Assembly (NCBI RefSeq): GCF_000517445.1 | Contig: NZ_CP006965.1 | Location: forward strand, 620,001 to 684,000 | Direction of reading: 5' to 3' | Source of the DNA: Thermococcus paralvinellae | Lineage (GTDB): Archaea; Methanobacteriota_B; Thermococci; Thermococcales; Thermococcaceae | DNA length: 64,000 nucleotides | In this document: piece by piece, positions 1-64,000 of the stretch | How positions within the stretch are numbered: position 1 is the stretch's first letter | How the letters are laid out: every line of letters begins with the position of its first letter | Position numbers and translations under genes: made by a program | The notes under the pieces: generated by a model | Seen by the model: only the letters and a program-made list of their open reading frames with translations | Told to the model about the DNA's origin: nothing | Database searches by the model: none

Positions 1-98
1 ACAGTTCCACCACCACAGCCGGGGCATAGGGCTGTAGGTAAAGCCTCTTTTCTCAGATATTTTGCCATTTTATATCTGGTGTAAATCTCCTTGGCCAT
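1..98 (-). CDS. korB: 2-oxoacid:ferredoxin oxidoreductase, beta subunit (5' end only)
   Basis: Only the first 32 codons are in the window; the gene runs off the left edge. The peptide starts MAKEIYTRYKMAKYL and reaches a CPGCGGG motif at residues 25-31, typical of the N-terminus of the thiamine-pyrophosphate-binding beta subunit of 2-oxoglutarate/2-oxoacid:ferredoxin oxidoreductases, where these cysteines help ligate an Fe-S cluster. The ATG lies one base after the alpha-subunit stop, so the two are translationally coupled. Whether the enzyme prefers 2-oxoglutarate or another 2-oxoacid cannot be told from this fragment. Confidence 0.85.
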   Translation of the reverse strand, partial: MAKEIYTRYKMAKYLRKEALPTALCPGCGGGT

Positions 99-99
99 C

Positions 100-1287
100 T
101 CACACACCCCTTATCTCGCGGAGAATTTCTTCAACCGTTAAAGGAACTCCACCGATCTTGTTAACCCCTTTTAGAATTACATCATCATTTACATAGCGCT
201 GCACTTCGAGGATTAGCTGTCCAAGGTTCATCTCTGGGACGATAATTGCTCTGACTTTCTTTGCAAGCTCTTTAACTTTTTTACCTGGGAACGGATGAAC
301 AGTCTTTGGAATGAAGAGTCCAACTTTTATGCCCTCTTCTCTTGCCTTGAGAACAGCACCAAGGGATGGTCTTGCTGAGACCCCCCAGCTTATTACGAGG
401 ATTTCCATATCATCGGTGAAATACTCTTCCCACTTCTCTATCTCCTTTTCGTGCTTCTTAATCTTCTTGTGCAAACGGTTTACAAGTTTTATATGTACTT
501 CAGGTGTGTAAACGTCCCTCAGACCTGTCTCCTTGTGAGTTGAACCTGTTACATGAGTAAAATAACCGTGACCAAAGAGAGGCATCGGTGGAACAAGGGA
601 GCCATCAACATCTCCAAATGGATATTTTGCTTCCTTCTCATTTTTGGGGAGCTTTCTGTAAACTATCTCAACTTCTTCTGGATCGGGAATTCTTATCTGC
701 TCCCTTGTATGTCCAATTACGCCATCAGCGAGAAGAACAACTGGGATTCTGAGCTTTTCGGAAATATTAAATGCTCTTATCGTTTCCCAGAATGAGTCTT
801 CAACACTTATTGGCGAAATAGCAACAATTGGATGGTCCCCATGAGTCCCCCATCTTGCTTGGAAAAAATCTCCCTGGGCACCTTTTGTTGCTTGTCCAGT
901 TGATGGTCCGCTTCTCTGGACATCAACAACAACTATTGGAGTTTCAGTCATGATTGCATAGCCAAGATTTTCCTGCATTAGGCTGAATCCAGGGCCACTT
1001 GTTGCAGTCATTGATTTTAATCCGGTCCAAGATGCCCCTATAATAGCGGCAATACTTCCAATCTCGTCCTCCATTTGGATGTAATAACCTCTAACTTTTG
1101 GCAACTCTCTTGCCATTGTCTCGGCAATTTCACTTGCAGGTGTTATTGGATAGCCTGCGTAGAATCTACAGCCTGCGAAGATTGCTCCGTAGGCTATTGC
1201 CTCATCACCTTGCATGAAATAGTTCCCCTTAGGGTAAAGCTTTTTCAGAAGGGCAATTTGCTCTGGTTCATCGCCTCGAATAATCAT
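100..1287 (-). CDS. korA: 2-oxoacid:ferredoxin oxidoreductase, alpha subunit
   Basis: This is the alpha subunit (395 aa) of a KorA-type enzyme, which oxidatively decarboxylates 2-oxoacids to acyl-CoA and reduces ferredoxin in the cytoplasm. A YPITPASE segment lies near residue 45 and an SGPG loop follows near residue 98; both are typical of the pyrimidine-binding pyruvate:ferredoxin oxidoreductase domain. The C-terminal part is the transketolase-like domain II. I chose the ATG at 1287 because a GGTGG site sits just upstream; a GTG at 1296 is possible. It lies between the delta (ferredoxin) and beta subunits, in delta-alpha-beta order. Confidence 0.92.
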   Translation of the reverse strand: MIIRGDEPEQIALLKKLYPKGNYFMQGDEAIAYGAIFAGCRFYAGYPITPASEIAETMARELPKVRGYYIQMEDEIGSIAAIIGASWTGLKSMTATSGPGFSLMQENLGYAIMTETPIVVVDVQRSGPSTGQATKGAQGDFFQARWGTHGDHPIVAISPISVEDSFWETIRAFNISEKLRIPVVLLADGVIGHTREQIRIPDPEEVEIVYRKLPKNEKEAKYPFGDVDGSLVPPMPLFGHGYFTHVTGSTHKETGLRDVYTPEVHIKLVNRLHKKIKKHEKEIEKWEEYFTDDMEILVISWGVSARPSLGAVLKAREEGIKVGLFIPKTVHPFPGKKVKELAKKVRAIIVPEMNLGQLILEVQRYVNDDVILKGVNKIGGVPLTVEEILREIRGV

Positions 1288-1289
1288 AA

Positions 1290-1547
1290 TTACCACCTAA
1301 CAGCTATAGCAAAGTCAGGGCAAAGTAGTTCACAGAGTTTGCACCTTACACACTTGTCAGCGTGAACTGGAACCGGGTAATGCACACCCTTTTCGCTCAG
1401 CTCTTTGCTCCATTCAAAGACCTTTCTTGGGCAGAGCTCAACGCAGATTCCACAGCCTTTGCATAGAAAAGTGTCAACGTCAATTTCTACGTTTTCGGTC
1501 TTCCCTATCACAAGATAGTTTTCCTTTTTAATTTCGACATCTGCCAT
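1290..1547 (-). CDS. korD: 2-oxoacid:ferredoxin oxidoreductase, delta (ferredoxin-like) subunit
   Basis: This 85-aa protein carries two 4Fe-4S motifs, CxxCxxCxxxC at residues 29-39 and again at 66-76, each followed by proline as in bacterial-type ferredoxins. It passes electrons from the catalytic subunits to external ferredoxin. The ATG at 1547 is preceded by AGGTGAT at good spacing; an in-frame ATG two codons upstream (1553) sits too close to that site. The gene is first in the operon, two bases ahead of the alpha subunit ATG. Confidence 0.9.
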   Translation of the reverse strand: MADVEIKKENYLVIGKTENVEIDVDTFLCKGCGICVELCPRKVFEWSKELSEKGVHYPVPVHADKCVRCKLCELLCPDFAIAVRW

Positions 1548-1588
1548 AATCATCACCTGCAAATCGCTCAGAATTTTTACGTATGTAA

Positions 1589-1609
1589 AACATTTAAAGC
1601 TTTCGAAAA
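1589..1609 (-). promoter_or_regulatory. Promoter of the kor operon
   Basis: On the minus strand a purine-rich BRE (TTTTCGAAAG) runs directly into a TATA box (CTTTAAATG). It lies about 45 bases before the chosen korD start, leaving room for a short leader with a ribosome site. Confidence 0.6.
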
Positions 1610-1784
1610 CCAAAAGTGTGGTATTGTCTAGATCAGACACTATTCATCCTTGTGCATTAAAAAAAGAATTTTAAGAGTTTATTTGGCAGTTTTGACAATG
1701 CAAATGAATACTTTTTAAAAAAGTTTTGTAATAAAGTTATTTTGCAAATGTAAAGGGCTAATCTAAATTTCTTCTTGAGAAACA

Positions 1785-2753
1785 TCAGTAAGTGATCAAC
1801 TGCCAATCTAGAATTCCTTCTTGGACTATATAACTCCACTCAGCTTTGCATTTGTGGTCAAGATTCTTAAGATATTTAAGTTCTTGAGTTGCCGAAAACT
1901 TTCTTATTGCATCAGCAATCATCTTATCGCATTCCCCACAATTGTGAGGACCCCTCTTTGAACCAGCACCTACTGGATCACTGAGGATTCTCTTTTTTGG
2001 ATATGTCTTTTTGGCCCATTTTAAAACCTCAACAACGCTCCACAACCATGGAGGTCTGTACTCATTTTTCTCCCAAAGTCTTTCATATGTGGTTCCTTTT
2101 TGAATATTTGTGACGTTTATGGAAAATGTGTCTGTATAGGGTGCTGCCATCTTTATACTCTCTTTTATATCTTCAATTCCATCTCTTTCGCTTAAGAAAA
2201 TCGGCTTTAAGAGGAGATATGTTTTAACTTTTGCACCAGCACTTCTTATCTCTTCACTGGCCTTAACAAACTGCTTGAAGGTGTTTCCCTTATTTATGCT
2301 TACATCAGCTATGTTATCGTTTGCAGTCTCAAGGCCAATAGCAACTTCAAAATGTTTATCCCCAACAATATCGGCAAGCTCCTTAACAGCATCGTATCTC
2401 ACGAGCTCTGACCTTGACTCAATCACAATTTCCTTAATATTATTATATTCAGCCAAAAGTTTGAAGATTTTCTTCCTTGTTTCTGGTTTAAGCTCACTGT
2501 TATCAAGAAAGCTTCCCGAAGTGAAAATTCTTACAGCAACTCTCTCTTTCCCTTCAATTTTCTTAAGGGCTTTTTCCACATATCTAACTATTTCCTCCTG
2601 GCTCCATGGATTTTTAGGCGCTGAAGCTGGATAAGAACACATATAACAAGCTTTTCCAATTCTATAGCGATAACATCCGATAGTTGGCAAGATTATGAAT
2701 AATGCGACTCCTTTTTCTCCAGCAACATTGTCTTCGCTTGTCCAATAAGTCAT
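1785..2753 (-). CDS. Archaeosine biosynthesis radical SAM protein RaSEA
   Basis: This 322-aa Elp3-like radical SAM protein has its cluster cysteines at residues 27, 36 and 39, a C-x8-C-x2-C spacing wider than the canonical CxxxCxxC, as in RaSEA. The C-terminal third has a conserved CGEC pair and a DHKC motif. RaSEA partners ArcS and converts the lysine adduct of preQ0 at tRNA position 15 into archaeosine. ATG at 2753 has GGTGAG four bases upstream; a TTG at 2768 is less likely. It is monocistronic, divergent from the next gene. Confidence 0.85.
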   Translation of the reverse strand: MTYWTSEDNVAGEKGVALFIILPTIGCYRYRIGKACYMCSYPASAPKNPWSQEEIVRYVEKALKKIEGKERVAVRIFTSGSFLDNSELKPETRKKIFKLLAEYNNIKEIVIESRSELVRYDAVKELADIVGDKHFEVAIGLETANDNIADVSINKGNTFKQFVKASEEIRSAGAKVKTYLLLKPIFLSERDGIEDIKESIKMAAPYTDTFSINVTNIQKGTTYERLWEKNEYRPPWLWSVVEVLKWAKKTYPKKRILSDPVGAGSKRGPHNCGECDKMIADAIRKFSATQELKYLKNLDHKCKAEWSYIVQEGILDWQLITY

Positions 2754-2805
2754 TTTCTCACCTACCAAGGCATTGGAGTTTGGGTTTTTAAAGTTGCTGT
2801 GTTGT

Positions 2806-2822
2806 TTTTCAACTTATAAAGA
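2806..2822 (+). promoter_or_regulatory. Promoter of the DUF996 gene
   Basis: ACTTATAAAG at 2812-2821 is a good TATA box. The predicted transcript start near 2843 leaves a roughly 30-base leader carrying GGTGAG before the ATG at 2872. Confidence 0.55.
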
Positions 2823-2871
2823 GAAAAAGTTATATCTGTGGATTATGTAATTTAAACAGTGGTGAGTTGAA

Positions 2872-3456
2872 ATGACTTTGAGTCAAGCAAAAACCTATGG
2901 TGGGGTTGGTGCAATTTTAGCCCTAATAGGTGGGGCAGTTCCAAAGCTAGGCAGTGTGTTGAGCATAGTTGGTATTGTGCTCATCCTCTTAGCTGTGAAA
3001 GAAATTTCAGATGAAGCTGGTGACGAAGCGATTTTCAAGAATTACTTGATTTCGTTTGTACTTCAGGTTGGTGCATTTGTTGCCTTGATAATTGCTATCA
3101 TAGCAGTTCTAGGAACATCAATCATAGCAATGGGTGGTCCAAGGGCGTTTGAACATGAAATGCAAGATTTTGGAGCAATAATGGCAATCATAGGTAGCAT
3201 TCTCGTCGGCTTTATAATATTCTGGATTCTGTTCTCGCTCGGCTCTTACTATCTCAAGAAGAGCTATGAACTGATAGCTGAGTACACAGGTGTTGATCTC
3301 TTTAAAACGACGGGATTACTTTATTTCATAGGTGCTCTGACTGCAATAATATTCATTGGACTGCTAATAATTCTTGTAGCGAGAATCCTTGAGATTGTGG
3401 CTTACTTCTCTCTTCCAGAGGAACTGCCATCTAAGCAGAGCGCAGTGATAACATAA
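2872..3456 (+). CDS. DUF996-type integral membrane protein
   Basis: This 194-aa protein consists of hydrophobic segments at about residues 10-42, 60-88, 102-125 and 147-175, separated by a charged loop (EISDEAGDEAI) and a YYLKKSYE segment. Size and layout match the archaeal DUF996 family, whose function is unknown. It is preceded by its own TATA box and GGTGAG ribosome site and followed by a T-rich stretch, so it looks monocistronic. Nothing in its neighbours suggests a role. Confidence 0.75.
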   Translation: MTLSQAKTYGGVGAILALIGGAVPKLGSVLSIVGIVLILLAVKEISDEAGDEAIFKNYLISFVLQVGAFVALIIAIIAVLGTSIIAMGGPRAFEHEMQDFGAIMAIIGSILVGFIIFWILFSLGSYYLKKSYELIAEYTGVDLFKTTGLLYFIGALTAIIFIGLLIILVARILEIVAYFSLPEELPSKQSAVIT

Positions 3457-3477
3457 TTGTTTTTGTTTTTACCACAT
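3457..3477 (+). terminator. T-rich transcription terminator
   Basis: Two runs of five T residues directly follow the DUF996 stop, the usual form of an archaeal intrinsic terminator, without a stem-loop. Confidence 0.4.
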
Positions 3478-3485
3478 TTTCTTAC

Positions 3486-3500
3486 CACAAATTTATAAGC
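3486..3500 (+). promoter_or_regulatory. surE promoter, probably leaderless
   Basis: ATTTATAAGC at 3491-3500 is centred about 25 bases before the ATG at 3521, so transcription should start at or next to the start codon. No ribosome site precedes the ATG. Confidence 0.55.
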
Positions 3501-3520
3501 AATTCTGAGGAGTTTAGTTC

Positions 3521-4306
3521 ATGCCAAAGATACTCATAACGAACGATGATGGAATTAATTCAAGGGGAATTAAAGCAGCAGTTGAAGCCCTCCAGGGACT
3601 TGGAGATATCTATGTTATCGCTCCAATGTTTCAAAGGAGTGCAAGTGGAAGGGCAATGACTTTACATAGACCTCTCAGAGCCAAACGCGTGGCCATGGAG
3701 GGAGTTAGAGCAGCATATGCCTTAGATGGAATGCCTGTGGACTGTGTAATTTTTGCCTTGGCTCGTTTTGGAAGCTTTGACCTGGCAATTAGCGGAATCA
3801 ATTTGGGCGAAAACATGAGCACTGAAATTACGATCTCCGGAACTGCAAGTGCTGCAATTGAAGCTGCGACTCATGGGATTCCGAGTATAGCGATAAGCCT
3901 TGAAGTTAATAGGGAGAAGCATAAATTCGGCCAGGGAGAGGAAATTAACTTCACAACAGCAAAATTCTTTCTGAGGAAAATTGCAGATGCCGTCCTTAGG
4001 AAAGGACTCCCCGAAGGTGTGGACATGCTCAACGTTAACGTTCCCTATGATGCAAATGAAAACACTCCAATGGATATTACACGCTTAGCAAGAAGAATGT
4101 ATCAGCCATCAATTGAAGAACGGATCGATCCAAAGGGGACACCCTATTATTGGATTGTCGGGACACAGTGCCCAAAGGAAGTCCTCGAACCAGGGACCGA
4201 TATGTATGTTGTAAAAGTTGAGAGAAAAGTCAGCGTAACTCCAATAAATATAGATATGACGGCCAAAGTGGATTTAGGACAATTAAAGAAGCACTTGGGA
4301 ATTTAG
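3521..4306 (+). CDS. surE: 5'/3'-nucleotidase SurE
   Basis: This 261-aa protein is a metal-dependent phosphatase acting on nucleoside 5'- and 3'-monophosphates. The family signature NDDG lies at residues 8-11, followed by the APMFQRSASG loop near 35-44 and a GINLGENMS segment near 93-101 that supply further metal and phosphate ligands. Length and motif order match the SurE family throughout. The TATA box at 3491-3500 implies a leaderless transcript. Confidence 0.95.
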   Translation: MPKILITNDDGINSRGIKAAVEALQGLGDIYVIAPMFQRSASGRAMTLHRPLRAKRVAMEGVRAAYALDGMPVDCVIFALARFGSFDLAISGINLGENMSTEITISGTASAAIEAATHGIPSIAISLEVNREKHKFGQGEEINFTTAKFFLRKIADAVLRKGLPEGVDMLNVNVPYDANENTPMDITRLARRMYQPSIEERIDPKGTPYYWIVGTQCPKEVLEPGTDMYVVKVERKVSVTPINIDMTAKVDLGQLKKHLGI

Positions 4307-4360
4307 ATTTAATGCTTAACTTTTTAAAGTGCGATTAAACCTTCTTGGGGGGGATTAAGA

Positions 4361-4984
4361 TTGATTGTGCTAAAACATCTACTCTATGCATATGCAGCAC
4401 TGTTTGCGATTACGAATCCCATTGGAGCAGTACCAGTGTTTTTGAGCGTAACACATGGGGTTTCCTTACGGGATAGAGTTAGGATTGCTAAAAAAGTCAT
4501 GATAACAGTGCTTTTAACATTGCTAACATTTGCTCTAATTGGGGAGTGGATATTCTCGTTTTTTGGGTCAAGTGTTGATGCTTTCTCTATTGCAGGTGGG
4601 ATCTTACTCTTCAGAATGGCCCTTGACATGCTCAGTGGACAGATTTCAAAGGTTAAGATAAGCGAAGAAGAAGCAGAAGAGATAACGCTTGAGGATATTG
4701 CAATAATCCCATTAGCAATTCCCCTAATTTCTGGCCCAGGTGCAATAACAACTGTAATGCTCTACATGGCAAAAAGCCCAAGTGTAGTTGAAAAATCAAT
4801 GGTTCTGCTAGCAGTCCTATTAGTTAGCATAACTACGTACTTAATTTTGCTTTCAGCAGATAAAGTTGAGAAGAAGCTCGGAAAGGTTGGAATTAAGGTC
4901 TTAACAAGAATGATGGGTTTAATATTAGCTTCAATTTCAGTTCAAATGGTCATAAATGGCATTAAAGGTGCTTTTGGAGTCTAA
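4361..4984 (+). CDS. MarC-family (UPF0056) integral membrane protein
   Basis: This 207-aa protein has about six membrane segments, beginning with a conserved FAITNPIGAVPVFL motif in the first helix and a PLAIPLISGPGAITTVML motif around the middle. Both motifs recur in the two halves of MarC/UPF0056 proteins. The biochemical role of the family is unsettled despite the multiple-antibiotic-resistance name. I chose TTG at 4361 because a run of seven G residues lies eight bases upstream; GTG at 4367 is the alternative. Confidence 0.85.
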   Translation: MIVLKHLLYAYAALFAITNPIGAVPVFLSVTHGVSLRDRVRIAKKVMITVLLTLLTFALIGEWIFSFFGSSVDAFSIAGGILLFRMALDMLSGQISKVKISEEEAEEITLEDIAIIPLAIPLISGPGAITTVMLYMAKSPSVVEKSMVLLAVLLVSITTYLILLSADKVEKKLGKVGIKVLTRMMGLILASISVQMVINGIKGAFGV

Positions 4985-5011
4985 TGACTAGAGTTCAGAT
5001 GTATGCATGCA

Positions 5012-5078
5012 AAAATTTTTAAAGTCTCTCATCTATGTTTTTGTAGAAAATTTTTGCAAGGCTTATGCTTATAAATGC
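5012..5078 (+). promoter_or_regulatory. Promoter region of the aIF1A-Rio1-KH-Top6 operon
   Basis: Two TATA-like elements are visible: ATTTTTAAAG near 5020-5029 and TTATAAATG at 5069-5077. The upstream one would keep the GGAGGTG ribosome site (5094-5100) in the transcript; the downstream one would start transcription at about that site. The upstream box is therefore the better candidate. Confidence 0.45.
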
Positions 5079-5106
5079 ATAAGTTTAATCACTGGAGGTG
5101 ATGCTC

Positions 5107-5451
5107 ATGGCTAAGCCAAAAAGAGATAATAGGAAAGTTGAGGGTGATGAGGTTATTAGAGTTCCACTCCCAGAGGGAAACCAGCTCTTTGGAGTTGTTG
5201 AACAGGCTTTAGGAGCTGGATGGATGGACGTTAGATGTGAAGATGGAAAGATCAGAAGATGCAGAATTCCAGGAAGGCTTAAGAGGAGAATGTGGATTAA
5301 GGTTGGAGACTTAGTGATAGTTCAGCCTTGGCCTGTTCAAACTGACAAAAGGGGAGATATTGTATATAGGTATACAAAAACTCAAGTTGATTGGCTCATA
5401 AGAAAAGGAAAGATAAGTCAGGAATTCTTAACTGGCGGATTAATGTTGTGA
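5107..5451 (+). CDS. Translation initiation factor aIF1A
   Basis: This 114-aa protein is the archaeal ortholog of eIF1A, an S1/OB-fold factor that occupies the A site of the small subunit during initiation. The basic N-terminal tail (AKPKRDNRK), the central OB fold with [18 protein letters not shown], and the VIVQPWP segment are all present at family spacing. The ATG at 5107 lies six bases after GGAGGTG; GTG 5098 and ATG 5101 overlap or abut that site. It heads an operon with Rio1, a KH protein and topoisomerase VI. Confidence 0.93.
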
Positions 5452-5457
5452 TGTTCT

Positions 5458-6228
5458 ATGGACAGGTTAGATAGAGAGATTGCAGAAATACTCGGATTAG
5501 ATGAGCGTAGAGAAAAAGACAGCGAACTGTTCAAAGTTTTCAGTGAAGTCTTTGATAAAACGACTGTTGAGACTTTAAGCTATTTCCACAGAAGGGGCAA
5601 AATAGAGCAACTTTTAGGAGTGATTTCAACAGGTAAAGAGGCAAATGTTTTTGCTGGAGTGGATAGCAGGGGCAATAAAATAGCAGTTAAAATTTACCGC
5701 ACCTACACAACAGAGTTCAGAAGAATCTGGGAGTATTTGGCTGCAGATCCAAGAATTGGCTACCTTCCAAAAGACATTAGAAAGCTTGTCTTTGTCTGGA
5801 CACGGAGGGAATTTAAAAATCTGCAGAGAGCTATGAAATATGCAGTTAGGGCACCAGAACCGATTGCTTTTCGCAATAATATCCTGATAATGGAGTTCAT
5901 TGGGGATGAAAATCCAGCACCTCGTTTGAAGGATGTGGAAAAGGTGTTAGAAAAAAGGGACTTTGAAGAGCTTTATGAGTTTTCAATGAATGCAATAGAG
6001 AGACTCTGGAAGAGAGGAGATATGGTTCACGGAGATTTAAGTGAGTACAACATCTTGATTTGGGAGAAGCCTGTAATAATTGACTGGTCTCAGGCAACTG
6101 TAAAGAGGAATAGAATGAGTTTAACTTTACTATATCGTGATTTGAGGAATATCATCAATTACTTCGGTAGAAAAGGGGTTGCCGTTGATGATCTTGAGGA
6201 GAAGTTCAAAGAGCTAACAGGTGATTAA
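5458..6228 (+). CDS. rio1: Rio1 serine/threonine protein kinase
   Basis: This 256-aa kinase of the RIO family acts in small-subunit ribosome maturation. Seen directly: the flexible ATP loop STGKEANVF (residues 57-65), the ATP-anchoring lysine in IAVKIY (K78), the catalytic HGDLSEYNIL (D193, N198) and the metal-binding IIDWSQA (D209), which replaces the DFG of ordinary kinases. It lies six bases after aIF1A and next to the Dim2-like KH protein, so three small-subunit factors are cotranscribed. Confidence 0.95.
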   Translation: MDRLDREIAEILGLDERREKDSELFKVFSEVFDKTTVETLSYFHRRGKIEQLLGVISTGKEANVFAGVDSRGNKIAVKIYRTYTTEFRRIWEYLAADPRIGYLPKDIRKLVFVWTRREFKNLQRAMKYAVRAPEPIAFRNNILIMEFIGDENPAPRLKDVEKVLEKRDFEELYEFSMNAIERLWKRGDMVHGDLSEYNILIWEKPVIIDWSQATVKRNRMSLTLLYRDLRNIINYFGRKGVAVDDLEEKFKELTGD

Positions 6229-6229
6229 T

Positions 6230-6898
6230 ATGGAGGAAGAGTTTGACAAGCTACTCAAGAAGTATGAGTATGTTGATAAAGAGGGTGAGAAGGAAAGTGA
6301 ATTTGGAGAGAACATAGATTATGAGGCCTTTGGTGAGCAAGAAGAATTCGTGAGGATTCCAAAGGAGAGAATTGGGGTTCTCATTGGAAAGAAAGGCTCA
6401 ACCAAGAAGAAAATTGAAGAGATTACAAAGACCAGAATAGAGGTGGACAGTGAAACTGGTGAAGTGTTCATAAGCTCAACTGAAAAAACAGATGACCCAT
6501 TAGCAGTTTGGAAAGCAAGGGATGTCGTAATGGCTATTGGTAGGGGATTTTCTCCAGAGAGAGCTTTCCGTCTGTTCAACGAAGGTGAAGTTCTTGAGAT
6601 AATCAACTTAAGCGATATAATCATTGGAAACGAAAAGAATGCCTTGCCGAGAATTAGAGGTAGAATAATCGGTAGGAAAGGAAGAACAAGAGAGATTATT
6701 GAGGAAATGAGCGGTGCAAGCGTTAGTGTTTACGGCAAAACAGTCGCTATCATCGGGAACCCTATTCAAGTTGAGATTGCCAAGACTGCCATAGAGAAAT
6801 TGGCCAAGGGTTCCCCACATGGGACTGTGTATAAGTACCTCGAAAGGAGAAAGAAGGATTTAGAGCTTGAAGGAGGCGTTTATTATGGCAAAGGCTAA
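6230..6898 (+). CDS. Dim2/Pno1-like KH-domain RNA-binding protein
   Basis: This 222-aa protein has an acidic N-terminal extension followed by two KH domains, with GKKG at residues 53-56 and GRKG at 148-151 on their RNA-binding loops. This is the arrangement of archaeal Dim2p/Pno1, which binds the 3' region of 16S rRNA during 30S assembly and partners Rio1. ATG at 6230 is preceded by GGTGAT that overlaps the rio1 stop; a GTG at 6221 is less likely. Its last 14 bases overlap the start of top6B. Confidence 0.88.
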   Translation: MEEEFDKLLKKYEYVDKEGEKESEFGENIDYEAFGEQEEFVRIPKERIGVLIGKKGSTKKKIEEITKTRIEVDSETGEVFISSTEKTDDPLAVWKARDVVMAIGRGFSPERAFRLFNEGEVLEIINLSDIIIGNEKNALPRIRGRIIGRKGRTREIIEEMSGASVSVYGKTVAIIGNPIQVEIAKTAIEKLAKGSPHGTVYKYLERRKKDLELEGGVYYGKG

Positions 6899-8597
6899 AG
6901 AACTCTTTAAAGAATTTAAAATTCAGAGCGTCAGCGAATTCTTCAGAAGAAACGCCGCAATGTTAGGTTACACCGGGAAAATTCGCTCACTTACAACAGT
7001 GGTTCATGAGGCTGTCACGAATTCTTTAGATGCATGTGAAGAGGCTGGAATTTTACCCTATGTGAGGGTTGAGATAGAGGAGCTTGGTAGGGAGCATTAC
7101 AAAATAATCGTTGAAGACAACGGTCCGGGAATCCCAGAGAAGTTCATAACTCACGTTTTCGGAAAGATGCTTGCCGGTACAAAGGCTCACAGAAATATAC
7201 AGAGCAGAGGTCAACAGGGTATTGGTATCAGCGGTGCAGTCATGTTTGCCCAAATTACAAGCGGAAAGGCAACGCGCGTAATAACTTCAACTGGTGGGGA
7301 TGAGATAATTGAGGCATGGGTTAAGATTGATGTTGAAAAGAATGAGGGTAAAATTGTCAAGAAGCTTAAGCACCCAAATCCAACGGGCTGGAGAGGAACA
7401 AGGATAGAGCTAGAGGTTAAAAACGTCAAATATGTCCGCTCAAAGCAGGGTGTTTTCTGGTATCTCAAGCTCACAGCTATTGCCAACCCCCACGCTCATA
7501 TTGAGTTAATTGAACCAGATGGAAAACTTATTGTCTTTCCACGCTCAAGTGAAGAAATCCCAAAGCCTCCGGTTGAGATGAAACCACATCCAAAGGGTGT
7601 TATGACAGATGACATCTATAGAATGGCAAAGAAGACGAGGAAGAACACAGTAAAGAGATTTTTGATTTCCGAGTTCTCAAGAATCAGCGACAAGAAAATA
7701 GATGAGCTCATCAAATACATAGCCGCAATTAGGCTCATTAACCGCGAGGAGGATAAGAGAATAAAAGACCAGCTCTTTGAGAGATTAGCTAAAGGAGAAG
7801 TGGATTTAATTTTGAAAAGCTATGGAAGAAGGGCAAAGAAGGTTCTTAAAGAGGTTCAAAAGCTCATGGAAAAACCTCCAGAAAAACTTAGCTGGCATGA
7901 AGCTGAGGAGATAGTTGAGGCGTTTAAGTACATGAAGTTCTTAGCACCTCCAACCCATGGATTAAGACCAATTGGGGAGGAAAATATCGTTAAAGGTCTC
8001 ACCGGAATTCTCAAACCAGAGTTTGTTACCGCAGTTACGAGATCACCTAAAGTTTACAGAGGTGGAATTCCATTCCAAGTTGAGGTTGGTTTGGCTTACG
8101 GCGGTGAGCTCGAAAGCACGTTTAATCTCCTAAGATATGCCAACAGAGTTCCTTTATTATTTGATGCAGGTGCATGTGTAACAACAATGGCTGCCCGTAG
8201 CATAGATTGGAAGCGCTACAAAGTTGAGGACTTAGACAGAGCTCCCTTAACACTTCTGATCAACGTCATCAGCGTCCACGTTCCTTACACCTCAACAGGA
8301 AAGCAGAGCATAGCCAATGAAGACGAGATTTATGAAGAGATAAGGCTAGCCATAATGGAAGCAGCGAGAAGATTGCAGACGTATTTAAGCGGTAAGCATA
8401 GGAGATTATATCAAGTCAAGAGGAAGAAAACGCTTCAAAAATATGTTCCAGAAATAGCGAGAGCTTTGAGTATCTTAACAGGCGAGCCTGAGGAGAAGAT
8501 TAAGGAATACTTCCTTAGATTGATTGAGAAGAAGTTTGAAAATGTTGAGGAAACATTAGAACAAGCAGTGGAGGTTGAAGCAGATGCTGAAGCGTGA
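6885..8597 (+). CDS. top6B: DNA topoisomerase VI subunit B
   Basis: This 570-aa protein is the GHKL ATPase subunit of the type IIB topoisomerase that relaxes and decatenates DNA. The N-terminal Bergerat fold shows [12 protein letters not shown] (about residues 38-49) and VEDNGPGIP (about 75-83), followed by the QGIGISG lid. The middle and transducer domains follow at normal length. ATG at 6885 has GGAGG eight bases upstream. The start lies inside the 3' end of the KH gene and the stop overlaps the top6A start region, indicating tight coupling with subunit A. Confidence 0.96.
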
Positions 8598-9729
8598 AAG
8601 GCCAAAGGAGCGTTTTGGCTACGATCCACAGAAGGTTCTCCGCAAATTGGAAGAGCTTGGAAGAGAAATCCTCAAAGAAGTTAGACAGGGAAAGAATCCC
8701 TACTTTGACATACCGACTAGAGGATTAAACAACGTTTACTTTGATGAGGTCAAGAGAGTCATTAGGATGGGAGATAAGCTCTCAAGGAGATACTTTCTCA
8801 ACGTTGCTCATGCAAGAAAGTTCATGCAGACATTGCTCATAGCAGCTTATGTAAAGAGATTGGTGAGTGAAGGAAAACACGCGAGCTTGAGAGAAGCCTA
8901 CTATGCCAACAAACACACAATTCCTGGAACCAAGGAGAACACATTTGAAGACCAGAGCGAAAGCGACCCAATCATCGAGGATCTGGAAAGAATGCTTGGC
9001 GTCTTAAGAGAAGAAATGCACCTAACTGCTGACAGAAGAGGGTACGTTTATGGGGATATAACAATCAGAGATGGCGAAGATGAGTTCAACACTTCAAAGC
9101 TCGGTATGGGTGGTTGGGCTGTCCCAGGAACTGTTGAGCACATCCAGTTCGTTGATATAAACGTTGACTACGCATTGGTTGTGGAGACAGCAGCTATGGC
9201 TGACCGTTTAATTGAAGAAAAGTTTCCGAAGAAGGAAAGGGCTTTAATCATAGCAACTCAGGGACAGGCTTCAAGAGGTGTGAGAAGATTAATTCACCGT
9301 CTGCACTATGAAGAGGGCTTGCCCATAATAGTTTTCACAGACGGTGACCCATATGGTTGGTATATTTACTCAACAATAAAGCAAGGTTCTATTAACCTTG
9401 CTTACCTCAGCGAGAAGCTTGCGACACCTGAGGCAAAGTTCGTTGGAATGACCATGGACGACATCAAAAAATACGGTCTGGAGAATGTCACTGAAAAGCT
9501 CAAGGGAATTCCGCCAAACAAGAAGGGTGGTCCAACAGGAGACTACAAAAGAATTATCGAGGAGATGAACTATCCATGGTTCAAGAACAAGGAGTGGCAG
9601 AGACAGCTGAAGCTGGCCTTGGAGTGGGGTGTCAGAATTGAGCAACAGGCTTTAGCAAATAAGAGCCTAGAGTTCGTTGCTAAGAAATATCTGCCTGAAA
9701 AAATTGCAAACGAGGAGTTGCTGCCATGA
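8584..9729 (+). CDS. top6A: DNA topoisomerase VI subunit A
   Basis: This 381-aa catalytic subunit is homologous to Spo11. The winged-helix domain carries the LREAYY motif with the tyrosine pair at residues 106-107, one of which makes the covalent DNA link. The TOPRIM domain follows, with its acidic cluster in FTDGDPYGW around residue 255. ATG at 8584 is spaced nine bases from GGAGG; it starts 14 bases before the top6B stop. The stop codon overlaps the next ATG (ATGA). Confidence 0.96.
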
Positions 9730-10976
9730 CGACCACCGAAGAGCTGGTCGCTCAGGTAAATAAAATTTTAGACGACATTGGAATTGATATGGCTGGGTTA
9801 TTTGAGAGTTTTGACATTCTCTCTCTTGTTTTTCATTTAAACAGGAATATAGAGATTTTGAGAGATTTTGAAGAAGAACTATCAAGAAGGGTTGGAGAAA
9901 CTGTACCTTCAGTTAGAGGCTTGGACAAGAAGGAAAAGGATCCCCACATAAGGTGGCTGTATAAAAAGAAGCACAACAGAATTTTAGCTCTTGAGAGATT
10001 AAGAAGCGCAATAGTAGCTCATAAAATGGCCTTGGCCCTAATTTCAGCAAACTATTCGTTCTATATTGGAAACAAGGAGATAGATGTAAAAACTATTAAA
10101 AAGCATGAAGAGCTCAGGAGGATAAGGGTTGTTAAAAAGCCTGTCATCCTCGGAAGGCTTGAAATTCTACCTCATTTAGCATATTCTGGCGATGTACTGA
10201 AGCTTCTTGGCCAAGAAAGTGTTGAAGCTAGAGAGGCATTTAAGCTCATAAAGGCAAAGCTTAGGGAAAAAGGTGTTGTTAGGAAGAAGAGCTTTAGAAT
10301 CGAAGTTGAGTATTGGGAAAGCGGAAGGCTAAAGAAGACGAGGCTTGACATTCCTACGGATGCAGATATAGAGAGCGAGCTCAGAAAAAGATTCGGAAAG
10401 CGCTTCCGCTGGAGAGTCTTGAGCTATGTGAAAACAAAGGGAGTTCTTATAAATAACCACTATACCGTCGATAACTTAGCTTTAGCCTATGCAACATTCG
10501 ATCCGGAGAGAGGTCCGGAACTCCTTGGACTTGACTTATTTAGATATTATTTCTTGACCTCTGAAAAGGAAAGGGAAAGTCTTGGACTTTATCCGGATAT
10601 CAAGCTTTGCATTGACTGTCACTATTCAATTTTTGATTTGCCCTTTATGAAAGAGAAGTGGTTTAGAACGGGCTTTGGAAGTATGATGATTATTCAAAAG
10701 TGTGAAATTGAGAAAATGCTCAGCGGAAAGAGAAGCGAGATTTCAAACATACCTAACTACCTTCTTGGTGGAGCAATCCTATACGGTGTCAGCCCATTTA
10801 ATGAGGAGAAAGTTGCAGAGCTGCTTGGGCTGGATTTGGATAAGCTTACCGAGGCAATCAGAAAGCTTGTTTTATCTGGTCTTCACACATCTCTGTTTAC
10901 GAATGTTGAAAAGTTTGAGAAGTTTATGCCAAAGAGCGATAAAGCAAAGAGATTTTTGGAGCTCCTTCAGGGGTGA
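9726..10976 (+). CDS. DUF530-like conserved archaeal protein
   Basis: This 416-aa protein is of unknown function. The N-terminal 120 residues are helical and charged. The central part is rich in basic and aromatic residues. A CIDCHYS motif lies near residue 298, and a KCEIEKML segment follows near 320. I believe it belongs to the archaeal family DUF530, from size and the [12 protein letters not shown](L)YG segment, but I cannot confirm this by search. Its ATG overlaps the top6A stop, so it is cotranslated with topoisomerase VI; a role linked to DNA topology or ribosome assembly is only a guess. Confidence 0.65.
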
Positions 10977-10981
10977 GAAAT

Positions 10982-11371
10982 GTGAGAGTTGAAGTAAAAG
11001 CGAGAAATAACGAGGAGCTTTTGAGAAAAATAGATGAGATGCTTAACGAAAATGTTAGAGAGGTTTACATTAACCTTAGACCAACAAAAGAAATACTCGT
11101 GAGAATTCTGGAAAATGCCCCAAATGTAAGGGTCATCGGCTGTCCACCGAGCTTGTATCCAAAAGTCTCAAAGAGAGTTGTAAACGCTCTCAGGCAGATG
11201 GGTATTGACATTGTCCCTATGAAAAAATCGAGAGGAAGGCCAAGAAAATATGATGAAACTGTTCTTCTCCAAATAAGAGAGCTTATGAAAAAAGGAAAAA
11301 CTCCAAAGGAAATCAGCAGAGAATTAGGAATTCCCCTAAGAACTTTGTACTATATGATTAACGGAAAATAA
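10982..11371 (+). CDS. DUF1699-like protein with C-terminal helix-turn-helix
   Basis: This protein is about 129 aa. The N-terminal half alternates strands and helices and ends in a PPSLYPKVS motif; a basic RGRPRKYDE linker like an AT-hook follows; the C-terminus (KKGKTPKEISRELGIPLRTLYYMI) reads as a resolvase-type helix-turn-helix. DNA binding is therefore likely. GTG at 10982 is preceded by GGGGTGA; the GTG at 10973, which overlaps the upstream stop, is the alternative. It is the distal gene of the aIF1A-top6 operon. Confidence 0.7.
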   Translation: MRVEVKARNNEELLRKIDEMLNENVREVYINLRPTKEILVRILENAPNVRVIGCPPSLYPKVSKRVVNALRQMGIDIVPMKKSRGRPRKYDETVLLQIRELMKKGKTPKEISRELGIPLRTLYYMINGK

Positions 11372-11422
11372 CAGAAAATTTTTAGGTTCCAAAATCTAAG
11401 CATACATCGGTGTGTTTGTAAC

Positions 11423-12265
11423 ATGGAGCCTCACTTGGAGGATAACAGGAGTTATAAGAGAAACCTCAAACATACAAAGACAGTTGATACTATAAAACAT
11501 GCCATTGTCTTTTTACTCATGCTTTTTCTGTTCTCAATGCTTTTTAGATATGCGATTAAATCCGAAGCCTCCTCCTTTAATATTGAGTGGCTATATCTGA
11601 TATGGGGATTCTTTTTCTTCATAGCCATGGCTATTGCGTTGAGATTTCTCTTTGAAACCGGCATTTCAGGTGAAAGACTTCCAAGGAAGAGAAGCAAGTG
11701 GAGAAATGTCGCTGAGTTTATTACATTGTTTGCACTTGTTGTTGCCGTTTACCTCATCCTCACAGCTAAACCTCGCTATTTACCTCGCGGGGAGGCTCCT
11801 CTTATAAGGTACCCAAAATGGATTATGGGCTTTGGGCTTAATCAGACTGTTATGGTTTACTACAAACCTCTCCCCTTGTATATGTATGTAATCCCTCTCC
11901 TTATTGCTGCCTCTATTGTTTTAACCGCAGTTAAAAGACGGAGAAAGCACACCGTAATTATGGGCGAACTTCACAGATTTAACCCACAAATGACATTTGA
12001 CACGATTGAAGGAACGCCAGAGGAGAGGATAATAAAGATGTACAAGAACGTTGTCGCGGGGCTTATTTTGAAGGGCTATCCCTATCAAAAGAGCTGGACT
12101 CATTGGGAGCATGAAGAAAAGCTGAAAAATATTTTTGAGGATTTAGATGACCTGCACACATTAACAAGGATATTTGAAAAAGCAAAATATGCCAAAAAGC
12201 TTAGCGATGAAGATATAGAAGTCGCAAGAAAAAGTTATGACAACCTAATGAAATTCTTGAGATAG
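11423..12265 (+). CDS. Membrane protein with C-terminal DUF4129-like domain
   Basis: This 280-aa protein has membrane segments at about residues 25-45, 55-75, 92-112 and 150-167. They are followed by a cytoplasmic domain with the pattern MYKNVVAGLILKGYP...LTRIFEKAKYA, which resembles DUF4129 domains found beside transglutaminase-like and MoxR systems. Function unknown. It lies 51 bases after the DUF1699-like gene and may belong to the same transcript. Confidence 0.65.
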   Translation: MEPHLEDNRSYKRNLKHTKTVDTIKHAIVFLLMLFLFSMLFRYAIKSEASSFNIEWLYLIWGFFFFIAMAIALRFLFETGISGERLPRKRSKWRNVAEFITLFALVVAVYLILTAKPRYLPRGEAPLIRYPKWIMGFGLNQTVMVYYKPLPLYMYVIPLLIAASIVLTAVKRRRKHTVIMGELHRFNPQMTFDTIEGTPEERIIKMYKNVVAGLILKGYPYQKSWTHWEHEEKLKNIFEDLDDLHTLTRIFEKAKYAKKLSDEDIEVARKSYDNLMKFLR

Positions 12266-12309
12266 AGTTAAAAAGTCCAGCTGTTTAGCCTAACCTAACG
12301 GTGATAAAA

Positions 12310-13128
12310 ATGAGTGAGATTTTTGAAACTCAAGAGGAAGTTCCGGAGATTAGAGAGAAGCTTCATAGGGTTGGTATAACTAATCTCAGAACTGTGGCAA
12401 AGATTAACTGGAAAGGCAAACTTTACACGTTTATCCCAACATTCGAAATTACCATCGACGTTCCAGAAGAGAAAAAAGGAATACACATGAGCCGTCTTGT
12501 AGAGAGCATAACAGAAACAATGAGTGAAGCAATAGAAGAGGAGGTCAGCAAAGTTCATTCATCGCTTGAAGATCTCGAACTTGCTATAATTAAACGCTTA
12601 GAGAAAAAACATCCACACAAGAGAGCTGAAATATGGATAAAAACTCATCTAATTCTAGAAAAAGAAACTCCTGCAAGCAGACGGAAGAGCCTAGAAACCT
12701 ATGATGTGGAGGTTGGAGTAATAAAGGATGAAACAAAAGGAAAACTCGAAAAAGTACTTAGGGTTACAGTCATAGGAAACACAGCATGCCCACATGCAAT
12801 GGCAAACAATCAAGGAAAAACACACATCCAGAGGGCGATAGCAACTCTTGAAATAAAGACGAACTTTGATGAAGAAATAGCCCTTGAGGATATGATCGAA
12901 GTCGTTGAAAGCTCTTTTAGTTCTCCAACATATACACTTCTGAAGACTGTTGACGAAAATGCTGTTGTTCAGAAAATGTACCAGAATCCAAGATTTGTTG
13001 AAGACGTTGCTAGAGAGATAATATTCAAAGCAAAGCAACGTTTCAAAGGCAAAATTCACGTGAAGGTTATCAGCCTAGAGAGCATCCACAAGCATGATGT
13101 AATAGCTGAGACTTGGTATATACCGTAA
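12310..13128 (+). CDS. mptA: GTP cyclohydrolase MptA (FolE2 family)
   Basis: This 272-aa protein belongs to the iron-dependent GTP cyclohydrolase that opens the pterin pathway in archaea by making 7,8-dihydroneopterin 2',3'-cyclic phosphate. Family hallmarks are KGIHMSR at residues 57-62, GNTACPHA with the metal-ligand C160, and a C-terminal SIHKHD segment. ATG at 12310 lies six bases after GGTGAT. In Thermococcales its product could feed tetrahydromethanopterin-like cofactor or archaeosine precursor synthesis; the context here does not decide. Confidence 0.92.
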
Positions 13129-13167
13129 ACAAGCTTTTCAAAAAATGTCAGATGTTGGTGAATTGTT

Positions 13168-13629
13168 ATGATAATTGTCTATGAAAAAGAAATAAATACA
13201 GAGAACATCGTTGTCTCTCCCAGACCTATCTGGAAGTGTAGAACTTGCCCAGTTTATGGTAAAAGTCCCTCATGTCCTCCTTATGTTCCTTCTTGGAAAG
13301 AAGCTAAAGAATGGGTTAAACACTTCAAGAGAGCTCTTTTAATTAAGTTTCAAATCAATTATGAGAACTTTGAAGAAGAAAAGAGAAAAGTACTCCTCTA
13401 TCTGCTCAAGAAGGAAGAAGAATTCTTTAAGTCAGGTTATCCCTATGCCTTTACGCTCTTTCCTGGTAATTGCAACCTCTGTAACGAATGCGAGTTCGAA
13501 AAGAGTGGCAAGTGCTTGATGCCAACAAAAGTCAGACCTTCCCTTGACGCCATAGGAATAGAGCTATCCAAGATTGTTGACTTAGACTTCAGCGAAAGTG
13601 TTTTGTATGGATTGATATTAGTAGATTAA
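13168..13629 (+). CDS. DUF2284 putative metal-binding protein
   Basis: This 153-aa cysteine-rich protein has two clusters: CRTCPVYGKSPSCPPY near residues 24-39 and CNLCNECEFEKSGKC near 101-115. The CPPY and CxxCxxC arrangement is typical of DUF2284, thought to bind an Fe-S cluster or metal. It has its own GGTGAAT site and lies seven bases before the CARF-like gene, so the two are probably cotranscribed. Confidence 0.8.
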   Translation: MIIVYEKEINTENIVVSPRPIWKCRTCPVYGKSPSCPPYVPSWKEAKEWVKHFKRALLIKFQINYENFEEEKRKVLLYLLKKEEEFFKSGYPYAFTLFPGNCNLCNECEFEKSGKCLMPTKVRPSLDAIGIELSKIVDLDFSESVLYGLILVD

Positions 13630-13636
13630 GATAAAA

Positions 13637-14107
13637 ATGAAAGCCTACATAACAATGCTGGGTCGTTCTACATGGGCTATGATAAACGCATATTATGCCG
13701 TTGTAATGGAAAAGAAGTACAAACCTGACGAGATTTACATATTCCTCGAGGATATATATCAAGACAAACTCCCCAAAGCCGTTAGAGCGTTTGAAATAAT
13801 TTCCAACGCATTTGGATTTTCTCCCAAGATTGAATGGAGGATAATAAAAGAAGCAAATTTTAGGGAAGCACGGGGAGAGGTCGAGAAGCTCCTTAGGGAG
13901 CTCAAGAATAAAGGTGCTGAGATTGCCATAGATATAACCTCAGGAAGAAAAGCTTTAGTAGCTGGAGCACTTGTCCAAGGAGTTCCACTAAAAGTTAATC
14001 ACGTCTTTTACTTAGCATTAGCCGATAAAGACATACAGTTTGCAAACAGACCATATATGATGATCCCACTTCATGCACAAAAGCTTGAGGACTTCATGGA
14101 GGAGTGA
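13637..14107 (+). CDS. Stand-alone CARF-like (CRISPR-associated Rossmann fold) protein
   Basis: This 156-aa single-domain protein is read as a CARF-like Rossmann fold: a first strand ending in a small-residue turn (MLGRSTWA), a second strand PDEIYIFLED, and near the C-terminus AIDITSGRKALVAGA (D99-K105), equivalent to the NiTGGTK-type loop of CARF domains that contacts cyclic oligoadenylate. It has no effector domain of its own. The next gene, two bases downstream, encodes a PIN nuclease. It could be a ligand sensor for that nuclease or a ring nuclease. No CRISPR array or cas operon is in the window. Confidence 0.65.
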   Translation: MKAYITMLGRSTWAMINAYYAVVMEKKYKPDEIYIFLEDIYQDKLPKAVRAFEIISNAFGFSPKIEWRIIKEANFREARGEVEKLLRELKNKGAEIAIDITSGRKALVAGALVQGVPLKVNHVFYLALADKDIQFANRPYMMIPLHAQKLEDFMEE

Positions 14108-14109
14108 TC

Positions 14110-15108
14110 ATGGAGCTGGTCATAGACAAGCCAGAACTTCAAATTCTACTTAACCTCCTCCCTGACGACACACTTGTCTCTTATCCGCTTTATGGCAATT
14201 TTTCTCTCTTGAAATTTAGAAGAAAAGGTTATGGCTATGAAATTGAAGCCTTAGCAAATCCAGAAGCTTTTTCTGAAATTTTATCAGAAAAAAGAGATTC
14301 TCTTCATGATCTGCCAAATTACAGAGATTTCCACGAGTGTGTCTTAGCTTCGGGTATAATAAAATATGCGAACCTTGACGAGTTTAAGAAACATCTTGAG
14401 AGTTATGAGCTTTTAAGCAAGAGAGTGATTTTTGCTCCAGATACAAACATTTTTTACCACCGCTTTATTTCCACATATCCTCCCCTTAGAAGGTATGAGC
14501 TTGCGGTAGTTGATGTAGTCATATGGGAAATTGAGCAGTCCATGAACTATAAATATCATTCAAGGCATATAAGTGCTTTAAAACGTATTCTTTACAATTC
14601 CCCTCTTCTAGACGAATTTTACAATAGAAGAATGAAAAAATCAAGAAAGGCGGCATACATAGCCCTTAAGGAGTTTAAAGCCCTGAAAGACAGAATAATA
14701 GAAGTCAGAAGAGTTCATGAAAACACAGGTACAAATGACGAACTTATTGTTAAATCCCTCAAACGGTTTGACAAAGAAACTCCTTCTCTCGTTATTCTCT
14801 TAACAGCAGACGTTGCAATGACAGATATAGCGGAGCTTGAAGGGCTTGAGTATTTCCTCTTTGAGTATCCTCATGAAGAGCTCTCAATTCACTATGCAAC
14901 TCCTTACCAGATGAGAACTCTGCTCTTTAATTTAGCTGCAGTTTTTGGAGTTATACAAGTTGGAGACGCTCTGATATTTGGAGAATTTGGAGGAAAAGTT
15001 AAGCTTAATGAACTTAAATTAAAATTCCTACATAATTCAATTTACCATGAGTTCACATTCCATTTAAAGCTCAGTAGAAAGCTTAGAGAGCTAAAAATAG
15101 AGAAATAA
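14110..15108 (+). CDS. PIN-domain ribonuclease, partner of the CARF-like protein
   Basis: This 332-aa protein has a PIN domain occupying about residues 105-255, with its acidic set visible: D111 in APDTN, E140 in VIWEIEQ, D210 in GTNDELI, and D234 and D239 in LTADVAMTD. The N-terminal 100 residues and C-terminal 80 residues match nothing I recognise; the tail is rich in leucine and basic residues. ATG at 14110 has GGAGG seven bases upstream; GTG at 14104 would overlap the CARF-like stop. A regulated RNase is the simplest reading of the pair. Confidence 0.72.
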   Translation: MELVIDKPELQILLNLLPDDTLVSYPLYGNFSLLKFRRKGYGYEIEALANPEAFSEILSEKRDSLHDLPNYRDFHECVLASGIIKYANLDEFKKHLESYELLSKRVIFAPDTNIFYHRFISTYPPLRRYELAVVDVVIWEIEQSMNYKYHSRHISALKRILYNSPLLDEFYNRRMKKSRKAAYIALKEFKALKDRIIEVRRVHENTGTNDELIVKSLKRFDKETPSLVILLTADVAMTDIAELEGLEYFLFEYPHEELSIHYATPYQMRTLLFNLAAVFGVIQVGDALIFGEFGGKVKLNELKLKFLHNSIYHEFTFHLKLSRKLRELKIEK

Positions 15109-16434
15109 TCAGCGGAGCATTCCTTCTAAGTTTTCTACGTAGCTTATGCTCCTTCTTATGTCAGCGAAGTATTCTTCGGCTTTCATGATGTGTTCTTTCT
15201 CCACTCTCTTGCTATTTGCTAATATGCTCGCTGGAGCTAAAAGCTGTACCGCATATCTTAAGCTTGTCTTCTCTCCAAGTTCTGCAAGGTATTCAACTGC
15301 TTCGTCGCTTATTTCAATTCCTTCTTCTCTAGCTCTGATCTTTACAATCTCTCTTATTTCTTCCTTCTTATATGGTTCTGTGTTGATGATGAGCAATCTA
15401 TCAAGCATATCAATTGGGATTCCGTGAGGTGATTCAATGTCAGTTCCTCTAATCTTTGTTCTTCCTCTGTTGGTTGCAAGAATCAGAATTGGTGCTAGTT
15501 CACTTTCCATAGCTCTTGCAAGGAATGAAAATGCCTCAATGTCAAGCATATGACACTCATCAATGAACAGAACTCCTGGCACTAATACTGCCTTACCCTC
15601 TTCTACCCACTGTTTAACTGTTTCATCAACTCTCTCCCTAACTTCATCTGTAATCTCTAGTCCTCCTCCGAAGAAGAGGCTGAATATTCCACCTGCTCTT
15701 GCATTTACAACATCCAAATCATGAAGCGTTACTGTGTATGTAAACTCCTTAATCTTGAGCACTGGACCGCTTGGCATATCGACTTTCCTCTTTAGGAAAA
15801 TTCCTTCCTCTTCTTTTGTTGTTCCAATTTTTGAAATCCTTCCGGTTTCAGCATCAATTTGGATTACATCTCCTTCCTCAATTCCAAGCTCAAGAAGCTG
15901 GTAAGCTATTTCTCTCCCGGCTCTAATTGTTTTTTCATCGTCTTTTGTCCTAAGGGTTAGCACTATGGATTCGGGGATTTCGATATAGGGATTGAATGGG
16001 TGTCTAGTTCTTCTAATTTCAATTTTCTCAACTTTTCCTTCGTAAACTTTCCTTTCCTCGCTTATTCTAACACCAATTGCTCTTCTCAAAGCCTGCTTTA
16101 AAAATTCCGTCTTCTTGATTTCAGCGGAATAAATTTCGCTTCCACTTATCTGGACGAATGGGACGTCTTCGCCGAGTTCCTTAGCAATTCCCATTGCTAT
16201 GGCTGTTTTGCCGCTTCCAGTAGGTCCAGCAAGGAGGATTCCCTTTCCAGCGAGCTTACCTTTCTTTATCAGCTTAACCGCGATACCAGCGGCTTCTCTT
16301 GCTTTTGTTTGTCCTACCATTCCATCTGCGATGAACTTTGCTTTTCCATTCTCATCTAGGCCTAGCCCTTTAATGTGGGAATGACTTCCTACTCTTTCAA
16401 AGCTAACTTTTGTAATCTCTTCTATCACTGGCAT
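15109..16434 (-). CDS. TIP49/RuvB-like AAA+ helicase
   Basis: This 441-aa archaeal homolog of eukaryotic RuvBL1/RuvBL2 has Walker A GPTGSGKT at residues 70-77, Walker B VLFIDECHML near 285, sensor 1 ILATNRG, and the SPHGIP(I)DMLDR arginine-finger/sensor region. Between the Walker motifs lies the OB-fold insertion (about residues 115-230) that distinguishes TIP49 from bacterial RuvB. In eukaryotes the family remodels chromatin and assembles box C/D and H/ACA snoRNPs, which is notable beside gar1. ATG at 16434 follows GGAGGTGA. Confidence 0.92.
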   Translation of the reverse strand: MPVIEEITKVSFERVGSHSHIKGLGLDENGKAKFIADGMVGQTKAREAAGIAVKLIKKGKLAGKGILLAGPTGSGKTAIAMGIAKELGEDVPFVQISGSEIYSAEIKKTEFLKQALRRAIGVRISEERKVYEGKVEKIEIRRTRHPFNPYIEIPESIVLTLRTKDDEKTIRAGREIAYQLLELGIEEGDVIQIDAETGRISKIGTTKEEEGIFLKRKVDMPSGPVLKIKEFTYTVTLHDLDVVNARAGGIFSLFFGGGLEITDEVRERVDETVKQWVEEGKAVLVPGVLFIDECHMLDIEAFSFLARAMESELAPILILATNRGRTKIRGTDIESPHGIPIDMLDRLLIINTEPYKKEEIREIVKIRAREEGIEISDEAVEYLAELGEKTSLRYAVQLLAPASILANSKRVEKEHIMKAEEYFADIRRSISYVENLEGMLR

Positions 16435-16617
16435 GCTTTCACCTCCTGCCAATTTTAAAGTACCATTTTGTTATTAAAATTAGACATTTTAAAAGCTTAA
16501 CGGAAGACATTTTGGGCAATGGGAGAATATTGTGGTTGTACAAGATAAAATTCCAGTGGATACAGCACTTCTATATTAAAAACCTTTTGGTTTACATTAC
16601 GAAACAAAATGATAATA

Positions 16618-16662
16618 CGAAACATTTAAAAAGAACCAAGCGAAAGATTTAAAAAGATTTCG
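16618..16662 (+). promoter_or_regulatory. Tandem promoter of gar1-tfb
   Basis: Two TATA-like boxes (ATTTAAAAAG) lie at 16624-16633 and 16647-16656, each preceded by a purine-rich BRE (CGAAAC and CGAAAG). The second would start transcription near 16678, the gar1 ATG itself; the first would give a short leader carrying the GGGGTGGGG region. Confidence 0.5.
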
Positions 16663-16677
16663 GTTTGGGGTGGGGCT

Positions 16678-16989
16678 ATGAAGCGCTTGGGTAAGGTTTC
16701 TCATTATGCAAAACAAGGGTTCCTGATACTCCGTTCTGATTGGGTGCCTTCTTTAAATGATCTAGTTGTAGATAAAAATCTTCAGACTATTGGCATCGTT
16801 AAGGATGTATTTGGGCCAGTCAAAATGCCCTATGTGGCTGTAAAGCCAAAAGTGAAGAATCCCGAAAAGTATATTGGACAAGTTCTTTATGTTGATGAAA
16901 GGAAAAGGAGAAAAAGGGCTGAACAAAAGAGTAAGGGTAAGAGTAAAAAGTTCAAGAAGAAGCGCCCTGCCCCCAAAAAGAGGGGGTGA
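16678..16989 (+). CDS. gar1: H/ACA RNP protein Gar1
   Basis: This 103-aa protein has a six-stranded beta-barrel core (residues 1-75) with the [19 protein letters not shown] motif, and a lysine/arginine-rich tail from residue 80. Gar1 is a core protein of H/ACA guide RNPs and promotes product turnover by the pseudouridine synthase Cbf5. It overlaps the possible GTG start of tfb (GTGA), so both are translated from one message. Confidence 0.92.
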
Positions 16990-16994
16990 CTCAC

Positions 16995-17915
16995 TTGCTT
17001 TCTGCTGAAGATTTTAAGAAATGCCCTATTTGTGGATCAGTTAAGTTGATTTATGACCCTGAAAGAGGAGAAATCGTGTGCACAGCTTGTGGTTACGTCG
17101 TTGCTCAAAACATTATAGATTCTGGCCCGGAATGGAGAGCTTTCGATGCAGATCAGAGAACTAAACGTGGAAGGGTCGGTGCTCCAATGACAATGATGAT
17201 ACACGATAAAGGGCTTTCCAGCACCATTGACTGGAAAAACAAAGACATTCATGGGCATGATATTTCAGGAACTATGAGAGCAAAAATGTATCGTCTCAGG
17301 AAATGGCAGAGAAGAATTAGAGTTAGTGATGCAGCTGAAAGAAACTTGGCGTTTGCACTAAGTGAACTTGATAGAATGGCATCCCAATTAGGCCTTCCAA
17401 GGAATGTCAAAGAAATGGCCGCTGCTCTTTATAGGAAAGCAGTGATGGAAAAGCTTATTAGGGGGAGGTCAATTGAAGGGGTCACTGCAGCTTGTCTGTA
17501 TGCTGCGTGTAGAATGGCAAAAGTCCCTAGAACTTTGGATGAGATTGAAGAAGTTGCACGGGTAGATAAGAAAGAAATAGGGAGGAGTTATAGGTTCGTA
17601 GCTAGAGAGCTTCATTTAAAGCTCACTCCTACAAACCCAATTGATTACGTAAATAGATTTGCTGACCAGCTGAGATTAAGTGAAAGAACAAAAAATAGGG
17701 CAATAAAAATTCTTCAAAAAGCTATTAAAATGGGATTAACAAGTGGGAGAGGACCTATGGGTGTTGCTGCAGCTGCCCTGTATATTGCAAGCGTTCTAGA
17801 AGGTGAAAAAAGGACACAGCGAGAAGTTGCTGAAGTTGCCCACGTTACGGAAGTTACTGTGAGAAATAGATATAAGGAGCTTGTTGAAAAGCTCAACATA
17901 AAGCTTACTCTTTGA
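16995..17915 (+). CDS. tfb: Transcription initiation factor B (TFB)
   Basis: This protein is about 306 aa. The N-terminal zinc ribbon has cysteines 10, 13, 29 and 32; the B-reader/B-linker follows ([11 protein letters not shown]); two cyclin-like repeats bind TBP-TATA and the BRE. The C-terminal [23 protein letters not shown] is the BRE-contacting helix-turn-helix. The start is uncertain: TTG at 16995 lies about seven bases after GGGGGTG, while GTG at 16986 overlaps the gar1 stop. Thermococcales often encode two TFB paralogs; which one this is cannot be told here. Confidence 0.95.
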
Positions 17916-17973
17916 CCAGATGAGGATTCAAACCCGTCGCTGATTGGTGATGAGAGGGGACCTCGCCGATGGT
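17916..17973 (+). ncRNA. C/D box sRNA candidate downstream of tfb
   Basis: The order of boxes fits an archaeal 2'-O-methylation guide: C-like GATGA at 17919-17923, D' CTGA at 17940-17943, three-base spacer, C' GTGATGA at 17947-17953, a 12-base guide, then D-like CCGA at 17966-17969. ACC before C can pair with GGT after D as a short terminal stem. The C and D boxes are imperfect (D has C for U), and the first guide is 16 bases rather than 12. The RNA would overlap the start of the next gene. Confidence 0.45.
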
Positions 17974-18472
17974 TGCTGTTGGAATTTTAGGTGATACTCA
18001 TTATCCTTATAAGGCCTCTTACATTCCCGATTTAATTTTTAAAAAGTTCAGAGAAGAAAATGTTGAGCTTATTATTCACACTGGAGACATAAATGAGAAA
18101 ATTGTCCTCGAAAAATTGGAAGAAATAGCCCCTGTCATCGCTGTAAAAGGTAACACAGATACTCTGAATTTACCTGAAGAAAAAATTATTGAATTTGGAG
18201 ATATCAGTATTGGAATTCTTCATGGGCATCAGTTTCATTCTTTGGATACCCAAACTTTGAAGTATAAAGCCCTCGATATGGACGTTGATGTTCTAGTCTT
18301 TGGACATACTCACAGATTTTTCTATGATGTTTACGAATTTATGGGGCAGAAAATATTTCTTTTAAATCCTGGCTCTCCTACTCTACCTAGAATGAGCAAT
18401 CCCACGTTTGCTATTGCAAAAATTGAGGGTTCTAGATTCAAAGCAGAAATTGTAGATTTATGGAAGATTTAA
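17969..18472 (+). CDS. YfcE/MJ0936-type metallophosphodiesterase
   Basis: This 167-aa calcineurin-like phosphoesterase shows metal-ligand motifs in order: GDTHYP (residues 8-13), IIHTGDI (35-41), VKGNTD (58-63), LHGHQ (83-87) and FGHTHR (109-114). The compact size matches the YfcE/MJ0936 group, which hydrolyses phosphodiesters with Mn2+ or Ni2+; the natural substrate is unknown. The upstream region is an unusual leader because it coincides with the C/D box sRNA candidate. Confidence 0.88.
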   Translation: MVAVGILGDTHYPYKASYIPDLIFKKFREENVELIIHTGDINEKIVLEKLEEIAPVIAVKGNTDTLNLPEEKIIEFGDISIGILHGHQFHSLDTQTLKYKALDMDVDVLVFGHTHRFFYDVYEFMGQKIFLLNPGSPTLPRMSNPTFAIAKIEGSRFKAEIVDLWKI

Positions 18473-18552
18473 CTTAAAAGAACAACTACGTTAAACAAGA
18501 TATATTCAAAAACACAAAATACAGAAAAAGCCAAAAAGAACAAAAGAGAACT

Positions 18553-18756
18553 TCAGCTCTTAATAGCGAGCTTGATGTCCTCGGCCTTGACTGTCTTTCT
18601 GCCAGCGTGCTTTGCGAGGTCGACAGCCTTCTTTGCGATCTCAATAGCCTTCTCCTCGAGGTGCTCGGCTAAGAGCTTGGCTGCTTCTTCGCTAACTCTT
18701 TGTGCACCGGCCTTTCTAATCAATCTATCAACTGGGGCAATTGGTAACTCAGCCAT
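18553..18756 (-). CDS. Archaeal histone
   Basis: This 67-aa protein is a bare histone fold: helix 1 ([10 protein letters not shown]), loop with [10 protein letters not shown], long helix 2 ([25 protein letters not shown]), then [13 protein letters not shown]. It has no tails, as in HMfB-like histones of Thermococcales, which wrap DNA as dimers and polymers. It has a strong BRE/TATA (18816-18832) and a GGAGGT ribosome site. Its codon use is GC-richer than its neighbours, consistent with high expression. Confidence 0.96.
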
Positions 18757-19148
18757 TTCCCCTACCTCCTTAAAGTTGTTTTGTTAATATTTGCATTTTA
18801 TTTTTTGAAAGAAGTCCTATATAAACCTTTCGGAAAAACACCGCTCTCCGTTGATTATCGGCCCATCTTCCTTATATCTATTGAGAGTTAAGTCAAAATA
18901 ATTCAGATAGCACAAAGTTGGAAATTTTTAGGCTTGTTATTCTATAATTGATGTTAATTAGAAAAATCTTTTTTTGTCGAAATAGCATCATTTGCATTTT
19001 CCAATTTGTGCATATTTTTGTCTAAATCTCACAGAGAAAGGGAATTTATGAGAAAAACTTGGTTCGATATTTGTCGAAAAGCATAACGCTTATATATGTA
19101 AAAGATGTTATTTATTGTGCACTAACGTCTAAGGGGGTGCATGCAGAA
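18757..19148. other. Intergenic region between histone and symporter genes
   Basis: This region holds the histone promoter (minus strand, 18816-18832) and the symporter promoter (plus strand, TATA CTTATATATG at 19089-19098). The 250 bases between them are AT-rich; I see no gene, tRNA or C/D box motif in them. Confidence 0.5.
18816..18832 (-). promoter_or_regulatory. Histone gene promoter
   Basis: On the minus strand CCGAAAG (BRE) directly precedes TTTATATAGG (TATA). A roughly 35-base leader then carries GGAGGT before the ATG at 18756. This is among the closest matches to the archaeal consensus in the window. Confidence 0.75.
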
Positions 19149-19241
19149 ATGGGGGCTGCAAAATTTGTTTTGTTTGTATTACCAACTTTGATCGTTTTGT
19201 GTTCTGTACTAATTTATTACATTACAGGAAGAAAAGAATAA
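19149..19241 (+). CDS. Small membrane protein, probable symporter accessory subunit
   Basis: This 30-aa peptide consists of one hydrophobic helix (residues 4-24) and a GRKE tail. It lies 19 bases before the sodium/solute symporter gene and directly behind its promoter. ATG at 19149 has GGGGGTG nine bases upstream; GTG at 19137 would overlap that site. Tiny one-helix proteins are known beside solute:sodium symporter genes in prokaryotes. That this one acts with the downstream transporter is inferred from position only. Confidence 0.6.
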   Translation: MGAAKFVLFVLPTLIVLCSVLIYYITGRKE

Positions 19242-19260
19242 ACAGCTCGGAGGTGAAAAT

Positions 19261-20739
19261 GTGGCAAATGCATATGAAATGTTGAAAAATCCCATAGCTT
19301 TGGTGGCGTTTTTGTTTACATTGTTATTACCAATATTTGTTGGATTTTGGGTTATGAGAAGGACAAAGACTGAAGAAGACTTCTTTGTTGGCGGTAGGGC
19401 GATGAACAAAATTGTCGTTGCGTTGTCAGCGGTTTCATCAGGAAGATCCTCATGGCTGGTGCTTGGATTAAGTGGTATGGCATATAAGTTAGGTGTCAGT
19501 GCAGTATGGGCAGCTGTTGGTTACATAACAATGGAGATGTTCCAGTTTGTTTATATGGGGATAAGGCTAAGAAAGTTCTCAGAAAAATTCAATTGTATTA
19601 CAGTACCAGATTACTTTGAAGCGAGATTTAGAGACAATTCAAAAGTTCTTAGAGTATTGGCATCGATAATCATAGCGTTGTTCTTAACAGCTTATGTTGG
19701 TGCCCAGTTCAACGCTGGAGCTAAGACATTAAGCACAGCCTTAGGATTGAATCTCTTTGTTGCGTTGTTGATTTCGGCAGGTATGATACTGATTTATATG
19801 GTTCTCGGTGGCTTCATTGCAGTTGCCTATAATGATGTTATCAGAGCAGTTATAATGATCATTGGTCTTGTGCTGTTGCCTATTGTGGCCATACTCCACA
19901 TTGGCGGTGTAGATATGATGCTACAAATCCTACAGCAACTGAATCCAAAGTACGTTGATCCATTTGCCTATGGTGCTGGATTAATCATAGGATTCCTGGG
20001 AATTGGTCTCGGTTCACCAGGTCAACCACACATTATAGTTAGATATATGTCAATAGATGATCCAGACAGACTTAGGGCATCAACAGTTATTGGAACTTTT
20101 TGGAACGTTGTTTTGGCTTGGGGTGCAATTTTCGTTGGACTTGCAGGGAGAGCGTTATTCCCAGAGCCAAGCATGCTTCCAGCAGGTAATCCGGAGATGA
20201 TTTATCCATGGCTCTCATCTCAGTACTTTGGACCACTTTTATATGGAATTCTCATGGGTGGAATCTTTGCGGCAATTCTTTCAACAGCAGACTCACAGCT
20301 TTTAGTAGTTGCATCAACAGTAGTCAGAGACTTTTATCAAGAAGTCATAAAGAAGGGTGTAGCATTAGATGAAAAACAAGCCTTGTATTTGAGTAGAGTT
20401 GTAGTTGTTGTAACCGGCATATTTGCAATACTTCTCGCTTACTTTGCCAAGGATCTCATATTCTGGCTTGTGCTATTTGCATGGGGTGGACTAGGGGCAT
20501 CAATAGGCACAACATTGCTGCTTTCACTTTACTGGAAGCGGACAACAAAATGGGGTATCGCAGCAGGTTTTATTGTAGGTACACTTACAACAATTATATG
20601 GAAGCTCTACCTCAAGGCTACAACGGGGATTTATGAATTAGTACCAGCATTCTTACTCTCACTACTAGCAGTGATAATAGTTAGCTTGATAACAGAGCCT
20701 CCAGAGAATGTGGATGAACTTATGAAGGCAATGGAATGA
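19261..20739 (+). CDS. Sodium:solute symporter (SSS family, PutP-like)
   Basis: This 492-aa protein has about 13 membrane helices with the LeuT-type SSS fold. Seen: the N-terminal DFFVGGRAMNK segment, SAVSSGRSSWLVLGLSG in helix 2, a GAQFNAGAK segment, GSPGQPHIIVRYMS in the middle and AAILSTADSQLLV, a sodium-site motif, in helix 9. These fit sodium/proline symporters best, but substrate cannot be read from sequence. GTG at 19261 follows GGAGGTG by five bases; the ATG at 19259 is out of frame. Confidence 0.88.
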   Translation: MANAYEMLKNPIALVAFLFTLLLPIFVGFWVMRRTKTEEDFFVGGRAMNKIVVALSAVSSGRSSWLVLGLSGMAYKLGVSAVWAAVGYITMEMFQFVYMGIRLRKFSEKFNCITVPDYFEARFRDNSKVLRVLASIIIALFLTAYVGAQFNAGAKTLSTALGLNLFVALLISAGMILIYMVLGGFIAVAYNDVIRAVIMIIGLVLLPIVAILHIGGVDMMLQILQQLNPKYVDPFAYGAGLIIGFLGIGLGSPGQPHIIVRYMSIDDPDRLRASTVIGTFWNVVLAWGAIFVGLAGRALFPEPSMLPAGNPEMIYPWLSSQYFGPLLYGILMGGIFAAILSTADSQLLVVASTVVRDFYQEVIKKGVALDEKQALYLSRVVVVVTGIFAILLAYFAKDLIFWLVLFAWGGLGASIGTTLLLSLYWKRTTKWGIAAGFIVGTLTTIIWKLYLKATTGIYELVPAFLLSLLAVIIVSLITEPPENVDELMKAME

Positions 20740-20780
20740 TTTTTCTCTCTATTCTTTGAATTTATTTGACACATTTCTGA

Positions 20781-20800
20781 CCAATAATGTTTATATATTC
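20781..20800 (+). promoter_or_regulatory. RuBisCO gene promoter
   Basis: CCAATAATG (BRE-like) is followed by TTTATATATTC (20790-20800). Transcription should begin near 20822, leaving a 20-base leader with GGAGGGAG before the ATG at 20845. Confidence 0.6.
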
Positions 20801-20844
20801 CTCCATACAACCTTATTATTACTCAGGAGAAGGAGGGAGTAAAA

Positions 20845-22176
20845 ATGCCCGAGAAGTTTGAGATATATGACCAATATGTAGATAAGGAATATGAACCAAA
20901 TCCCAAGAGGGATTTGATAGCGGTTTTTAGAATAACCCCCGCAGATGGTTTTACAATTGAGGCTGCTGCTGGAGCAGTTGCTGCTGAGAGTTCTACAGGA
21001 ACATGGACTAGCCTGTATCCATGGTATGAGCAAGAAAGATGGGAGGACATGTCTGCTAAAGCCTATCACTTCCACGATATGGGAGATGGGAGTTGGGTTG
21101 TGAGAATAGCATATCCAGTTCACCTCTTCGAAGAAGGGAACATGCCTGGAATGCTAGCTTCAGTTGCTGGAAACGTCTTTGGAATGAAGCGTGTTAAGGG
21201 GTTAAGACTTGAGGATATTTATTTACCAGAAAGATTTCTGAGAGAGTTCAGTGGTCCAGCTCATGGTATTGAAGGTGTTAGAAAGATATTTGGCATCAAA
21301 GATAGACCCATTGTGGGAACTGTGCCCAAGCCAAAGGTTGGTTATTCTCCCGAAGAACTTGAAAAACTCGCTTATGACCTACTCAGCGGCGGAATGGACT
21401 ACATCAAGGACGATGAAAACTTGACCAGCCCATGGTACAACCGCTTTGAGGACAGAGCGGAGGTTCTTATGAAAGTTATTGAGAAAGTCGAGAACGAGAC
21501 TGGCGAGAAGAAGTCATGGTTCGCCAACATAACGGCCGACATAAGGGAGATGGAGAGAAGGCTTGAAATCTTAGCAGATTATGGAAATCCACATGCAATG
21601 GTTGATGTGGTTGTTACAGGTTGGGGAGCTTTGGAATACATTAGAGACTTAGCTGAAGATTACGGCATCGCTCTGCACGCCCACAGAGCAATGCATGCAA
21701 CATTCACAAGAAATCCCTATCATGGTATTTCAATGTTCGTCTTAGCCAAGCTCTATAGAGTCATAGGTCTCGACCAGCTCCACGTTGGAACAGCTGGAGC
21801 AGGAAAGCTTGAAGGCAAGAAGTGGGAAGTTATACAATTTGCAAGGATCTTTAAAGAGAAACACTATGTTCCAGAAGAGAATGATGTCTTCCATCTCGAG
21901 CAGAAGTTCTATCACATAAAGCCAGCAATGCCTGTTAGCTCTGGTGGGCTTCACCCAGGTAACCTTGAGCCAGTCATAGATGCTCTCGGCACCGAGCTTG
22001 TTCTTCAAATCGGTGGTGGAACCCTTGGACACCCCGATGGACCAAAAGCTGGAGCGATGGCTGTGAGACAGGCTTTAGATGCCATAATACAGGGAATACC
22101 TCTCGATGAATACGCAAAGACCCACAAGGAACTTGCAAGAGCTTTAGAGAAGTGGGGTCATGTAACCCCAGTTTGA
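20845..22176 (+). CDS. rbcL: Ribulose-bisphosphate carboxylase, type III
   Basis: This 443-aa archaeal form III RuBisCO carboxylates ribulose-1,5-bisphosphate in the AMP/nucleoside degradation pathway rather than in a Calvin cycle. The catalytic core is visible: GTVPKPKVGYSP with the first active lysine, GMDYIKDDENLTSPWYNRF with the carbamylated lysine and its acidic neighbours, the HAHRAMH segment, a shortened loop 6 and the phosphate-binding SSGGLHPG and GGGTLGHPDG loops. No small-subunit gene or AMP phosphorylase lies nearby. The gene has its own promoter. Confidence 0.97.
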   Translation: MPEKFEIYDQYVDKEYEPNPKRDLIAVFRITPADGFTIEAAAGAVAAESSTGTWTSLYPWYEQERWEDMSAKAYHFHDMGDGSWVVRIAYPVHLFEEGNMPGMLASVAGNVFGMKRVKGLRLEDIYLPERFLREFSGPAHGIEGVRKIFGIKDRPIVGTVPKPKVGYSPEELEKLAYDLLSGGMDYIKDDENLTSPWYNRFEDRAEVLMKVIEKVENETGEKKSWFANITADIREMERRLEILADYGNPHAMVDVVVTGWGALEYIRDLAEDYGIALHAHRAMHATFTRNPYHGISMFVLAKLYRVIGLDQLHVGTAGAGKLEGKKWEVIQFARIFKEKHYVPEENDVFHLEQKFYHIKPAMPVSSGGLHPGNLEPVIDALGTELVLQIGGGTLGHPDGPKAGAMAVRQALDAIIQGIPLDEYAKTHKELARALEKWGHVTPV

Positions 22177-22301
22177 TTTTCCTCTTCCTTTCTAAATGTT
22201 TATACAACCTTCAATATTTTTCCTTTCAAGTTGCCTTTCTGTCAAAATTTGAATAAAAAGATGTTTTAACTACTTTTCTCTCATCTATCTTGGTGAGTCA
22301 A

Positions 22302-22880
22302 ATGCATCCAGAAGGATTTTTAGAAGTCATAACTGGTCCAATGTTTGCTGGTAAGACTACGGAGCTTATAAAAAGAATCGAGAGGCAGATGTTTGCAAAA
22401 AGGAAAGCTGCACTCTTTAAACCGTCAATAGACAATAGATACAGCGAAAGTGAAGTAGTAGCTCATAACGGTTTGAGATATGAAGCATACGTTATTCCAA
22501 CCACAGAGGAAGGAGTCAAGATGATTTATAATATAACAAAAAAAGAGAAACTTGAAGTTATAGGTGTTGATGAAGTTCAGTTTTTCCCATTTTCAATTGT
22601 TGAAACCCTGAATAAACTAGCGGATGAGGGTATTTATGTCATTGCTGCTGGGCTTAATCTTGATTTTAAGGGAGATCCGTTTCCAGTTACCAAGGAACTT
22701 TTAGTTAGAGCTGACAACATAGTTTACTTAACTGCAATCTGTACTGTTTGTGGAGCACCAGCAACGAGAAGCCAGCGTTTGATTAATGGTAAACCTGCAC
22801 CTAGAGATTCCCCTGTAATTCTGGTTGGTGGGCTTGAAAGCTATGAAGCGAGATGCAGAAAACATCACATAGTCCTCTAG
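22302..22880 (+). CDS. tdk: Thymidine kinase
   Basis: This 192-aa type II thymidine kinase phosphorylates thymidine with ATP. The P-loop GPMFAGKTTEL (about residues 12-22), the Walker B-like VIGVDEVQFF, and the lasso region with the zinc cysteines CTVC and the C-terminal ARCRKHH are present at family spacing. ATG at 22302 follows GGTGAG; a TTG at 22290 is the only upstream alternative. It is monocistronic. Confidence 0.95.
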   Translation: MHPEGFLEVITGPMFAGKTTELIKRIERQMFAKRKAALFKPSIDNRYSESEVVAHNGLRYEAYVIPTTEEGVKMIYNITKKEKLEVIGVDEVQFFPFSIVETLNKLADEGIYVIAAGLNLDFKGDPFPVTKELLVRADNIVYLTAICTVCGAPATRSQRLINGKPAPRDSPVILVGGLESYEARCRKHHIVL

Positions 22881-22937
22881 CTTTCGTCTATCTCAATTTT
22901 TGGTTTTAGCCTATCCGAATTACTTTCGCTCTTTTAA

Positions 22938-22982
22938 CCGAAAAGCTTAAGTTTAAACTTTTCTAACATTAAGTTAGATAAG
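22938..22982 (+). promoter_or_regulatory. phr promoter and autoregulatory operator
   Basis: BRE CCGAAAA (22938-22944) and a TATA-like GCTTAAGTTT (22945-22954) are followed by an inverted repeat CTAAC-ATTAA-GTTAG at 22963-22977, centred at the expected transcript start. From 22959 the bases fit the Phr-site pattern as I recall it (TTTA-N3-AC-N5-GT-NA-N2-AAAA), with the AC-N5-GT core exact. Phr is known to repress its own gene in Pyrococcus, so autoregulation is likely. Confidence 0.65.
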
Positions 22983-22996
22983 TGGGAGGTGAGAGT

Positions 22997-23614
22997 ATGG
23001 TATTAAATAACGAGATGGGGAAGTTGCTGGATGTATTGGGAAATGAAACCAGACGTAGGATACTCTTACTTCTCACCAAGAGACCCTATTTTGTTAGTGA
23101 GCTTTCTCAAGAGCTTGGTGTAGGGCAAAAAGCAGTTCTAGAGCATTTGAGAATTTTAGAAAGAGCTGGATTGATTGAGGGAAGAGTTGAGAAGATACCA
23201 AGAGGGAGACCAAGAAAGTATTACACAATCAAGAGGGGCTTTAGACTTGAAGTTCTGTTGACACCTTACTTATTTGGAACAGAGATGTACGAACCAAAGA
23301 CTCCAAGGAAGACAGTAGAGTATGAGCAGGCAAAGGAACTGATTAAGTCTCAGGAACCAGTAGAAACAAAGATCAGAGGACTTGCAGAATTTCTGAGAGA
23401 AATTGAGGAAAAAATCAGCGAACACATGAGGGCTAAGCAGGAGCTGGAGGAAGTGAGACTTCTCACAGAGGCATACATAGAGAACTTAATGCGCAGAGTT
23501 GCCCAAGAAAGCGAGAAAGAATTTGACGAGTTGTTAAAAGAAATTGAACCTTTCCTACCGAAAGAATTCATAAATGAGCTGAAAAGAATAAAGAAAGAGC
23601 TATATACTGTTTAA
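22997..23614 (+). CDS. phr: Heat-shock transcriptional repressor Phr
   Basis: This 205-aa protein has a winged-helix domain ([28 protein letters not shown] near residues 9-36, recognition helix [14 protein letters not shown], wing [10 protein letters not shown]) followed by long charged helices that form a dimer. The sequence closely follows Pyrococcus Phr over the DNA-binding region. Phr represses heat-shock genes such as hsp20 and an AAA+ ATPase. ATG at 22997 is four bases after GGAGGTGA. It converges on rps17e with a four-base overlap of the 3' ends. Confidence 0.9.
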
Positions 23615-23814
23615 AGTATTTTTCCTTCCTGCTTCATCCTAACAAGTTTTGTTAGATAGCCCGCAATTCTGTTCCTGATTGTTTTGCTTTGTACTGTTGT
23701 AAGCTCCTGAACTTTCCTTTTATTGTGCTCGAAGTCTGTTGTGAATTCGTTTGGGTACCTATCTAAAAGCTCCCTCGCAACCCTCTTAATGAAACCTTGC
23801 CTTATGTTCCCCAT
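23611..23814 (-). CDS. rps17e: 30S ribosomal protein S17e
   Basis: This 67-aa protein begins [21 protein letters not shown] and continues with the [27 protein letters not shown] core typical of S17e, an archaeal/eukaryotic small-subunit protein absent from bacteria. GGAGGG precedes the start; I chose the ATG at 23814 because family members begin MGN and spacing is right, rather than the ATG two codons earlier (23820). Confidence 0.95.
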
Positions 23815-23901
23815 TTTCATCCCTCCGATAATCTTGACATCATGTCCAATAGCTCAATCAAATAAATCCGTTTTAAACTTTTCGTGAAATTCACTTCTGG
23901 C

Positions 23902-24126
23902 TTAATAAACTTTAATGCCGTATTTCTCGGCCTCAGCTTCGAACTCATTCTTACGCCTCTTTCTTATCGCCTCTCTTATCTCTCTCATAAGAAACGGTAG
24001 GATGCTAAGCCCTAGTATCACAAAGAAAGTAGGCAGGATCCCATAATGCACGAAAGCATAAACTGTTAAAATTATGAAGATCACAAAGAACACAGGCAGG
24101 AGTAACATGAACAGGAAAGTTCTCAT
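23902..24126 (-). CDS. Small membrane protein of unknown function
   Basis: This 74-aa protein has two hydrophobic segments (about residues 3-24 and 28-46), followed by a highly charged tail (REIREAIRKRRKNEFEAEAEKYG). ATG at 24126 has GGGGTGG upstream, and a BRE/TATA-like GCAAAAATATTAAAGG lies about 45 bases before it on the minus strand. No family recognised. Confidence 0.6.
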   Translation of the reverse strand: MRTFLFMLLLPVFFVIFIILTVYAFVHYGILPTFFVILGLSILPFLMREIREAIRKRRKNEFEAEAEKYGIKVY

Positions 24127-24222
24127 AGCACCACCCCAATAGTTTAGGTAGTATGCAATTCCTTTAATATTTTTGCCCCCTATTAGTGTTATTTTTATAA
24201 ACCCTCGGCTAAAGTTTAAACC

Positions 24223-24657
24223 ATGCTGAAGGAGGTAATTCACTGTTACGGTCATGAGAATGTTAAAGCAACTCATAAATCAACTCTGGAAATTACGAAA
24301 GAAGACTTTCTAACTCCCAGGGGGGATTGTATAATTTGTATCAAAGCCAATAAGAGCTTAAAAGAACTCAATGAAGAATTTAAAAGGGCTCTTAAATCAG
24401 GGAAAAAAGTCAGAATCAGGGTCATTGTTGATAACTTTGTTGATGAAATAATTGCCTCTGGGGATGAACGTTTGACTTTTGAAAATGATATTTCAATGGT
24501 CATACGAAAAAGCACATATGTTGATGGACGAACCCTTGCAATTAAGGCAAACAAAGCAGCTAAAGATATTGATAGGAGGATAATTGAAAAATTAAAAGAC
24601 CCGAATCAAAAAGCTGTCATTGAGTTAATCATAGATGATGACCCCGCGCAGCGCTGA
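24223..24657 (+). CDS. DUF371 conserved archaeal protein
   Basis: This 144-aa protein starts MLKEVIHCYGHENVKATHKSTLEIT and contains GDCIICIKANKS and ASGDERLTFEND segments that mark the archaeal DUF371 family; function unknown. A TATA box (TTTTATAAAC, 24193-24202) lies 25 bases before the ATG, so the message is probably leaderless. Its last codons and stop overlap a C/D box sRNA candidate, which may shape the C-terminal sequence (DDDPAQR). Confidence 0.78.
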   Translation: MLKEVIHCYGHENVKATHKSTLEITKEDFLTPRGDCIICIKANKSLKELNEEFKRALKSGKKVRIRVIVDNFVDEIIASGDERLTFENDISMVIRKSTYVDGRTLAIKANKAAKDIDRRIIEKLKDPNQKAVIELIIDDDPAQR

Positions 24658-24690
24658 TGAAAAGATGATGAGGATTTTAAGTGCTGACCA
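24634..24690 (+). ncRNA. C/D box sRNA overlapping the DUF371 stop codon
   Basis: Four boxes appear without mismatch: C ATGATGA (24635-24641), 12-base guide, D' CTGA (24654-24657), seven-base spacer, C' ATGATGA (24665-24671), 12-base guide, D CTGA (24684-24687). Both guides have the canonical archaeal length. The TGA of D' is the DUF371 stop codon. A TATA-like AAAATTAAAAG at about 24590-24600 could drive separate transcription. No clear terminal stem is seen, but box quality and spacing make a chance match unlikely. Confidence 0.75.
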
Positions 24691-24737
24691 AAAATTTAAA
24701 TATCTCTTTTTGTTTTATTAACTTTTGGTGAAGAAAA

Positions 24738-25406
24738 ATGCTTGAAGGGTATTACATAATTGAGAATTCTGGAGTGGTACCAGCAGAAAGGAGATTTAAG
24801 TTCAAGGATTTAAAAGCATGGGGTTATGATTTACATTTGGGAACGATAGAAGGTGAAAGAGCTTATTTCGTTTCAGGCGCTGGGGAAAGGGAAGAAGGTG
24901 AGACATACACAGTGAAGGGAAAAGAGTACCACATCACAGAGACACAGCAAGAGATTCCTTCAAACGCGAGACTTTTAGCTAAAATAGTTATTGAAAAAGG
25001 TCAGCCTTACCTAGTTTTCTGGCTTGAGGAAGAAGAACAAACTTTTCCTCTGGCAAAAGAAGACCCGCGAATAATTCTCAGGCGCTTCTGGGAAGCAAAG
25101 AAGTTTAAGCAGCTTTTGAAACATGTTAATAGTGTAGGCCTAACTACAGACTTTTATAAGGATAATGTGTTTACAAGAAGCATCCCACTACCTTATGAAG
25201 AGTATCCACCGAAGGTCAGACGAGTTCTCAGAGAAGTTAGAGACATCCATAGAGATTTAACAGGCTTTGGTAGGTTTGTGTTCCAATATTATGGGGAAGA
25301 GGACAAGATGCACAACTACCGTCTCTGGTGGCTTTTACCTACGATTTACCTTTTTGACGTAGAAATAGCAAATGAAATTGACAAGATTTTGGGAATGCTC
25401 GACTAA
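24738..25406 (+). CDS. Conserved protein of unknown function
   Basis: I do not recognise this 222-aa protein. The first 115 residues look like an all-beta domain with regular charged turns (FKFKDLKAWGYDLHLGTIEGERAYFV). The C-terminal half is helical and rich in aromatics and arginine (REVRDIHRDLTGFGRFVFQYYGEED, then HNYRLWWLLP). There are no membrane segments, signal peptide or cysteines. It has a TATA box near 24691-24701, overlapping the end of the sRNA, and a GGTGA ribosome site. It appears to be monocistronic and is followed by a T-rich terminator. Confidence 0.6.
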   Translation: MLEGYYIIENSGVVPAERRFKFKDLKAWGYDLHLGTIEGERAYFVSGAGEREEGETYTVKGKEYHITETQQEIPSNARLLAKIVIEKGQPYLVFWLEEEEQTFPLAKEDPRIILRRFWEAKKFKQLLKHVNSVGLTTDFYKDNVFTRSIPLPYEEYPPKVRRVLREVRDIHRDLTGFGRFVFQYYGEEDKMHNYRLWWLLPTIYLFDVEIANEIDKILGMLD

Positions 25407-25439
25407 AGGTTTTTTACCTTCCTTTCTCTATTCTTTTTT
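25407..25439 (+). terminator. T-rich terminator
   Basis: Two T runs (six residues each) with CCTTCCTTT between them directly follow the stop of the unknown gene, just ahead of the GGTGAG site of the glycerate kinase gene. Confidence 0.35.
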
Positions 25440-25450
25440 GGTGAGAATAA

Positions 25451-26794
25451 ATGAAAGTTAATCGTGATGAACTTCTAAGTTATGGTGACGTTACGGCTAA
25501 AGAAATAGCTCTAACTCTGATGGAAGAAGCGATAAAAAGTTCAGATCCCTATGAGGCCGTCAAAAGAGCTCTGAAAATGGAAGATGAGAAGATAATTGTT
25601 AATGGAAAAGAGTTCCCAATTAAAGGCAAAATCTACGTTTTAGCTTTTGGAAAAGCTGCCTGTTCGATGGCCAAAGCTGTTGAAGAGATTCTCGGAGATA
25701 AACTTGAAGAAGGAGTTGCTGTTACAAAGTATGGTTATGCACTTCCATTGAAAAAAATAGAGGTCATCGAAGCTGGACACCCAATACCGGATGAAAACTC
25801 AATGAAGGGAGCTTTAGCTGGTGTTGAACTTGCTAAAAAGGTTGACAAAGATGATATTCTTCTGGTGCTCATCTCTGGTGGCGGCTCAGCCTTATTCTGC
25901 TTACCAGAGGATGGAATAAGCTTAGAAGACAAGATAAAGACAAATGAACTTTTGCTGAAGAGCGGTGCAAAAATCTATGAGATTAATACCGTAAGAAAGC
26001 ACATTTCAAAGGTTAAGGGTGGAAAATTGGCTAAACTTGTGAAAGGAACGCTGATAAGCTTAATTCTCTCAGATGTTGTTGGAGATCCCTTAGAAGCAAT
26101 AGCATCTGGGCCAACTGTTAAAGACCCAACGACTTTTGAGGATGCCTACAGAATTTTGAAAGTCTATGGGATATGGGATAAGATTCCAGAGAGCGTCAAA
26201 AGACACATAGAGAAGGGTCTCAAAGGGGAAGTTGAGGAGACGCTCAAAGAGGATTTGCCAAATGTTTACAACTTCATAATCGGCAGTGTTTCAAGAGCTT
26301 GTGAGAGTGCAAAGAGGAAAGCGGAAGAGCTTGGTCTAAAAGCGTACATCTTAACGACGACACTTGAGGGAGAAGCAAAAGACGTTGCTTTAGCTTTGGG
26401 CTCAATTATAGAAGAGATTTATAATAGAAACAGACCTTTTAAGAAGCCCGTAGTTCTGATAGCTGGAGGAGAAACGACAGTTACAATTTTAGGAAAAGCT
26501 GGCCTAGGTGGGCCTAATCAAGAGATTGCTTTGAGCATAACTAGAAAAATCTCTGGATTGAGAGGGACGGCAGTTTTGGTAATGGATACAGATGGAACTG
26601 ACGGTCCCACAGATGCTGCTGGAGGATTAGTTGACAGTTATACTCTTGAGATTTTGAAAAAAGAGGGGATTGATATTGAGGAGTATTTAGCAACTCACAG
26701 CACTTATGATGCTTTGAAAAAGGCGAAAGCTTTGCTCATCACAGGACCAACAAGGACGAATGTTAATTCGATTTTCATAGCTGTTCTCCTTTGA
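25451..26794 (+). CDS. Glycerate 2-kinase
   Basis: This 447-aa protein belongs to the DUF4147/MOFRL-type glycerate kinase family, which forms 2-phosphoglycerate from D-glycerate and ATP. Motifs: LAFGKAACSMAKA near residue 66, LLVLISGGGSALF near 138-150, LSDVVGDPLEAIASGPT near 205, LIAGGETTVTILGKAGLGGPNQE near 340 and the C-terminal MDTDGTDGPTDAAGG. All catalytic regions are present. It is not obviously linked to the PTS genes, which run in the opposite direction downstream. Confidence 0.92.
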   Translation: MKVNRDELLSYGDVTAKEIALTLMEEAIKSSDPYEAVKRALKMEDEKIIVNGKEFPIKGKIYVLAFGKAACSMAKAVEEILGDKLEEGVAVTKYGYALPLKKIEVIEAGHPIPDENSMKGALAGVELAKKVDKDDILLVLISGGGSALFCLPEDGISLEDKIKTNELLLKSGAKIYEINTVRKHISKVKGGKLAKLVKGTLISLILSDVVGDPLEAIASGPTVKDPTTFEDAYRILKVYGIWDKIPESVKRHIEKGLKGEVEETLKEDLPNVYNFIIGSVSRACESAKRKAEELGLKAYILTTTLEGEAKDVALALGSIIEEIYNRNRPFKKPVVLIAGGETTVTILGKAGLGGPNQEIALSITRKISGLRGTAVLVMDTDGTDGPTDAAGGLVDSYTLEILKKEGIDIEEYLATHSTYDALKKAKALLITGPTRTNVNSIFIAVLL

Positions 26795-26898
26795 TTTTCC
26801 CAAAATTAGTTTTTACACGTAGATTTCATTTTGTCAAATCAAGAATACTTAAAAATTTTGAAAAAAGTTAAAGTTATTGATTTAATTATCTTAGGAGA

Positions 26899-27213
26899 TT
26901 AAGGTTCTATCGCATTCATCTTAGATAATGCTTCAAGAAGTTTGGATTTTATCTCTTCTTTGTCAACGAGATTTTTCAGAGGGACAACTATTTTGTCCGA
27001 ACCTTCAAATTCATCTGCATGAATTACAGAAGCAACTATTATGTCTGCATCACTTGATTTTGCAGTTAAGAGTTCTGTATGTTCCACTTTTGCTGGGATC
27101 CCAAGTTCTTTCAAAACATCCTCTACAAACATCCTCATTATTAACGAACTACCTTGACCAACACCACAAACTGTAAGTATTTTTAACTGCCTATCAAGCT
27201 TATATTTCACCAT
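26899..27213 (-). CDS. PTS system IIB protein, ascorbate (UlaB/SgaB) type
   Basis: This 104-aa IIB protein has the phosphocysteine in LKILTVCGVGQGSSLIMRM (C16), typical of the lactose/ascorbate-galactitol IIB fold. It takes phosphate from a IIA histidine and passes it to sugar bound in IIC. GGGGTGG precedes the ATG. It lies 71 bases behind the IIC gene in the same direction, so both should be read from the promoter in the 28593-28714 repeat. Confidence 0.85.
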   Translation of the reverse strand: MVKYKLDRQLKILTVCGVGQGSSLIMRMFVEDVLKELGIPAKVEHTELLTAKSSDADIIVASVIHADEFEGSDKIVVPLKNLVDKEEIKSKLLEALSKMNAIEP

Positions 27214-27284
27214 GATACCACCCCTTAATATGTTGCTAATTGAAAAAATAAACTTTGCCTTTGCTAAAAAGAAAATAAGGAAAA

Positions 27285-28577
27285 TCAGAAGATTGCACCT
27301 AGTATAGCCTTAAGGATTGCAACTATAGCGTACCAATCTGGATCTCCAAGCGTTGCGAGTTCAGCACCATATGTTAAGAATTGTAAGGTTAATGCTTGTC
27401 CAATTGCTAATATGAATCCGTTAAGTGCTCCTGCAAACACCGCACCTTTCCATCCTCCAGTTTTGTTTCCAAAGACTGCTGCTGCACCACCGGGGAAGAA
27501 CAGCATTATCATTGGGGGAACTATTACTGCAAATCCTGTGGCTATGAACAGTGCCATCATTACTAAGAACATACCAAGACCGCTCAAGAAACCAATAATA
27601 ACTGCTGTTGGAGCATATGGGAATACAACTGGACAGTCAACAGCTGGGATAGCTCCTGGAATAACTTTCTCCGAAATTCCTTTGAATGCTGGGACAATCT
27701 CCCCAACAAACATTTTAACACCCGTAAGGAGCACAACAATTGCTGCTGCGAAGTAAACGCCTCTTAAGACTGCCCATATTATTGGGTTTAAATCTCCTGC
27801 TAAGTTCGCTACTGTATCTGGTGTCTTGATGTATCCAGCTATAGCTGCAACAACCATAATAATTCCCAAGATGACAGCAGTGCTGACAGCATAATCTTTT
27901 AAGAATGAGAGTGCTCTTGGTAGGGTTATATTTTCAGTACTCTCCTCAGGTTTTCCAATACGTTTTCCTACATGGTATGAGATTAATGCTACAAGTGATG
28001 ATGTATGTGCATAACCGATAGCATCAGAGCCTATTATATCTCTCATTGCATGGTGAATATATGCTGGCTGTATGGTCCAATAAATTGCCATTGTAACTGA
28101 ACCTAGGAGTATAATTTCTTTTGCTGTAGCATTGGGGTTTATGGTCAAAATCACTGCAACAACTAACAATGATACCCACCACATGAGATGACCAGTTAGA
28201 TATACATGGCGGAGCTTAGGCACGACTCTTACAAGTATTAAGTGTATGATAAAAGCAACTGTCATTATAACTGCAGCATAACTTCCATATTGGCTTATCA
28301 AGTCATTTAATGGCACATAATTAGGCGGATACTTTGGAGCAACTCCTGTTGCAGCGGTTATAAGGGATTGGAAGTTTACCAGCTCATCAACGAACAATCC
28401 TGCTCCAGCAAGCATCATAACTACTCCAATCATGACCTTTGCTGTTCCTGTCAATACTTCATTGAAAGGCTTCTTCTGGAGCACTAGTCCAACAAATGCC
28501 ACTATACCCAAAAGGATTGCAGGTTGTCCAAGAATATTCGTTCCAATCCAGGTCAAGACATCCATAAAGGCAGCCAT
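27285..28577 (-). CDS. PTS system IIC permease, ascorbate (UlaA/SgaT) type
   Basis: This 430-aa integral membrane protein has about 11 helices. The LVLQKKPFNEVLTGTAKVMIGVVML segment near residues 30-54 and the GYAHTSSLVALISYHVGKRIGKPEESTEN loop near 190-218 match UlaA-type IIC permeases of the AG superfamily, which transport L-ascorbate in bacteria. Substrate may differ here, because the linked catabolic genes concern amino sugars. ATG at 28577 follows GGTGATC by five bases. Its promoter is one copy of the 122-bp inverted repeat. Confidence 0.88.
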   Translation of the reverse strand: MAAFMDVLTWIGTNILGQPAILLGIVAFVGLVLQKKPFNEVLTGTAKVMIGVVMMLAGAGLFVDELVNFQSLITAATGVAPKYPPNYVPLNDLISQYGSYAAVIMTVAFIIHLILVRVVPKLRHVYLTGHLMWWVSLLVVAVILTINPNATAKEIILLGSVTMAIYWTIQPAYIHHAMRDIIGSDAIGYAHTSSLVALISYHVGKRIGKPEESTENITLPRALSFLKDYAVSTAVILGIIMVVAAIAGYIKTPDTVANLAGDLNPIIWAVLRGVYFAAAIVVLLTGVKMFVGEIVPAFKGISEKVIPGAIPAVDCPVVFPYAPTAVIIGFLSGLGMFLVMMALFIATGFAVIVPPMIMLFFPGGAAAVFGNKTGGWKGAVFAGALNGFILAIGQALTLQFLTYGAELATLGDPDWYAIVAILKAILGAIF

Positions 28578-28970
28578 GAGGATCACCAATATTAGTTTTT
28601 GGGCTTTGTTTATATATTTTTTGGTGATTGGGTTGTTGTTATTGTCGTATTTGGCGTATAAAGCTTGTATAGTTCTTTGTTGTTGAAATAGACAGACGAC
28701 GTTATCATTTGTAACTACTAAGGAATATCTAACAATCTGCTATCATTTCCTAATATTCTTCTGAGATATGTCATATCCTGTAGTTGTTATAACTACTATT
28801 TTTCGTAATACAACGGATAATCGTGTCACTTACAGTTTGGTATTTATCAAGATTTCTTCTAAAAATATTGAATAATGTAATTCAAAGACTAACTAAAATC
28901 CCTCAAATTTGCCATAATAACACTTAAATATCAAGTGATAACTATCTATATATGGGTGGTTAGTACGAGT
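28578..28970. other. Divergent control region between IIC and the Orc1-like gene
   Basis: From left: IIC leader, the 122-bp repeat with the IIC promoter, then about 200 bases with a dyad GTAGTT-GTTAT-AACTAC (28780-28796) and a TTTTCGTAATACA element (28800-28812). The reverse complement of the latter recurs at 32943-32955, at nearly the same distance from the other repeat copy. The Orc1-like promoter (TATA CTATATATG, 28945-28953) ends the region. No coding sequence seen. Confidence 0.6.
28593..28714 (-). repeat. 122-bp perfect inverted repeat, copy 1 (IIC promoter)
   Basis: Every base is the reverse complement of 33038-33159; I checked it in ten-base blocks with no mismatch. Read on the minus strand it runs from TTACAAATGATAAC to CCCAAAAACTA and includes a BRE/TATA (CACCAAAAAATATATAAAC) near its promoter-proximal end, 35-50 bases before the IIC ATG. 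Upstream of the TATA lies a near-palindrome TATACAAGCTTTATA (28657-28671) and CAACAA-type repeats, both candidate regulator sites. Confidence 0.93.
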
Positions 28971-30233
28971 ATGAAGTTTAATCTCAAGGAAATTCTACGT
29001 GATGAGATGCAAAAAAAGACTATCATCATAAATCCCGGTGTTCTTACGGAGAGCTATGTGCCTGATTATCTGTTGTTTAGAGATGAGGAAGTTGCTCAAA
29101 TAACTAGGCATCTCGGTAGGTATTTAAGTGGAATCCAACCAGGGAATCTGTTAATTCATGGACCCCCTGGAACTGGGAAAACTCATGCTATAAAAATCGT
29201 TGCAAAAAGTTATAATGAATTTGTAAACGAGACTGGCATTAATTCAAAAATAATCTACATCAATTGTAAAGATAAAACATACTACCAAACCTTAGTCGCT
29301 CTATTGCATGGATTGGGAGTTGAGTTTCCAGAGAGAGGTCTCGGTGTATCTGAAGCTGTTGAAGCTCTAACTTTATACTTAAAGGAGAGCAACGGAAGGC
29401 ATGTCTTCGTTTTTGATGAGATAGATAAGCTAAAACGAACATATAGAGACAAAGAGGAGCCTATGAATGCCCTAATTTACAGGATGTCTAGATTAGATGA
29501 ACTTCTAGACAAGGAAGGTCCATTAATTATCATGATTTCAAACAAAAGCAACATAATTGAGAAGATTGAACATGCAACGAGGGCAAAATTTACTCCTCAA
29601 ACTATTTATTTTAGAGAATATAACATTGAGGAATTATATCAAATCTTATTAGATAGAGCTGAACGAGCGCTTGCTCCCGGAAGTTTTACTACAGAGGCAA
29701 TAGCATACTTGGCAGATCTTGTAAAAAAGAATGAGCGAGATTTAAGATGGGGTTTTAGAGTCTTAATTGAAGCTGCACTAAGAGCTCATGATAAACTCAC
29801 AACAGAGCTCATTGACGAAGCGGTCAATGTCGTTGATAATGACATGCTCTCACAAGTAGTTCACTCCCTAAGTAACCATCAACTGATTGTTCTTTGGGCA
29901 GTTGCATTTTTGGAAAACGTTAAAATATTACCCGTGACTGGAGAGTTGTATCATGTATACAAACTGGTTTGTGAAGAAGTTGGATTAAAGCCTAGAAGCA
30001 TGAGGCATGTCATGCATTATATAACACCGAAGATTGAAAGCATGGGACTGATTACTTCTAGAGAGAAGGGTCAAGGAAGAGGGAGAGGAAAAACTCTTGT
30101 TTTCCATTTAGAAGAAAACCCAGAAAAGATACTAAAGCTGGTTGAATCTGTTCTCTCAGAAAGGATGCATAAAGAGTTCAAGCCTGAAGAGATTCCAGAG
30201 TTCATTCAGATAAGCTTTCAAAGGAGGCGGTGA
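28971..30233 (+). CDS. Orc1/Cdc6-family AAA+ ATPase within the PTS locus
   Basis: This 420-aa protein has Walker A GPPGTGKT at residues 64-71, Walker B VFVFDEID at 145-152, sensor 1 IIMISNKSN near 180, a sensor-2 region NERDLRWGFRVLIEAA, and a C-terminal winged helix (about 300-395) with a basic GQGRGRGK stretch. The layout is that of archaeal Orc1/Cdc6, but I find no origin-like repeats nearby and the gene is followed five bases later by PTS genes. A DNA-binding regulator of the PTS locus is an attractive alternative to a replication role. TATA spacing suggests a leaderless message. Confidence 0.8.
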   Translation: MKFNLKEILRDEMQKKTIIINPGVLTESYVPDYLLFRDEEVAQITRHLGRYLSGIQPGNLLIHGPPGTGKTHAIKIVAKSYNEFVNETGINSKIIYINCKDKTYYQTLVALLHGLGVEFPERGLGVSEAVEALTLYLKESNGRHVFVFDEIDKLKRTYRDKEEPMNALIYRMSRLDELLDKEGPLIIMISNKSNIIEKIEHATRAKFTPQTIYFREYNIEELYQILLDRAERALAPGSFTTEAIAYLADLVKKNERDLRWGFRVLIEAALRAHDKLTTELIDEAVNVVDNDMLSQVVHSLSNHQLIVLWAVAFLENVKILPVTGELYHVYKLVCEEVGLKPRSMRHVMHYITPKIESMGLITSREKGQGRGRGKTLVFHLEENPEKILKLVESVLSERMHKEFKPEEIPEFIQISFQRRR

Positions 30234-30238
30234 TGTGA

Positions 30239-30715
30239 ATGGATCTTCTTAGAAAAGTTATAAAAGAACTCACCCCTCAAGTGATACAAGTCAACGCAGA
30301 AGTAAGGAACTGGATCGATGCTGTTAAGCTTAGCGGAGAATTGTTATACCAAGTGAGTAAAATCTCTAATACATATATCAAAGCTATGATAAAAACGACA
30401 CAGAAATTAGGTCCTTATGCTGTTATTGCTCCTGGTGTTGCTTTGCCTCATGCTCGACCAGAAGATGGAGCATTAAAAGTAGGGATAAGTGTAGTCACAC
30501 TTAAGAATCCAGTGGATTTTGACTCGCCCAATGATCCAGTTAGGATTGTAATTGCTTTTTCTGCCCCAACAAATTCTCAGCATCTTCAACTTTTGAAAGA
30601 GCTTGCTACGATACTAGGCAATAGAGAGTTCAGGAAAAAGCTCAGACGAGCAGGAAGTCCTGAGGATGTTATCTCAACATTTAGGTGGATTATTCAGGAA
30701 GAGGTGAGGATATGA
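30239..30715 (+). CDS. PTS system IIA protein (mannitol/fructose type), copy 1
   Basis: This 158-aa IIA domain has the phosphorylatable histidine in GVALPHARPEDG (H71), the signature of the fructose/mannitol/ascorbate IIA superfamily. It accepts phosphate from HPr and gives it to IIB. It sits between the Orc1-like gene (five bases) and ptsI (ATGA overlap). The central third is nearly identical to the second IIA at 32363-32833, indicating a duplication. Confidence 0.9.
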   Translation: MDLLRKVIKELTPQVIQVNAEVRNWIDAVKLSGELLYQVSKISNTYIKAMIKTTQKLGPYAVIAPGVALPHARPEDGALKVGISVVTLKNPVDFDSPNDPVRIVIAFSAPTNSQHLQLLKELATILGNREFRKKLRRAGSPEDVISTFRWIIQEEVRI

Positions 30716-32385
30716 CTAAAGAAGTCATCCTTCGAGGAATCGCGGCTTCATGGGGGATTGGCATTGGAAATGCGATTGTTGTTAAAGTTCAGTCTTATAA
30801 AAATACTCCTCAATTAAGAGATAATCCTATTAAAGCACTAGAAAAAACTAAAGAGAGAACTCTGAACATGATTAATGAGCTTATCAGCGAAGTTACACCA
30901 GAAGTTGCCGAAATATTGCGAGCTCATAAATTAATGGTTGAAGCAATCATAGAAGAAGCATTAGAATTGGTAAAGGCTGGAAAAGCACCAGAAGAAGCTA
31001 TAACTATAGTTACGGACAAATACATAGAACTCCTGAAAAATTCAGGTTCTGCAGTAATCCAGCTAAGAAGTGATGATCTTGTTGATATAAAGAACACTCT
31101 ACTCCAGAATCTTTTGGAAGGTGAAGATTTCAATATCAAAGAAAATTCAGTCGTCGTTGCAAAAGAGATTTATCCATCCCAGCTTATTAAATACTCAAAA
31201 AAAGGTGTAGTTGGTGTTGTAACAGAGAAAGGAAGCTACACCTCGCATGCTGCTATAATAGCAAGAAATCTAAAGATACCAATTGTGTTCGGAATCAAAG
31301 ACGCCACGAAGATCATCAATGACGGCAATTTGGTAATTGTCGATGGATTCTCGGGTAATCTTATCGTTAATCCTTGTGAAAGCACAATAAAGAAGTATAT
31401 AAAAAGGAAGGAGATTTTTCGGGGCTTATTTAAAAAATTCGAAGATGGAAAAGATGAAATTGCTGAAACTAAAGATGGGAGAAAAATCCTCGTAATGGCA
31501 AACGTGGGGAATGAAGATGACCTAAATACCGCATTGCTGAATGGCTGTGATGGTGTGGGTCTCTTTAGGCTAGAGTTCTACTTTATGAACACCAACTCTT
31601 TACCATCTCCTCAAGAGCTGGCTCAAATCTTTGAAAAATTTGCTAAGAAGCTTGAAGGAAAGCCCCTGACACTTAGACTCCTAGACATTGGAGGAGACAA
31701 AGAGATACCCTATTTAGAGATCCCAAAAGAACACAATCCATTCCTTGGTCTCAGAGGAATTAGATATCTCCTTAAGCATGAAAAACTGCTTAAAAACCAA
31801 CTTGAGGCAATAAAATTGGTGAAATATAAAAACATGAAGATCATGGTACCCATGGTTAGTACAGTTGAGGAGATTAGGGAACTTAAAAAAATAATTGAAA
31901 AAGATAAAGGTGACAAGAAGATTGGCATAATGGCGGAAGTACCTTCAATAGTGTTCATGGCAGATAAGATAATGAAGGAGATCGATTTCATAAGCATAGG
32001 GACGAATGATCTCACTCAATACATATTCGCTGTGGACAGAACAAATGAAGATGTCTCATATCTATACGATGATATGCATCCAGCTGTTTTAAGAGCCATT
32101 GCTATGCTTACAAAAGAGGCACAAAGGGCTAATGTCCCAGTAGAGGTATGTGGAGAGCTTGCAGGAAATCCCCTTGCTGTGCCAATTCTTATTGGTCTCG
32201 GCATAACTGAGCTTAGCGTTTCCCCGACTTTGATTCCAATGATAAAATGGATAATACAGAGGTTATCGTATAGGGAAGCCAAGGAATTAGTGAAAAGGGT
32301 GCTCGAATTGGAGAATGGGGAGGAAGTAAGAGAAGAGGTTAGGAAATTCTTTAAGAATATACTTAAGATTGAGCTTCCTTGGTAG
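30712..32385 (+). CDS. ptsI: PTS enzyme I (phosphoenolpyruvate-protein phosphotransferase)
   Basis: This 557-aa enzyme I takes phosphate from PEP and passes it to HPr. The N-terminal swivelling domain carries the active histidine in GSYTSHAAIIARNL (H179); the C-terminal TIM barrel shows the PEP-site motifs GVGLFRLEF, RLLDIGGDKE, MAEVPS, GTNDLTQY and VCGELAGNP. Length matches bacterial enzyme I. ATG at 30712 overlaps the IIA stop and follows GAGGTGA. The 3' end overlaps the convergent second IIA gene by 23 bases. Confidence 0.93.
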   Translation: MTKEVILRGIAASWGIGIGNAIVVKVQSYKNTPQLRDNPIKALEKTKERTLNMINELISEVTPEVAEILRAHKLMVEAIIEEALELVKAGKAPEEAITIVTDKYIELLKNSGSAVIQLRSDDLVDIKNTLLQNLLEGEDFNIKENSVVVAKEIYPSQLIKYSKKGVVGVVTEKGSYTSHAAIIARNLKIPIVFGIKDATKIINDGNLVIVDGFSGNLIVNPCESTIKKYIKRKEIFRGLFKKFEDGKDEIAETKDGRKILVMANVGNEDDLNTALLNGCDGVGLFRLEFYFMNTNSLPSPQELAQIFEKFAKKLEGKPLTLRLLDIGGDKEIPYLEIPKEHNPFLGLRGIRYLLKHEKLLKNQLEAIKLVKYKNMKIMVPMVSTVEEIRELKKIIEKDKGDKKIGIMAEVPSIVFMADKIMKEIDFISIGTNDLTQYIFAVDRTNEDVSYLYDDMHPAVLRAIAMLTKEAQRANVPVEVCGELAGNPLAVPILIGLGITELSVSPTLIPMIKWIIQRLSYREAKELVKRVLELENGEEVREEVRKFFKNILKIELPW

Positions 32386-32833
32386 TGCTTTTTTCATATG
32401 CTTTTATTATTTCCAAAACTTCCTCTGGAGTCTTTGCAGACATAATCTCTCTTCTGAAGTCTTCATTTGATAGCAATAACGCTAATTCTTGAAGTATGGT
32501 TATGTGAGAACTCTTATCGGGAGCTGAAAAAGCCATTACGACCTTAACTGGATCATTGGGTGAGCCAAAATTTATGGGATCTTTCAATACAACTATGCTG
32601 AATCCTACTTTTAATGCTCCATCTTCTGGTCGAGCATGAGGCAAAGCAACACCAGGAGCAATAACAGCATAAGGACCTAGCTCCTTTATTGTTCTAATCA
32701 TTCCGTCGATGTATTCTCTTGTAATTTTCCCAGTTTTATAGAGCAGTTCACCAGCTATTCTTACACTTTCCTGCCAATCTTTAACCTTAACTTGGGTTAG
32801 AATTTCTTGGACAGATATATGCTCCTCAAGCAT
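32363..32833 (-). CDS. PTS system IIA protein, copy 2
   Basis: This 156-aa paralog of the IIA at 30239 shares the GPYAVIAPGVALPHARPEDGALKVG region, with active histidine H66, and the SPNDPV and LLKEL/LQELA segments; the ends have diverged. ATG at 32833 follows GGTGG and a TATA (ATATTTATAAATT) lies upstream on the minus strand, so it has its own transcript. Two IIA proteins for one IIB/IIC set suggest either a regulatory IIA or a second target. Confidence 0.9.
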   Translation of the reverse strand: MLEEHISVQEILTQVKVKDWQESVRIAGELLYKTGKITREYIDGMIRTIKELGPYAVIAPGVALPHARPEDGALKVGFSIVVLKDPINFGSPNDPVKVVMAFSAPDKSSHITILQELALLLSNEDFRREIMSAKTPEEVLEIIKAYEKSTTKEAQS

Positions 32834-33214
32834 TATTTCCACCAAATACATTTCTAAAGGTTTAATTTATAAATATATCTTCCATAGTGTTTGTATCGAT
32901 AAAATAGAGAGATTACATTTGTTCTCAGAGATATTTATCGGATGTATTACGAAAATAAATAGTTACTTTTCAGGATTATTTTAATTCTTTTTTTCCAAAA
33001 CTTCAAACTCAATTAACTTACCTTGGAAGGGGCAGAATTACAAATGATAACGTCGTCTGTCTATTTCAACAACAAAGAACTATACAAGCTTTATACGCCA
33101 AATACGACAATAACAACAACCCAATCACCAAAAAATATATAAACAAAGCCCAAAAACTAGGATATGGGTGTCATCTTACTTTTCATCTCGGAATAATCTC
33201 TGGAGGAAATAACC
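32834..33214. other. Divergent control region between IIA-2 and ptsH
   Basis: This region contains the IIA-2 promoter (minus strand, about 32860-32880), the TGTATTACGAAAA element (32943-32955) shared with the other control region, T-rich sequence, the 122-bp repeat with the ptsH promoter, and a roughly 48-base ptsH leader with GGAGG. No gene seen. Confidence 0.6.
33038..33159 (+). repeat. 122-bp perfect inverted repeat, copy 2 (ptsH promoter)
   Basis: This is the reverse-complement copy of 28593-28714, oriented towards ptsH. The TATA box (AAAATATATAAAC, 33132-33144) with BRE (CACCAAA) predicts a transcript start near 33167, just beyond the repeat. The two copies therefore share everything upstream of the start but have different leaders. 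The candidate operator TATACAAGCTTTATA lies at 33081-33095. Confidence 0.93.
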
Positions 33215-33487
33215 ATGATAGAAAAAAGAGTGGAAATTAAAAACAAGAGTGGACTTCACGCACGACCGGCAGCAGTTTTCGTTGAGACAACTAAAAAGTT
33301 TAAATCAAAAATAACAGTGATAAAAGAGGGCAAATCGGCAGATGCGAAGAATATATTACAGATTCTGGCACTTGGAGTAGATTATGGAGATGAAATTGTA
33401 CTGCAAATTAGCGGAGAAGATGAAGAAGAAGCTGCAAGGGAGTTAATTGATTTACTAGAGCGTGTTTTACCTTCAGAAGACAAGTAA
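33215..33487 (+). CDS. ptsH: Phosphocarrier protein HPr
   Basis: This 90-aa HPr has the active-site histidine in KSGLHARPAA (H15), the normal position. It carries phosphate from enzyme I to IIA. The regulatory serine-46 of Gram-positive HPr is asparagine here (DAKNILQILALGV), so HPr-kinase control is not expected. GGAGG lies eight bases before the ATG. It is the first gene of an operon with two SIS proteins and NagA, read from the 122-bp promoter cassette. Confidence 0.95.
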   Translation: MIEKRVEIKNKSGLHARPAAVFVETTKKFKSKITVIKEGKSADAKNILQILALGVDYGDEIVLQISGEDEEEAARELIDLLERVLPSEDK

Positions 33488-33498
33488 AGGGATAGAAA

Positions 33499-35067
33499 AT
33501 GTTTGGAAATTTGGGTATACTTTGGAAGCTTGAAGACGGTTCTCACGTCCTAACATCTTTGGATTATCCTCATGACATTATTATTTTGAACAAGTCTGTT
33601 AAGATATATCATAACAAAACTCTTTCCAATGTAAACTACCCTGAGAGATTCATATTCACGAACAATCGATATGAAACTGGGCTAGAATCGATATATATCT
33701 CCAAAAATCCAAAATTAGTCGTAGCCTTTGAAGGTGTTGCAGATTTTGAAATGATATTTGATGAGATTCTCATTAGTCTAAACGATAGTAACATAGATAG
33801 TAACATGCTTAGCCTCCTAAAGAATAGTGAGGGAGTTTTCTCTGTAGTTGGATATTACAAAAAGGGAGAAGATGAGAGGATATTTGCCTTTTCTAACTAT
33901 CGCCAAATCTATGTAGATAAGGGCATCATAACAACCATTAAAATACCCAAAGCAAGTTACATTTTGTCCACTAACTCCTTGATAACATGGAGTCCAAACG
34001 AGTTTTTAGGTGTAACTAAGAAAACACCTGAAGGGTCAACTGAAATACCCACATACAAACATTTCATGCTGGAAGAAATTCATGAAACTCCATACATCCT
34101 TAGGCGTCTTCACGCACTTAGCAGAGACAGGAGAATTAAGGAATCGGCAGTTTTGCTTCAAAATGCTGAAAAAACTTATGTAATAGGTAATGGCTCCTCA
34201 TTAAATGCTGGTTTTGTACTTCCATATTTGCTTCAAGATTTTGATATTGTTCCAATGTCATCACTCGAGTTCATGTTATACAAGCTCGATAAAGTGAGCA
34301 AGGACGACTTAATAATAGCAATAACTCAATCAGGAAACACTTGGGGCGTGGTAGAGGCTTTGAAAAAACTAAGGGCATCACAAGTTAAGATAGTTTCTAT
34401 TACAAACAATCCATTTGGTCGTGTTTCTAAGTATTCTGATGTAATTTTACCAGTTTTAGCAGGTCCTGAGCTTGCAATACCTGCAACAAAAACATTTGCT
34501 GGAACCTTAGGGGTTCTGTATCTGTTATCTTCATCTTTGCTCTCTGATTTATCAAAGGAGCACACATTACTTAAGACTGCAGAGACACTTGAGAGTTCAA
34601 TTTTAGTCTATAACAACAAGGCGAGAACTATTGCAGAGAAACTTCATAGCCCTTCTGGAGGTTACATAATATCAGCTGGATTAACCTTTCCTATAGCAAT
34701 TGAAGGGGCTCTCAAACTTAAGGAAACTGCTTATTCTCATGCTGAAGCGATTGAGCTTGAAGAATATCTCCATGGACCTAGTGCTGCCCTTTCCCAGGAA
34801 ATGTATGCTATCCTTATCCTTCCAGTTGAAAATCTAGCAAGAGAAAGGATACTCAAGAAATTTGACAAATTTGGCATAGGTAACCAAGTCATAATTGGCA
34901 ATCTAGGTGACTTCAAAGATGAAAATGTTGTTCAAATTAATGCAGATGGCATATCCTATCTATTCCATGTAACCCTATTTCTACAGTTCCTTGCATACTG
35001 GTTTGGAGTTTATAGAAAAACTCCTATAGATGCTCCTAGAGGTCTTTCGAAGGTTGTTTCCACATGA
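33499..35067 (+). CDS. GlmS-like SIS protein with degenerate glutaminase domain (probable glucosamine-6-phosphate deaminase)
   Basis: This 522-aa protein has the build of GlmS. The N-terminal 190 residues resemble a class II glutaminase, but the catalytic Cys after Met is Phe (MFGNLG). The linker YKHFMLEEIHETP follows, then two SIS domains: GNGSSLN, TQSGNTWGVVEAL, ATKTFAGTL, EGALKLKETAYSHAEA, EEYLHGP and the C-terminal DAPRGLSKVV. Without glutamine hydrolysis the enzyme should work in the catabolic direction, as archaeal GlmD does, turning glucosamine-6-phosphate into fructose-6-phosphate and ammonia. It sits between HPr and NagA. Confidence 0.82.
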   Translation: MFGNLGILWKLEDGSHVLTSLDYPHDIIILNKSVKIYHNKTLSNVNYPERFIFTNNRYETGLESIYISKNPKLVVAFEGVADFEMIFDEILISLNDSNIDSNMLSLLKNSEGVFSVVGYYKKGEDERIFAFSNYRQIYVDKGIITTIKIPKASYILSTNSLITWSPNEFLGVTKKTPEGSTEIPTYKHFMLEEIHETPYILRRLHALSRDRRIKESAVLLQNAEKTYVIGNGSSLNAGFVLPYLLQDFDIVPMSSLEFMLYKLDKVSKDDLIIAITQSGNTWGVVEALKKLRASQVKIVSITNNPFGRVSKYSDVILPVLAGPELAIPATKTFAGTLGVLYLLSSSLLSDLSKEHTLLKTAETLESSILVYNNKARTIAEKLHSPSGGYIISAGLTFPIAIEGALKLKETAYSHAEAIELEEYLHGPSAALSQEMYAILILPVENLARERILKKFDKFGIGNQVIIGNLGDFKDENVVQINADGISYLFHVTLFLQFLAYWFGVYRKTPIDAPRGLSKVVST

Positions 35068-35079
35068 GGAGGTGTTAAT

Positions 35080-35817
35080 ATGGATGTTATGGAGAAAGCA
35101 TTTAGTATTGTATCAGCCCTATTAGAAAGAGTGAAAAACGAAGAAAGGAAGAATATCAAAAAGGCTGCCAAAACTCTGGCGGAATCACTTAAACGTGATG
35201 GCATTCTACACATAATTGGAGCAGGACACTCAGCAATCATTGGAGAGGAACTAGCTTATAGGGCTGGAGGCCTTGTTCCGGTCAATCCTATAATAAATAC
35301 GGATATCAACGTTTATCATGGAGCTCTTAAATCAACAGAAATGGAACATTTAGAGGGATATGCAGAAGTCATATTGAAGTCAATGAACGTCCAAAAGGAG
35401 GACGTTGTTTTGATCGTATCCAACTCTGGGGTCAATCAATTCCCAGTGGAAGCTGCCATTAAGGCAAAGTCTCTTGGATGTCCTGTAATAGCAATAACTT
35501 CGGTAGAATACTCAAAGAGCTTAGCACCAAGAAACAAATATAACAAACACCTATTTGAAGTTGCTGATGTTGTTATAGACAACAAAGTACCCAGAGGGGA
35601 TGCGGCATTAAAGATCCCGGGATTTGACATGAAAGTCTTCCCAGTGTCTACAATCGTAGTAGCTTTTATAGCTCAGACTCTTGTTGCAGAAGCAATTAAA
35701 ATACTTGTCGAAGAGGAAATAGAACCTCCAGTATTTTTAAGTGCACATTTACCAGGTGCTCAGGAACATAACATCAAGGTTATCGGGAAGTATAAATCAC
35801 GTTTGAAGTATCTTTAA
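35080..35817 (+). CDS. SIS-domain phosphosugar-binding protein (UPF0309-like)
   Basis: This 245-aa protein has one SIS domain: IIGAGHSAIIGEELAYRAGG near residues 44-63, IVSNSGVNQFPVEAA near 109-123 and PVIAITSVEYSKSLAPRN near 130-147. Size and the C-terminal PPVFLSAHLPGAQEHN tail suggest the UPF0309 group, related to MurNAc-6-phosphate etherase and sugar isomerases. Its reaction is unknown; position between the deaminase-like SIS protein and NagA places it in amino-sugar catabolism. ATG at 35080 follows AGGAGGTG. Confidence 0.75.
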   Translation: MDVMEKAFSIVSALLERVKNEERKNIKKAAKTLAESLKRDGILHIIGAGHSAIIGEELAYRAGGLVPVNPIINTDINVYHGALKSTEMEHLEGYAEVILKSMNVQKEDVVLIVSNSGVNQFPVEAAIKAKSLGCPVIAITSVEYSKSLAPRNKYNKHLFEVADVVIDNKVPRGDAALKIPGFDMKVFPVSTIVVAFIAQTLVAEAIKILVEEEIEPPVFLSAHLPGAQEHNIKVIGKYKSRLKYL

Positions 35818-35837
35818 AGTTTTGCAAGGTGAGATAT

Positions 35838-37004
35838 ATGGGAAAGTCAATCCTAACAAATGTGAGAATAATAACACCATTTGAGGAAATTTTCCCAGGA
35901 ACAATTGAAATTGAAAATGGAGTTATAAAGAGAGTTTATGCAGGGAAAAACCCTATAGGTGAGAATTTAGAGGGAAAAATCATTGTTCCTGGATTCATTG
36001 ACATACATACTCATGGAATAGCGGGACTGGACATCACTTACAGTTCTATGAACGGGTCAGAGGACAATGTTGAAGAGACATTGCTTAAGATGAGTGAAAA
36101 ATATTTGAGTCATGGAGTTACTCGGTTTCTCCCTACTACCGTAACTGCGTCACATGAAGTCCTTTTAATTGCCTCTAGAGGAGTGAAAAATGCAATCGCG
36201 TATCAGAAGAAATCTTGCATAGGAGCAATAATTGAAGGGCTTCATCTGGAGGGACCTTATATAAGCAAAGAAAAAAAAGGAGCTCAAAATCCAGAATTTA
36301 TTAGATTACCAAGCATTAAGGAACTCAAAGAGTACTGGGAAGCGTCAGGAGGAAATATAAAAACGATAACCATAGCTCCTGAGCTTGAAGGTTCTGTGGA
36401 GTTTATAAGCTATGCACGGAACCTTGGTATATACATTTCATTAGGACATACAAATGCAACATATGAGAAGACAAAAGCTGCTATTTACGCAGGAGCAAAT
36501 AGGGCTACTCACCTTTACAATGCAATGAGACCGATTAACCATAGAGAACCAGGAGTTATAATTGCTGTTTTAGAAAGTCCTCAAGTTTATCTGGAGATTA
36601 TAACCGACCTAATACACATTTTACCTCAGATAATAAACTTTACAATAGGACACGCTGGAATTGAGAGAATTGTGACGATAACAGATTCAATAATTGCAAC
36701 AGATCTACCGGATGGGGAGTATTCCTTAGGAGGACTAAAAGTTATTGTTAAAGACGGCATATGCAGATTAGAGGATGGAACTTTAGCAGGGAGTACTTTA
36801 ACAATGGACAATGCCTTGAGAAATCTCGTTAGCATCGGTATTCCTCTAAAAGATGCTGTTAGGACTATGACATATAATCCAGCAAGAGCAGTGGGACTCT
36901 ATAAGGTAGGTGCAATATTGCCTAGTTATTCCGCAGACTTGGTAATCATGGATGAAGAACTGAACATTGAGGCGATATACGTGAGAGGAGAACAAGCTAT
37001 ATAG
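35838..37004 (+). CDS. nagA: N-acetylglucosamine-6-phosphate deacetylase
   Basis: This 388-aa amidohydrolase has the metal motif GFIDIHTHGIAGLD (about residues 51-64), GLHLEGPYIS with its metal-ligand glutamate near 137, GHTNATY near 202, ATHLYNAMRP near 222-231, and TDSI(I)ATDLPDG with the catalytic aspartate. It removes acetate from GlcNAc-6-phosphate. It is last in the ptsH operon. ATG at 35838 follows AGGTGA; GTG at 35829 overlaps that site. Confidence 0.93.
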   Translation: MGKSILTNVRIITPFEEIFPGTIEIENGVIKRVYAGKNPIGENLEGKIIVPGFIDIHTHGIAGLDITYSSMNGSEDNVEETLLKMSEKYLSHGVTRFLPTTVTASHEVLLIASRGVKNAIAYQKKSCIGAIIEGLHLEGPYISKEKKGAQNPEFIRLPSIKELKEYWEASGGNIKTITIAPELEGSVEFISYARNLGIYISLGHTNATYEKTKAAIYAGANRATHLYNAMRPINHREPGVIIAVLESPQVYLEIITDLIHILPQIINFTIGHAGIERIVTITDSIIATDLPDGEYSLGGLKVIVKDGICRLEDGTLAGSTLTMDNALRNLVSIGIPLKDAVRTMTYNPARAVGLYKVGAILPSYSADLVIMDEELNIEAIYVRGEQAI

Positions 37005-37050
37005 TTTAACTTCGTTCTTCTGTTTTTACTTATACCTCAAAACTTATGAA

Positions 37051-37854
37051 TCAAATTTTTAAAAACTCCCATCCTCTTTTATGTACCTCAATCCCCTCTG
37101 TTTTTACATTTAGCCTCTTGATTTCTCCTTTTAGTCGCTTTACGAATCTCCAAAACTTTTCATCATTAACCATAATTTCATAGCTTTCTGGATAGTTATC
37201 TCTCAAAATCCGCTGGAACTCTTTTCCACTTGCTCTTAAGTTTAATACCTCAAAGAAAAAGTAGTCTGCAAAGGATTTTGTTTCCCTAACAATTGCTTCA
37301 ACATCTGTAACCTCTGGAATTATGGGACTTATAAAAGCGTATGTTTTTATCCCTTCTTCATGGAGAACTTTTAGAGCATTAATCCTTGCTCTCTGAATTG
37401 GAGCTAAAGGCTCAAAAAGCTTCTTTTCTTTTCCTTCAAAGCTGTTAACTGTCAAGCCAACTTTAATGTTCTTAAACTGCCTAAAAATATCAATGTCTCT
37501 AGTAACAAGAGGGGACTTTGTAAGGATGCTTAAGTTTATTCGCTTGCTCATATTTTGTAAAATCTTTCGTGTTAGTTTCATTTTTGCTTCAATTGGCTGA
37601 TAAGAATCAGAAATGCTTGACATTACAACTTCTCCCTCTACATACTTTCTTGAAAGCTCTGGAGCGTTGACTTTTACTTCAACCCAGGTTCCCCACTCTC
37701 CGTAAGGCTTCCACTTGCAGATAAACTTTGCATAACAGTATTTACAGGCAAATTGACACCCAACGTATTGGTTAATAACATAATCAACGCTAGGAATTCT
37801 GCTTTTTGTGTAGATGCTTTTGACTCTTGTTTCTATTATCCTCACACGCACCAC
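37051..37854 (-). CDS. Radical SAM protein, spore-photoproduct-lyase-like (SplB) type
   Basis: This 267-aa protein has a CxxxCxxC motif, CQFACKYCYAKF near residues 33-44, after NQYVGCQF, which marks the SPL-type radical SAM group. It lacks the extra C-terminal cysteine region of true spore photoproduct lyase. Substrate unknown. The start is uncertain: GTG codons occur at 37854 and within the next four codons, with no ATG; a TATA-like ATATTTAAG just upstream suggests a leaderless message. Confidence 0.78.
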   Translation of the reverse strand: MVRVRIIETRVKSIYTKSRIPSVDYVINQYVGCQFACKYCYAKFICKWKPYGEWGTWVEVKVNAPELSRKYVEGEVVMSSISDSYQPIEAKMKLTRKILQNMSKRINLSILTKSPLVTRDIDIFRQFKNIKVGLTVNSFEGKEKKLFEPLAPIQRARINALKVLHEEGIKTYAFISPIIPEVTDVEAIVRETKSFADYFFFEVLNLRASGKEFQRILRDNYPESYEIMVNDEKFWRFVKRLKGEIKRLNVKTEGIEVHKRGWEFLKI

Positions 37855-37896
37855 AAACTTAAATATTCATAGAGGATTAATACATTTTTGATACAG

Positions 37897-38652
37897 ATGT
37901 TTAACAGTCAAATTTATTCCTCTAGACGCTTTTGGGAAGTGGATTTTGTAAGAGGACTTGGAATCATAATGATGGTTATTTCGAACTTTATCACCGATTT
38001 GCAGTATTTTCTCAATTATTCAGAGCATCAGATGTTTTGGAGAATTTTTGCCTATACAACAGCATCGATATTTGTCTTTATTTCTGGGCTATCATTTTGG
38101 ATAAGCTATTCACGAAGCATAAAGAAAAACCCAAGACCGTATAAGAAGTACTTGAAGAGATTTGCAAAGCTCTTTGGATTGGGCATTCTTATAACAATCA
38201 CAACAAAGGTTCTCCTAAGTTCTGGAACGATATACTTTGGAGTTCTTCACTTCCTTGGAGTTGCTAGTTTGTTGGCAATCCCCTTTTATCGCTTTAGAGA
38301 GAAGAACATCTTTTTTGCAGTATTCTTTTTGTTGGGAAGTCTAATTGTCTCTAGAATAACTGTTAACTCTCTCCTCCTGCTCCCTATAGGCATAACACCC
38401 TCTGAATTTTTCACGCTTGATTACTTTCCAATATTTCCTTGGTTTGGCGTTTATTTGCTCGGCATGACTATAGGTTCTCTTCTCTATCCAGATGGGACAA
38501 GAAGATTTAGCTTGAACTTTCCAAAGATGATGCCAGTTGAGTTCATATGTTTAGCTGGTAGACATACATTAAAGATTTATCTCGTTCATCAGCCAGTTCT
38601 TGTGGGATTATTACTGCTAATTTACGGCTCCTTGCCAAATTTAAGTCTGTGA
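37897..38652 (+). CDS. DUF1624 / heparan-alpha-glucosaminide N-acetyltransferase-like membrane protein
   Basis: This 251-aa polytopic protein has about seven helices. The N-terminal RFWEVDFVRGLGIIMMVISNF matches the start of the HGSNAT/DUF1624 acyltransferase fold, and HFLGVASLLAIPF, DYFPIFPWFGVYLLG and AGRHTLKIYLVHQPVL are further family motifs. It may acylate a sugar or polymer across the membrane; the substrate is unknown. I prefer ATG 37897 over TTG 37888. It is followed nine bases later by an NfeD-like gene. Confidence 0.75.
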   Translation: MFNSQIYSSRRFWEVDFVRGLGIIMMVISNFITDLQYFLNYSEHQMFWRIFAYTTASIFVFISGLSFWISYSRSIKKNPRPYKKYLKRFAKLFGLGILITITTKVLLSSGTIYFGVLHFLGVASLLAIPFYRFREKNIFFAVFFLLGSLIVSRITVNSLLLLPIGITPSEFFTLDYFPIFPWFGVYLLGMTIGSLLYPDGTRRFSLNFPKMMPVEFICLAGRHTLKIYLVHQPVLVGLLLLIYGSLPNLSL

Positions 38653-38661
38653 GGTGGTTAA

Positions 38662-39057
38662 ATGAAACTAAAAGAGATGCTAAAAGACATGTTAAAACTT
38701 GTACTTTTGATGATGGACGAGATTATAGCTGGGATATTTTTGTTTGTAATCCTTCCATCCGCGGGGATTAGAGTCCCTTTAGCATTATCCGTTACTGTTA
38801 TAGCGCTTCTCATCATAAAGGATATCGCAATAGTGCCATCTTTCGGACAGATTTTAAGGAAAAAGGCAGAGGTAGGTATCGAAGCATTAGTGGGAAAGGA
38901 AGCGCTTGTTGTTGAGGATTTAACTCCTGAAGGGGTTGTGAAAATAGGAAATGAATACTGGAAAGCAGAATGCATAAACGGAAATGCAAAAGCTGGAGGG
39001 AAGGTAAAAGTTGTGGGGGCTAAAGGTTTAAAGCTTCTCGTGGAATGCCGAGAGTAG
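38662..39057 (+). CDS. NfeD-like membrane protein with OB-fold domain
   Basis: This 131-aa protein has two membrane segments (about residues 8-30 and 35-55) followed by a soluble beta-barrel (VGKEALVVEDLTPEGVVKIGNEYWKAEC...GGKVKVVGAKGLKLLVE), the NfeD C-terminal OB fold. NfeD proteins often partner stomatins, but none is adjacent here. GAGGTGG precedes the ATG. Its last 38 bases overlap the convergent gene. Confidence 0.78.
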   Translation: MKLKEMLKDMLKLVLLMMDEIIAGIFLFVILPSAGIRVPLALSVTVIALLIIKDIAIVPSFGQILRKKAEVGIEALVGKEALVVEDLTPEGVVKIGNEYWKAECINGNAKAGGKVKVVGAKGLKLLVECRE

Positions 39058-39463
39058 CTAATACTTGAGCGATCTCTTCTGGATTGTTAGTTGAAAATGA
39101 GACGTTCCATCGTTTTGTGTTCAACACAACACAGCCTTTTGCGGGCATATTGAAGTGAATGAATCCAGAGCAACTCATCCATCCCTCGTGCACTTCAAAG
39201 CTCATAATATCCTCAAGCTTTACTGTTTTACGTATTATCAATCCTAATGCTCCCCTAATTTTGATTTCTCTATCGTCAATTTGGATTCTCATGTAAGAGA
39301 TATCAATTGTTAATGGAAGAACAAGCGCACCAATAGCAAGCGGAATTCTAATGTCTTCCCCGGCCTGATAAGTAGCCCAAACACCAATGAGAAGTGAAAT
39401 CATGGCCGGAATAAAAATTAGCAAGGGAATCCACTTACTTGATACCTTTTCTTCATAGAGCAT
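39020..39463 (-). CDS. Membrane protein of unknown function with PH-like domain
   Basis: This 147-aa protein has two hydrophobic segments (about 12-30 and 38-58), followed by a beta-rich stretch (IDDREIKIRGALGLIIRKTVKLEDIMSFEV) resembling the PH-like domain of membrane proteins such as the DUF304 group. ATG at 39463 has GGTGG upstream. The 3' end overlaps the NfeD-like gene by 38 bases on the opposite strand. Confidence 0.62.
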   Translation of the reverse strand: MLYEEKVSSKWIPLLIFIPAMISLLIGVWATYQAGEDIRIPLAIGALVLPLTIDISYMRIQIDDREIKIRGALGLIIRKTVKLEDIMSFEVHEGWMSCSGFIHFNMPAKGCVVLNTKRWNVSFSTNNPEEIAQVLATLGIPREALNL

Positions 39464-39557
39464 TTTACCACCCATTAATGAAAAAGTTTTCATGAATTTA
39501 AATATTATCACCGCAATAGTTTTATCCATTCATGCTAAATCAGTTTCAGGTGATTTT

Positions 39558-39992
39558 ATGGTCAAGAAGATGCCTCTAGATAGGTTAACAGATGATGATA
39601 TCCGAGAAATTCTCACAAAATACAAGCGAATTGCCTTAGTTGGGGCTTCTCCAAAGCCTGAAAGAGACGCAAACACTGTCATGCGCTATCTTCTAGAACA
39701 TGGCTATGATGTGATACCAGTCAATCCAAAATATGAGGAAGTGCTTGGAAGAAAATGCTATCCTTCAGTGCTTGATATTCCAGGGGATATTGACATTGTT
39801 GATATATTTGTAAGACCAGAATTCACTGAAGAGATCGTTGACCAAGCAATAAAGAAGGGAGCCAAGGTTGTATGGTTCCAATTCTACACCTATAACAGGA
39901 ACGCATTCAAAAAGGCAAAAGAAGCTGGGCTTACTGCAGTTGCTCATAGATGTATAAAGCAGGAACACGAGAGACTGTTTGGAGATTTGTAG
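39558..39992 (+). CDS. CoA-binding domain protein (YccU/YneT type)
   Basis: This 144-aa Rossmann-fold protein shows IALVGASPKPERDANTVMRYLLEHGYDVIPVNP (about residues 27-59) and VVWFQFYTYN...HRCIKQEHERL near the C-terminus, typical of small stand-alone CoA-binding proteins of unknown function. The family is related to the N-terminal part of succinyl-CoA synthetase alpha. ATG at 39558 follows AGGTGAT. Confidence 0.85.
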   Translation: MVKKMPLDRLTDDDIREILTKYKRIALVGASPKPERDANTVMRYLLEHGYDVIPVNPKYEEVLGRKCYPSVLDIPGDIDIVDIFVRPEFTEEIVDQAIKKGAKVVWFQFYTYNRNAFKKAKEAGLTAVAHRCIKQEHERLFGDL

Positions 39993-39998
39993 CTGGCA

Positions 39999-41093
39999 TT
40001 ATCCTCTAAATCTCAGCACATGAATGTCTCTAACTACTTTGTGTCTTTCCTCAAAGTCAGTATACTTTGCTAGGACTTCAAAGCCAAGTTTTTCCAACCA
40101 TCTTCTTTCTTTCCTGTATATCCTCCCATCTTTGAGCTTATATGCTGGAAATACAAATACAACTCTTCCATTCCTTTTGAGCACATCTCTAAAACTGTCG
40201 AAAACTTGATAGTAAAAGCGGTCAAGTTGATTTGCCATTTGTATGGCCTCTCCTCTTGTGAGATTATACTTGAGAGGCTTTCCCAACCAGGGTTCTGTAA
40301 CTATGGCATCAAACCTAGTTCTAAAGCAGCGTTTAAGCTTTCTAGCATCACACACTTCTAGGTGAGCGGTTTTTTTGACTCTAAATTCTTTCTTCAACCA
40401 CTTCAGATTCTCCTTTGCTCCTCTAATTGCCTTGGGATCTGAGTCGCTTCCATATGCATTTAGCCCTTGAAGAAGAAATTCTTGAACTATTGTTCCAATG
40501 CCACAAAAGGGATCTAAGAAATTTCCTTGTCTAACCTCTGTCAGATTAATCATTATCCTCGCTAATCTAGGAGGGATTGAGAAAATCGCTCTTTGAACTG
40601 GCCGATCAACATCAAGCTTTTTCAGTTCAAATGGGTCGGTAATTTTTATCGTCTCTCCTACCCAGAGTTTTTCTCCATAGATGAACATAAAATCCTTTGT
40701 CTCTGGGAATCCTTTTAGAATTAGTTCAGAGGGCATAGCATAGACCTTGGCTGGCTTAAAGAATTTAGCAGAACCTTCACTCTTGAAGGTTTTCTTTATT
40801 TGGCTTCCAAGCTTTCTCCAGAGCTTCCAGTCATCTTTCCCGTAGATGCTAACTGTAAAAAGCTTTGAATATGTAAGTTCTTGAATAGACTCTTCCCCTT
40901 CACCAACTATCTTCACAAGCTTCAGCGAACCGCCTAGCTTATGAAAGAGATGTTCAATCTTTTTGGAGCTTTCAAACACTATCCAGTTGTGAGAGCTTTC
41001 GATGATTTTAACTCTAAGCCCGAATCTATTAGTAAAGGCATGAAATTCAGCCTCACTAAGCTTGGGATTTTTCCCTAAGATTACTGCATACAT
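39999..41093 (-). CDS. TRM11-family SAM-dependent RNA methyltransferase
   Basis: This 364-aa protein has an N-terminal THUMP-like region (about residues 40-160) and a C-terminal Rossmann methyltransferase domain: PPRLARIMINLTEVRQGNFLDPFCGIGTIVQE near 178-208. Motif IV is EPWLG (in VTEPWLGKPL) instead of the D/NPPYG seen in the m2G10 enzyme. It probably methylates RNA, but the altered motif means the target may differ from G10. No ribosome site is evident before the ATG at 41093. Confidence 0.78.
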   Translation of the reverse strand: MYAVILGKNPKLSEAEFHAFTNRFGLRVKIIESSHNWIVFESSKKIEHLFHKLGGSLKLVKIVGEGEESIQELTYSKLFTVSIYGKDDWKLWRKLGSQIKKTFKSEGSAKFFKPAKVYAMPSELILKGFPETKDFMFIYGEKLWVGETIKITDPFELKKLDVDRPVQRAIFSIPPRLARIMINLTEVRQGNFLDPFCGIGTIVQEFLLQGLNAYGSDSDPKAIRGAKENLKWLKKEFRVKKTAHLEVCDARKLKRCFRTRFDAIVTEPWLGKPLKYNLTRGEAIQMANQLDRFYYQVFDSFRDVLKRNGRVVFVFPAYKLKDGRIYRKERRWLEKLGFEVLAKYTDFEERHKVVRDIHVLRFRG

Positions 41094-41190
41094 GGATTGA
41101 AGCTGGAGGTTACCATTTAAAAAGATTTGGCAACTGAAGATTAATAAAGACTAACATCTAAACGGAGATAAATCGAATTAGGTGATGTTC

Positions 41191-41592
41191 ATGCTTTATG
41201 AGATTGAAATCCGCACCAACAAGGAGTTTGAAATAATCGACATAACGCCAGAGATCCAAAAAATTGTGGAAGAAAGCAAGGTACAAGAAGGCATTGCAGT
41301 AGTTTTCACAAAACACACAACAACAGCTTTGATTGTAAATGAAAATGAAACAAGACTTCTCTCAGATATTGAGCTCCTACTTGAGAGCATTGCTCCAAAA
41401 GGAAAAGGATACAAGCATGATAAAATTGACAACAATGCCCATTCCCATCTGCGGGCAATCCTATTGAATCCAAGTGTTACAATTCCAGTTAAGGGCAGAA
41501 GACTGGAGCTGGGAACGTGGCAGAGTATTTTGTTTGTTGAGCTTGATGGTCCGAGGATTAGGAAAATTCTTGTTAAAATATGTGCCTGCTGA
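41191..41592 (+). CDS. YjbQ/UPF0047 family protein
   Basis: This 133-aa member of the UPF0047 family is annotated in bacteria as having secondary thiamine-phosphate synthase activity. Conserved features: VVFTKHTTTALIVNENE near residues 37-53, HDKIDNNAHSHLRAILL near 75-91, and LGTWQSILFVELDGPR near 108-123; the histidines form a metal-like site. ATG at 41191 is spaced properly from AGGTGAT; upstream GTG and ATG codons overlap that site. Confidence 0.88.
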   Translation: MLYEIEIRTNKEFEIIDITPEIQKIVEESKVQEGIAVVFTKHTTTALIVNENETRLLSDIELLLESIAPKGKGYKHDKIDNNAHSHLRAILLNPSVTIPVKGRRLELGTWQSILFVELDGPRIRKILVKICAC

Positions 41593-41783
41593 CCAAACTT
41601 TACCTGTGGTGGTGTTTGTATTTAGAAAAGTCCGAGATAACAAAATCTATCCTTCCCAACTTTGAGCTTAAGAGCTTTAGGTATTGGGTTGTTGGGGGAA
41701 ATATAGAGATCCTTTGATTTTTGCTCATTTCTAATCAAAACATCTATATGAAGTGAGCATCCAAATTGTTATTGGGAGCAATG

Positions 41784-42227
41784 ATGCCAGAAGACAAAGA
41801 TGTCGAGAAACTTGCGGAGGAGCTGAAGACATTAAGAAAAGCCATGAACGAATTAATGAAGAGCTTTGAGCTTGTGTCTCAATTAGCCCAGAACTATCTT
41901 AGACTAATAAACATTTACGCACAATATGGGGAGCTTAGCATTGATATTGTAATTCCAGAGATTAAGCATGATCCAATTGCGAGGGAGATAGTTAAGATAG
42001 TATTTGACCTTAAAAAAGCGAACATAAGTCAGATAGCAAGGGAGCTTAAGGCGAGACGTGGAAAAGGCTCGAGAAATACTGTTAGAGAGAAAGTTGAGCT
42101 TCTTTTGAAGCTCAATGTTTTCGAAGAAGTAGAAGGCGAGAAAGGAAAGTGCTACACGCTGAGAAAAGAAGTGATCAATAAGTGGTTTGATTTAATCGGA
42201 ATCCCAATTAGGTTTGAGCAAAGATAA
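41784..42227 (+). CDS. Winged-helix protein with N-terminal coiled coil
   Basis: This 147-aa protein has a helical N-terminus (residues 5-50), followed by a winged-helix domain (IVKIVFDLKKANISQIARELKARRGKGSRNTVREKVELLLKLNVFEEV) and a short tail. It is likely a transcriptional regulator; target unknown. A TATA-like CATCTATATG lies about 40 bases upstream. ATG at 41784 fits the GGGAG site better than the adjacent ATG at 41781. It probably starts the three-gene set ending at 43053. Confidence 0.65.
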   Translation: MPEDKDVEKLAEELKTLRKAMNELMKSFELVSQLAQNYLRLINIYAQYGELSIDIVIPEIKHDPIAREIVKIVFDLKKANISQIARELKARRGKGSRNTVREKVELLLKLNVFEEVEGEKGKCYTLRKEVINKWFDLIGIPIRFEQR

Positions 42228-42247
42228 TAATTATCGAGGTGATTGAG

Positions 42248-42817
42248 ATGGAGTTTGATGAAAAAGAGTTTGAAAAGGAAATGAAGAAGAAAATCCTTGA
42301 AAGACTTGAAGCAGAAGTAGAACCAAAAAAGATAATGGAAGAGATGATAAGAGAGCTCACACAACAGCTCAAAGAGGCAAAGAGCGAAGATGACTTAGAG
42401 GTTATAGAAAAGAAAATTGAAATGCTTAAAGACATGCTAAAGGGCTACGAAAAAGTTGAAGGGGACAAAGATATCCAAGAGCTCAAAGAGGTTATGAGCG
42501 TTCTTTCAGAAAGCTTGCCAAAGATAATGGACTCAATATTTGGTCCAATCAAGGAACTCATAAACGAGGCATATGACCCAGATAAAGCTGAAAAATTCGG
42601 TAAAAATGTTGCTAACTTTTACAAAGAGCTTGTTGCAGCAGGAATGGATCCGGATAAAGCATTTGAACTTACGAAAGAGTACATGGAGAGTATGAACATT
42701 GTGAAAACATTAATAGCTGCATTCATGAAAGAAAAAATGGGCAAAATAAAAGATTTCGAAGAGTTGAAAAAGCTCGGGAAGAAGAAATTGAAGGAGGACT
42801 TTGAGGAGGAGCTGTGA
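42248..42817 (+). CDS. Charged helical protein of unknown function
   Basis: This 189-aa protein is almost wholly lysine/glutamate-rich helix, with coiled-coil character in residues 1-75. A GMDPDKAFELTKEYMESMN motif lies near 128-146. No family recognised, no membrane segment, no cysteine. ATG at 42248 follows GAGGTGAT. It lies 20 bases after the winged-helix gene and shares a base with the next start (TGATG), so the three are one operon. Confidence 0.6.
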   Translation: MEFDEKEFEKEMKKKILERLEAEVEPKKIMEEMIRELTQQLKEAKSEDDLEVIEKKIEMLKDMLKGYEKVEGDKDIQELKEVMSVLSESLPKIMDSIFGPIKELINEAYDPDKAEKFGKNVANFYKELVAAGMDPDKAFELTKEYMESMNIVKTLIAAFMKEKMGKIKDFEELKKLGKKKLKEDFEEEL

Positions 42818-43053
42818 TGGTTCTTTCCTTTTTCCGGCTTTTGTTTTTGATTCCAAAGTTTTTGTGGAATTTGGCTGGAATTAAGAGGACAATACGTAGA
42901 AGCAAACGAAAATTTAAGAGAGCACTAGTTAGGAATGGCATCCCTAATGAGCTGGCTGAAGAGCTTGCAAATGAGTATGCTCTGGTGGATGAAATTATTT
43001 CGCTAAAAACTCTAGCCAAATTTTCAAAATATTCAAGCTTTAAGAGAGCTTAG
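42817..43053 (+). CDS. Small basic protein of unknown function
   Basis: This 78-aa protein has a hydrophobic N-terminus (VLSFFRLLFLIPKFLWNLAG) that could anchor in the membrane, an arginine/lysine-rich middle (KRTIRRSKRKFKRALVRNG), and a helical C-terminus (NELAEELANEYALVDEI). Its partner upstream is acidic and helical; the charge complementarity suggests an interacting pair. GGAGGA lies six bases before the ATG. It converges on the GTPase gene with a four-base overlap. Confidence 0.6.
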   Translation: MVLSFFRLLFLIPKFLWNLAGIKRTIRRSKRKFKRALVRNGIPNELAEELANEYALVDEIISLKTLAKFSKYSSFKRA

Positions 43054-43616
43054 CTTTTCTTTGCGTATTGAGCATAATACACGAGTGCCTTCAGTAGATC
43101 GTTAAATCCCTCATATGTAACTAAAGACAGAAGTATAGGTTCCTGTTCTAGGCGCTTTTTCACGATTTGTCTAAGCTCTTCTACTTTCTCTTTTGAGACT
43201 AAGTCAATTTTATTAATGACAACAATTATCGGTTTCTCATACCTGAATTTAAGCAAGTGATGAAGTTTTTCCATTCCCCTGTGTAGACCATATTGGGCGT
43301 CAATCATGTGAATAACGATGTCAGCTGACGTTATTTCATTTAAAATTTCTTTGAACTTTTCTTCGCTTAGGACTTTACCTCTAAACTCATATTGTGGATC
43401 AAAAAGGCCTGCCGTATCAATTAGCACGAATTCATCAGCCCCTCCGAAAGGATTTTTCATGCTCTTCGGAATCTTAACCTTTCCAAATGTCCTCCTTATT
43501 ATACCCTTTGTGGTTCCTGGAATCTCAGCAGTCTCAGAAACCTTCTTTCCCAGAAGAGCATTCATGAGCGTGGATTTGCCAACATTTTCAGCTCCGATGA
43601 TCGCAACCTTTATCAT
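43050..43616 (-). CDS. Era/Der-like GTPase
   Basis: This 188-aa stand-alone G domain has G1 GAENVGKST near residues 7-15, G2 threonine in PGTTKG, G3 DTAGL, and G4 NKIDL near 131-135, plus an SLVTYEG segment in the G5 region. It lacks the KH domain of Era and the second G domain of Der, so it is a minimal TRAFAC-class GTPase, perhaps in ribosome assembly. ATG at 43616 follows GGTGA. Confidence 0.8.
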   Translation of the reverse strand: MIKVAIIGAENVGKSTLMNALLGKKVSETAEIPGTTKGIIRRTFGKVKIPKSMKNPFGGADEFVLIDTAGLFDPQYEFRGKVLSEEKFKEILNEITSADIVIHMIDAQYGLHRGMEKLHHLLKFRYEKPIIVVINKIDLVSKEKVEELRQIVKKRLEQEPILLSLVTYEGFNDLLKALVYYAQYAKKS

Positions 43617-43673
43617 CTCTTTCACCAATAATTATATCACCAAGAGGGTAATATAAGTGTAAAGGTGGTTGGG

Positions 43674-43988
43674 ATGCCAAAAAGAGTAAAGTTTGGTCAT
43701 CACTACTATTACATTGTTCTCCCCGATGATTTAAAGGATAACAGGTTTCGTGGTAAAAATGTTGTCCTTGAGGGAGTTATAGAGGATAAACCCATAATAG
43801 AGTTCCTTCCCATGGAGCTCCCAAGCTATAGGACAATCTTTCGGATAAACGGATTAAAAATTGAGTTCTCTGGAACACCATATATTGGGATAGGAGACCA
43901 AGTAAAGGTCTATGGCAGATTTGTTGGTGATGGCATAATAGCGAGAGCTATAGAAACCGAAAAGGCATTGTATATCTCGGAGGAGTAA
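43674..43988 (+). CDS. Conserved protein, probable OB fold
   Basis: This 104-aa all-beta protein has the pattern VVLEGVIEDKP...FRINGLKIEFSGTPYIGIGDQVKVYGRFVGDGIIARAIETEKALYI, which reads like an OB-fold barrel; nucleic-acid binding is possible. ATG at 43674 follows GGTGG. It lies two bases before the HD-domain gene, so they share a transcript. Confidence 0.6.
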   Translation: MPKRVKFGHHYYYIVLPDDLKDNRFRGKNVVLEGVIEDKPIIEFLPMELPSYRTIFRINGLKIEFSGTPYIGIGDQVKVYGRFVGDGIIARAIETEKALYISEE

Positions 43989-43990
43989 CT

Positions 43991-44539
43991 ATGATCAGAC
44001 TTTTTCTCGAGGTGGGTAGGCTTAAAAGGCTGCCGAGAATGGGTTGGTTGCTTAGGGGAGTTTCAAATCCAGAGAGCGTGGCCGACCACAGCTTTAGGGT
44101 TGCATTTATTACCCTTCTGTTAGCTGATGAGCTCAGGAGGAAGGGCGTTAATATTGATGTTGAAAAAGCTCTAAAAATTGCCCTTCTCCATGACTTAGGG
44201 GAATCAAAGATAACAGATCTCCCATTAGATGCCCAGAGGTACATAGACAAGAAAAAAGCTGAAAAAAAGGCTGTTATGGATCTTTTACTTGAGGTTGAGG
44301 ACAGAGGATTAGAGTATTTCAAGCTCTTTGAAGAATATGAAGAAGAAAGTAGCTTGGAGGGAAGATTGGTTAAGTTCGCAGACAAACTCGAGATGGTTCT
44401 TCAGGCGTATGAATATGAGAAAGCTGGTTTTAGAAGTCTGGAAGAATTTTGGTCCGCTCTAGAATATTTAAAGAAAAGCGAATTTTACAAGTACTTTCAA
44501 GAGATTATTGATGAAATTGAAAAGCTTAAGAAAAGTTAA
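43991..44539 (+). CDS. HD-domain hydrolase (YfbR/HDDC2 type)
   Basis: This 182-aa protein shows the metal-binding histidines and aspartates of the HD superfamily: ESVADHSFRVA (H33), ALLHDLGESKITDLP (H67, D68) and KFADKLEM (aspartate near 128). The pattern matches 5'-deoxynucleotidases of the YfbR/HDDC2 group, which dephosphorylate dNMPs. It may act in nucleotide pool control. It is cotranscribed with the OB-like gene upstream. Confidence 0.82.
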   Translation: MIRLFLEVGRLKRLPRMGWLLRGVSNPESVADHSFRVAFITLLLADELRRKGVNIDVEKALKIALLHDLGESKITDLPLDAQRYIDKKKAEKKAVMDLLLEVEDRGLEYFKLFEEYEEESSLEGRLVKFADKLEMVLQAYEYEKAGFRSLEEFWSALEYLKKSEFYKYFQEIIDEIEKLKKS

Positions 44540-44572
44540 TTACCTCTAATGCAGAATTTTTTCGGTGATTTT

Positions 44573-45445
44573 ATGGGAGTGAGAAAGTTAGGTGAAGACT
44601 TATATCTCTACCCCGGGAGTCCTTCAACCTTGATAAAGCTCCATGAGGGAAAAGCTGTTCTTGTTGATGTTGGACACGGGAGTGGAAGACATAAAGACCT
44701 ACTGAGAGAAGTTAGAAAGCTCGGGAGTGAGGTTAAAGCTCTTTTGGCAACTCATGGACATGCTGATCATATAAGTGTAGCTGCAAAGATTGATACACCC
44801 ATTTTCATGCATCGTTTTGAGTTTTCGATTGCTGAGAGTCCCCTCAACAGGGAACTTTTGACCTTTGGCTCAAAAGCCCCTGAAGGATTCTTAGTGTTTC
44901 AGTTTCCTCATGAAGTTAAAGTTCATGCTGTTTTTGAGTGGAACGATGAACTTTTTGGACTAAAAGCGGTAAAGCTCAATGGACACTCGCCGGGAATGAC
45001 TGGATTTATGGATGAGGAAAGCACTGTTATATATGCAGGGGACAGCTTCTTTGGGGAAAGAATAATTCAAGCTGTTGGAGTTCCCTATTTAGTTGATGTC
45101 GAATTATTTAAAGCTTCAATTATGCAATTACATAATTATGCAATTGAAGGGTTTCTGCTGGTGCCATCTCATGGAAAGATCGTCAAAGGAGAAGAAGCAG
45201 AGAAGCTGCTTGAATTTAATCTCCAGAGAGTTGAAGAAGCTGAGAAGAAAATTCTAGAGTTGTTAGAGCAGCCAATGAGCATAAGCGAGCTGAGCTATCA
45301 TTTAGCCAAAGCATTCGGAGCAAACGTAACACCTCAAACATTGGCTTTAAACCAGGTTCCAATAAGGGCATTTATAGCGGAGCTTTATAATAGAGGGATG
45401 ATTGAAGCTGTCATTGAGAAAGATTTGAAGTGGAAAGTTAAGTAG
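44573..45445 (+). CDS. Metallo-beta-lactamase-fold hydrolase
   Basis: This 290-aa MBL-fold protein has the zinc motif THGHADHIS (H61, H63, D65, H66), then NGHSPGMTGF near 142, AGDSFFGE near 163, and VPSHG near 207. The C-terminal 75 residues form a helical, winged-helix-like extension (SISELSYHLAKAFG). Substrate unknown. ATG at 44573 follows CGGTGATT. It is followed nine bases later by the TrmO-like gene. Confidence 0.82.
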   Translation: MGVRKLGEDLYLYPGSPSTLIKLHEGKAVLVDVGHGSGRHKDLLREVRKLGSEVKALLATHGHADHISVAAKIDTPIFMHRFEFSIAESPLNRELLTFGSKAPEGFLVFQFPHEVKVHAVFEWNDELFGLKAVKLNGHSPGMTGFMDEESTVIYAGDSFFGERIIQAVGVPYLVDVELFKASIMQLHNYAIEGFLLVPSHGKIVKGEEAEKLLEFNLQRVEEAEKKILELLEQPMSISELSYHLAKAFGANVTPQTLALNQVPIRAFIAELYNRGMIEAVIEKDLKWKVK

Positions 45446-45454
45446 GGTGAGAGC

Positions 45455-46099
45455 ATGGAGAAGTTTAAAATCACACCTGTTGGAATTGTTAGAAAGAGCG
45501 ACAGGGAGGTTATACTGGAGATTTTCCCTGAGTTTAAGGATGCGATTGATGGCTTACATGAGGGAGATTGGATTAAGCTTATTCTCTGGTTTCATAAGAA
45601 CGACACACCAGAAAAGAGACGAGTATTGAAAGTTCACCCGTACAACAATCCACAAAACCCGTTAACTGGAGTTTTTGCTACTCGCTCTCCGGTAAGACCT
45701 AATCCTTTAGCCACCTATACAGTTCAAATCCACCACATTGATGAGAATAAACTTTACATTGATTGGATTGATGCCGATGATGAAACACCAATAGCAGATA
45801 TCAAAATCCTTGTTGAACGCTTGGACTGTCCAACAGGGAGAGAAGTCGAGGGTTGGGAGCTCGATATTAGAAGTGCTCGGCAAATAGGTGGGCTCAGTTT
45901 AATCCCAAGGATAAGCGAGCATCTCGATGAGCTTGAGGAAGTTTCTCCAGAGGAATATATTGCCCTCATTGTGGAGTTAGGAACAAAAACAACGTATCTT
46001 ACAGCTAGAGAGCTCATAGAACTTATAAAAGCACTTGAGGAAGTTTATGAAAAGCTGCCTGTGGAGATAAAGGATAAACTGAAATCTCATAGCTCATGA
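45455..46099 (+). CDS. TrmO/TsaA-like SAM-dependent methyltransferase
   Basis: This 214-aa protein has an N-terminal beta-barrel domain (residues 1-145) with TPVGIVRK, the FATRSPVRPNPLATYTVQI signature and IDWIDADDETPIADIKI, the fold of TrmO, which methylates t6A37 in tRNA. The C-terminal 60 residues are an extra helical segment. Its 3' end overlaps the convergent Cas4-like gene by 13 bases. Confidence 0.82.
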   Translation: MEKFKITPVGIVRKSDREVILEIFPEFKDAIDGLHEGDWIKLILWFHKNDTPEKRRVLKVHPYNNPQNPLTGVFATRSPVRPNPLATYTVQIHHIDENKLYIDWIDADDETPIADIKILVERLDCPTGREVEGWELDIRSARQIGGLSLIPRISEHLDELEEVSPEEYIALIVELGTKTTYLTARELIELIKALEEVYEKLPVEIKDKLKSHSS

Positions 46100-46713
46100 C
46101 CATTATCTCCATAGCAGATGTAATAATAGGGACAGAATTTGCAGAGGTAATTATGCCATCCTCTCGGCGGCTTATCTTTTTCATAATGCTTTTTCACCAT
46201 GTAGAACTGCTTTACGGTCTCCTTAAACAGCTTCTCGTCATAGGGAATTTCAAAAGCTTTGAAGTTTTTTCCTTTGACTATTGGGAAGTTTGAGAAGTCT
46301 ATCCATTTAAGAACTCTATGAGGATTCTCATCAAGTTTCACATAGTATAGGTAACCGTATTCGCTTTCCGCCCATCTTAGATAGATGTTTAGCTGAGCAA
46401 GATGATATTCATAGGGTAACCTTGGAAGAGAAGTTTTGCCCTTTATCTCGATGGGGAAGTCTCGATAGGCATCAATTCTTCCATGGATTTCAAAACCCAA
46501 ACGAGAAGAGCGGAGAATCATATGTTTCTCAAGCTCAAAGCCAAACCTTTTGCTTAAAATTTCACCCAAAATATTGTGGGTTTTAACACCTTGATTTAGT
46601 CTAACTCTAACGAATTCGGGCCATTTCTCTTGATAGCCCTTAAGCCTGAAGTATATTCGTCGGGGACATGTTAAGGCTTCACTTGCATAGAACTCAAGCA
46701 GTTCATCGCTCAT
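46087..46713 (-). CDS. Cas4-like RecB-family nuclease (solo)
   Basis: This 208-aa protein carries a PD-(D/E)XK core with H46, D81 in HGRIDAY, and E89/K91 in IEIKGK, plus QLNIYL. Cysteines at 16 (TCPRR) and 191, 194 and 200 (CKFCPYYYIC) are the Fe-S set of Cas4. Cas4 trims DNA ends for CRISPR spacer capture, but no cas1/cas2 or array is in the window, so this is a solo Cas4-like protein that may act in repair or with a distant system. Confidence 0.82.
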   Translation of the reverse strand: MSDELLEFYASEALTCPRRIYFRLKGYQEKWPEFVRVRLNQGVKTHNILGEILSKRFGFELEKHMILRSSRLGFEIHGRIDAYRDFPIEIKGKTSLPRLPYEYHLAQLNIYLRWAESEYGYLYYVKLDENPHRVLKWIDFSNFPIVKGKNFKAFEIPYDEKLFKETVKQFYMVKKHYEKDKPPRGWHNYLCKFCPYYYICYGDNGHEL

Positions 46714-46742
46714 TGCTCTGCCTCCTAAGGAAAGTTAAAGTA

Positions 46743-46798
46743 GCGTCAGCTAATACCGACGTCATCACCACTCAGACTGGGCAAGGCCCATCATCCGC
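46743..46798 (-). ncRNA. C/D box sRNA downstream of a convergent gene pair
   Basis: On the minus strand the boxes are C ATGATGG (46788-46794, last base off consensus), 12-base guide (46776-46787), D' CTGA (46772-46775), three-base spacer, C' GTGATGA (46762-46768), 12-base guide (46750-46761), D CTGA (46746-46749). GCG before C pairs with CGC after D. This is a textbook archaeal 2'-O-methylation guide of about 56 bases, sitting alone in a gap between the Cas4-like gene and the gene at 46878. Confidence 0.85.
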
Positions 46799-46877
46799 TG
46801 AATAAAGTATTCAAAACATAAGCTTAAAATCTTTGGGGTAAGAGGAAAGAGCAGAAAAGCAAAGCAAAAATTAAAAA

Positions 46878-47228
46878 TCACGCTTTACTCTTTCTCAAAA
46901 CAGCAGAATTTCTCTTTATAGAATAGCTCAACCCATAGGCAGGCCAGAGTCCTGGAGGCATTGAGTAATGGTGCAGGTTCCTTAAAATTTTCTCTGCATC
47001 TTCTCTGCTTTTTGCGACTATCCTGAGTCTGTCCTTTGTTAGAATGACATCACCACGAGGCAACTTCAGAATAATCTTATCATTTTCAACTTCGGGCTTT
47101 GCCCTCATTAAAAGAGCCCTCAGATCTTCATAGGCATCTTCTGTGATTTTTTGCTCCAGAACTCCATCTTTTTTCTTCGATTTAAATATCTTCATGAGCC
47201 AAAAACTACTCGAGCCTTCTTCATCCAT
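46878..47228 (-). CDS. Conserved protein of unknown function
   Basis: I do not recognise this 116-aa protein. The basic N-terminus (KIFKSKKKDG) leads into an alternating strand/helix domain (DAYEDLRALLMRAKPEVENDKIILKLPRGDVILTKDRLRIVAKSREDAEKILRNL) and a basic tail. RNA binding is conceivable from composition. A TATA (GCTTATAAG) lies upstream on the minus strand; the ribosome site GGAGGT is 13 bases from the ATG, which is long. An in-frame ATG at 47195 is an alternative start. Confidence 0.55.
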   Translation of the reverse strand: MDEEGSSSFWLMKIFKSKKKDGVLEQKITEDAYEDLRALLMRAKPEVENDKIILKLPRGDVILTKDRLRIVAKSREDAEKILRNLHHYSMPPGLWPAYGLSYSIKRNSAVLRKSKA

Positions 47229-47379
47229 TGTTTAACTCTACCTCCGATAGGTTCTCAATATTCTTATAAGCTTCCTCTTTTTTAAGCTTTTTCAATCGCT
47301 TTTTGCCGAAACGACAAGTTACTACGAATGATTTATGATACCAAAGAGTTTTAAACATATCATAAGAAGCCTACATTTG

Positions 47380-48225
47380 ATGAAGAAGAGAAAGACCCAG
47401 CTCATAAAGCCCCGAATAAGGGAGATATTGAGCAAAAAGCTCCCTGAAGGGTTAGTTGATCTTCTCCCTAAGCACTGGGTTCAAATTGGAGATATTTTGA
47501 TTTTACCGCTTAGAGAAGAACTCTTGCCGTACAAATATGAGATAGCTAAAGTTTACGCTGAAGTTTTGGGGGTAAAGACTGTCCTAAGGAAGGGCTGGAT
47601 TTTGGGAGAATTTAGAGAGCCCCATTATGAGATTATTTATGGAAGTGATACGATAACAATTCACAAAGAGAATGGTATTCTCTACAAGCTTGATGTGGCG
47701 AGAATAATGTTCTCTCCAGCAAACGTTAAGGAAAGGGTTAGGATGTCTAGTATAGCAAAGCCTAATGAACTTGTTGTTGATATGTTTGCTGGAATTGGGC
47801 ACCTCTCGCTCCCAATAGCAAAGTACTGCAAAGCCAAGGTCATTGCAATTGAGAAAAATCCATATACATTCAAATTTTTAGTGGAGAACATTGAGCTTAA
47901 TAAAGTTCAGGACAGGATGACAGCTTATAACATTGATAATCGTGAATTCCCTGGAAAAAACATTGCAGACAGAATTCTTATGGGTTACGTGATTAAAACC
48001 CACGAATTTATTCCAAAAGCTTTGGAGATCGCAAAAGATGAGGCAGTAATCCACTATCACAACACTGTTCCTGAAAAATTGATGCCCGAAGAGCCTTTTG
48101 CAACATTTGAAAAGATAGCAAGGCAACATGGTTATGAAGCTGAGCTTTTGGAGAGCAAAATAATCAAACGCTATGCTCCTGGAGTTTGGCACGTTGTTTT
48201 AGATGTGAGAGTGTATAAGAAGTGA
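47380..48225 (+). CDS. taw2: tRNA 4-demethylwyosine alpha-amino-alpha-carboxypropyltransferase Taw2
   Basis: This 281-aa protein aligns from IKPRIREILSKKLPEGL to the C-terminal KRYAPGVWHVVLD with Pyrococcus TYW2, as I recall that sequence. It transfers the 3-amino-3-carboxypropyl group of SAM to imG-14 in tRNA-Phe during wyosine synthesis. The Rossmann motif VVDMFAGIGHLSLP and the following IAIEKNPYTF are intact. I chose ATG 47380 because TTTTAAAC at 47349-47356 predicts transcription from there (leaderless) and the homolog begins at this point; an ATG at 47335 is upstream of that TATA. Confidence 0.88.
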   Translation: MKKRKTQLIKPRIREILSKKLPEGLVDLLPKHWVQIGDILILPLREELLPYKYEIAKVYAEVLGVKTVLRKGWILGEFREPHYEIIYGSDTITIHKENGILYKLDVARIMFSPANVKERVRMSSIAKPNELVVDMFAGIGHLSLPIAKYCKAKVIAIEKNPYTFKFLVENIELNKVQDRMTAYNIDNREFPGKNIADRILMGYVIKTHEFIPKALEIAKDEAVIHYHNTVPEKLMPEEPFATFEKIARQHGYEAELLESKIIKRYAPGVWHVVLDVRVYKK

Positions 48226-48261
48226 AAGCGTTTTGTATAACTGTAATTATATGTTCAAATT

Positions 48262-49074
48262 TTATTTTTTAAGAAACTTAATCTTCAAAACATCTCCAAC
48301 CTCAAATTCTCCTCCAATTAGCTTTATCTTTTCTTGGTTGCAGTAAATCCCTATACCTTTCACTTTCTGCTCATTTGCAAATATTTGGAAATCTACTCCG
48401 AACAAACTGACATCATTGAGAAGCCCTTGAACTGTTGGAACCTTTATCCCAAAAAGCTCAACTTCTCTTAATTTGCCAAAAACCGCTCCATAGTGATAGT
48501 GAGGCAAGCCACCTTCAACAGGAGATCTATTGAAAGTCGAGGGTGTCAAATTTTTCTCTCCCCTCTTTAGAGGCTTCAGCCAGTAGTAATGTTCAGTTTT
48601 CTCGACTACTTCAAACTCGTTTCCTCTAGTTGTGGGTACGAGTTTTAGAATTTTTGGATGAATTAAAAAGCCTCCCCTTGCCCGGTATCTATCTTTGCAA
48701 TCTCTCAGCTCAAAGTGAGCATGCTTATCACTCCAGGGTCTAAAAAAGCCTGAAACAACTAATTCGCCAATTTCATCTCCCAAATAAATTTTCTCTTCAA
48801 GTTTGAGGCTTGGCTTAACATGAAGAACTTTTAGGCAGAACCCCTCAACTTGAAAAATCGTGAGGTAATCCTCCCTAATAGGAACGTATTGTGGAGTCCT
48901 AACTTTCCTAATTTCCAGAACCTTTCCTTCTTCAAATGGAAAAAGAGCTTTCCCCGAAAAATAAACATCAATTGCTGTTCCAAATTTATGAGCTGGATAG
49001 GGACTGTTGAAAAAACTGAACCATGCATCTTTTGGAATCTCAAAATTCAATTCATTAATCTTTGCTATCCTCAT
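48262..49074 (-). CDS. M23 (LytM)-like metalloprotease-fold protein
   Basis: This 270-aa protein has H29 and D36 in AHKFGTAIDVYF, followed about 80 residues later by HAHFEL (H118, H120), reproducing the H-x(n)-D...HxH zinc set of M23 peptidases, with FPFEEGKVLEI in the position of the family's P-x-x-G-V strand. The C-terminal 140 residues are unassigned. M23 enzymes usually cut peptidoglycan peptides, which archaea lack, so the substrate is open. The start overlaps the small cysteine-rich gene upstream by 20 bases. Confidence 0.62.
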   Translation of the reverse strand: MRIAKINELNFEIPKDAWFSFFNSPYPAHKFGTAIDVYFSGKALFPFEEGKVLEIRKVRTPQYVPIREDYLTIFQVEGFCLKVLHVKPSLKLEEKIYLGDEIGELVVSGFFRPWSDKHAHFELRDCKDRYRARGGFLIHPKILKLVPTTRGNEFEVVEKTEHYYWLKPLKRGEKNLTPSTFNRSPVEGGLPHYHYGAVFGKLREVELFGIKVPTVQGLLNDVSLFGVDFQIFANEQKVKGIGIYCNQEKIKLIGGEFEVGDVLKIKFLKK

Positions 49075-49225
49075 CTCTATTGCCCCATAATGGTTTCCAA
49101 TCGTCACAAATAGCGTTCATGTGGGTTGTTTTCATATGCTTTCTACATATTCCTTGGGTAAGAAAGTAAGAGTCAATTGGACCAAACCATTTGCAGTTTT
49201 TGCAGGCTTTTAACTTCTCGTCCAT
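49055..49225 (-). CDS. Small cysteine/histidine-rich protein
   Basis: This 56-aa protein has CKNCKWFGP near residues 8-16 and GICRKHMKTTHMNAICDDW near 26-44, so four cysteines and two histidines could bind zinc or an Fe-S cluster. ATG at 49225 follows GGTGGC, which also encodes the terminal glycines of the MoaD/ThiS-like protein upstream; a GTG at 49237 is possible. It overlaps the M23-like gene downstream, so the three are coexpressed. Confidence 0.65.
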   Translation of the reverse strand: MDEKLKACKNCKWFGPIDSYFLTQGICRKHMKTTHMNAICDDWKPLWGNRDEDSKD

Positions 49226-49226
49226 T

Positions 49227-49457
49227 TCAGCCACCACTCAACACTGGCATTACCTTTATTTCATCACTGTCGTGAACTATAGCATCTCCTCTTGCAACCT
49301 TTCCATTTACGAAAATTATCTTGTCGTGAAGCTTGTCATATCCTCTGATTACTTCCCTCAGAATTTCATCAACTGTTTTTGGCTCCTCAATTTTTATATT
49401 GACTTCCTTTGCACCAGCCAAGTGTGCCATAGCCCCCATAAGCCTAATTTTTACCAT
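49227..49457 (-). CDS. MoaD/ThiS-family ubiquitin-like sulfur carrier
   Basis: This 76-aa beta-grasp protein ends in GG (VMPVLSGG), the tail that is adenylated and thiocarboxylated. FVNGKVARGDAIVHDSDEIKVMP is the typical C-terminal half of MoaD/ThiS/SAMP. It lies directly downstream of the tungsten enzyme FOR, so a role in tungstopterin dithiolene synthesis is plausible, but a ubiquitin-like modifier is also possible. ATG at 49457 follows AGGTGAT. Confidence 0.85.
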   Translation of the reverse strand: MVKIRLMGAMAHLAGAKEVNIKIEEPKTVDEILREVIRGYDKLHDKIIFVNGKVARGDAIVHDSDEIKVMPVLSGG

Positions 49458-49512
49458 AAGCATCACCTGAAAGAGAAGTTGTAAAGAAAATTTAAAAGGA
49501 TTTAGAAAAGGC

Positions 49513-51372
49513 TCACTCAAGTGTTGTAACCTTTTCAAGCTCTGGAATGACAAAGTCCAAGCCGAGCTCTTTAAGTGTCTCCTTCTTTGGAATTCCTCTC
49601 TCGTCCCAGCCACGCATCTTGTAGTACTCACTGAGCAATGCATCGTACTTCTCCATTTCAAGGTGTTGTCCCTTATATGGTCCGCTCTTAAGTCCTTCAA
49701 TGAACCATCTCTTTGGTGGATAGTCCATCTTTCTGTCCCACTTGCCGCCAAATTCTCTGACCCAATAAGCTCTGATTAGTGCATAGACTCTGTCTGCTGC
49801 CTTGTAGAGATCATCCCATGTGTACTTAACTCCAGTAATTGCTTCGAGAAGTTTTGGATAGTAGTTAATGTCTAAGCCAAGCTCAATCCATGGAAGCCTA
49901 CATGCGGTGAGCATCTCAAAGAGTCCACCTCTGAGTCTCTGGAGCTCAATAACCTTTGCAGCCTTCTCTGGGTCATAGGTAATCTTGTATTCAACCTTCT
50001 TTGCTTGCTCTCCTTCAATTGGAGCCGTACCAATTTCCCAAGCGATGACCCATGCTTCCTTGTGGTGGGCACCGATTGAGGATGTTGCAAATGCAAGTGC
50101 CATCGCTGGGTAGATGAAACAGTTGTAACCGCTGACCTCCAGTCCCTTAACGTGCATTGCGAAGCTGTCATCACCGAGCTTTTGAGCCATCCTCATTACT
50201 CCCTCAGCAGCGAAGTTTCCAAGTTCGCCTCTCCTGAAAGCAATATCCTCAATAAGCTGCTTTGCACCTTTGAAGTCTCCAAACTCCACTCCATCTTTGA
50301 TTAAGCCCTTCTCTGTTGCTTCCATTACGAATGCAATTGAACCGCCAAGTGAGATTGTATCGAGACCATACATATCAGCTAGTCTGTTGAGCACTGAAAC
50401 TTTGTTAAGCTGCCCAATTCCTAGATTTGAGCCAAGAAGCGCAACGTTTTCGTAGTCAAGCTCACTTTCCTGTCCTTCTGCATCTAATACTACGTTTCCA
50501 CATGGCATGTTACAGTAAGGACACCCTCTCTGTTTGACCTTCATACCCTCTAATGTGTATCCATCAATTGATCTTGCAAACTTGAATGAACCATCTGCAA
50601 AGTTGTATGTTGGTAGTGCTGAGTTTTCATTACACCATTCTACTGCGGCCATTGTTCCTTGTCTGTGCCAGAACTCATAGGTTGGTTTACTTAGGATTTC
50701 ATCATAGGCTTCTTTGCTAAGCTTTCTAAGTTCATCCTTGTCAGCAACGGGTATGTCTTTTGTACCCTTAATAACAATAGCTTTGAGTTTCTTTGAACCC
50801 ATAACAGCACCAATACCTGGCCTTCCACCTGCTCTACCTTCTTGTGACATAATGACAGCGTACTTAACTAAGTTCTCTCCACCCGGTCCAATGCTTAAGA
50901 TACCAACGTTCTTTCCATGTATCTTCTTGAGTTCTTCTTCTGTCTTAAAAGTGTCAAGTCCCCAAAGTCCCTCAGCGCTAAGAATACTAACATTATCATC
51001 TTCGATATAGAGATAAACAGGTTTCTTCGCCTTGCCTTCAACAACAATGGCATCATAACCAGCTTTTCTTAAGTGAACAGTTGCCATTGTTCCTAAGTTA
51101 CCGTCACCATAACCACCTGTAAGCGGGCTCTTTGCAGCAACTACAAGCTTTCCACCACTTGGAGTTGGGAGGCCGTTAAAGGGCCCAGCGGCTATAACTA
51201 ACTTGTTCTCTGGGCTGAGAGGATCAACACCTTTAACCTCGTCCCACAGAATTTTTGCAGCTAATCCTCTACCGCCAATAAAAAGCTGAGCAACTTCTGG
51301 AGAGTATTCTTGTACTTTAACTTTGTTGTTGGTTAAATCAACTCTTAAAATTCTTCCCCACCAACCTTTCAT
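49513..51372 (-). CDS. for: Formaldehyde:ferredoxin oxidoreductase (tungsten enzyme)
   Basis: This 619-aa protein matches P. furiosus FOR in length and closely in sequence from [13 protein letters not shown] to [12 protein letters not shown], as I recall it. It is a tungstopterin, 4Fe-4S aldehyde oxidoreductase that converts small aldehydes to acids with ferredoxin as acceptor. Cluster cysteines lie in [11 protein letters not shown] near residues 283-293 and in the C-terminal TACRLPW. Pterin-binding [11 protein letters not shown] and [11 protein letters not shown] are present. ATG at 51372 follows GGTGG. Confidence 0.95.
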
Positions 51373-51685
51373 AGAAACCACCGTATTTTATAATGATGAA
51401 ATTCTATAAAAGCTTTGAGTTCACAAAAACCTTTAACCGCTCTGTTTTGAGAAAATGCAAACGTTTAACAAACTTTTCTCAAATAAGTTTTTCTGTTTAG
51501 CAAAATCTTTCGAAACTTTTACATAATAAAAGATGCAGAACGAATAGTTTACGTTCATTAATGACCTGTTTCGAAGCATAACGTGAGATGATGTACTTTA
51601 AAATGCACTATTTTCTTAACCGAAAACTTTATAAAGTCTAGCTACATATGTAATAATGAAGTTACATATGCAGAGGTGATCCGAC
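51373..51685. other. Intergenic region before the secreted-protein cluster
   Basis: The left part should contain the FOR promoter on the minus strand. The middle (51420-51600) is AT-rich with no gene seen. The right end holds a strong BRE/TATA and the palindromic element described separately. Confidence 0.5.
51619..51670 (+). promoter_or_regulatory. Promoter with palindromic operator, copy 1
   Basis: BRE CCGAAAAC and TATA TTTATAAAG (51628-51636) are followed by an inverted repeat CATATGTAA (51645-51653), eight-base spacer, TTACATATG (51662-51670), covering the expected transcript start. A 29-base stretch (51642-51670) is identical to 55909-55937. A repressor binding here would block initiation. 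Confidence 0.75.
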
Positions 51686-52153
51686 ATGAGAAAGAGAATA
51701 TTGGGTATTGGGTTGTTAGCTTTGGCAGTTGGTTTGGTGTTTGGAGCAGTTGCAGCATATCAGGGAGTGCCTGAAAATACAGCACAAACAACAGACAGCT
51801 GCATGTGTGGAAGTTACATCCAAGCAAGATACATGCACGGTCAAAATGGTGACCATGGAAAGGGAACTCCTCAGTTTATGGGACTTGGAGTTAAGGGACA
51901 ATACCTGGGAGAAGCAGAGATTAGTGAAGAGCAAGTGCAAGAGTACTTAAGCAACGTTACCATTGAGAAGTTTGTAACTCCAAGAGGAATCACAGTACAA
52001 AGGCTGGTGCTTGATGGAGAATACATCGGAAAGATAGTTGGCGACTACGACCTCAGCTCACTTGAAGTGTACAAAGCATACGAGACCCAGAATGGAATAA
52101 AAGTCTTCCTGAGCTATGATGGAAACATTGTAGGATTCTTCCTTATGAAGTGA
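51686..52153 (+). CDS. Secreted protein of unknown function
   Basis: This 155-aa protein has an N-terminal signal sequence (RKRILGIGLLALAVGLVFGAVAA), then a CMCGSYIQARYMHG segment with histidines and cysteines that could bind metal, then a 65-residue C-terminal module (EKFVTPRGITVQRL...GKIVGDYDLSS...GIKVFLSYDGNIVGFF). The same module forms most of the protein at 56735. GAGGTGAT lies five bases before the ATG. Confidence 0.68.
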   Translation: MRKRILGIGLLALAVGLVFGAVAAYQGVPENTAQTTDSCMCGSYIQARYMHGQNGDHGKGTPQFMGLGVKGQYLGEAEISEEQVQEYLSNVTIEKFVTPRGITVQRLVLDGEYIGKIVGDYDLSSLEVYKAYETQNGIKVFLSYDGNIVGFFLMK

Positions 52154-52172
52154 TTCTTTCCTTTTATTTTTT
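52154..52172 (+). terminator. T-rich possible terminator
   Basis: A T-rich stretch ending in six T residues directly follows the stop codon, just ahead of the GGAGGT of the next small gene. Partial read-through is likely. Confidence 0.3.
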
Positions 52173-52185
52173 GGAGGTATGGAAT

Positions 52186-52308
52186 ATGAAAATGTTAGAA
52201 AAAGTTAAAACTTTGCTCTCACTACTGATTTTTGAGAAAAAAGATAGTGTTGTTCCTCTACCTGTAGGAGTTGAAAAAGAGGATTGTTCTAAAAGAGATT
52301 GTGGGTGA
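52186..52308 (+). CDS. Small 40-residue protein
   Basis: This short reading frame has a GGAGGT site seven bases before its ATG. The peptide is MKMLEKVKTLLSLLIF followed by EKKDSVVPLPVGVEKEDC and SKRDCG: an amphipathic helix and a two-cysteine tail. The stop shares bases with the next ATG region (TGATG). Function unknown; translation is supported by the ribosome site and operon position only. Confidence 0.5.
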   Translation: MKMLEKVKTLLSLLIFEKKDSVVPLPVGVEKEDCSKRDCG

Positions 52309-52313
52309 TGAAG

Positions 52314-52961
52314 ATGAAGGCGTCAGCTTGGTTAAGGGGAACAGTTGACTTAGTTTTGACAGTAGTGTTTATACTTGTGGCAATATCTGGAATAGCTCTT
52401 TATCAAGCACCACCTGGTAGGGTTGCAGATGCCATTGGCTGGACGTTCTTAGGAGCAACTAAGGATACTTGGGAAACAGTACATACATACTTAGGATTTG
52501 TCATGATTGGTTTAGTGGCAATTCACTTAGTAGTTGGGTTTAATAGCATGATTGTCATGCTTAGATCTGCATTTAAGAAAAGTAGAGTAAAAGTAGCTGG
52601 AAGCTTAGTACTAATTGGTCTAGTACTCGTTGGTGGATACTTTGCCTTTGCTGCACTAACTGCCGAGGAAGAAACTACATACGAGACTACTTCATCTGAG
52701 GGGACATCAGTAACAACAGTTGATAACACAACAATAGAGATAACAGGCTCTATGCTGAAGAGTCTGACGCTGGAACAACTTGCCAAGATGTATGATGTTG
52801 ATCCTCAAAAACTCGTTGAAATCTTAAAAGCAGACTATAATATTGAGGCACAGCCCACCCAGCTACTTGAGACCATAGAAATTAATAATGAATTGGATAG
52901 GGAGCAATTTAAGGAAATTTTGGCTGAAGCTATAGCAAAAGCAAAACAGGAGGGAGGTTAA
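52314..52961 (+). CDS. DUF4405-like membrane protein with extracytoplasmic domain
   Basis: This protein is about 215 aa. Three helices (about residues 7-30, 55-80 and 95-117) resemble DUF4405/cytochrome-b-like bundles; histidines in ETVHTYLGF and LVAIHLVVGF are placed to ligate haem. A threonine/serine-rich linker and a helical domain follow (SLTLEQLAKMYDVDPQKLVEILKADYNI). ATG 52314 fits the GGGTGAT site best; ATG 52308 is possible. Confidence 0.62.
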   Translation: MKASAWLRGTVDLVLTVVFILVAISGIALYQAPPGRVADAIGWTFLGATKDTWETVHTYLGFVMIGLVAIHLVVGFNSMIVMLRSAFKKSRVKVAGSLVLIGLVLVGGYFAFAALTAEEETTYETTSSEGTSVTTVDNTTIEITGSMLKSLTLEQLAKMYDVDPQKLVEILKADYNIEAQPTQLLETIEINNELDREQFKEILAEAIAKAKQEGG

Positions 52962-53192
52962 ATGCCCGGTCCCTATTTTTCAAATTTTTATAGCTATGCT
53001 GAAGGAATAACTAAAACTGACTACTTTATAATCGGACTTTGGATAGTTCTGCTGGTGATAGTTGCATTTTCAATGTATTCCTTGAAAAAATCCATTAATG
53101 AGTTACTTGATGAAGTCAAAGACCTAAATGCAGTAGCACATCAACTGAAGGAACAGAACAAGAGCATTGATAAATTATTAGAGGAGATTTAA
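52962..53192 (+). CDS. Small membrane protein with coiled coil
   Basis: This 76-aa protein has an exposed N-terminus (PGPYFSNFYSYAEGITK), one helix (about 20-42) and a C-terminal coiled coil (SINELLDEVKDLNAVAHQLKEQNKSIDKLLEEI). The layout equals that of the protein at 57617, suggesting paralogs. It directly follows the DUF4405-like gene after GGAGG. Confidence 0.6.
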   Translation: MPGPYFSNFYSYAEGITKTDYFIIGLWIVLLVIVAFSMYSLKKSINELLDEVKDLNAVAHQLKEQNKSIDKLLEEI

Positions 53193-53384
53193 ATAAGTAA
53201 GACTTCCCCAGTAATTTAAGATCAATAAGATCAAAAAGCTGTATCCTGTTATTTCCCAAAATATTTACTTCAAAGTAAGCTTAAACATAAATAAACGTTT
53301 ACAAACGTTGTTTAACACTTGGGAGTATATTGAGCAATAATTGAGCTTAAAATTAAACAAACGAAAACGATATTTGACGATTTT

Positions 53385-53405
53385 GTGAAAAAAGCTTAAA
53401 TATTC
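53385..53405 (+). promoter_or_regulatory. Promoter of the cell-wall-binding-repeat gene
   Basis: GAAAAAAGCTTAAATATT is a BRE/TATA match about 35 bases before the ATG at 53440, with GGAGGTGAT in the leader. The 190 bases upstream hold nothing I recognise. Confidence 0.5.
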
Positions 53406-53439
53406 CATATTTACTAGAAAATAGTGGAGGTGATTGAGC

Positions 53440-54612
53440 ATGATGTGGAAAAAGGCATTATCAATAATATTTGGTTTAATGATGTTAGCAATCCCAGTAA
53501 CTCTCAAACCTGTTAGTGCTACAGATACTACAATAGTGATTCTAGTGAGCAACAACGAGGCAGACTGTGCATTAGCAAATTACATTGCAAACTTGACAGT
53601 TAACGTGGTAGTCGTTAAGACACCATGGGGAGTTTACGATCCAAATGTAACTGCAGAAATAATCAGCTATGCTCCTGATGAAGTCATTATCATTGGTGGT
53701 CCAGTGGCAGTTCCGGAGGAATACGTTGAAGACTTGCAGAACCTGGGCATCACAGTTGAGAGATGGTGGGGAGAAAATAGATATGAAACAGATTTGGCAG
53801 TAATTAAGAATGCTACGGTGAAGTTCCAGCTCCAGTTGCAAAACAGAGTTGTCCTTGTAGCAGGTACAGACCTAGCAGGAATTGAAAAAGCATTGCAGCT
53901 TGCAATCCAAGAAAGAGCAATGATAATTCTAGTTAACCAGACCACAAACATTACGAGAATAATGGAAAGGTTAAGGCTTAGAACAGGAAACTTCACAGTA
54001 GTGGGAACACCCGTTATGAACCAGACAATGCTTAGGATACAGGAGCAGCTTAGAGAGCAACTTAAAGAATGTAACTGTACAAAGGTTCAAGTCAACATGA
54101 CCGCTGAGAGAGCTCTTGAGGCAATACAAATAGCTGAGGAAAAGATAAACACAGCAAAAGAACTAGCTGAAAACGCAACAAATCCGGCCATTGAGAACAT
54201 CATTGCAATTGCAGAGAAGCAGCTTGAAGATGCAAAAGATGCATATAATACTGGAAAATACGGCTTGGCTTATGGCCTTGCAATAGCAGCAAAGTCAAAG
54301 GCTGAAATGGTCATTAAGCTTGCTGGAGAGGACATTAGGAAGATGATAATGAACAATACAAAGATGAGGCTGGAGAGAGAGCTTGTAAGGGTTGAGGCAC
54401 AGATTAGGGTCATGGAGAGGTTAGGTGTTAATATAACAGTGGCACTACAGTTAATGGAGCAGATAAGGGCAGCAATAAGAAATGGTGATTATGACACTGC
54501 TCAGGAGCTCATGATTAAGTTAAGGGAAGAGATCAGGACATGCTATATAGGTGGTAAAGAAATAATCAAAGAGAAAGCCCGCATGCCTGTCGGAAATAGG
54601 GGAAGGCCCTGA
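53440..54612 (+). CDS. Secreted protein with cell-wall-binding-repeat-2-like domain
   Basis: This 390-aa protein has a signal peptide of about 27 residues ending VSA. Residues 30-195 contain IIIGGPVAVPEEYVEDLQNLGITVERWWGENRYETDLAV, the signature of the CWB2 repeat that anchors clostridial S-layer proteins. The rest is a long helical region with repeated AIQIAEEKINTAKELAENA-like segments and many N-x-S/T sites for glycosylation. It may be an S-layer-associated protein. ATG at 53440 follows GGAGGTGAT. Confidence 0.7.
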   Translation: MMWKKALSIIFGLMMLAIPVTLKPVSATDTTIVILVSNNEADCALANYIANLTVNVVVVKTPWGVYDPNVTAEIISYAPDEVIIIGGPVAVPEEYVEDLQNLGITVERWWGENRYETDLAVIKNATVKFQLQLQNRVVLVAGTDLAGIEKALQLAIQERAMIILVNQTTNITRIMERLRLRTGNFTVVGTPVMNQTMLRIQEQLREQLKECNCTKVQVNMTAERALEAIQIAEEKINTAKELAENATNPAIENIIAIAEKQLEDAKDAYNTGKYGLAYGLAIAAKSKAEMVIKLAGEDIRKMIMNNTKMRLERELVRVEAQIRVMERLGVNITVALQLMEQIRAAIRNGDYDTAQELMIKLREEIRTCYIGGKEIIKEKARMPVGNRGRP

Positions 54613-54830
54613 ACTTTCAATCTTTCCAGTTCTTCTTCTGATTTTATTTTGCTTGAATTTAATTCAACAGTAAATGACAGCACTTGGATAAGTGGCAATA
54701 AGACCAGTTGTAGCTTAAATTAGATTTTAATCATATTTTCTAAACATGCAATAAATTTATTTTTGGGTAAAGTTTATTAAGTAGTATTTACAGAGTTAAT
54801 AACGAATAGAAAACATTTTTCTGACCAGTG
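54613..54830. other. Intergenic gap
   Basis: A T-rich stretch follows the stop (54613-54660), then AT-rich sequence with a weak TATA (AGTTTATTAAG near 54770-54780) that may drive the lipoprotein gene. Nothing else seen. Confidence 0.4.
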
Positions 54831-55604
54831 ATGGAAATGAAAAAAATAGGAATACTGGCGTTGATTGGTTTAATTTTGATAGGATTAGTAGCAGGCTGTG
54901 TCAGCAAAACACCCACGCAAACGGTTACTCAAACTCAAACAACTACTTCACCTGCAGCTCAAGGACAACACGGTCCCCCAGAAGGAAAAGGTTCAGATTT
55001 TATTAATGTAGGTGGTGAAGGCAATACCTCTATTGATACCCAAGCATTAAAACAGTACATCGACTCAATTCCAGCAGAACCTCTAACAGAAGAAGAAAAA
55101 CAGGGACTACTTTGGATGAGAGAGGAGGAAAAACTGGCAAGGGATGTTTACTTAACACTCTACGAGAAATGGAAACTTCCAATATTCCAAAACATTGCAA
55201 GAAGCGAGCAGACTCACATGGATTCCGTAAAATTACTTCTAGAGAAATACAACCTCCCAGATCCTGTCGCGGATGAAGTTGTCGGAAAGTTTAGCAATCC
55301 AGAAATTCAAAAGCTTTACAATGAGCTTGTTGAAAAAGGAAGTAAATCACAGATAGATGCTCTCAAAGTAGGAGCAATGATTGAAGAGCTTGACATTGTT
55401 GACTTGCAAAAGTGGATAAGCAAAACGAATAAGCAGGACATAATAACAGTCTATGAAAACCTTATGAAAGGCTCAAGAAATCATTTGAGGGCATTTGTCA
55501 GCCAGCTTAAGAATTATGGAGTGACTTACGAACCTCAATACTTAAGCAAAGAGGAATATGAGCAGATAATAAACAGCCCCATGGAAACAGGTCCAAGTGG
55601 TTGA
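54831..55604 (+). CDS. DUF2202 ferritin-like lipoprotein
   Basis: This protein is about 257 aa. The signal sequence ends in a lipobox-like LVAGC (Cys about 23), then comes a Thr/Gln-rich linker, then a DUF2202 four-helix domain from residue 85: GLLWMREEEKLARDVYLTLYEKW with ExxxARD iron-ligand-like spacing, NIARSEQTHMDSV, and GAMIEELDIVDLQKW. This is the ferritin-like fold without proof of metal. ATG 54831 or 54837; the ribosome site is weak. It is paralogous to the protein at 55953. Confidence 0.75.
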   Translation: MEMKKIGILALIGLILIGLVAGCVSKTPTQTVTQTQTTTSPAAQGQHGPPEGKGSDFINVGGEGNTSIDTQALKQYIDSIPAEPLTEEEKQGLLWMREEEKLARDVYLTLYEKWKLPIFQNIARSEQTHMDSVKLLLEKYNLPDPVADEVVGKFSNPEIQKLYNELVEKGSKSQIDALKVGAMIEELDIVDLQKWISKTNKQDIITVYENLMKGSRNHLRAFVSQLKNYGVTYEPQYLSKEEYEQIINSPMETGPSG

Positions 55605-55773
55605 TGTCTTTTTGTTCCTTATTCTATTCTTTAGGATTAGAATCTCTTTAATACTTTTGCATGTTCTGAACTCTTATAGATATATCTAATCATAAATGCT
55701 CATCTTTTTGGAATTCTGTCTGCAATGAATCTATTAGATTCAAAGAAGAATTCTAACAGTCGGAGGCATAGCA

Positions 55774-55833
55774 ATGCTTCAAATTATAGCTGATTGTGTT
55801 GAGGAAGACTGCCATTCAACTCCTCATAACTAA
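55774..55833 (+). CDS. Possible 19-residue peptide
   Basis: An ATG eight bases after CGGAGG opens a frame reading MLQIIADCVEEDCHSTPHN. Its cysteine pair and acidic run resemble the tail of the 40-residue protein at 52186, so it could be a remnant or relative. Very short; treat as tentative. Confidence 0.2.
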   Translation: MLQIIADCVEEDCHSTPHN

Positions 55834-55885
55834 ACAAGTTTTAGATTGTTCTCACGTTATTCTAACCTCAAGATTCTTTCCCCCA

Positions 55886-55937
55886 ACCGAAAACTTTATA
55901 AACTTAGACTACATATGTAATAATGAAGTTACATATG
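55886..55937 (+). promoter_or_regulatory. Promoter with palindromic operator, copy 2
   Basis: BRE ACCGAAAAC and TATA TTTATAAAC (55895-55903) precede CATATGTAA (55912-55920), eight-base spacer, TTACATATG (55929-55937). Spacing from TATA to dyad equals that of copy 1 at 51645, so both should be bound by the same factor at the transcript start. Confidence 0.75.
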
Positions 55938-55952
55938 GAGGAGGTTGAGAAC

Positions 55953-56678
55953 ATGAGGAAGAAAATATTAAGTTTGGGGTTGTTGGGTTTTATGTTTGGT
56001 ATTATATTTGGTAGTGTAGCAGCAATGCCATGGTGGGCAGATGCATGGGATAGAGAAAGTAGCATAACATGGGATAGGCCATATGTCGCAATCTATGGAA
56101 ACGACACACTCACACAGGAAGAGATTGATGGACTGCTCTGGATGAGGGAAGAGGAAAAGCTTGCGAGGGATGTCTACTTAACACTCTATGAAACGTATGG
56201 TTTGCAGATATTCCAGAACATAGCAAACAGTGAGCAGATGCATATGGATGCAGTATTAAGCCTACTCAAGAAGTACGGGATTGAGGATCCAGCAGTTGAT
56301 GAAGTTGGAGTATTCACAACCCCAGAGCTTCAGGCTTTATATGACCAGCTTATAGCAATGGGAAGCCAAAGCGTTGAAGATGGACTCAAAGTTGGGGCAC
56401 TCATTGAGGAGACAGACATCAAGGATCTGGAGGAGTGGATTGCAAAAACTGACAATGCCGACATAATTCAAGTTTATGAGAGCCTAATAAATGGCTCAGA
56501 GAACCACTTGAGAGCTTTCACAAGAACCCTCAGTGTCTATGGAGTTACCTACGAGCCACAAGTCCTTGATGAGGATTACTACAATGAGATAATCTCGAGC
56601 CCTATGAACACTGGAATGGGTGGAGTTGGTGGATTCAGAGGTAGAGGTATGGGAGGATTTAGAGGAGGAAGATGGTGA
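55953..56678 (+). CDS. Secreted DUF2202 ferritin-like protein
   Basis: This 241-aa protein has a signal peptide of about 27 residues, a DUF2202 helical domain (GLLWMREEEKLARDVYLTLYETYG, NIANSEQMHMDAV, GALIEETDIKDLEEW, GSENHLRAFTRTL), and a glycine/arginine-rich tail (GGVGGFRGRGMGGFRGG). It is closely related to the lipoprotein at 54831 but not lipid-anchored. ATG at 55953 has GGAGGAGG upstream. Confidence 0.78.
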   Translation: MRKKILSLGLLGFMFGIIFGSVAAMPWWADAWDRESSITWDRPYVAIYGNDTLTQEEIDGLLWMREEEKLARDVYLTLYETYGLQIFQNIANSEQMHMDAVLSLLKKYGIEDPAVDEVGVFTTPELQALYDQLIAMGSQSVEDGLKVGALIEETDIKDLEEWIAKTDNADIIQVYESLINGSENHLRAFTRTLSVYGVTYEPQVLDEDYYNEIISSPMNTGMGGVGGFRGRGMGGFRGGRW

Positions 56679-56734
56679 AGTCTTTCTTTTTCCATATTTC
56701 CATTTTGTGGCTAAGCACTGTGGAGGATGAAAAT

Positions 56735-57040
56735 ATGGAAGCTGTTAAAATGTTTCACCTCGTTGAATATGGGGAATTTCCAATTGAAGAAATTCCCGTT
56801 GAAGAAGTTGAGGAAGATGCATTAAATGTCTTGAGAAGTACAAAGGTTGAGAAATTTCAGACATCAAGAGGTGTTATCCAAAAGCTCAGTGATAATTATG
56901 GCAATTATGTAGGAAAGATTGTCGGTGATTACTCAATTGAAGAGCTGAGCATTGGAAGCGCTTATCAAACGGCATTTGGAATCAAGGTAACACTTAATTA
57001 TAACGAAAAGGTTGTTGGTTGGCTGTATTTACCAGAGTGA
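56735..57040 (+). CDS. Small protein sharing a module with the secreted protein at 51686
   Basis: This 101-aa protein has no signal peptide. Residues 36-101 (EKFQTSRGVIQKL...YVGKIVGDYSIEELS...GIKVTLNYNEKVVGWLYL) parallel the C-terminal module of the 51686 product; the first 35 residues are acidic. One relative is exported and one is cytoplasmic, an interesting split. ATG at 56735 follows GGAGGATG. Confidence 0.6.
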   Translation: MEAVKMFHLVEYGEFPIEEIPVEEVEEDALNVLRSTKVEKFQTSRGVIQKLSDNYGNYVGKIVGDYSIEELSIGSAYQTAFGIKVTLNYNEKVVGWLYLPE

Positions 57041-57050
57041 GGTGATGGGA

Positions 57051-57233
57051 ATGCCTAGAGGATTTGGAGGACCTATGATAAGAGGTCCAATTTTTGGTAG
57101 AAGAAGATGGGGTTTTGGCTGGTGGTGGGGCTTTGGAATCTTTGGAATATTCCTTCTGCTATTTAGGTTAGCTTTCCTACTGCTACCATTTATACTAATT
57201 GGTGCACTGATCTATCTAATCACCAAGAAATGA
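57051..57233 (+). CDS. Small Gly/Arg/Trp-rich membrane protein
   Basis: This 60-aa protein has an N-terminus rich in Gly, Arg, Pro and Trp (MPRGFGGPMIRGPIFGRRRWGFGWWWGFG), followed by a long hydrophobic stretch (about 30-56). The N-terminus echoes the Gly/Arg tail of the DUF2202 protein upstream. ATG 57051 fits the GAGGTGA site; ATG 57045 is possible. Confidence 0.55.
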   Translation: MPRGFGGPMIRGPIFGRRRWGFGWWWGFGIFGIFLLLFRLAFLLLPFILIGALIYLITKK

Positions 57234-57262
57234 TTCGAAAACTTTTTATCTTTCCTTTTTGC

Positions 57263-57273
57263 ACATAGTATGT
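57263..57273 (+). promoter_or_regulatory. Possible autoregulatory site of the ArsR-type gene
   Basis: ACATA-G-TATGT is a perfect dyad with a one-base centre, followed by AAGG. Its TATGTAA half matches the arms of the palindromes at 51645 and 55912. It lies about 45 bases before the regulator start. Suggestive but short. Confidence 0.35.
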
Positions 57274-57310
57274 AAGGAAATTTTAGCTTATGCAATAATT
57301 TAGATACGTG

Positions 57311-57613
57311 ATGAAAATGGTTAGAAGCATACAAGAGCTGACAGTGATTGCAGAGGCTTTAAGCGTTCCGATAAGAGTTAAGATACTCAAAATGCTCTGT
57401 GAAAAGGAGTGGTACGTTTATGAATTAGCAAAGGAGCTCAACATTTCTCGTCAGCTTTTGTATCTCCATTTGAAAAAGCTTGAAAAAGCAAACCTCGTTG
57501 AGAGTGAACTCCGTCTTGAGCCTGGCGATCCAAGGGCCAAAAAATACTACAAGGCAAAACCTTTTAGGCTCGTAATCGATAATGACATTATAAAAAATCT
57601 GAGGGAGGATTGA
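57311..57613 (+). CDS. ArsR-type winged-helix regulator
   Basis: This protein is about 100 aa: a single winged-helix domain (VIAEALSVPIRVKILKMLCEKEWYVYELAKELNISRQLLYLHLKKLEKANLVES) with a wing (RLEPGDPRAKKYYKA). No metal-binding cysteine pair as in classical ArsR. Being in the cluster, it is the leading candidate to bind the CATATGTAA palindromes. Start uncertain between ATG 57311 and 57317. Confidence 0.78.
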   Translation: MKMVRSIQELTVIAEALSVPIRVKILKMLCEKEWYVYELAKELNISRQLLYLHLKKLEKANLVESELRLEPGDPRAKKYYKAKPFRLVIDNDIIKNLRED

Positions 57614-57616
57614 AAG

Positions 57617-57817
57617 ATGCCTCCATATGGTGGAACATCAAGTGGATGGATTTCAATAACTTTAGGCCTAATACTTATTGCCATTATCGTTTTTGCCTTT
57701 TATCAGATGAACAAAACACTAAACGAGCTCAAACTTGAGCTCAGTAATCTCAGAAATGCCCTAGAAGAAACAAAGAGGTACACTGAAGAAGTTAAGAAGA
57801 AGCTTGAAGAGGTTTGA
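57617..57817 (+). CDS. Small membrane protein with coiled coil
   Basis: This 66-aa protein has an exposed start (PPYGGTSSGW), one helix (about 12-30) and a charged coiled coil (MNKTLNELKLELSNLRNALEETKRYTEEVKKKLEEV). The architecture mirrors the protein at 52962. It lies three bases after the regulator, following GGAGGAT, and probably belongs to the same operon. Confidence 0.62.
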   Translation: MPPYGGTSSGWISITLGLILIAIIVFAFYQMNKTLNELKLELSNLRNALEETKRYTEEVKKKLEEV

Positions 57818-57848
57818 AATAGTTTTAAGTATTTTTGATTATTTTTTA

Positions 57849-58904
57849 ATGATGGTTATGTGGTTCCGCAGGGTTGATATAAGAGAAATTGAAAAAGCAA
57901 AGAGAGCAATGCCTCATTATTTTGAAATCCTTTCTGGGAGAGAAAAACCCAATTTTTTCTATGCAAAGCAAGTGAAGGTTAATTTTTCAAAAGATGACCC
58001 TCTTGAGGAACTTTGGAAGGCCCATGAAGAAGGTATGGAAAAATTGAAAGAGAACGATTTAAGCAAAAATTTAGAGAAAAGTCTTCTTGATCTGAAAGCT
58101 TTGATAGCAGACAGAATAATTGAAAAGTGTGAACTTTGTGAGATTAAATGCCGAGTAAACAGAAAGGAGAGCATTGGCTACTGTCGAGTTAAGGATAGCT
58201 TGATTGCAAGTGACTTTCTACACATTGGAGAAGAGCCCGAGCTAGTTCCATCATACACTATATTCTTCTCTGGGTGCAACTTTAGATGTGTGTTTTGTCA
58301 AAACTGGGACATAAGTCAGTACAGGGTTGGATTAAGATATTCACCAGAAGAAATGGCGACTAAAATCGCTGTTGCGTATGCTGAGGGTGCCAAAAATGTG
58401 AATTTTGTTGGAGGAGAGCCAACACCAAATTTACCTTTCATCCTTGAGACGCTCAGATACGTTAAAGTCCCGATTCCAGTAGTCTGGAATTCTAACATGT
58501 ACATGAGCGAGATTACAATGAAGCTCCTGGATGGAATAGTTGATGTTTACCTGGCTGATTTTAAGTGGGGCAACAACGAAGATGCCCTTAAGTATTCAAA
58601 AGCTCCAAGTTATTGGGAAGTTGTAACAAGAAACTTCCTTCTAGCCAAAGGACACTATAAAGCAGAGTTTTTGATAAGGCATCTGGTAATGCCAAATCAT
58701 CTGGAATGTTGCACTAAGCCAATTTTGAAGTGGATAGCGGAGAATATTGGAAAAGAAGTTAGAGTAAACGTGATGTTTCAGTACAGACCAGAATACAAAG
58801 CGGAGAAATATTCTGAAATTGCTAGAAGTTTAAACTATGATGAAATGAAGAGGGCAGTTGAACTTGTTGCAGAGGTTGGACTGAAGAATGCGATGGTTGG
58901 ATAA
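57849..58904 (+). CDS. Radical SAM protein (PflA-like / AmmeMemoRadiSam type)
   Basis: This 351-aa protein has the radical SAM motif in FFSGCNFRCVFCQNWDIS (CxxxCxxC near residues 138-145). It is preceded by an extra cysteine set, CELCEIKCRVNRKESIGYC near 97-115, as in PflA-like archaeal proteins. NFVGGEPTPN follows as the SAM-binding GGE. Substrate unknown. A TATA-like TTTTAAGTAT about 25 bases upstream of 57849 suggests a leaderless start; in-frame ATGs at 57852 and 57858 are alternatives. Confidence 0.78.
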   Translation: MMVMWFRRVDIREIEKAKRAMPHYFEILSGREKPNFFYAKQVKVNFSKDDPLEELWKAHEEGMEKLKENDLSKNLEKSLLDLKALIADRIIEKCELCEIKCRVNRKESIGYCRVKDSLIASDFLHIGEEPELVPSYTIFFSGCNFRCVFCQNWDISQYRVGLRYSPEEMATKIAVAYAEGAKNVNFVGGEPTPNLPFILETLRYVKVPIPVVWNSNMYMSEITMKLLDGIVDVYLADFKWGNNEDALKYSKAPSYWEVVTRNFLLAKGHYKAEFLIRHLVMPNHLECCTKPILKWIAENIGKEVRVNVMFQYRPEYKAEKYSEIARSLNYDEMKRAVELVAEVGLKNAMVG

Positions 58905-58923
58905 GACAATATGAGGTGATATC

Positions 58924-59064
58924 GTGTATAATCCCATATCTGTTCCTAGAGGAATTTTCCTTGAAAAAGTTGCTCTCATTCTAGTAGTATTTTTGGTGCT
59001 GCTTGTGCTGAAAACTTTGTTAGAAAAATATCTTGAGAAAAGAAGCCTAGAAAAGGAAAGCTAA
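58924..59064 (+). CDS. 46-residue membrane protein
   Basis: A GTG start lies four bases after GAGGTGAT. The peptide begins MYNPISVPRGIFLEK, has one hydrophobic helix (about residues 16-32) and a charged KYLEKRSLEKES tail. It is 19 bases after the radical SAM gene and probably cotranscribed. Its stop overlaps the 3' end of the convergent gene at 59061. Confidence 0.5.
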   Translation: MYNPISVPRGIFLEKVALILVVFLVLLVLKTLLEKYLEKRSLEKES

Positions 59065-59255
59065 CCACCAGCCCTTGCTAACCTTAGCTTTTCCATGAAC
59101 TTCTCTATCTCCTTTTTATCTCCCTCAATAATTACCTCGTATCTGGGCATTCCATGGAAAGGTTCAGCTTCTCTAATCTCTAGCCTAACCGAAGCGTTTG
59201 ACTTCTTTAAGATTATCTCAAGATCTTCTGGTGGAATTGAAGTTATTATCCTCAT
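59061..59255 (-). CDS. Small conserved protein of unknown function
   Basis: This 64-aa protein has a compact strand-helix-strand-strand-helix pattern (MRIITSIPPEDLEIILKKS, RLEIREAEPFHGMPRYEVIIEGDKKEIEKFMEKL), ACT- or ferredoxin-like in outline. Its ATG overlaps the peroxiredoxin stop (ATGA), so the two are translated together. Function unknown. Confidence 0.65.
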   Translation of the reverse strand: MRIITSIPPEDLEIILKKSNASVRLEIREAEPFHGMPRYEVIIEGDKKEIEKFMEKLRLARAGG

Positions 59256-59695
59256 TTTTCCACCAGTTCCTTAACAACTTCAAGAACCTTAGCAGCGTGC
59301 CCCTTGGTTTTAACTCTTCTCTTTTCCCACACAATTTCTCCTTTGGGATTTATTATAAAGGTACTCCTCAATACGCCTTCTCCTCTCATCTTTTTGCCCC
59401 AGGCACCCAAAGTCTTTATCAGCTTAGCCTCTGGGTCACTGAGGAGTTTAACCTTGAGATTGTGCTTCTCTTTAAATCTCCGATGGGATTCAATGGAGTC
59501 TTTGCTGACTCCAACAACGAGGACTCCAAACTTCTCAAATTCAGGTAAAAGCTCTGTGAACTCCTTAGCCTCTGTGGTACAGCCTGGAGTATTATCCCGT
59601 GGATAGATGTAGAGGACAATCCATCTGCCAAGGAAATCCTTTAGCTTTACCTCTTTTCCATCTTCATCCAAAAGGGGAATCTCAAGATACTCCAT
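59252..59695 (-). CDS. Peroxiredoxin, Bcp/PrxQ type
   Basis: This 147-aa thioredoxin-fold peroxidase has the peroxidatic cysteine C39 in PRDNTPGCTTEA. The PrxQ resolving cysteine five residues later is absent, making it a 1-Cys form that needs an outside thiol. LGAWGKKMRGEGVLRSTFIINPKG is typical of Bcp. It reduces hydroperoxides. Confidence 0.92.
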   Translation of the reverse strand: MEYLEIPLLDEDGKEVKLKDFLGRWIVLYIYPRDNTPGCTTEAKEFTELLPEFEKFGVLVVGVSKDSIESHRRFKEKHNLKVKLLSDPEAKLIKTLGAWGKKMRGEGVLRSTFIINPKGEIVWEKRRVKTKGHAAKVLEVVKELVEK

Positions 59696-59806
59696 ACAAC
59701 CACCTGATTAAAATTAGGAAGACCTAACTTTATTAACCTTTTCCATACAGAAAACTCTATTAGATAAGTTCGATTGAGAAAGATAGGCACTATTTTTGTT
59801 GCATTT

Positions 59807-60523
59807 TCATGTTTTCTTGTTATAAACATCTAGGTACTCTCTTATCATCACAAATTTAGCATTTTGATCCTTGTAATAATCAATTAACCTCTCTAAAAGT
59901 ATTAAAGCATTGTCTCCTGTGTTAAACTTGCAGTCAAATCGTATTTTCTCTTTTTGCATTGGAACGAACTCCCAAGGATGAGCAAAATAAACTCTTGGTT
60001 CCCTTAGTCTCGCATGAATAAATTTCTGTACTGGCCAGGGAAGCCTTAATATGGAAGATGTTACCGAGACTGGAATCTCTAAAACACCATCAAGCACTTT
60101 AATTCCCCCTTTATACCCCTTGTATCTTGCCCTTGAGGAATCCACTAGTATTCCGTTTTTACTTAAAGCTGAAAAGAGATATCTGGGAAATTGAAGATTT
60201 GGGGCCCTAAAAGAGACAACATCTCCGAACTCTCTCAAAATGTCTAGTGACTTTTTAATAATGACCTCCGCCTTGTTTTTCTCAAGTTTATCAAACCGCT
60301 CATGATTAAAGCCATGACAGCCGAGTTCATGCCCTTCATCAACAATCCTTTTTGCAAGATTTGGGTATTTCTTTGCCATCTCAGCAGTGAAGAAGAATGT
60401 TGCTTTAACATTCTTTTCATTGAGAAGATCAAGAATCTTCGGTAATCCTTCTTCCATGCCTCTGGTAGTGTTTAAGTATGGTGGACAATCTTGCTCGACG
60501 TCAAAGGTTAAAGACACCAGCAT
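59807..60523 (-). CDS. Polysaccharide deacetylase (NodB homology)
   Basis: This 238-aa protein has TFDVEQD with the metal aspartate (D8) and HGFNH (H70, H74), plus FRAPNLQFP and FAHPWEF, the motifs of CE4-type deacetylases. No signal peptide, so it may act on a cytoplasmic, lipid-linked glycan. Its start overlaps the glycosyltransferase gene by 23 bases, placing it in a glycan-building operon. Confidence 0.88.
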   Translation of the reverse strand: MLVSLTFDVEQDCPPYLNTTRGMEEGLPKILDLLNEKNVKATFFFTAEMAKKYPNLAKRIVDEGHELGCHGFNHERFDKLEKNKAEVIIKKSLDILREFGDVVSFRAPNLQFPRYLFSALSKNGILVDSSRARYKGYKGGIKVLDGVLEIPVSVTSSILRLPWPVQKFIHARLREPRVYFAHPWEFVPMQKEKIRFDCKFNTGDNALILLERLIDYYKDQNAKFVMIREYLDVYNKKT

Positions 60524-61727
60524 TCGTTATTCCCCCTTTCAGCACCTGGTGGAGTGTGTATAGAATGAAGGGATCTCTTTCAAATGTTTCTATCGTCTTC
60601 TTGTATATCTCGACTATTTCTTTTGCTATCTTTTCCCATGTAAATTCCTCTTTTACAATCTTTCTTGCATTTTTGCCCATCTTTTCAATCAATTCCACGT
60701 TATTTAGCAGATATACAATGTTTTCCAGCAACTCTTTGTCGTCTTGGGACATTAATCCAGTGAGGCCATGCTTGACTATCTCGCTTATCCCTCCATGATT
60801 ATTTGCTATCACAGGAACCCCACAAGAAAGGGCTTCAAGGGCGGCTATTCCAAACGCTTCATAAATCGTTGGGGATAAGTAAATATCGCTTGCCCAGAGG
60901 TATTCTCTAACTTTTTCTCTGGGTTGCTTTCCAACCATCAAAACCTTATCCTGAACATGGTATGATTTAATGAGTTCTTCTATTTTCCTTCTCTCTGGAC
61001 CATCGCCTATTATTACGAATTTTATATTGGTCGTTCTATATTTTTCTGTGAGAGTTCTAGCTAATTTGGGTATTACATCTATTCTTTTTCTCTTTGTGAG
61101 TCTTGAAGTGGTTGTTATTACTATTCCATCTAGTCCAATGTTGCTTTTCCATTCTTTTTTATCTTCCACAGGCTTCCAGAAATTCGTATCTATACCATTT
61201 GGTACAACATGTATCGGTTTGTTCTTAAGTCTTGCACCAAGGATTTTCTCTAAGTCTTTCTGTACAGCATTGCTCACAGCAATAAAGCCGTTAACCTTCC
61301 TCAGAGAAGCTCGTAAAAGGAAGATATAGGTCGGGTTTAAGATAGATTTGCCCAAGAATGAATGGTTTGTTATAATGCTCGGAACACCTCTAATCCCACT
61401 GGAAAGATTTGAAACTCCTACGGCTATTGGAGAATAAATGCTGTGTCCGTGAGTGATATCAAAATGCTCCTTTTTGTAAAGCTCGTTCACGCTTTTGAGC
61501 AGATTCATTCCAATGCTTATGTGGAAGCTATCAACGGTAATCCTCCCTTTAAACCGGTGGACAGTATATGGGAGGGTTTTATCTGGAAAATCTCCAAATC
61601 TTGTTATAACATGAACATCATGCCCCATATCAACAAGATTTAAAGCTAAATCATGGATGTGATACTCTATTCCACCGATACTTGGAAAAAACCAATCCGA
61701 AGCTAATGCGATTTTAAGACTCTCCAT
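60501..61727 (-). CDS. Glycosyltransferase family 4
   Basis: This 408-aa GT-B protein shows the N-terminal SDWFFPSIGGIEYHIHDLA loop and HGHSIYSPIAV; the C-terminal nucleotide-sugar site has STRLTKRKRIDVIPKLA, IIGDGPERRKIE, and the EX7E-like YEAFGIAALEALSCGVPVIANNHGGISE. Likely adds a sugar from a nucleotide donor to a lipid or polysaccharide. It overlaps both neighbours. Confidence 0.92.
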   Translation of the reverse strand: MESLKIALASDWFFPSIGGIEYHIHDLALNLVDMGHDVHVITRFGDFPDKTLPYTVHRFKGRITVDSFHISIGMNLLKSVNELYKKEHFDITHGHSIYSPIAVGVSNLSSGIRGVPSIITNHSFLGKSILNPTYIFLLRASLRKVNGFIAVSNAVQKDLEKILGARLKNKPIHVVPNGIDTNFWKPVEDKKEWKSNIGLDGIVITTTSRLTKRKRIDVIPKLARTLTEKYRTTNIKFVIIGDGPERRKIEELIKSYHVQDKVLMVGKQPREKVREYLWASDIYLSPTIYEAFGIAALEALSCGVPVIANNHGGISEIVKHGLTGLMSQDDKELLENIVYLLNNVELIEKMGKNARKIVKEEFTWEKIAKEIVEIYKKTIETFERDPFILYTLHQVLKGGITNAGVFNL

Positions 61728-62575
61728 ATTTCGGTACCTCCTAATACTATTAATGTTATAAATCCGACTATTGAACTCAGCACATAAGAAATAAAGCGCT
61801 CAATTAGTGTTATTGATACGGCTAGGGTTGAAGGTATTCCAAAGTAGGTAAGTGTCCCTATTAGTCCGCCCTCTACTATACCAATCCCTCCGGGAGTAAA
61901 TGCCATAAGCCCAAATATAAGATTTGCAAGTGAGACTATTGCTAAAAATCCAATACTTGGATTCCAGCCAAAAGCAAGTGCTATGAGTTTGAGCCTAAGC
62001 ATATCCAAAAACCAAACCACTGAACTCAATCCAACCACGAGAATATTTAATGAGAATTTCCGTTTTAATGAAATTATATTCATGAGTTCTTCTGTTGTAA
62101 GCTCAACTTTAATTATTTTAACTGAAAGCTTTATGAATTCTTCCCAATTGAGCCAAATAAGCACCACAACAAAGATTGCGAGTGAAACAAAATAGATAAT
62201 ATGTCTAGCGAAATACGTTAGTCCCAAAAACAATAGGATTGTTACTGGAAAGGCTTCCATTATCCTTTCATAAAGTATGCTGACAGTCGATAAGCTCAAT
62301 GGAATCTTATATTTTTTCGATATCCAAGTAACTCTTAGAATTTCTCCACCCCCACGGCTCATTGGAGTAACGTTATTAACAAAAATAGAGGAGAGAATCG
62401 CTTTTAAGAGATCAATCAAGGGTACATTTTTTCCCATGCTATCCAGTATAATTTTCCAGCGAAGGGCGTAGATTATAGTACTTAGGTAATATAAAGCCAG
62501 AGCAATTGTAATAAGCTCCAAACTGGTTTTATTTAATGATTTGAGGAGATTAGTGTATTCCCCTATAGTTATCAT
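61703..62575 (-). CDS. Lysyl-phosphatidylglycerol synthase-like / UPF0104 membrane protein
   Basis: This protein is about 290 aa with some eight helices. The RWKIILDSMGKNVPLIDLLKAILSSIFVNNVTPMSRGGGEILRV segment and the late AFTPGGIGIVEGGLIG motif mark the UPF0104/AglD family, thought to help flip or extend lipid-linked sugars. With GT4 and the deacetylase it forms a three-gene glycan set. ATG 62575 or 62581; the AGGG site is near both. Confidence 0.82.
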   Translation of the reverse strand: MITIGEYTNLLKSLNKTSLELITIALALYYLSTIIYALRWKIILDSMGKNVPLIDLLKAILSSIFVNNVTPMSRGGGEILRVTWISKKYKIPLSLSTVSILYERIMEAFPVTILLFLGLTYFARHIIYFVSLAIFVVVLIWLNWEEFIKLSVKIIKVELTTEELMNIISLKRKFSLNILVVGLSSVVWFLDMLRLKLIALAFGWNPSIGFLAIVSLANLIFGLMAFTPGGIGIVEGGLIGTLTYFGIPSTLAVSITLIERFISYVLSSIVGFITLIVLGGTEIWRVLKSH

Positions 62576-62687
62576 TTTCATCCCTACCGTCTTCTCTTGT
62601 ACCATACTTAAAAGTTAAGTGGTTCATTTCTCAAAGTGTTATAAAAAGTAAAAATGCAGGTACCAAAAAATGAAAGTTAGAAAGATT

Positions 62688-63212
62688 TCAACCCTCCTCT
62701 TCTTGTTCTAGTTCTTCCTGAATATTGTCTGTATCATTGCTGTCATTTGAAAGCTTGTTTTTATTATTTTCCTCTAACTCTTTATCAGTTTCTTCTTCAA
62801 TGCCGCTGTCAATATGGAGTATTTTTCCATTTCCTGCGTCGACTTTTACGTCTTTTATAGTACCATCGCCGGTTTTAACCTCAACTGAATAAACTAGATA
62901 TCCATTTTCATTATCCAGTTCAACTTTGATGACGTTTCCATTGACCTCTGCTAGGGCCGCTTGCTTTGCTTGCTCCGGAGTTATCTTTGCTAAACTTTGA
63001 AGCAATTTTGCTTCTTGATCTTCACTGATACCATCTGCAGTTTTGGGAACAGTTATGCTTCCAACATAATTTGGCGAGTGAATGCCAGTTTGTGTTTCAT
63101 TATCAGCTGTGTTTGATGCTGCTAGTGCAAAGGCTCCAATGCCAAGCCCCACTATTAGCGCTGCCAGCGCTGCTACAATTTTCTTTCCAATATTAAATTT
63201 CCAGATCTTCAT
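62688..63212 (-). CDS. Secreted PepSY-domain protein
   Basis: This 174-aa protein has a signal sequence (KKIVAALAALIVGLGIGAFALAA), then a PepSY domain near residues 75-135 (KITPEQAKQAALAEVNGNVIKVELDNENGYLVYSVEVKTGDG...KVDAGNGKIL), then a highly acidic Asn/Glu/Asp tail. PepSY domains often inhibit proteases or help signalling at the cell surface. ATG at 63212 follows GGAGGTGA. It is divergent from the regulator at 63420. Confidence 0.82.
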   Translation of the reverse strand: MKIWKFNIGKKIVAALAALIVGLGIGAFALAASNTADNETQTGIHSPNYVGSITVPKTADGISEDQEAKLLQSLAKITPEQAKQAALAEVNGNVIKVELDNENGYLVYSVEVKTGDGTIKDVKVDAGNGKILHIDSGIEEETDKELEENNKNKLSNDSNDTDNIQEELEQEEEG

Positions 63213-63419
63213 GTTTTTCACCTCCATCCGGTTCTTCAATTTTGTATTAAACAGAGCCCATATAAAGTTCTTCTGGTTCAATACTGGAATTGTTAGTTCA
63301 ATTTTCAAAATATGAGCAATTTCATTTTTGGACATAGAAAATACAGTGTAAATAACATTTCTAAAATTGAACCAAAAAAGTATTATCTATCCCAAATCAG
63401 TAAAATACCAAGGATAACA

Positions 63420-63947
63420 ATGAGCGGGAAAGAGCTCAATGAGACAACAAAGCGAGTGTTTGAATTCATTAAAGAGAATCCTGGACTGAATTTCAATGAA
63501 ATATCTCGAAGACTTGGGCTAGCTAAGGGAGACTTACAGTATCACATATACAAGCTTGAAAAGATGGGAGTGGTAAAGTCCAAAAGAAGCGGATTGAAGA
63601 GGCATTATTTTCCGGCAGGAATTTTTAGTGAAAAGGAGGAAGATGTTCTCAGTCTTATTTCAAGCGAAAACATGAGGGAAATAATAATGTATTTAATCAC
63701 TAATCCAGGAATTACTCAAAAAGAACTGTGTGAGAAAATTGGTTTATCTCCTCCGACAATTAACTATTACATGAGCAAACTTGAAAAGTTGGGACTGGTT
63801 GAAGGAAGTAGGGAGGGAAAATTTGTAAGATATTACTTTGTGGGAGATAGAGAGTTGTTCATTAAGATGATCAGGAACTATCATCCGAGTTTGCTCGAAA
63901 GATGGGCTGATAGGATTGTGGACATATTCCTGGACTTTGGGGGGTGA
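63420..63947 (+). CDS. Transcriptional regulator with two winged-helix domains
   Basis: This 175-aa protein has one winged helix at about residues 8-60 (RVFEFIKENPGLNFNEISRRLGLAKGDLQYHIYKLEKMGVV) and a second at about 75-140 (IIMYLITNPGITQKELCEKIGLSPPTINYYMSKLEKLGLVEG). Both are MarR/ArsR-like. The divergent PepSY gene is a candidate target. ATG at 63420 has AAGGATA upstream. Confidence 0.82.
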   Translation: MSGKELNETTKRVFEFIKENPGLNFNEISRRLGLAKGDLQYHIYKLEKMGVVKSKRSGLKRHYFPAGIFSEKEEDVLSLISSENMREIIMYLITNPGITQKELCEKIGLSPPTINYYMSKLEKLGLVEGSREGKFVRYYFVGDRELFIKMIRNYHPSLLERWADRIVDIFLDFGG

Positions 63948-63952
63948 TTGAA

Positions 63953-64000
63953 ATGCTTGATGCTGAACAGATTTTGAGCTTGGGAATAGTTATATTTTCC
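63953..64000 (+). CDS. Membrane protein, 5' end only
   Basis: ATG follows GGGGTGAT, which overlaps the stop of the regulator. Only 16 codons are in the window (MLDAEQILSLGIVIFS), ending in what looks like a membrane helix. It is probably cotranscribed with the regulator. Confidence 0.55.
   Translation, partial: MLDAEQILSLGIVIFS

Follow-up and report, generated by a model that had tools for sequence, protein, structure and literature searches.

Sugar PTSs are rare in archaea, and a limited literature search returned no account of how they are controlled and nothing on point for a PTS in Thermococcales or for Cdc6 in connection with a PTS. Four described systems offer points of comparison. Orc1-2 of Saccharolobus islandicus is a transcription regulator of the DNA-damage response rather than an initiator, and Orc1-2 non-initiators lack the arginines that read origin recognition boxes (ORBs) (PMC9738581). 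The locus described here similarly encodes an archaeal protein of the Orc1/Cdc6 family (AAA+ plus winged helix) with a site on its own promoter, for which we propose a regulatory role. It differs from Orc1-2 in its proposed target, a sugar PTS, in its site, which is an ORB-like, paired box with core and tail rather than the hexanucleotide ANTTTC, and in its ancestry and setting, as a paralog from a thermococcal plasmid-type clade linked to PTS IIA and enzyme I (EI) genes. The LevR/CelR-type AAA+ activators of Firmicutes have their activity set by PTS phosphorylation (PMC10864463), and the resemblance is one of functional analogy only: an AAA+ regulator of PTS operons, here putatively also under PTS phosphorylation, with sites upstream of the promoter. 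LevR-type proteins combine PRD, EIIA and EIIB in one chain and serve sigma54 promoters, whereas here IIA is a separate protein, the promoters are of the BRE/TATA type, and a family-model search detected no PRD, EIIA or EIIB domain in the Orc protein. Archaeal ORBs resemble the boxes of this locus in having a core of ~14 bp, a short spacer, a CTCT tail and inverted copies around an orc gene, but the core here is TTACANNNGATAAC rather than the canonical TTCCAGTGGAAAC, and the boxes stand at a fixed distance from PTS promoters. Finally, gene conversion equalises chromosome copies in Haloferax volcanii (PMC8223754). As there, homologous copies appear to have been made identical by non-reciprocal transfer, but here the copies concerned are a promoter of 122 bp and a coding stretch of 76 bp, inverted, at a single locus.

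The window, i.e., the whole stretch of DNA analysed, spans 64 kb (620001-684000) of one 1,957,742-base archaeal chromosome; features of the PTS locus within it are given in Table 1. Based on family models (applied to the window), NagA is an N-acetylglucosamine-6-phosphate deacetylase. The orc paralog lies directly upstream of the IIA and EI genes and probably forms one operon with them; this orc-IIA-EI gene order recurs in genomes G080 and G074. The locus is present in 3 of 94 Thermococcaceae genomes, and the IIC gene is likewise restricted to three: the window genome, G093 (JdFR-02) and G080.

Table 1. Features of the PTS locus and its inverted repeat (window coordinates).
Feature	Position	Strand	Support
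PTS IIB	26899..27213	-	PF02302 3e-13
PTS IIC, ascorbate/galactitol superfamily	27285..28577	-	PF03611 5.6e-99; NF006919 441 bits, cut-off 380
Left arm: promoter cassette of IIC-IIB operon, spanning operator box to predicted start of transcription	28593..28714	-	122/122 to right arm
BRE/TATA CCAAAAAATATATA, IIC-IIB promoter	28611..28624	-	
Operator box TTACAAATGATAAC, then GTCGTCTGTC tail, left	28701..28714	-	kept in 6/6 arms, 3 species; 90 bp from TATA
Inward partner box TACAACGGATA	28809..28819	+	inverted to left operator, 106 bp away
Third box TATCAAGTGATAAC, directly 3' of orc-paralog TATA CTTAAATA	28929..28942	+	same position in G093, G080, G074
Orc1/Cdc6 paralog (AAA+, lid, Cdc6 winged helix), candidate regulator	28971..30233	+	TIGR02928 240.3 bits, cut-off 181.3
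PTS IIA-1, orc-linked	30239..30715	+	PF00359 4e-34
76-bp exact inverted run in IIA genes, left member (putative gene-conversion patch)	30408..30483	+	
PTS enzyme I	30715..32385	+	TIGR01417 458 bits
PTS IIA-2, inverted paralog of IIA-1	32363..32851	-	PF00359 6e-34
76-bp exact inverted run in IIA genes, right member	32604..32679	-	
Inward partner box TACATCCGATA, AATATCTCTG tail	32936..32946	-	inverted to right operator, 103 bp away
Right arm: promoter cassette of ptsH-SIS-SIS-nagA operon	33038..33159	+	122/122 to left arm
Operator box TTACAAATGATAAC, right copy	33038..33051	+	kept in 6/6 arms, 3 species
BRE/TATA CCAAAAAATATATA, ptsH promoter	33128..33141	+	
HPr (ptsH)	33215..33487	+	PF00381 8.5e-30
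SIS-domain isomerase/deaminase-like protein, second SIS protein, NagA	33499..37004	+	TIGR00221 327 bits, cut-off 226

The two arms are identical at all 122 bases once one of them is reverse-complemented, confirming the exact inverted repeat reported in an initial annotation of this DNA, and a whole-genome search for the arm found both copies at the locus and no third. By calculation, chance would be expected to yield a longest exact inverted repeat of about 16 bp in 64 kb and about 1e-62 exact 122-mers. The arms differ in their targets: the left one faces IIC-IIB on the minus strand and the right one ptsH-SIS-SIS-nagA on the plus strand, with the orc paralog, a PTS IIA gene, the EI gene and a second, inverted IIA gene enclosed between them. 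The annotation's view that each arm is a promoter cassette aimed at one PTS operon is supported. Using the usual distance from TATA to start, transcripts are predicted to begin about 1-5 bp past the end of the identity, near 28589 and 33163. Terminal inverted repeats of a mobile element were considered and rejected, as only two genomic copies exist and a domain search of the locus proteins found no transposase between the arms.

The identity starts precisely at a 14-bp operator-like box. While the annotation described the arms correctly, it overlooked this box at their edge, the matching boxes further inside and the 76-bp run shared by the IIA genes; similarly, its regulatory reading stands as to the promoter cassettes but missed the operator pairs and their most plausible reader, the Orc1/Cdc6 gene. 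Exactly 90 bp separate TTACAAATGATAAC from CCAAAAAATATATA in each arm of the window genome, JdFR-02 and G080, and in each of these six arms from three species an inverted partner box lies inward of the operator, 102-105 bp away. The spacers between paired boxes are AT-rich (27-28% GC vs. 39%). Inverted pairs of the TTACANNNGATAAC box at a spacing of 102-106 bp are nearly exclusive to PTS/orc loci: a search of all 94 genomes for the paired pattern TATCNNNTGTA-N85-112-TACANNNGATA, a motif defined after the fact from a small set of loci, recovered it in four (the window genome, in both regions, G093, G080 and the plasmid pTBMP1, which itself encodes a related orc), and the reversed pattern, used as a control over the same genomes, gave one match. 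The extended box TACANNNGATAANNNNNTCT has three perfect matches in the window genome, two of which are the left- and right-arm operators. The matches do not support a genome-wide regulon for the box, as all three exact matches sit at the PTS locus and one-mismatch matches to the extended box in the window genome occur at control level. The third box, just 3' of the orc TATA, is a candidate site of auto-control; its position directly after that TATA is one that would be expected under self-repression of orc.

Comparison with related genomes bears on how the arms came to be identical. A scan of genome contigs returned only JdFR-02, a metagenome assembly in which the contigs carrying IIC and HPr share their terminal 101 bases, each has a 79-base overlap with the orc contig, and the two ends of the orc contig are these same 101 bases, inverted. 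Overlaps of 101, 79 and 101 bp point to an exact inverted repeat of 123 bp that an assembler with a word length of 101 has cut. The JdFR-02 arms are thus identical to each other over 123 bp, but match the arm of the window at only 98/122 positions (80%), and at each of the 24 positions that differ between the species both arms within a species share the same letter. The repeat ends coincide in the two genomes to within a base or two, with the operator box inside and the region just before the predicted transcript start outside. Since an independent genome repeats the structure with a different sequence, an assembly artefact is unlikely and was rejected.

Because the JdFR-02 arms are mutually identical yet only 80% identical to those of the window, the two copies evolve in concert, which is the co-variation across species that the annotation anticipated under gene conversion. 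Identity within a genome (100% in both the window genome and JdFR-02) exceeds identity between the species (80%), and the computed chance of 0/122 differences between arms under independent drift is about 2e-12. The IIA genes carry a similar imprint. As wholes they follow an old paralog split, with the window IIA-2 grouping with IIA-2 of G080; in their shared 76-bp run, however, silent sites are lineage-specific (both genes read CGACCA in the window and CGTCCT in JdFR-02), and the type-2 residues ALKVG sit in the type-1 IIA gene of the window. We infer from this pattern that gene conversion between the inverted halves explains the concerted evolution; homologous recombination between the halves would homogenise the arms and so keep them identical. 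Selection alone holding 122 bp identical was rejected, as the same bases vary between species.

G080 places limits on the importance of the identity itself. Its arms are only 57% identical to each other, so within-genome identity does not exceed that between species, but both operons and both promoters are kept, and its arms retain only the BRE/TATA, the 14-bp box and the 90 bp between them. The annotation's suggestion that the identity itself serves regulation is therefore not supported, and the case it had named as adverse, relatives that keep the operons without the repeat, is half realised in this genome. Perfect identity is a lineage-specific by-product, probably of recombination, in two lineages. 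The promoter cassette, judged by its sequence, is an old, conserved and functional design, because the boxes and their 90-bp spacing persist in the drifted arms of G080. The zero differences over 122 bp might instead reflect a very recent promoter duplication in this strain, without long-term meaning, but in JdFR-02 the repeat occupies the same position and differs in sequence, and the arms of G080 are homologous and diverged; the duplication is thus older than the species split, and a simple recent duplication, which we regard as extremely improbable, was rejected.

Recombination can occur between the halves of a perfect inverted repeat that encloses a gene segment, inversions are known between the terminal inverted repeats of IS elements (PMC3004938), and the middle contig of JdFR-02 fits either orientation. 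The orc-IIA-EI-IIA segment might therefore be an invertible 4.3-kb switch that alters expression, with the arms as its recombination sites. This appears very unlikely: no recombinase was found among the proteins of the segment, G080, with its diverged arms, shares the orientation of the window, and a flip would leave the outer genes driven as before, since both promoters face outward and are identical. Gene conversion between the halves, possibly accompanied by inversion, is the account of the arms that we retain, and the promoter pair is a clear-cut natural case of concerted evolution in a regulatory sequence no longer than 122 bp.

The protein encoded between the arms scores above the Orc1/Cdc6 family cut-offs (Cdc6_C, 56.7 bits, cut-off 25.1; Cdc6_lid, 30.5, cut-off 27), carries the Pfam domains AAA, Cdc6_lid and Cdc6_C, matches PDB 2v1u at 1e-39 and has intact Walker motifs. 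The combination that marks an initiator (TxRRV plus a SKGRYGRT wing, with canonical ORBs nearby) is not found in it; its winged helix reads SMRHV and GQGRGRGKT, vs. TQRRV and SKGRYGRT in chromosomal Orcs. Orthologues occur in G093 (87% identity), G080 (76%) and G074 (70%), and beyond these it is closest to plasmid and solo relatives: a protein in G001 (51%) that is not near a PTS, and proteins on T. barophilus and T. profundus plasmids (37-38%), with chromosomal Orcs at about 28-30%. By these relationships the paralog belongs to a plasmid-type Orc clade.

Boxes around members of the Orc family share a common layout. On contig 7 of G001, the 51% relative has four flanking TTACACTCGATATC boxes with CTCTC tails, and on contig 18 four iterons TTCACTTGATAAcCACcTCTC adjoin a second, disrupted orc; these iterons (G001:C18, locus L078 4541-4906) form two inverted pairs in 52-bp steps and, with the disrupted gene, resemble what is left of a plasmid origin from this Orc clade. 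ORBs of the chromosomal orc in the window genome follow the pattern TTCCAGTGGAAAY-n-CTCTC, also readable as TTCCAGTGGAAAC-AAAG-GTCTCTTC. In the chromosomal orc region (G000, L079 728-4328) there are at least six canonical ORB cores TTCCAGTGGAA, several with an AAA-CTCT tail. The boxes of the PTS locus, of G001 and of the chromosomal orc thus have in common a ~14-bp core, a short spacer and a CTCT-rich tail. As this layout is common to boxes around Orc relatives, the boxes of the PTS locus probably belong to the ORB type but have an altered core, and the winged-helix residues of the paralog have changed in parallel with that core, comparable to the missing ORB-reading arginines of Orc1-2 non-initiators.

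The link between the Orc paralog and the boxes comes from sequence, and the DNA-binding proteins considered were those of the locus; a different, unlinked regulator might bind the boxes and leave the paralog with another role. We consider this unlikely, given that the boxes track the Orc clade, including the G001 loci that have no PTS, and that family-model search recognised no other DNA-binding protein in the locus. The paralog between the arms is the most likely candidate for the regulator of both PTS operons.

The same affinities could also point to replication. Under this alternative, the boxes and the paralog would be an origin, a captured plasmid replicon that is or was active, with the arms as passengers. 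The intact Walker motifs of an Orc-family protein, its closeness to plasmid and solo relatives, and inverted box pairs flanking AT-rich spacers, as origins look, all fit such an origin, as does the occurrence of the box pair on pTBMP1 without an evident promoter. On that T. barophilus plasmid (G087:C2, L052 4775-4889) the box of the PTS locus forms an inverted pair with 104-bp spacing, and the plasmid's own orc is adjoined by a different ORB-like inverted pair. The pTBMP1 pair is perhaps a plasmid replication or partition element and, lacking an obvious promoter alongside, raises the possibility that such pairs serve Orc as a general platform and are not operators. At the PTS locus, however, the box lies invariantly 90 bp from TATA in six arms while other sequence drifts, and this fixed distance to promoters implies that an origin is not the whole story. 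Each locus has two box regions, each before a PTS operon, and in G074 the pair precedes a PTS operon of another kind; the canonical ORBs are those of the separate chromosomal orc. Nor is a second origin needed, as T. kodakarensis dispenses with Cdc6 and its presumed origin in replication (PMC5663688). We regard an origin as quite unlikely.

Taking together what can be read from the DNA (the cassette, the boxes, their fixed spacing and restriction to these loci, the Orc-IIA-EI linkage and the concerted evolution), we infer binding by the Orc paralog and signalling through IIA. The two arms would be copies of one regulated promoter, co-controlling both outward operons of an amino-sugar PTS. The paralog would bind inverted pairs of TTACANNNGATAAC boxes with their pyrimidine tails, in which the two boxes are separated by about ten helical turns; the box fixed 90 bp upstream of BRE/TATA would suit activation or looping, and the one just after the orc TATA would suit auto-repression. 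From the phosphorylation of the linked IIA or EI, Orc would read whether sugar is flowing, and recombination between the inverted halves would homogenise the arms. We favour, with some confidence, the view that the paralog is a PTS-responsive regulator acting on ORB-derived operators in cassettes kept identical by recombination. To the fuller history, in which a plasmid initiator was domesticated into a PTS-sensing regulator, its ORBs became paired operators 90 bp from promoters and gene conversion acted on the copies, we give an even chance. The locus offers a concrete candidate regulator and operator for an archaeal sugar PTS. If the proposal is true, it would be a second case in archaea of a protein of the replication-initiator family turned gene regulator, and the path from plasmid ORBs to operators would be clear.

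G074 separates the regulator unit from the permease. It has no IIC of the window's family (IIC search of the 94 genomes), and in it the boxes lie upstream of a different, mannose-type PTS operon, with orc-IIA-EI also present; the box pair is imperfect (TACT core) and spaced at 118 bp, and the distance from box to TATA, counted on the sequence, is 86 bp. As G074 pairs orc-IIA-EI with a different PTS, IIA-1 appears to stay with Orc and not with the permease, which would fit a signalling role; IIA-1 could also simply serve transport. With gene names read from translations and not in all cases by database search, the G074 locus (L050 4955-16406) comprises a mannose-type PTS with a fused IIC-IID, IIA, HPr, IIB, two SIS genes and nagA, plus a neutral-ceramidase-like gene and orc-IIA-EI, i.e., the same regulator unit with a different permease. 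Elsewhere in this Thermococcales genome (L080 4331-9892) there is an apparently complete fructose PTS, with EI, IIBC, its own IIA, a 1-phosphofructokinase-like kinase and a DeoR-like regulator. Outside the PTS locus, a 29-bp sequence at 51642 and 55909 is the sole exact direct repeat of at least 25 bp in the window.

Follow-up and report, generated by a model that had tools for sequence, protein, structure and literature searches.

A rare palindromic element that overlies the predicted transcript starts of two secreted-protein genes in Thermococcus paralvinellae is probably, judging from sequence, the operator of an autoregulated ArsR-type repressor encoded at 57317, which would block transcription initiation across a regulon of extracytoplasmic redox and ferritin-like proteins. 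The sites are rare, regular in promoter geometry, and conserved, and in each of two archaeal orders they are linked with the gene for the regulator. An earlier sequence-only reading had proposed that one repressor, the product of the ArsR-type gene, controls both genes, and this remains the best supported account given the co-occurrence of palindrome and regulator, their proximity, the recurrence of the pairing in Archaeoglobales, and the half-sites in the regulator's own promoter.

Within the window (the whole stretch of 64,000 nucleotides that was analysed; all features described lie on its + strand), direct reading confirmed two identical copies of the 29-bp element CTACATATGTAATAATGAAGTTACATATG, at 51642-51670 and 55909-55937. 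The dyad has the form CATATGTAA-N8-TTACATATG, and its cores, the predicted operators 1 (51645-51670) and 2 (55912-55937), share the sequence CATATGTAA-TAATGAAG-TTACATATG. Each core lies 10 bp downstream of a BRE and TATA box, AACCGAAAACTTTATAAA, at 51618-51635 and 55885-55902, respectively; these boxes, previously described as near-identical and equally spaced, are in fact identical. The TATA centre is 26.5 bp from G51658, in agreement with the 26/27-bp rule given in PMC6316755. The predicted transcript starts (G51658 on the dyad of operator 1, and G55925 in operator 2) are in line with the earlier claim that the element covers the start. A scan of the window at up to 3 mismatches returned two matches, both exact; the expectation from 100 dinucleotide shuffles is 0.03. 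The two genes (51686 and 55953) resemble each other in promoter, operator, and signal-peptide start, so paralogy probably explains part of the perfect match between the two copies.

The first promoter precedes a gene for a secreted protein with a signal peptide, an AYQG motif, and a C-terminal beta domain (51686-52153), followed by genes for a DUF4405 membrane protein resembling half of a cytochrome b561 (52308-52961; PF14358, 62.1 bits, cut-off 26.7), a small single-pass membrane coiled-coil protein that is a paralogue of 57617 (52962-53192), a CWB2/S-layer-like secreted protein that is a recurrent cluster member (53440-54612), and a DUF2202 ferritin-like lipoprotein (54837-55604), the own promoter of which lacks the palindrome at up to 3 mismatches. 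No fold could be named for the secreted 51686 protein, since its model (pLDDT 69 overall) is confident only from about residue 70 and the best structural match (Z 4.0) is too weak. The second promoter precedes the gene for a secreted DUF2202 ferritin-like protein (55953-56678; PF09968, 202.7 bits, cut-off 22), followed by those for a 101-aa protein related to the C-terminal domain of 51686 (56735-57040) and a 60-aa hydrophobic protein, also a recurrent cluster member (57051-57233). The cluster continues with the ArsR-type winged-helix regulator that is the proposed binder (57317-57613) and, directly behind it, a 66-aa membrane and coiled-coil protein that is its proposed partner (57617-57817).

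The regulator gene had been placed at 57311; the gene itself stands, with its conserved start at 57317. Its product belongs to the ArsR/SmtB superfamily of winged helix-turn-helix proteins (PF01022, 50.7 bits, cut-off 22; model pLDDT 95.8; PDB matches to ArsR/SmtB folds), and all 18 aligned orthologues share an unchanged recognition-helix stretch, ISRQLLYLHL. A related half-site had been claimed upstream of this gene, and there are two, GTATGTAA at 57268-57275 and TTATGCAA at 57288-57295, behind a TATA-like box at 57242-57250. These TATGTAA-type half-sites are repeated with a period of 20 bp, although the stretch 57268-57295 can alternatively be read as a degenerate palindrome copy with 5 mismatches. 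A half-site pair with period 20, scoring at least 13 of 16, is present in 23 of 40 regulator upstream regions and missing in 17, and any other period from 9 to 31 reaches at most 5 of 40.

The palindrome is scarce in the T. paralvinellae genome. At up to 2 mismatches, the genome search that had been proposed yields three sites and no control matches, namely the two window promoters and a site before another DUF2202 lipoprotein gene (G000:C1:1227044), the arms of which match those of the window copies while the spacer differs. All three precede signal-peptide genes, and their number excludes the possibility, raised earlier as a potential refutation, that the element is a common promoter feature genome-wide. 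A fourth site, with 3 mismatches, appears when up to 3 are allowed, vs one match to the reversed-pattern control. Across Thermococcaceae, a search at up to 2 mismatches found 132 sites in 62 of 94 genomes, vs a single reversed-pattern control match.

Palindrome and regulator tend to occur together. When regulator matches weaker than 1e-20 are taken as paralogues, both are present in 59 of the 94 genomes and neither in 30, the palindrome alone in three and the ArsR orthologue alone in two (raw counts, uncorrected for kinship). All five exceptions are draft genomes: in G054, G055, and G064, sites were found and the regulator was not, the G055 and G064 contigs ending in or just past the cluster and one G054 cluster contig being only 7,088 bp long, and the regulator occurs with no palindrome site in G016 and G070 (77% and 85% complete). 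Of 51 genomes with a site on the ArsR contig, a count that leaves out G016 and G070 for want of a site, 49 have no more than 4.1 kb between the ArsR gene and the nearest palindrome. In a wider search of the phylum, 61 of 115 genomes had the regulator, the matches listed all being in Thermococcaceae. In Archaeoglobales, a palindrome with 0-3 mismatches precedes the homologous ArsR cluster in five of five loci, and shuffled sequences matched as well in 0, 0, 0, 1, and 0 of 200 cases. The 2 kb upstream of the ArsR homologue on archaeal contig L230 lack the palindrome (best match 5 mismatches, equalled by 19 of 200 shuffles), and the bathyarchaeotal locus L236 has only a copy with one base missing.

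These associations also bear on the leading alternative, in which the operator belongs to another transcription factor encoded elsewhere and the ArsR-type gene is a fellow target or neighbour. The association of DUF2202 genes with the palindrome is nearly as strong as that of the regulator (both present in 59 of 94 genomes), and the regulator gene in many genomes itself lies behind a palindromic promoter, as a target would. Against this, the palindrome accompanies the regulator without DUF2202 in genomes G021, G037, and G093 and, in another order, in Archaeoglobales loci L231, L234, and L235; none of the ten cluster proteins scanned was seen to be a helix-turn-helix regulator other than the ArsR-type protein; and the half-sites persist at the regulator promoter in G019 (L060) and G037 (L063), where the nearest palindrome is 274 kb and 43 kb away. 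A separate factor is accordingly considered unlikely.

Site geometry is consistent with repression by the ArsR-type protein. A TATA box (at least 7 of 8 letters) lies 10-30 bp upstream in 114 of 124 distinct sites, a set without those that had fewer than 20 flanking bases before the locus end. The distance from TATA to palindrome is 17 bp at 71 sites and 16 bp at another 24, together 95 of the 124. With this spacing, transcription is predicted to start on the dyad, and 110 of the 114 sites with a TATA box have a purine at palindrome position 14. At most sites the target start codon is 41 nt past the operator start, as at 51686. With a dyad that follows TATA and covers the predicted start, the sites are arranged as are archaeal repressor operators that overlap the start site. 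The spacer differs between distant genes, between genera, and in another order, whereas the arms are conserved, although the 2-mismatch threshold itself accounts for part of that conservation.

The direction of regulation is invisible in sequence, and class B sites, the target protein of which has no Pfam match, lie a few bases farther downstream, about 19-22 bp from TATA instead of 16-17; both would suit an activator or dual regulator acting through the palindrome. Archaeal activators, however, are mostly bound upstream of BRE, and most sites here are downstream of TATA over the predicted start. Phr of Pyrococcus binds in such a place and represses nearly all of its targets (PMC6316755), which makes an activating role improbable. 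It is more improbable still that the element is an RNA leader hairpin or a duplicated promoter/signal-peptide cassette with no binding protein: the window copies do share promoter, operator, and signal-peptide start and are probably paralogous, yet a start on the dyad would leave only the right arm transcribed, so that a hairpin could not form, and the conserved arms and variable spacer at distant genes count against a cassette.

For the ArsR-type protein as repressor, we infer binding, dimerisation, repression rather than activation, and autoregulation. A dimer of the 57317 protein would sit on the inverted TATGTAA half-sites and, because the dyad falls on the predicted transcript start, would block recruitment of RNA polymerase or start-site opening after TBP and TFB have bound. 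The secreted-protein/DUF4405 operon (51686), the secreted DUF2202 operon (55953), and the DUF2202 lipoprotein gene G000:C1:1227044 would thus be repressed, and the protein may also limit its own synthesis through the weaker half-sites or the operon promoter.

How a signal might reach the regulator is suggested by its neighbour. Known ArsR metal sites are of the ELCVCDL type in alpha3 or consist of His/Asp residues in alpha5. The alpha3 region here reads YVYELAKEL, the last helix of the model is short (89-93 only), and the score for the NCBIfam metalloregulator subfamily (45.3 bits) is below the cut-off of 55; the known metal-site motifs are absent from the regulator, its single Cys is replaced by Ser or Val in some orthologues, and no CxxC occurs in 18 orthologues. 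Direct metal or thiol sensing through known motifs was therefore rejected. Of 52 distinct loci, 51 have a gene for a small membrane coiled-coil protein after the regulator (L202 counted once, five truncated entries left out, and the candidate at L236 not being a membrane coiled-coil protein), and the pair of regulator and small follower gene is conserved between Thermococcales and Archaeoglobales and is also present on L230. The membrane coiled-coil protein 57617 would be the best candidate for relaying a signal. It is possible, though we hold this only tentatively, that a 57617-type protein binds the repressor or sets it free depending on the state of the DUF4405/DUF2202 electron-transfer proteins located at and outside the membrane.

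Several known systems offer comparisons. Thermococcales have a glycolytic motif, TATCAC-N5-GTGATA, which is unlike the palindrome; TrmBL1, which acts at that motif, resembles the present case in having its site downstream of BRE-TATA over the transcript start (PMC6316755) and differs in protein family. Phr (PF1790 of Pyrococcus furiosus) shares the winged helix of the ArsR type (2p4w is the best PDB match, with E 5.6e-07 and 1.2e-05) and a bound region overlapping the transcript start (PMC6316755). It has, however, about 200 residues with a C-terminal BAG-like domain, vs 98 residues for the 57317 protein, which scores 36.6 bits in the Phr family NF053602 (cut-off 320), and the Phr consensus TTTA/TGGTAA/AAAA (PMC6316755) differs from the palindrome. 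SurR, the sulfur-responsive regulator of Thermococcales, likewise has a winged helix-turn-helix related to ArsR and controls redox genes, but uses a CxxC switch and GTTn3AAC-type sites (PMC12162507, PMC8595942); GTTn3AAC is absent from the 29-bp element, as CxxC is from the 18 regulator orthologues. The ArsR-type gene tg0841 of Thermococcus gammatolerans is reported to be induced by Cd, Zn, and Ni (PMC3407056); as orthology with the 57317 gene could not be established, it was set aside as a guide to the inducer.

The gene cluster has been in print since 2015. The neighbourhood CL1_0239-CL1_0246, with ArsR protein arCOG01679, was described by Makarova et al. (PMC5898192, section 3.6) and likewise includes a DUF4405 cytochrome b-like protein, two ferritin-like genes, an ArsR-type regulator, secreted and coiled-coil proteins, and an aldehyde:ferredoxin oxidoreductase, whereas an operator, autoregulation, and a regulon are absent from that section. 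We found no printed operator in the literature searched; searches for DUF2202, alone or with Thermococcus, and for an anti-repressor found nothing, and those for the motif strings gave no archaeal paper among those listed.

A widely shared, uncharacterised archaeal regulator thus gains a concrete predicted operator, a geometry, and a small regulon. The operator would also offer a way into the regulation of the cluster, for which iron-dependent electron transfer was proposed in 2015 and whose host organisms are usually described as cytochrome-free. The proposed membrane partner might be the signal carrier and, if the membrane-linked switch is real, it would represent a transmembrane sensor for an archaeal ArsR protein that has no sensor site of its own.

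The stretches at 51642-51670 and 55909-55937, read directly in the window, share the sequence CTACATATGTAATAATGAAGTTACATATG, and each dyad core is preceded, 10 bp upstream, by AACCGAAAACTTTATAAA, which confirms the identical element that the sequence-only reading had placed at two promoters. A scan of the window at up to 3 mismatches matches just these two places, against 0.03 expected, and the organism's own 1.96-Mb genome holds three sites at up to 2 mismatches; a fourth has 3 mismatches, a level at which a reversed-pattern control also yields one. Because promoter and signal-peptide starts are also common to both window copies, their perfect identity is partly a matter of common descent, and the weight of evidence is therefore carried by other genomes and the third genomic site. 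At this third site (G000:C1:1227044), in front of a third DUF2202 lipoprotein gene, the arms are identical, the spacer differs, and the TATA spacing equals that of the window copies. With only three genomic sites, the third with identical arms, the palindrome is rare and specific, and the genome search rules out a common promoter feature.

Of 94 Thermococcaceae genomes, 62 contain the palindrome at up to 2 mismatches, with 132 sites between them, and the reversed pattern was matched once (in G004). In a comparison of 124 distinct sites, from loci up to L216, a TATA box that matches at least 7 of the 8 letters and starts 10-30 bp upstream was present at 114 and missing at 10. The distance from TATA start to palindrome is 17 bp in 71 sites, 16 bp in 24, and 18-22 bp in the other 19, and start codons typically lie 41-43 bases past the palindrome's first base; the mismatch-limited search itself accounts for part of the arm conservation, but not for spacing or start position. 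Position 14, which directly follows the dyad axis, holds a purine in 110 of the 114 sites, mostly preceded by T, and in the window lies 26.5 bp from the TATA centre. We infer that transcription would start on the dyad, since two sources describe TATA boxes centred 26/27 bp upstream of the transcript start (PMC6316755) and pyrimidine-purine starts in T. onnurineus (PMC5316973).

At E below 1e-20, orthologues of the ArsR-type gene at the cluster end (57317-57613) occur in 61 of the 94 genomes, the copy in G070 being split. Fifty-nine genomes have the palindrome together with the orthologue, and 30 have neither (Fisher p 8e-19, uncorrected for phylogeny); G016 and G070 have only the orthologue, and G054, G055, and G064 only the palindrome. 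A looser search of these five genomes gave no match below E 1.5e-7 in the latter three. Incomplete assembly is a reasonable if unproved explanation there, because contigs are short or end at the cluster: that of G055 (5,377 bp) stops inside it, one cluster contig of G054 is 7,088 bp long, and that of G064 stops 77 bp past one of its sites. DUF2202, found in 60 genomes, is associated with the palindrome almost as well, and palindrome and regulator are kept without it in G021, G037, and G093. In 51 genomes the regulator's contig also carries a site, the nearest lying 0.8-4.1 kb from the regulator in 49 of them, 274 kb in G019, and 43 kb in G037; in eight draft genomes that contig has none. Co-occurrence and proximity suggest that the attribution of both promoters to one repressor, this ArsR-type protein, was largely right.

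A scan of named contigs gave 21 relatives, including five Archaeoglobales loci (L231-L235), an 'archaeon' contig (L230), and a Bathyarchaeota contig (L236), with regulator identity of 57-68% in these seven. L230 and L231 both retain ISRQLLYLHL, a segment that does not vary among 18 family orthologues. All five Archaeoglobales loci carry the palindrome, with 3, 1, 0, 2, and 0 mismatches (0, 0, 0, 1, and 0 of 200 shuffles per 2-kb stretch match as well), ahead of a homologous cluster with the regulator at its end. L234 has a symmetric change in both arms (CATGTG/CACATG), and DUF2202 was not seen in L231, L234, or L235. L236 has CATATGTAACAATTTAGTTACTATG, its right arm one base short, with a TATA-like box ahead, and L230 no convincing site.

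The cluster encodes secreted proteins, a DUF4405 membrane protein, DUF2202 ferritin-like proteins, and a CWB2 protein. Thermococcales are usually said to be without cytochromes; DUF4405 (52308-52961), a heme-b family in bacteria, is encoded in them. Heme b is bound by a bacterial DUF4405 protein, according to PMC11334425, and for a cluster of this kind Makarova et al. suggested a role in iron-dependent electron transfer, naming an ArsR regulator and, in that section, no operator (PMC5898192, section 3.6). Additional candidate targets in other Thermococcus genomes are stand-alone secreted-protein genes and, in many, a gene (at L131, L144, and similar loci) for a protein of about 100 residues that has neither a signal peptide nor a Pfam match; it adjoins a gene named from sequence as a glycine dehydrogenase subunit, and in the window's genome the palindrome was not found at such a gene within 3 mismatches. 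Two DUF2202 domains share one open frame at G039:C1:886010-887113 and G063:C181:9045-10151 (489 and 468 aa), and DUF2202 genes with an in-frame stop or split occur at G010:C1:33385-33870, G013:C1:1500758-1501241, and G017:C1:361211-361694.

The related half-site noticed upstream of the regulator gene proved to be a pair of TTATGTAA-like half-sites, 20 bp apart, between its TATA box and start codon: GTATGTAA (57268-57275) and TTATGCAA (57288-57295). This stretch is also readable as a degenerate palindrome with 5 mismatches. Of 40 distinct upstream regions, 23 hold a pair of period 20 that reaches 13 or more of 16, and any other period from 9 to 31 does so in at most five; since the regions are related, the 23 do not represent as many independent events. 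In many other genomes (L213, L214, L215, L216) the regulator follows an operon whose promoter holds the palindrome, and because of both arrangements it is likely autoregulated by two routes.

Modeling gives the regulator a compact winged-helix fold (pLDDT 95.8) whose closest PDB match is Phr, followed by HlyU, NolR, CzrA, and SmtB-type proteins. The protein lacks known ArsR metal sites, a CxxC is absent from it and from the 18 family orthologues, and its single cysteine is not conserved. Most likely, a dimer would cover the start region and bar polymerase from loading or from opening the DNA. Directly behind the regulator, often overlapping it by 4 bases, 51 of 52 distinct loci have a gene for a single-pass membrane protein of 65-72 residues (span from hydropathy) with a tail judged by eye to be coiled-coil-like; Archaeoglobales loci and L230 are among the 51. 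This suggests that the inducing signal may reach the regulator through the membrane protein. The window holds two paralogous genes for small membrane coiled-coil proteins, 57617-57817 and 52962-53192; the first is of the type that almost always follows the ArsR-type gene, the second of the type found after DUF4405 in many clusters. What was first observed has stood and its interpretation appears largely right: judged from sequence, this is a newly described candidate operator-regulator pair of a kind already known, made more unusual by its proposed membrane partner.
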